Part shown: in pieces, positions 1-10,093 of the stretch
Layout of the letters: every line of letters begins with the position of its first letter
Numbering within the stretch: the first letter of the stretch is position 1
Assembly: GCA_900556425.1 (NCBI GenBank)
Contig: USOR01000023.1
Span: 1-10,093 of the forward strand
Source of the DNA: an uncultured Coriobacteriaceae bacterium
GTDB lineage: Bacteria > Actinomycetota > Coriobacteriia > Coriobacteriales > QAMH01
Length of the DNA stretch: 10,093 nucleotides
Reading direction: 5' to 3'
The notes under the pieces: generated by a model
What the model was told of the DNA's origin: nothing
Seen by the model: only the letters and a program-made list of their open reading frames with translations
Database searches by the model: none
Translations under genes and position numbers: made by a program

Positions 1-705
1 GGCATGCGCATCGGCATCGTGCCCGCCCTACTCGAACTTGACGGCCTCACACCCGAAGTCAAGCATGCTTTCGAGGAAAGCGTCGCGAGGCTCGAAGAGC
101 TGGGGGCCACGATTGTCGAAGTCGAGCTGCCCAATGCGGCGGCCGCCATCAGCGCCTACTACGTGCTCGGACCCTGCGAGGCGTTCTCGAACCTCTCACG
201 TTTCGATTCGGTTCGCTACGGACATCACGCCCACGGCAAGAACCTCGAGCAGCGCTACGAGGACAGTCGCGCCCAGGGTTTCGGCGCGGAAGCCAAGCGC
301 CGCATCATGCTTGGTGCCTGGCTGCTCGCAAGTGGTGTCTATGACGAGTACTACATCCCCGCGCAAAAGGTGCGCACGCTCATCACGGCAGATTACACGA
401 AGGCGTTCGAGAAGGTCGACGCAATCGTGTTGCCCACGAGTCCGCGCACCGCGTTCAAGTTCGGCGAGGTGAGCGATCCTGCATCCATGTACCTTTCGGA
501 CATTTACACCATCAGCATCAACATCGCGGGTAATGGCGGTATGAGCCTGCCCATTGCGCTCGGCGAGGATTCTGGCCTGCCCTTCGGTTTGCAAATCGTA
601 GGCCCGCAGTTCCATGATGAGGTTATCCTGCGCGTGGGTGCAGCGCTTGAGGCCGCGACCATCGTTCCCCGCATCGCGCCTCTCGAGAAGGGAGGTCTCT
701 CATGA
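1..705 (+). CDS. gatA: Glutamyl-tRNA(Gln)/aspartyl-tRNA(Asn) amidotransferase subunit A, C-terminal part
   Basis: GatA is the amidase subunit of GatCAB. It releases ammonia from glutamine, and GatB uses it to convert mischarged Glu-tRNA(Gln) or Asp-tRNA(Asn) in the cytoplasm. Only the last ~234 codons are present; the gene is cut by the left edge and was open before the first ATG at position 4. Visible family blocks are CEAFSNLSRFDSVRYG, FGAEAKRRIMLGAW, YYIPAQKVRTLI, MYLSDIYTISINIAG and GLPFGLQIVG, in the usual order for the C-terminal half of the amidase-signature fold. The Lys/Ser/Ser catalytic triad lies upstream of the window and cannot be checked. The stop codon overlaps the gatB start (ATGA at 702-705), so the two are translationally coupled. 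gatC is probably upstream, but that is not seen. Small departures such as EAFSN where most members have EASSN look like normal divergence. Confidence 0.95.
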   Translation, partial: GMRIGIVPALLELDGLTPEVKHAFEESVARLEELGATIVEVELPNAAAAISAYYVLGPCEAFSNLSRFDSVRYGHHAHGKNLEQRYEDSRAQGFGAEAKRRIMLGAWLLASGVYDEYYIPAQKVRTLITADYTKAFEKVDAIVLPTSPRTAFKFGEVSDPASMYLSDIYTISINIAGNGGMSLPIALGEDSGLPFGLQIVGPQFHDEVILRVGAALEAATIVPRIAPLEKGGLS

Positions 706-2234
706 AGGAATTGACCGAGGTTCTCAAGGACTGGGAGGCCGTCATCGGCCTCGAGGTTCATGCTGAGCTCACGACGCTCAAGACCAAGATGTTCTGCTCG
801 TGCCCGATTGAGTTCGGTGCAGATCCGAATACGCATACTTGTCCGGTTTGCCTTGGCATGCCCGGTGCCCTTCCCGTGCCCAACAAGGCGGCTATCGAGA
901 GCATCGTGCTTGCCGGCCTGGCAACCAACTGCGACATCGAGAAGCATACGATGTTCTATCGCAAGGGCTACTTTTATCCGGACATGGCCAAGAACTTCCA
1001 GACGACGCAGGGGCCGCTCGCGTTCTGCATGCGCGGTCATCTTGACCTCGAGCTTTCCGCCAAGGGCGCTGCCGAGCGTGTTGACATCCCCAAGAACGAG
1101 GACGGGTCGTATACGACGTGCATCGGCATCACGCGCATCCACATGGAAGAAGACGCGGGCAAGATGACGCATCTGGGTGGTTCGGAAGGCCGTATCGATG
1201 GCGCGGAGCGCTCGCTCGTTGACTACAATCGCGCTGGTACGCCACTCATCGAGCTCGTCACCGAGCCCGACTTGCGTACGCCGGAAGAAGCGCGTGCCTT
1301 CATGCAGAAATTACGTCAGATCTACCTCACGCTCGGCATCTCGGATTGTTCGATGGAAGAGGGTTCGCTGCGCGCCGATGGCAATGTCTCGCTGCGTCGT
1401 CGTGGCTCGACGGAGCTCGGCACGAAGACGGAGCTCAAGAACATCAACTCGTTCAAGAATCTCCACGATGGCCTTGCCTACGAGATCTGCCGCCAGGCCG
1501 AGGTGCTCGAGAGCGGAGGAGTCATCCGCCAGGAGACGCGACACTGGGAGCCTGGCGCCAAGCGCACCATCGTCATGCGCGTCAAGGAGACGGCAGACGA
1601 CTATCGCATGTTCCCCGATCCTGATCTGGCCCCCTTCGACCTTTCCGACGAATTCATCGAGAACGTACGCGCCAAGCTTCCGGAGCTGCCCGATGCCAAG
1701 AAGCAGCGCTTCATGGAAAGCTATGGCCTGCCTGCCTATGATGCCGGCGAACTCGCCGGTGATGTCGAAATTGCCGAGTTCTTCGAGGAAGCGGCTCACG
1801 ATGAAGATGCGGCTGTCGCCAAGAAGATCGCGAACCTCATCATCAACGACGTGAGCGCGTGGACAAACGAAAACGCGACGACCATCTCGAAGTCCGGTAT
1901 CGCTCCGGCGGCGTTGGCAAAGCTTGCTAAGCTTCTGGCCGATGACACAATCAGTTCCAAGCAGGGCAAGGAAGTTCTTGCCGCGCTCATCGGAGAGGGC
2001 ATCGATCCCGAGGAATACGTGAAGTCACACGGCATGGAACAGACAACCGACACGAGTGCCATCGAGCAGATGGTCGAGGAGCTCATGGCAGCCAACCCTG
2101 ACAAGGTCGAGGCCTACCGCGGTGGCAAGACGGGTCTGCAGGGCTTTTTCATGGGGCAGGTCATGAAGCAGCTTGGCGGTCAAGGCAACCCCAAGGTCAT
2201 CTCGGCGATCGTTACCGAAAAGCTCGAGGGATAG
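702..2234 (+). CDS. gatB: Aspartyl/glutamyl-tRNA amidotransferase subunit B
   Basis: GatB binds the mischarged tRNA, activates the acyl group with ATP and transfers ammonia from GatA, completing Gln-tRNA(Gln) and/or Asn-tRNA(Asn) synthesis. The 510-residue protein is slightly longer than the usual ~475-500. It opens with the family block IGLEVHAEL (residues 15-23), followed by zinc-type cysteines C32, C34, C47 and C50 (CSCP ... CPVCLGMPG). IHMEEDAGK, DYNRAGTPLIELVTEPD, MEEGSLRADGNVSLR, TELKNINSF and DDYRMFPDPDL follow in order. The C-terminal YqeY-like tail contains GLQGFFMGQVMKQLGG. The ATG at 702 has a GGAGGT at 691-696, five bases upstream, and overlaps the gatA stop. The tail ends only 12 bases before the next gene, suggesting one transcript with the radical SAM gene. 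Nothing looks damaged. Confidence 0.97.
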   Translation: MKELTEVLKDWEAVIGLEVHAELTTLKTKMFCSCPIEFGADPNTHTCPVCLGMPGALPVPNKAAIESIVLAGLATNCDIEKHTMFYRKGYFYPDMAKNFQTTQGPLAFCMRGHLDLELSAKGAAERVDIPKNEDGSYTTCIGITRIHMEEDAGKMTHLGGSEGRIDGAERSLVDYNRAGTPLIELVTEPDLRTPEEARAFMQKLRQIYLTLGISDCSMEEGSLRADGNVSLRRRGSTELGTKTELKNINSFKNLHDGLAYEICRQAEVLESGGVIRQETRHWEPGAKRTIVMRVKETADDYRMFPDPDLAPFDLSDEFIENVRAKLPELPDAKKQRFMESYGLPAYDAGELAGDVEIAEFFEEAAHDEDAAVAKKIANLIINDVSAWTNENATTISKSGIAPAALAKLAKLLADDTISSKQGKEVLAALIGEGIDPEEYVKSHGMEQTTDTSAIEQMVEELMAANPDKVEAYRGGKTGLQGFFMGQVMKQLGGQGNPKVISAIVTEKLEG

Positions 2235-2246
2235 CCTTTCGCGCTT

Positions 2247-3167
2247 ATGATGGAAGCATGCGCCATATGCCCTCGTCATTGCCATGTTGATCGTACGAGA
2301 ACACATGGCGTGTGCGGCGAGGGCGATGAGGTGCGTCTTGCACGCGCCGCGCTCCACTTCTGGGAGGAACCACCCATTAGCGGCGAGTCCGGGAGTGGCA
2401 CAGTTTTTTTCTCGGGTTGTCCGCTTCGCTGCGTCTACTGCCAGAACAAGGATATCGCACGTGGCAAAATAGGTCGCGCCGTTTCCGTCGAGCGCTTGGC
2501 TCGCATCTTTCTCGAGCAGCAGGAACGCGGAGCTCTCAACATCAACCTTGTTACACCGACGCACTTTGCGCCGCAAATCAAGGCAGCACTCGATCTTGCC
2601 CGTTCAGACGGGTTTTCGAACAGACCGCTTGCCTTGCCCATCGTTTACAACACCAGTGGCTACGAGCTGCCCGAGGCCATTGAAGCACTCGAAGGCTATG
2701 TTGACGTCTTCCTCACCGATTTCAAGTACGCTTCATCTGCGCTTGCCCAGCGCTATTCGGCTGCACCCGATTATCCGCGCATTGCCTCTTGTGCTCTCGA
2801 TGTCATGTTCGAGCTTGCAGGGCCGTTGCGCTATGACGAAACCGAGAGGGGAGAGGAGCGCCTCATGCGTGGCGTCGTCGTGCGACATCTTCTACTGCCA
2901 GGACATCTTGAGGATTCCAAACGCGTCATGGAACTCCTTGCCGCAAAACCCTATCGCGATGACATGATTGTGAGCATCATGAACCAGTTCACGCCTTCCG
3001 AGGAGCTTATCCGGGATTATCCGGAGCTCGCTTCTCGCGTGAGCGAAGACGAATACGACGAGCTCATTGACTATGCCCTCGATTTAGGCATTGTGAATAG
3101 CTTCATGCAAGAAAGCGATACAGCCGATGAGTCCTTCATACCCGCCTTCGATTACGAGGGCGTGTAG
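2247..3167 (+). CDS. PflX-like radical SAM protein (COG1313 type), substrate unknown
   Basis: This is a radical SAM enzyme related to pyruvate-formate-lyase-activating-type proteins. The radical SAM cluster motif is CPLRCVYC, with cysteines at about 58, 62 and 65 (CxxxCxxC). It sits inside EEPPISG ... GSGTVFFSGC ... CQN, a block typical of the PflX group. Four more cysteines near the N-terminus (C5, C8, C12 and C23, as CAICPRHC ... GVC) are also usual for this group and may hold a second Fe-S cluster. The length, 306 residues, is normal. Family members have no well-established reaction as far as I know, so no substrate is assigned. Two consecutive ATG codons (2247 and 2250) can serve as start. 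No good ribosome binding site lies close, only GAGGGA about 15 bases upstream, so translation may depend on termination of gatB 12 bases earlier. The next gene starts two bases after its stop. Confidence 0.85.
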   Translation: MMEACAICPRHCHVDRTRTHGVCGEGDEVRLARAALHFWEEPPISGESGSGTVFFSGCPLRCVYCQNKDIARGKIGRAVSVERLARIFLEQQERGALNINLVTPTHFAPQIKAALDLARSDGFSNRPLALPIVYNTSGYELPEAIEALEGYVDVFLTDFKYASSALAQRYSAAPDYPRIASCALDVMFELAGPLRYDETERGEERLMRGVVVRHLLLPGHLEDSKRVMELLAAKPYRDDMIVSIMNQFTPSEELIRDYPELASRVSEDEYDELIDYALDLGIVNSFMQESDTADESFIPAFDYEGV

Positions 3168-3169
3168 CC

Positions 3170-4205
3170 ATGCACCATGTCGACTACCTTATCGTTGGGG
3201 CTGGTCTTGCCGGATCGACTTGTGCATATCTTCTGCGCAAAGCGGGGTGCGACGTCATGCTCCTCGAACGTCTCGACGTGAAAACCAAGTCCAAGCTCTG
3301 TGCCGGCCTTGTCACACCACGCGCCATGCACGAGCTCGACATGATATTCGACAATTGGTCTAATAACCTTGTAAAGTCGCAGTTCACGTCCATGTGCTGT
3401 GATGCCGCAGGCATCAAGGTCAATCTCGATCGCATACGAATGTGCAGTGCCGAGAGATGCGAACTCGATGCGTTCGTGCTCGACGCCTTCCGTGATTGCG
3501 GGGGAGAGCTCGTCGACCGCTTTCATGTCCGGGCAATCGACTTCGACAGACACCGTCTCGAGGGAACGCGTGACGGCGAAACGCAGGAGACGCTCGGTTA
3601 CGGCACGCTCATTGCCGCCGATGGGGCGCTTTCGTACGTACGAAAGGCACTCACCGGTAGCCGACGCGATTCTCTCACTCGAGACCACGGTCGCGAACAC
3701 GGGCGCGCCACTCACCATGTGCTACGAAGATGGTTTCATTGGGTACTCCTGGTACGCGCCCTGCGGTGACGTTGCCAAGCTCGGTTGCTGTGCCTATGCA
3801 GGCGATCCCGACCTTGACGCTCGCCTTCGGGCATTTGCCGACCAGATGGGCGTCGAGTACGAGACGCGACGCGGTGCCTTCATTCCGACGGGACGCGATG
3901 TCCTGCTCGAAAGAAGCGGCGTCTACTTTCTAGGCGATGCGGCGAGCCTTATCTGTCCGCCATCCGGGGAGGGCATATACCATGCGCTTCATTCGGCACG
4001 TATGCTCGCTCGTGCACTTGTCAACAAGGCGAATTATCATGCGCTCATGAAACCCATCGTCACCGAGATACGGCGTCAGCACAAGCTGCGCAACCTCTTC
4101 TTCGACACGCGTTTCATGCGTTGCGGTATCAAGCTTGCGGATGCCACGCCCTATGGTGCCGAGCGCGCCGTGAAGTTCGCCCTCAAGCACTTCGCGGGAT
4201 ACTAG
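3170..4205 (+). pseudogene. Geranylgeranyl-reductase-like FAD-dependent oxidoreductase, frameshifted
   Basis: Two reading frames together make one flavoprotein of about 345 residues. The first frame (from ATG 3170, with GAGGG at 3156-3160) has an N-terminal Rossmann FAD motif, VGAGLAGS at residues 9-16, with E33 ending the second strand. It then has KLCAGLV and the block TLIAADGALSYVRKAL; left alone it reads nonsense and stops at 3769. The second frame picks up near 3657 with VADAILSLETTV and continues through GYSWYAPCGDVAKLGCC. It also carries the second FAD motif GDAASLICPPSGEG (GD codons at 3933-3938), ending at 4205. A +1 change between about 3647 and 3662 joins them. Related enzymes reduce isoprenoid double bonds or oxidise other lipids; the substrate here is unknown. 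The body of both halves looks well conserved, so this is either a very recent mutation or a sequence error. No classic slippery site or nearby stop supports programmed frameshifting. Confidence 0.8.
3629..3646. repeat. 18-bp perfect palindrome inside the broken oxidoreductase gene
   Basis: CTTTCGTACGTACGAAAG equals its own reverse complement. Its centre contains the tandem units CGTA CGTA. It falls in codons for LSYVRK, only a few bases before the point where the reading frame must change. Gain or loss of one 4-base unit would shift the frame by one, so it is a possible slippage site. Confidence 0.7.
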
Positions 4206-4234
4206 AAGAGGCCCGGATAATCCCGAGCCTCTTC
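4205..4234. terminator. Hairpin between convergent genes, probable bidirectional terminator
   Basis: Arms 4205-4216 and 4223-4234 pair over 12 positions with one C/A mismatch, around a 6-base loop. The hairpin starts on the last base of the oxidoreductase stop codon and lies 26 bases past the end of the convergent SSS symporter gene, so it can serve both. Neither side has a clear T-run, so termination strength is uncertain. Confidence 0.55.
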
Positions 4235-4260
4235 GCTTGCATGACGTGTGTTGCGCAAGG

Positions 4261-5901
4261 CTACTCGCGTTTCTTCTCGTTTTGCTCCTGATCAAGTAGC
4301 TCGATTTCCTCGACATTGGCACCTGCGACGATTTCGCGACGCGTGCTCGCCTTTGCATCGGGCATCGAGTCAATCTCGGCATAGAGCTCGCGGTCGGTAC
4401 CGGACTCGGGGCTCGGCGGATTGACCTCGAAGGGCACCGCCTTGGTAAACAGACTCACGACCGGCACGATGACAATCGAGAGAATCATCGCGATAGCGCC
4501 CGCATTGATGGGGGAGGCAATGAGCGGCGTGCCGACAAATCCCATGATCATGTTCACGGTCGTCAGACCCACACCGACGATGAAGCTCGCCCACACGGCG
4601 GCCTTGCTGATGCGCTTGCTATACAGACCCCACAGCATCGGGCCAAGGAAGGCGCCGGCAAGAGCACCCCAGGAGATGCCCATGAGCTGCGCAATCCAGG
4701 TTACGGAGCTCTGGTACTGGAAGACGGCGATGAGAGCCGAGATGGCCACAAAGACCACGAGCAGCGCGCGAATCCAGACGATCTGCCTCTTCTCGTTCAT
4801 CTCCTTGACGATGTTGCCCTTGATGAGGTCGAGCGTGAGCACCGAGCTCGAGGTGAGTACGAGCGAGGACAGCGTGCTCATGGACGCCGAGAGCACGAGC
4901 ACGATGACGAGGCCGATGAGAAAGTCGGGTAGGTTCGAGAGCATGGTCGGGATAATCGAGTCGTAGACAGGCGTGCCATTGGCGGCGTAGGCGATCTGGT
5001 CGCCGAAGAGCTGACCGAAGCCACCGAGGAAGTAGCTGCCACCCGCGATGACGAAGGCGAAAACCGTGGAGATGATGGCACCCTGCTTGATGGCCGGACC
5101 GGACTTGATGGCATAGAACTTCTGCACCATCTGCGGCAAGCCCCAGGTGCCAAGCGATGTCAGGATGACGACACCCATCAAGTTGAGAAAGTCGGGGCCG
5201 AGGAAACTCGTGAAGGCGCCAAGTTGATCGGTTCCGGGTGCTTGAATCTGCGAAAGCTGAACGACGGCCTCGGAGAGCCCTCCCTGCGTTTGCAGAACCG
5301 CGATGATGACGGCCGTGATGCCGACGAGCATGACGATGCCCTGCAAAAAGTCGTTGACGACCGTGGCCATGTAACCACCCAACACGACGTATATGCAGGT
5401 CACGATGGCCATGCCGATGACGCACCACTCGTAGGGCACGCCAAACGCCATCGTGAACAGACGCGATAGGCCATTGTAGACCGACGCAGTGTAGGGGATG
5501 AGGAACACGAAGATGATGGCAGCAGAGGCAATGCGCAGACCCTTGCTCTGGTAGCGCTTGCCGAAGAACTCAGGCATGGTCGAGGCCTTGAGTCGCTGCG
5601 TGACCTCACGCGTGCGCGGACCGAGCACCCACCAGGCAAGCAAGCTGCCGATCACGGCGTTTCCGATGCCCGCCCAGGTCGCGGCCATGCCGTACTTCCA
5701 ACCAAACTGGCCAGCGTAGCCGATGAAGACGACGGCGCTGAAGTAGGCGGTGCCGTATGCGAAGGCCGAAAGCCAGGGACCGACGTTACGACCACCGAGA
5801 ATGAAGCCGTCGACATCGCGCGAGGCCGCACGGCGCGTGTAGATGCCGACGCCGACCGCGATGGCTATGAATATGATGATGAGTAGTATTTTGACGAACA
5901 T
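4261..5901 (-). CDS. Sodium:solute symporter, SSS/SSF family, substrate unknown
   Basis: This is a 546-residue inner-membrane secondary transporter that should couple Na+ entry to uptake of a small organic solute. It starts with a hydrophobic span (KILLIIIFIAIAVGVGIY), then FILGGRNVGPWLSAFAYG, a block typical of the family. GGYMATVVNDFLQG is the mid-protein family signature. SASMSTLSSLVLTSSS matches the transmembrane-8 segment that supplies Na+ ligands in PutP and vSGLT. PutP's ASDMSGW segment (with Asp55) reads GTAYFSAVVF here, so proline is not a safe substrate call. The last ~60 residues are a charged cytoplasmic tail, longer than in PutP (502 residues). The ATG at 5901 has AAGGAAA six bases or less upstream (5906-5912). 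It is divergent from the VanZ-like gene and convergent with the oxidoreductase; no partner gene hints at the substrate. Confidence 0.9.
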   Translation of the reverse strand: MFVKILLIIIFIAIAVGVGIYTRRAASRDVDGFILGGRNVGPWLSAFAYGTAYFSAVVFIGYAGQFGWKYGMAATWAGIGNAVIGSLLAWWVLGPRTREVTQRLKASTMPEFFGKRYQSKGLRIASAAIIFVFLIPYTASVYNGLSRLFTMAFGVPYEWCVIGMAIVTCIYVVLGGYMATVVNDFLQGIVMLVGITAVIIAVLQTQGGLSEAVVQLSQIQAPGTDQLGAFTSFLGPDFLNLMGVVILTSLGTWGLPQMVQKFYAIKSGPAIKQGAIISTVFAFVIAGGSYFLGGFGQLFGDQIAYAANGTPVYDSIIPTMLSNLPDFLIGLVIVLVLSASMSTLSSLVLTSSSVLTLDLIKGNIVKEMNEKRQIVWIRALLVVFVAISALIAVFQYQSSVTWIAQLMGISWGALAGAFLGPMLWGLYSKRISKAAVWASFIVGVGLTTVNMIMGFVGTPLIASPINAGAIAMILSIVIVPVVSLFTKAVPFEVNPPSPESGTDRELYAEIDSMPDAKASTRREIVAGANVEEIELLDQEQNEKKRE

Positions 5902-6057
5902 GCTCTTTCCTTCTCACGGTAGTACAACGAACAGGCGGAGGCGCACACGACAAGGACATCAAGCGCACGCGTAGACATGGGGTGTCGGCACGTGCATCCC
6001 GCCGTGTGCTAGAGGTATCGATAATAGGAAAAGCTGGAGGCAAACGAGAGCGCACTG

Positions 6058-6081
6058 GCATGCACGGCCGCGCCGTGATGC
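6058..6081. other. GC-rich hairpin in intergenic region
   Basis: GCAT-(G)-CACGGC, loop CGC, GCCGTG-ATGC forms a 10-bp stem with a single bulged G at 6062. There is no T-run, so it does not look like an intrinsic terminator. It would fall in the leader RNA of the - strand symporter if transcription starts upstream of it. Function unknown. Confidence 0.4.
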
Positions 6082-6178
6082 TTCAGTATGTTCGCTCGAT
6101 CGTTCAATGGTCCTCCAAATCAGATTGCGAACACTATAGACCACTTTTGCACGCTGTAGTAGTAAATTATTCGATTTT

Positions 6179-6207
6179 TTTGCATATTCGCCTTCAAAAG
6201 ATATGAT
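6179..6207 (+). promoter_or_regulatory. Putative sigma-70 type promoter for the VanZ-like gene
   Basis: TTTGCA (6179-6184), a 17-bp spacer and TATGAT (6202-6207) lie in an AT-rich stretch about 40 bases before the start codon. The -10 matches five of six consensus bases and the -35 four of six. Predicted by eye only. Confidence 0.4.
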
Positions 6208-6248
6208 GGACGGCATGAAACGGAGCGTTTAGTACGAGGGAGGTGGAC

Positions 6249-6773
6249 ATGCGCACTCTCAAGGTCACGTTAAGCATGAGCTTGACGCTTGCGATCATGG
6301 TACTCATCTTCTGCTTCTCGGCACAAAGCGGAGGGGAGTCGGGATCGTTGAGCGATTCAATTGCGCGCATGCTTGCATCCGTCTTCGTCGAAGGGTTCGA
6401 TAGCATGACAGGCGAGCAGCAAACGCAGATCATCGCCCAGATGTCCTGGCCCATACGCAAAACGGCGCATGCATCGGAGTATGCTTGCCTTGCCATATCG
6501 CTCGTGATCACATGTTGGCAGCTTCACGCCTGGCGCTGCGATAAGAAAGTTGCCTTGTCGCCACTTGGACGACGCGTGACGCTTGTGGGCATCGCGGCGT
6601 TTATCATCGCGGTGCTCTATGCGTGCAGTGATGAGATTCACCAGCTCTTCATCGATGGACGAGCGGGACAAGTAGCCGACGTGCTCGTCGATGCATCGGG
6701 CGCTCTCGTAGGCTGTTTGCTGATGTGCCTGCTCATGTGGTGGTTCATGCGCAGGCGTTCCGTACAGCGTTGA
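6249..6773 (+). CDS. VanZ-like family membrane protein
   Basis: This is a 174-residue integral membrane protein of the VanZ-like family. The sequence opens with a hydrophobic span (LTLAIMVLIFCFSAQS), the FSAQSGGESG block, then PIRKTAHASEYACLA with the conserved R/K-x-x-H ... E-Y pattern. A second span is followed by YACSDEIHQLFIDGRAGQVADVLVDASGA, with the DE-x-HQ, GR and D-x-x-x-D residues that mark the family. A last span ends in a basic tail RRRSVQR. VanZ of the vanA cluster gives low teicoplanin resistance, but chromosomal relatives are common and mostly uncharacterised, so resistance should not be assumed. I chose ATG 6249 over GTG 6243 because GGGAGGT (6238-6244) covers the GTG and stands about five bases before the ATG. 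It is convergent with the amino-acid symporter; stop codons are 11 bases apart. Confidence 0.85.
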   Translation: MRTLKVTLSMSLTLAIMVLIFCFSAQSGGESGSLSDSIARMLASVFVEGFDSMTGEQQTQIIAQMSWPIRKTAHASEYACLAISLVITCWQLHAWRCDKKVALSPLGRRVTLVGIAAFIIAVLYACSDEIHQLFIDGRAGQVADVLVDASGALVGCLLMCLLMWWFMRRRSVQR

Positions 6774-6784
6774 TGCGCCAATCT

Positions 6785-8203
6785 TTATTTAGACATTATG
6801 ACTGGTATGTTTTCGTCTGCAGGTTCATCCAGGTGATCTTGATAGACATAATATCTAGTTTCTCGTGCTATCATGCCCGAAAGCAGCAGGATCATGATGA
6901 TGTTGGGTAGGGCCATGAGCGCGTTTCCTATATCGGAAACGGTCCAGACGATGTCGCCGACACCCAATCCGCCGAGAATGCCCACGACAACGTAGATGAC
7001 TTGATAGGGAACGATTGCCCGCTTGCCGAAGAGGTAGGTGGCGCAACGGTTCCCGTAGTAACTCCATCCCAGAATCGTCGAATAGGCAAAGCTCACCATG
7101 CCAATGACGAGCACCGGCGTGCCGACGTAGGGGATGGTGGCAAAGGCGGCATTCGCCAGATCGGCACCAGCTTGCAGGGAACCATCCATGACGATGTCGG
7201 GATGGGCGAGCATCGTCGAAACGAGGACGAGTCCCGTGATGAGGCAGATCACGACCGTCGACCAGAAGGTGCCGGTCGAGGCAATAAGTGCCTGACGTGC
7301 GGGATTGCGGGTGCTCGCGGCTGCCGCAACGATGGGGGCCGTGCCGAGGCCGGACTCGTTGGAAAACAGCCCGCGGGCACATCCGTATTGCAAGGCGATC
7401 ATGATGCCGCTGCCCACTGCACCGCCAAATGCCGCCTTACTCGTGAAAGCGCATTCGAGGATGAGCAAAAGCGTCTGGCCCAGGTAGGGAGCGTTTGCGA
7501 CAAGGATGACAAGGCAACCCATGGCATATGCCGCCGCCATGAAGGGAACGAGTTTCTCGCAGACGCTCGTAATGGACTTGACGCCGCCGAATATGACCAC
7601 GGCAACGAACACTGCGATGATGAGCGATACGACCCACTTGGGAATCATGGGGAAGTTCCCGCATATGATGCCCGTCATCGCCGATGATTGGACGGCAGAA
7701 CCCGTCCCGAGCGTCGCGACGACGGCAAAGGCAGCAAAGAGAACGGCACCGAGCTTGGCCCAGAAGGGAACAGAGCCGTCAGGGCGTTTGAACGCGCGTT
7801 CCCAAGCGTACATGGCCCCGCCGAGCATCTGCCCGCGATGATCCTTGACGCGGTACTTGATGGCCGCGTAGACCTCAGTGTACTTTGTCGCGATTCCGAA
7901 GACGCCGGTAAGCCACATCCAGAAGACAGCACCAGGGCCGCCTGCGATGATTGCGGTTGCGACGCCGACAATCGATCCGGTTCCGATGGTGCCGGCAAGG
8001 GCGGTCACCAATGCGCCAAACTGCGAGACATCACCTTCGCCTTCGTCATCCCTTTGCACGGAGAGCTTGATGGCGAGCGGTAACTTGCGCTGTATGAACC
8101 CCGTGCGAACCGTGAGAAAGACATGCGTCCCAAGGAGGAGGCATATCATGACGGGGCCCCAGACGAAGGCGTCTATCTGGTTGAGGAGCAACGAAAGATC
8201 CAT
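6785..8203 (-). CDS. Sodium:alanine/glycine symporter, AGCS family
   Basis: This 472-residue membrane protein takes up a neutral amino acid, usually alanine or glycine, with Na+. It begins with the family-typical FVWGPVMICLLLGTHVFLTVRTGFIQ. It contains the hallmark GTIGTGSIVGVATAI followed by AGGPGAVFWMW, and TKYTEVYAAIKYR. GLFSNESGLGTAPIVAAAA and GWSYYGNRCATYLFG follow. Length and order match complete family members such as AgcS/DagA. The exact substrate cannot be read from sequence by eye. ATG 8203 is preceded by an AT-rich leader with only a weak GGGAA about 12 bases upstream, but the residues after it match the family N-terminus, so I keep this start. It is separated from dut by a hairpin, so it is probably transcribed alone. 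Confidence 0.93.
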   Translation of the reverse strand: MDLSLLLNQIDAFVWGPVMICLLLGTHVFLTVRTGFIQRKLPLAIKLSVQRDDEGEGDVSQFGALVTALAGTIGTGSIVGVATAIIAGGPGAVFWMWLTGVFGIATKYTEVYAAIKYRVKDHRGQMLGGAMYAWERAFKRPDGSVPFWAKLGAVLFAAFAVVATLGTGSAVQSSAMTGIICGNFPMIPKWVVSLIIAVFVAVVIFGGVKSITSVCEKLVPFMAAAYAMGCLVILVANAPYLGQTLLLILECAFTSKAAFGGAVGSGIMIALQYGCARGLFSNESGLGTAPIVAAAASTRNPARQALIASTGTFWSTVVICLITGLVLVSTMLAHPDIVMDGSLQAGADLANAAFATIPYVGTPVLVIGMVSFAYSTILGWSYYGNRCATYLFGKRAIVPYQVIYVVVGILGGLGVGDIVWTVSDIGNALMALPNIIMILLLSGMIARETRYYVYQDHLDEPADENIPVIMSK

Positions 8204-8262
8204 AATATAATTAAGTTCCCATAAGATACATTATCAGACATACAGCACTTGAAGATAGAAAG

Positions 8263-8310
8263 AGCTCCAGACATGTAGAGGCACATATAAGCACCTGCAT
8301 GCCTGGAGCT
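8263..8310 (-). terminator. Probable intrinsic terminator after dut
   Basis: Arms 8263-8278 and 8295-8310 form a 16-position stem. Read on the - strand it has one G-U wobble and one mismatch and is followed by CTTTCTATCTT, a moderately T-rich tail. On the + strand the same positions give two A/C mismatches and no T-run, so the structure is oriented to stop nrdR-dut transcription. The dut stop is 12 bases before the stem. Confidence 0.65.
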
Positions 8311-8322
8311 TATGAGGGTACG

Positions 8323-8766
8323 CTACTTGCCGGTTGAGCCGAATCCACCAGAAGAACGCTCGGTCTCGTCAAGCTCGTTTACTTCGAGCAGCTCGACAAC
8401 GGGAACCTCTTGAATGACAAGCTGCGCAACGCGGTCTCCACGTTTAATGGCAATTTCGCTTTGCGTGTCTGTATTGAGTCCGATCACGCCGATTTCTCCG
8501 CGATACCCGCTATCTATGAGCCCTGGCGTGTTCACTATGGAGAAACCCTGCTTGGCGGCAAGACCGCTGCGAGGCTGCACGAAGCCCGCATAACCCTGAG
8601 GAATGGCAATGGCGATGCCCGTTGGGATCATAACGCGCTGTCCTGGCTGCAAGGTCACGTCCTTGGCCGCATAGAGATCGAGCCCTGCATCGCCCGGATT
8701 GGCGTATGCGGGCGTTGGCAGCTCTTCATCGAGCTTCTTGAGTTTGAGCGTGATGGTCTTACTCAT
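8323..8766 (-). CDS. dut: Deoxyuridine 5'-triphosphate nucleotidohydrolase (dUTPase)
   Basis: It hydrolyses dUTP to dUMP and pyrophosphate, keeping uracil out of DNA and feeding dTMP synthesis. The 147-residue trimeric-type enzyme shows all five motifs. These are DAGLDLYA (residues 26-33), PRSGLAAK (65-72), NTPGLIDSGYRGEI (79-92, with catalytic Asp85 and Tyr88), RGDRVAQLVI (109-118) and the flexible C-terminal loop RSSGGFGSTG (137-146). Its start lies inside the end of nrdR (8-base overlap) and is served by AGGAG at 8774-8778, seven bases away, so the two are co-transcribed and probably coupled. Placement behind nrdR joins two controls of the dNTP pool. It looks intact and functional. Confidence 0.97.
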   Translation of the reverse strand: MSKTITLKLKKLDEELPTPAYANPGDAGLDLYAAKDVTLQPGQRVMIPTGIAIAIPQGYAGFVQPRSGLAAKQGFSIVNTPGLIDSGYRGEIGVIGLNTDTQSEIAIKRGDRVAQLVIQEVPVVELLEVNELDETERSSGGFGSTGK

Positions 8767-9259
8767 CTTCTAGCTCCTGAACGTCGGTGGCCGATGCTGC
8801 ATCAGCTGCGCTTTCAGTCAGGCTCTCAAGCTCTTCGCGCAGCTCGTCGATATCCTTGAAATCCTTGTAGACCGAGGCAAAGCGAATATACGCGACTTTA
8901 TCCAAATCACCCAATCTTATGAGAACCTGGTCTCCCAAGGACGAGGAAGGGATAGGTCCACGATATGTGTTGCGAATATCATTTTCGACCATGTCGACAA
9001 AGGCTTCGAGCGTATGAAGCGAAACATTGCGTTTGGCAGTTGCCGAGAGCAGACTCTTGAGAAGCTTGGAGCGATCGAAAGGCTCGATGTGCTCGTCTCG
9101 TTTGAGAACCATGATAGGTTCCTCTTCCCTTCTCTCGAAGGTCGTGAAACGTGTTCCGCACTCGAGGCATTCTCTCCTGCGCTTTATGCTTGCTCCGTCG
9201 TCAAATGAACGCGAATCGATTACCCGGGATTCTTTACAGCTGCAGTTTGGGCAAAGCAT
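8759..9259 (-). CDS. nrdR: Transcriptional repressor NrdR
   Basis: NrdR represses ribonucleotide reductase genes when its ATP-cone senses enough dATP/ATP. The 166-residue protein has the N-terminal zinc ribbon CPNC (C3, C6) and CLECGTRFTTFE (C31, C34). Between them lies VIDSRSFDDGASIKRRRE, which contributes the basic DNA-contact surface. An ATP-cone domain follows from about 47 to 135 (MVLKRDEHIEPFDRSKL ... YIRFASVYKDF). It is somewhat longer than the usual ~150 residues because of an acidic tail (ELESLTESAADAASATD...). The ATG at 9259 has GAGGAG at 9265-9270, five bases upstream. A weak - strand promoter (GATAAT at 9283-9288, poor -35) may supplement readthrough from the SOS-type gene 107 bases upstream. 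I saw no full NrdR box in the window, so its target nrd operon is elsewhere. The lexA / small gene / nrdR order matches actinobacteria. Confidence 0.97.
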   Translation of the reverse strand: MLCPNCSCKESRVIDSRSFDDGASIKRRRECLECGTRFTTFERREEEPIMVLKRDEHIEPFDRSKLLKSLLSATAKRNVSLHTLEAFVDMVENDIRNTYRGPIPSSSLGDQVLIRLGDLDKVAYIRFASVYKDFKDIDELREELESLTESAADAASATDVQELEDE

Positions 9260-9366
9260 CCGTTCTCCTCACTTTGCGTTGAATTATCAAGTAGCGTGAT
9301 TCTAACAGAGAACGATGGTCATACGGCCGAGCTTGCACGAGCGTTTGCCCCAGCTGCCTCCCCTTT

Positions 9367-9654
9367 TTACATGAAGGAGAAAACGAAAAGGGCGCCTATG
9401 GCCACGGTGCACGCAGCGAAGGCAAAGACTCGCTCACGCATGCCATTGAGGAAAACGTGATGTGCGCGCGAATCGAGCACGTCGTGCACATCCGAGGAGA
9501 AATCGCCGCCGTGCAAATAGCCGAACGCCATATTTGCCATACGGTCTAATAGCGATTCACGCGTGCGTGGCATGCCCTGGATAACGGTAAGCTGCGGTTG
9601 CACATTGACTGATGTGAGCATCATGTTGGCTTCTTGCGTGCGGAGAGCGTTCAT
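9367..9654 (-). CDS. Small single-span membrane protein, candidate SOS cell-division inhibitor
   Basis: I do not recognise a domain in this 95-residue protein. The start is well supported: AGGAGG at 9660-9665, five bases before the ATG. Residues 1-72 are mostly polar with several basic residues (PRTRESLLDRMANMAFGYL, then SRAHHVFLNGMRER). The last ~20 (FAFAACTVAIGALFVFSF) form one membrane span ending almost at the C-terminus. Basic residues just before the span predict the N-terminus inside the cell and a tail anchor. No LysM domain or N-terminal signal is present. The gene is divergent from lexA, shares its three SOS boxes and is followed by nrdR. In C. glutamicum divS and in M. tuberculosis Rv2719c hold this place, and yneA is divergent from lexA in Bacillus; these products delay division after DNA damage. 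The role is inferred from position and operators, not similarity. Confidence 0.8.
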   Translation of the reverse strand: MNALRTQEANMMLTSVNVQPQLTVIQGMPRTRESLLDRMANMAFGYLHGGDFSSDVHDVLDSRAHHVFLNGMRERVFAFAACTVAIGALFVFSFM

Positions 9655-9723
9655 GTTGACCTCCTGTTTGCTTCATGTACGTGCCCGTTTGTTATATCCG
9701 TTACCTGTGACACGGTTTTAAAC

Positions 9724-9737
9724 CGAACATCTGTTCT
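9724..9737. promoter_or_regulatory. LexA binding site (SOS box 1)
   Basis: CGAACATCTGTTCT has a perfect GAACA-TC-TGTTC dyad and fits the Gram-positive/actinobacterial SOS consensus GAAC-N4-GTTC. It is the most symmetric of three boxes. It lies about where transcription of the - strand small gene would start. Confidence 0.88.
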
Positions 9738-9743
9738 CGATAT

Positions 9744-9772
9744 ATAATATACGAACATCTGTTTGATGCCAA
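9744..9772 (-). promoter_or_regulatory. Promoter of the small membrane protein gene
   Basis: On the - strand TTGGCA (9772-9767), a 17-bp spacer and TATTAT (9749-9744) each match five of six sigma-70 type consensus bases. Box 2 fills the spacer and box 1 covers the likely start site, the layout expected of a LexA-repressed gene. The leader would be about 80 bases. Confidence 0.65.
9752..9765. promoter_or_regulatory. LexA binding site (SOS box 2)
   Basis: CGAACATCTGTTTG carries the same core with one change in the right half-site (GTTT for GTTC), and C/G flanks that also pair. It sits wholly inside the 17-bp spacer of the - strand promoter and just downstream of a + strand TATAAT, so LexA bound here should block both directions. 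Confidence 0.88.
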
Positions 9773-9779
9773 TAAAAAA

Positions 9780-9793
9780 CGAACATCTGTTTG
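9780..9793. promoter_or_regulatory. LexA binding site (SOS box 3)
   Basis: It is identical over 14 bases to box 2 and exactly 28 bp from it. It overlaps the -35 of a possible proximal lexA promoter (9791-9819), which would give autorepression. Confidence 0.85.
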
Positions 9794-9841
9794 TAATTAA
9801 CGAGGATTTCGTCTAAACTCTTTGATAACGAGTCCGGGAGG

Positions 9842-10093
9842 ATGGCATGGATAACGAAACGCCAGCAACAGATACTTGATTACATTCGAAAGTGCATCGA
9901 GGTAAAGCACTATCCCCCATCTGTGCGTGAGATTGGCCAGGCCATTGGCCTATCTTCCCCCTCCACTGTCCATGCGCATCTCAACGCGCTTGAGGCAAAG
10001 GGATATATCAGGCGTGACGGGGCTAAATCACGGTCCATGGTCATTACGGGGGCAGAGCAAGAGCAGAAGACGCCGGCAGGCAATACGTCGTCT
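9842..10093 (+). CDS. lexA: SOS repressor LexA, N-terminal DNA-binding domain (runs off right edge)
   Basis: LexA represses DNA-damage genes and cleaves itself when RecA is activated. The 84 codons present give the winged-helix domain: [15 protein letters not shown], then [20 protein letters not shown] and [16 protein letters not shown], a clear match to the LexA family. The linker has begun ([13 protein letters not shown]); the Ala-Gly cleavage site and Ser/Lys catalytic pair lie outside the window. The start is odd: GGGAGG (9836-9841) touches the ATG at 9842 with no spacing, while an out-of-frame ATG at 9847 has ideal spacing. An in-frame ATA at 9851 is well spaced but a rare start. No other in-frame ATG, GTG or TTG exists back to the stop at 9794. 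Three SOS boxes upstream indicate autoregulation. Confidence 0.95.
9847..9879 (+). other. Possible 10-codon ORF overlapping the lexA start
   Basis: ATG at 9847 lies five bases after GGGAGG (9836-9841) and reads [10 protein letters not shown] followed by TGA, in a different frame from lexA. It may compete for ribosomes or be accidental. Only its unusually good spacing supports it. Confidence 0.2.

Follow-up and report, generated by a model that had tools for sequence, protein, structure and literature searches.

SOS division inhibitors are known from the place beside lexA and raise the question of how small proteins of the membrane can halt FtsW; according to the excerpts of PMC13396833, YneA needs both its membrane helix and its LysM domain. 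In the window, which is the whole stretch of 10,093 nucleotides that was analysed, the corresponding place beside lexA is held by a gene with LexA-type boxes, as the earlier note had pointed out. The encoded protein of 95 residues ends with a hydrophobic span. The question raised by this locus is whether such a protein can be a division inhibitor, and whether it is a relative of YneA or a separate invention. The reading preferred here, with a probability of roughly 55%, is that the protein is a DNA-damage-induced division inhibitor whose ancestors were of the YneA type with LysM, and whose action is predicted to depend on its membrane helix. The features of the locus are the following:

8323..8766: dut, downstream of nrdR
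8759..9259, minus strand: nrdR, the next downstream gene (TIGR00244, over the cut-off)
9367..9654, minus strand: gene of the tail-anchored SOS-type protein of 95 aa (open reading frame, 13 homologues, purifying selection)
9373..9429, minus strand: predicted C-terminal membrane helix, residues 76-94 (hydropathy and AlphaFold2)
9430..9495, minus strand: juxtamembrane helix, residues 54-75, with conserved VHDVLD (56-61) and R75 (lower-confidence prediction, conserved columns)
9562..9642, minus strand: N-terminal module, residues 5-31, which aligns with the N-terminus of LysM-type proteins (hhalign, 27 columns)
9659..9665, minus strand: Shine-Dalgarno sequence AGGAGGT, 4 nt 5' of the ATG (sequence)
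9724..9737, plus strand: LexA-type box 1, one mismatch to CGAACATNTGTTYG (pattern)
9744..9772, minus strand: promoter-like site TTGGCA-17-TATTAT, reading into the window gene (promoter scan)
9752..9765, plus strand: LexA-type box 2, perfect match to CGAACATNTGTTYG, flanked by the hexamers of the promoter-like site (pattern)
9780..9793, plus strand: LexA-type box 3, perfect match to CGAACATNTGTTYG (pattern)
9842..10093, plus strand: lexA, 5' part (PF01726, 91.3 bits)

In the open reading frame listing, the gene starts with ATG at 9654 and stops with the codon 9367-9369 on the minus strand. It is separated by 187 bases from the divergent lexA and by 107 bp from nrdR. The 13 database homologues were 52-95% identical over the full length and none of them was named; among 17 database entries from Gordonibacter, Adlercreutzia, Slackia and relatives, one has a name, 'hypothetical protein'. 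A gene at the equivalent place of locus L001 was 50% identical to the window gene. The dN/dS values of all 6 tested pairs of tail-anchored relatives were 0.13-0.50, and those of the window gene were 0.24 with L001 and 0.15 with L140, with dS near saturation in both. Based on the full-length homologues, the L001 gene and the dN/dS values below 1, the window gene is real and under selection. At Eggerthellaceae loci, forms of about 110 aa, forms as short as 23 aa and loci without any form were found, as would be expected of a functionless remnant of a decaying yneA-type gene. However, the purifying selection, the intact ribosome binding site, whose strength had been recognised before, and the intact boxes make such decay very improbable.

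The mean Kyte-Doolittle value of residues 76-94 was 2.34, compared with the best value of 0.56 before residue 72. These residues form the sole strongly hydrophobic span and the single predicted membrane helix of the protein, and are followed by one residue, so the description of one span at the extreme C-terminus in the earlier note was accurate. R73, E74 and R75 directly precede the helix, and residues 77-95 include no charged residue (K, R, D, E, H). The AlphaFold2 model, calculated from 15 sequences, had a mean pLDDT of 59.0 and a pTM of 0.26, with confidence confined to the C-terminal helix; the predicted helix is continuous over residues 54-94, and the mean pLDDT over residues 81-90 was 91. 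The Pfam and NCBIfam searches resulted in no match at E ≤ 1, which bears out the reported absence of a LysM domain; the sensitive profile search proposed together with that claim thus gave no match to an unrelated, well-characterised family in these two collections. A conserved face of the membrane helix was considered and rejected, since the helical stripe of conservation was not significant in the window family (P 0.064); the P value for other tail-anchored helices was 0.97.

The three boxes, beginning at 9724, 9752 and 9780, follow each other at exact 28 bp steps upstream of the lexA start at 9842 on the plus strand. The promoter scan found one site, which equals the chance expectation, and it is its position alone that speaks for the site. 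At tail-anchored loci, 52 of the 53 distinct stretches between lexA and the gene contained a loose box, whereas shuffles gave a mean of 0.3 and a maximum of 2. At LysM loci, 103 of the 106 stretches contained one, with a shuffle mean of 1.0 and a maximum of 5; the stricter form was found in 29 and 94 stretches, respectively. The commonest box spacings in tail-anchored loci were 28 bp and then 56, which hints at phased repressor binding.

The nearest kin of the window among the genomes searched were G198 and G001, with GatB 96% identical. The strict pattern CGAACRNNYGTTYG gave 5 sites at 4 places in each of them. In G198, two of the sites were at lexA/the window-type gene, at a distance of 28 bp from each other, and the other three preceded uvrA, ruvC and the gene of a Y-family polymerase. 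In G001, two were at lexA/the window-type gene, one preceded a uvrA-like frame (L291), and L285 and L283 had one each. The genome-wide counts of boxes in G198 and G001 were not above the reversed-pattern control, and for this reason the SOS argument rests on the locations of the boxes. These locations indicate that the window gene is likely SOS-controlled by its boxes, in line with the earlier view of a gene divergent from lexA and under SOS boxes.

Two further sites in these genomes deserve mention. One, in G001, is a palindromic LexA-type box without mismatch at 1501-1514 of L283, which has on either side a frame not recognised as an SOS gene; it may be a chance site or mark a novel SOS gene. 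In L282 of G198, two divergent frames, 3-1379 on the minus strand and 1545-3014 on the plus strand, have one palindromic LexA-type box between them; they are the Y-family polymerase gene and a frame of 459 aa. Residues from about 116 onward of the 459-aa frame match aminotransferases, and its N-terminal stretch, in our reading, resembles a helix-turn-helix.

Direct scans of GTDB contigs and viral contigs with the window protein confirmed no relative, and the pattern step of these scans misses distant members; since L001 holds a 50% identical relative, loci were sought via NrdR and LexA instead. In total, 216 loci were collected, 80 via NrdR, 36 via LexA searches (6 + 30) and 100 by place; lexA was found in 184 and the other 32 were dropped. 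The sample is non-random, as it follows the LexA score order among the matches listed (246 genomes, 242 with a match). Some listed entries of near-equal score were omitted, a few non-Coriobacteriia came with the NrdR search and some genomes occur twice. With these loci, the lexA-nrdR gap was compared across Coriobacteriia, as had been proposed: in the 184 mostly Coriobacteriia loci, the lexA-divergent gene was of the LysM type in 107, tail-anchored in 61 and neither in 16, and no locus contained both.

The 16 loci with neither type were mixed. L024 contained a tail-anchored gene missed by the filter, L006 a 47-aa tail-anchored frame behind a box and beside nrdR, and L138 a helix with a short tail and no LysM, while L084 and L096 were cut at the contig end. 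In several others nrdR followed directly, with no candidate frame seen. At L004, the automatic tail-anchored call took a wrong frame; the likely gene encodes 44 aa, lies behind boxes and adjoins nrdR. No candidate frame was seen between lexA and nrdR in L017, L034, L046, L047 and L173, from which the function appears to be dispensable. In the Adlercreutzia-type loci L007, L011, L014, L020, L021, L206 and L215, only a 23-residue single-helix frame was found behind a box on the lexA side; L086 and L195 repeat two of these seven.

These shortest forms, standing behind LexA-type boxes, are reminiscent of TisB. TisB of E. coli disturbs the membrane and slows growth or makes persisters; it is amphipathic, with charged residues in its helix. 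An SOS-induced membrane peptide acting by such disturbance, with no role at the divisome, is nevertheless an improbable explanation of the window gene, because the window helix lacks charged residues and because the place and the N-terminus of the protein are common to YneA-like proteins.

The relationship to YneA was studied with the model NF010723 and with N-terminal profiles. Two LysM proteins were tested, and both matched PF01476 as well as NF010723, the latter over helix and LysM with 53.7 and 52.1 bits (cut-off 60). In all 8 LysM genomes examined, NF010723 picked out the gene beside lexA, with a score above the cut-off in one of them. The 20 tail-anchored genomes yielded a single weak match, in G149 (E 0.002), which was not on the lexA side. 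The model also matched at the same E-value in 8 of 14 control genomes, including E. coli; as it is not specific for yneA, the informative part is the blank in the tail-anchored genomes. The window protein shares with YneA the single membrane helix, predicted at residues 76-94. In contrast, it has no C-terminal LysM outside the membrane, and NF010723 gave no match to it in the NCBIfam search at E ≤ 1. Lacking LysM and a score with this model, the window protein is outside the YneA family as defined.

Many LysM proteins carry an N-terminal module consisting of G-N/T/S-x-AL and a following hydrophobic VIxGG or IIxFP stretch. The motif GxxAL, which was defined after inspecting the sequences, occurred before the helix in 38 of 107 LysM and 36 of 61 tail-anchored proteins, compared with about 1, and at most 4, in shuffles. 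For the LysM N-terminal profile, 35 of the 38 proteins with the motif were used, and the remaining 69 LysM proteins were omitted. The window family matched this profile in hhalign with P 3.3e-5 and a score of 26.1 over 27 columns, and the tail-anchored proteins with P 2.5e-6 and a score of 30.5; 0 of 200 column shuffles reached these scores, the largest being 14.8 and 12.5, respectively. The window sequence alone had 5.3 bits on the LysM-type N-terminal model, compared with 8.5 of the best of 4350 shuffled decoys, and 4 of 16 members of the window family were above this decoy.

The earlier note had proposed a functional analogue with a different architecture. The different architecture stands, as the predicted layout is tail-anchored with the helix at 76-94; the independent origin is opposed by the N-terminal profile match to LysM proteins. 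A separately arisen tail-anchored SOS division inhibitor which took the lexA-side slot and acts on the divisome with its cytoplasmic part would agree with the lack of a match between the window family and the profile of other tail-anchored proteins (P 0.08), and with the VHDVLD before the helix, which ranks among the best-conserved stretches of the window family. Against this stand the profile match, the absence of loci with both types and the cytoplasmic part, which is only 5 residues long in some Adlercreutzia, and we regard such an origin as unlikely. As the N-terminal profile of the window family matches that of the LysM proteins encoded beside lexA, and two of these score just under the YneA cut-off, the protein is probably better described as a LysM-less YneA-type derivative than as a new type or an unrelated analogue.

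To follow the history of the two types, a GatB tree replaced a tree of LexA N-termini, which had too few columns. It has 66 rows, namely the window and 65 genomes; of the 69 genomes searched, 3 lacked a match and one had a 24-residue match only. The window belongs to a clade of 48 rows with full support, in which it groups with G198 and G001. This clade includes 17 Eggerthellaceae-type rows (16 tail-anchored, 1 unclassified) and the four further tail-anchored rows G003, G250, G251 and G253, of which G003 and G250 were classed by the frame beside nrdR. It also includes 24 Coriobacteriales-like rows that form a clade of the LysM type, in which only the nested pair G090/G131 (supports 98 and 99) is tail-anchored. 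Among the 13 deep rows, G065 is the only one not of the LysM type. Short tail-anchored proteins occur in a termite-gut line consisting of G014 and G017, with G012 close to it. Parsimony on this tree, which leaves the direction of switches open, required at least 4 switches between the two states, or 5 if G065 is tail-anchored. A single clade of all tail-anchored rows was rejected on the GatB tree.

We infer that LysM is ancestral, since it is present in the deep Coriobacteriia, in the sole acidimicrobial locus (L077) and, according to the literature, in Bacillus and Mycobacterium. The wall-binding domain of the YneA type has then probably been lost several times in Coriobacteriia. No LysM remnant was found 3' of the stop codon in L191, L198, L131 or L138. 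A further-reaching version, in which repeated losses in the Eggerthellaceae/window stock, G090/G131, G065 and the termite-gut line left inhibitors that have no outer part, the shortest being the 23-residue Adlercreutzia helix, is possible and can be held only tentatively. If such forms still stop division, the helix would be the whole inhibitor and FtsW would be blocked within the bilayer, unlike in the glycan-gripping mode proposed for YneA.

Apart from the two types, the GatB proteins of the Coriobacteriales-like clade (G054, G068, G082, G084, G090, G117, G131 and others) showed split matches near residue 130 and longer frames. This suggests an insert in the GatB of that clade which is missing from the window lineage and Eggerthellaceae.

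For the preferred reading, a LysM-less inhibitor derived from the YneA type, the following course can be proposed. DNA damage would lead to cleavage of LexA and release of the boxes, and the tail of the protein would insert into the membrane, leaving its N-terminus in the cytoplasm. The predicted helix 54-94 would run from the cytoplasm into the bilayer. The YneA helix is reported to bind TM7 of FtsW and to be sufficient for localisation (PMC13396833); the membrane part of helix 54-94 may be its counterpart and may dock in the septal synthase complex. The septal synthase would then be kept inactive from inside the membrane, aided by the conserved juxtamembrane helix. Matches to the FtsW model above 300 bits were found in 28 of 28 genomes tested, over the cut-off in 8. 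As no residues would be left outside the membrane, the protein could not grip new glycan strands, as proposed for YneA, and inhibition would be like that by SidA, a protein of 29 aa acting on FtsW (PMC4211646). A mechanism centred on the polar cytoplasmic domain, as favoured in the earlier note, is less likely: this domain shrinks to few residues in several lineages, until little but the helix is left. By definition of the class, the helix is present in every tail-anchored form.

The published experiments bear on this proposal from both sides. The helix of B. subtilis YneA without LysM localises and does not inhibit division (PMC13396833), which makes a LysM-less inhibitor surprising. SosA missing nearly all of its outer part is also inactive (PMC6851548); with both truncations inactive, loss of the outer part could mean loss of function. 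In the case of ChiZ, LysM is apparently dispensable according to the review excerpts (PMC3989709). A membrane-tethered protein with another SOS role, such as an adaptor, a regulator of nrdR/dut or a factor of envelope stress, whose division role was lost with LysM, would fit the need of YneA for LysM (PMC13396833) and the loci without a candidate frame. The kept boxes, the purifying selection and the FtsW-model matches in all genomes tested speak against this, and we give it little credence.

As for turnover, outward-facing proteases, which clear YneA, could not reach the window protein, and its removal would therefore be cytoplasmic or intramembrane. A loss of the CtpA protease from the tail-anchored genomes was rejected, since CtpA does not follow the two types. 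A long CtpA-type match was found in 16 of 20 tail-anchored genomes (Eggerthellaceae and G253), and only short weak ones in G198, G001, G090 and G131. Of 16 LysM genomes, 11 Coriobacteriales-like ones had no long match and 5 deep ones had it.

Among the known proteins, YneA of Bacillus and the LysM proteins of Coriobacteriia resemble the window protein in their place beside lexA, the LexA boxes and the one membrane helix. Unlike YneA, the window protein terminates with the helix and has neither LysM nor an outer part; the comparison of N-terminal modules covered the LysM proteins of the lexA loci collected here. The predicted outer C-terminal part described in the excerpts of PMC6851548 as a feature of lexA-side inhibitors is absent from the window protein. 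ChiZ (Rv2719c) of Mycobacterium is DNA-damage-induced and a negative regulator of division, as proposed here for the window protein, but has an outer LysM domain and is described as a wall hydrolase (excerpts of PMC3989709, likened by description). DivS of Corynebacterium is, like the window protein, an SOS inhibitor near lexA described as lacking LysM (excerpts of PMC6851548 and PMC3989709), but its C-terminus is predicted to be outside (PMC6851548; likened by description). SosA of Staphylococcus is likewise divergent from lexA, small (77 aa) and, in the excerpts of PMC6851548, free of LysM, whereas its helix at residues 10-30 and essential outer C-terminal part give a reversed layout. SidA of Caulobacter, a tiny SOS membrane protein on FtsW, is closest in the likely working principle (PMC4211646); it is shorter and from another phylum, and the likeness lies in that principle. 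Among the matches listed, there was no literature on SOS inhibitors of Coriobacteriia.

The occurrence of the lexA-side gene with and without LysM in one class, where LysM was probably lost repeatedly and forms as short as 23 residues occur, would offer a natural series for defining the minimal inhibitor; the series may instead mark a change of function. A function is thereby suggested for the 'hypothetical protein' gene of Gordonibacter, Adlercreutzia, Slackia and relatives. Elsewhere in the window, at 3170-4205 on the plus strand, an apparent FAD-dependent reductase, by our reading, extends over the overlapping frames 3170-3769 and 3399-4205, which points to a frameshift or an assembly error.
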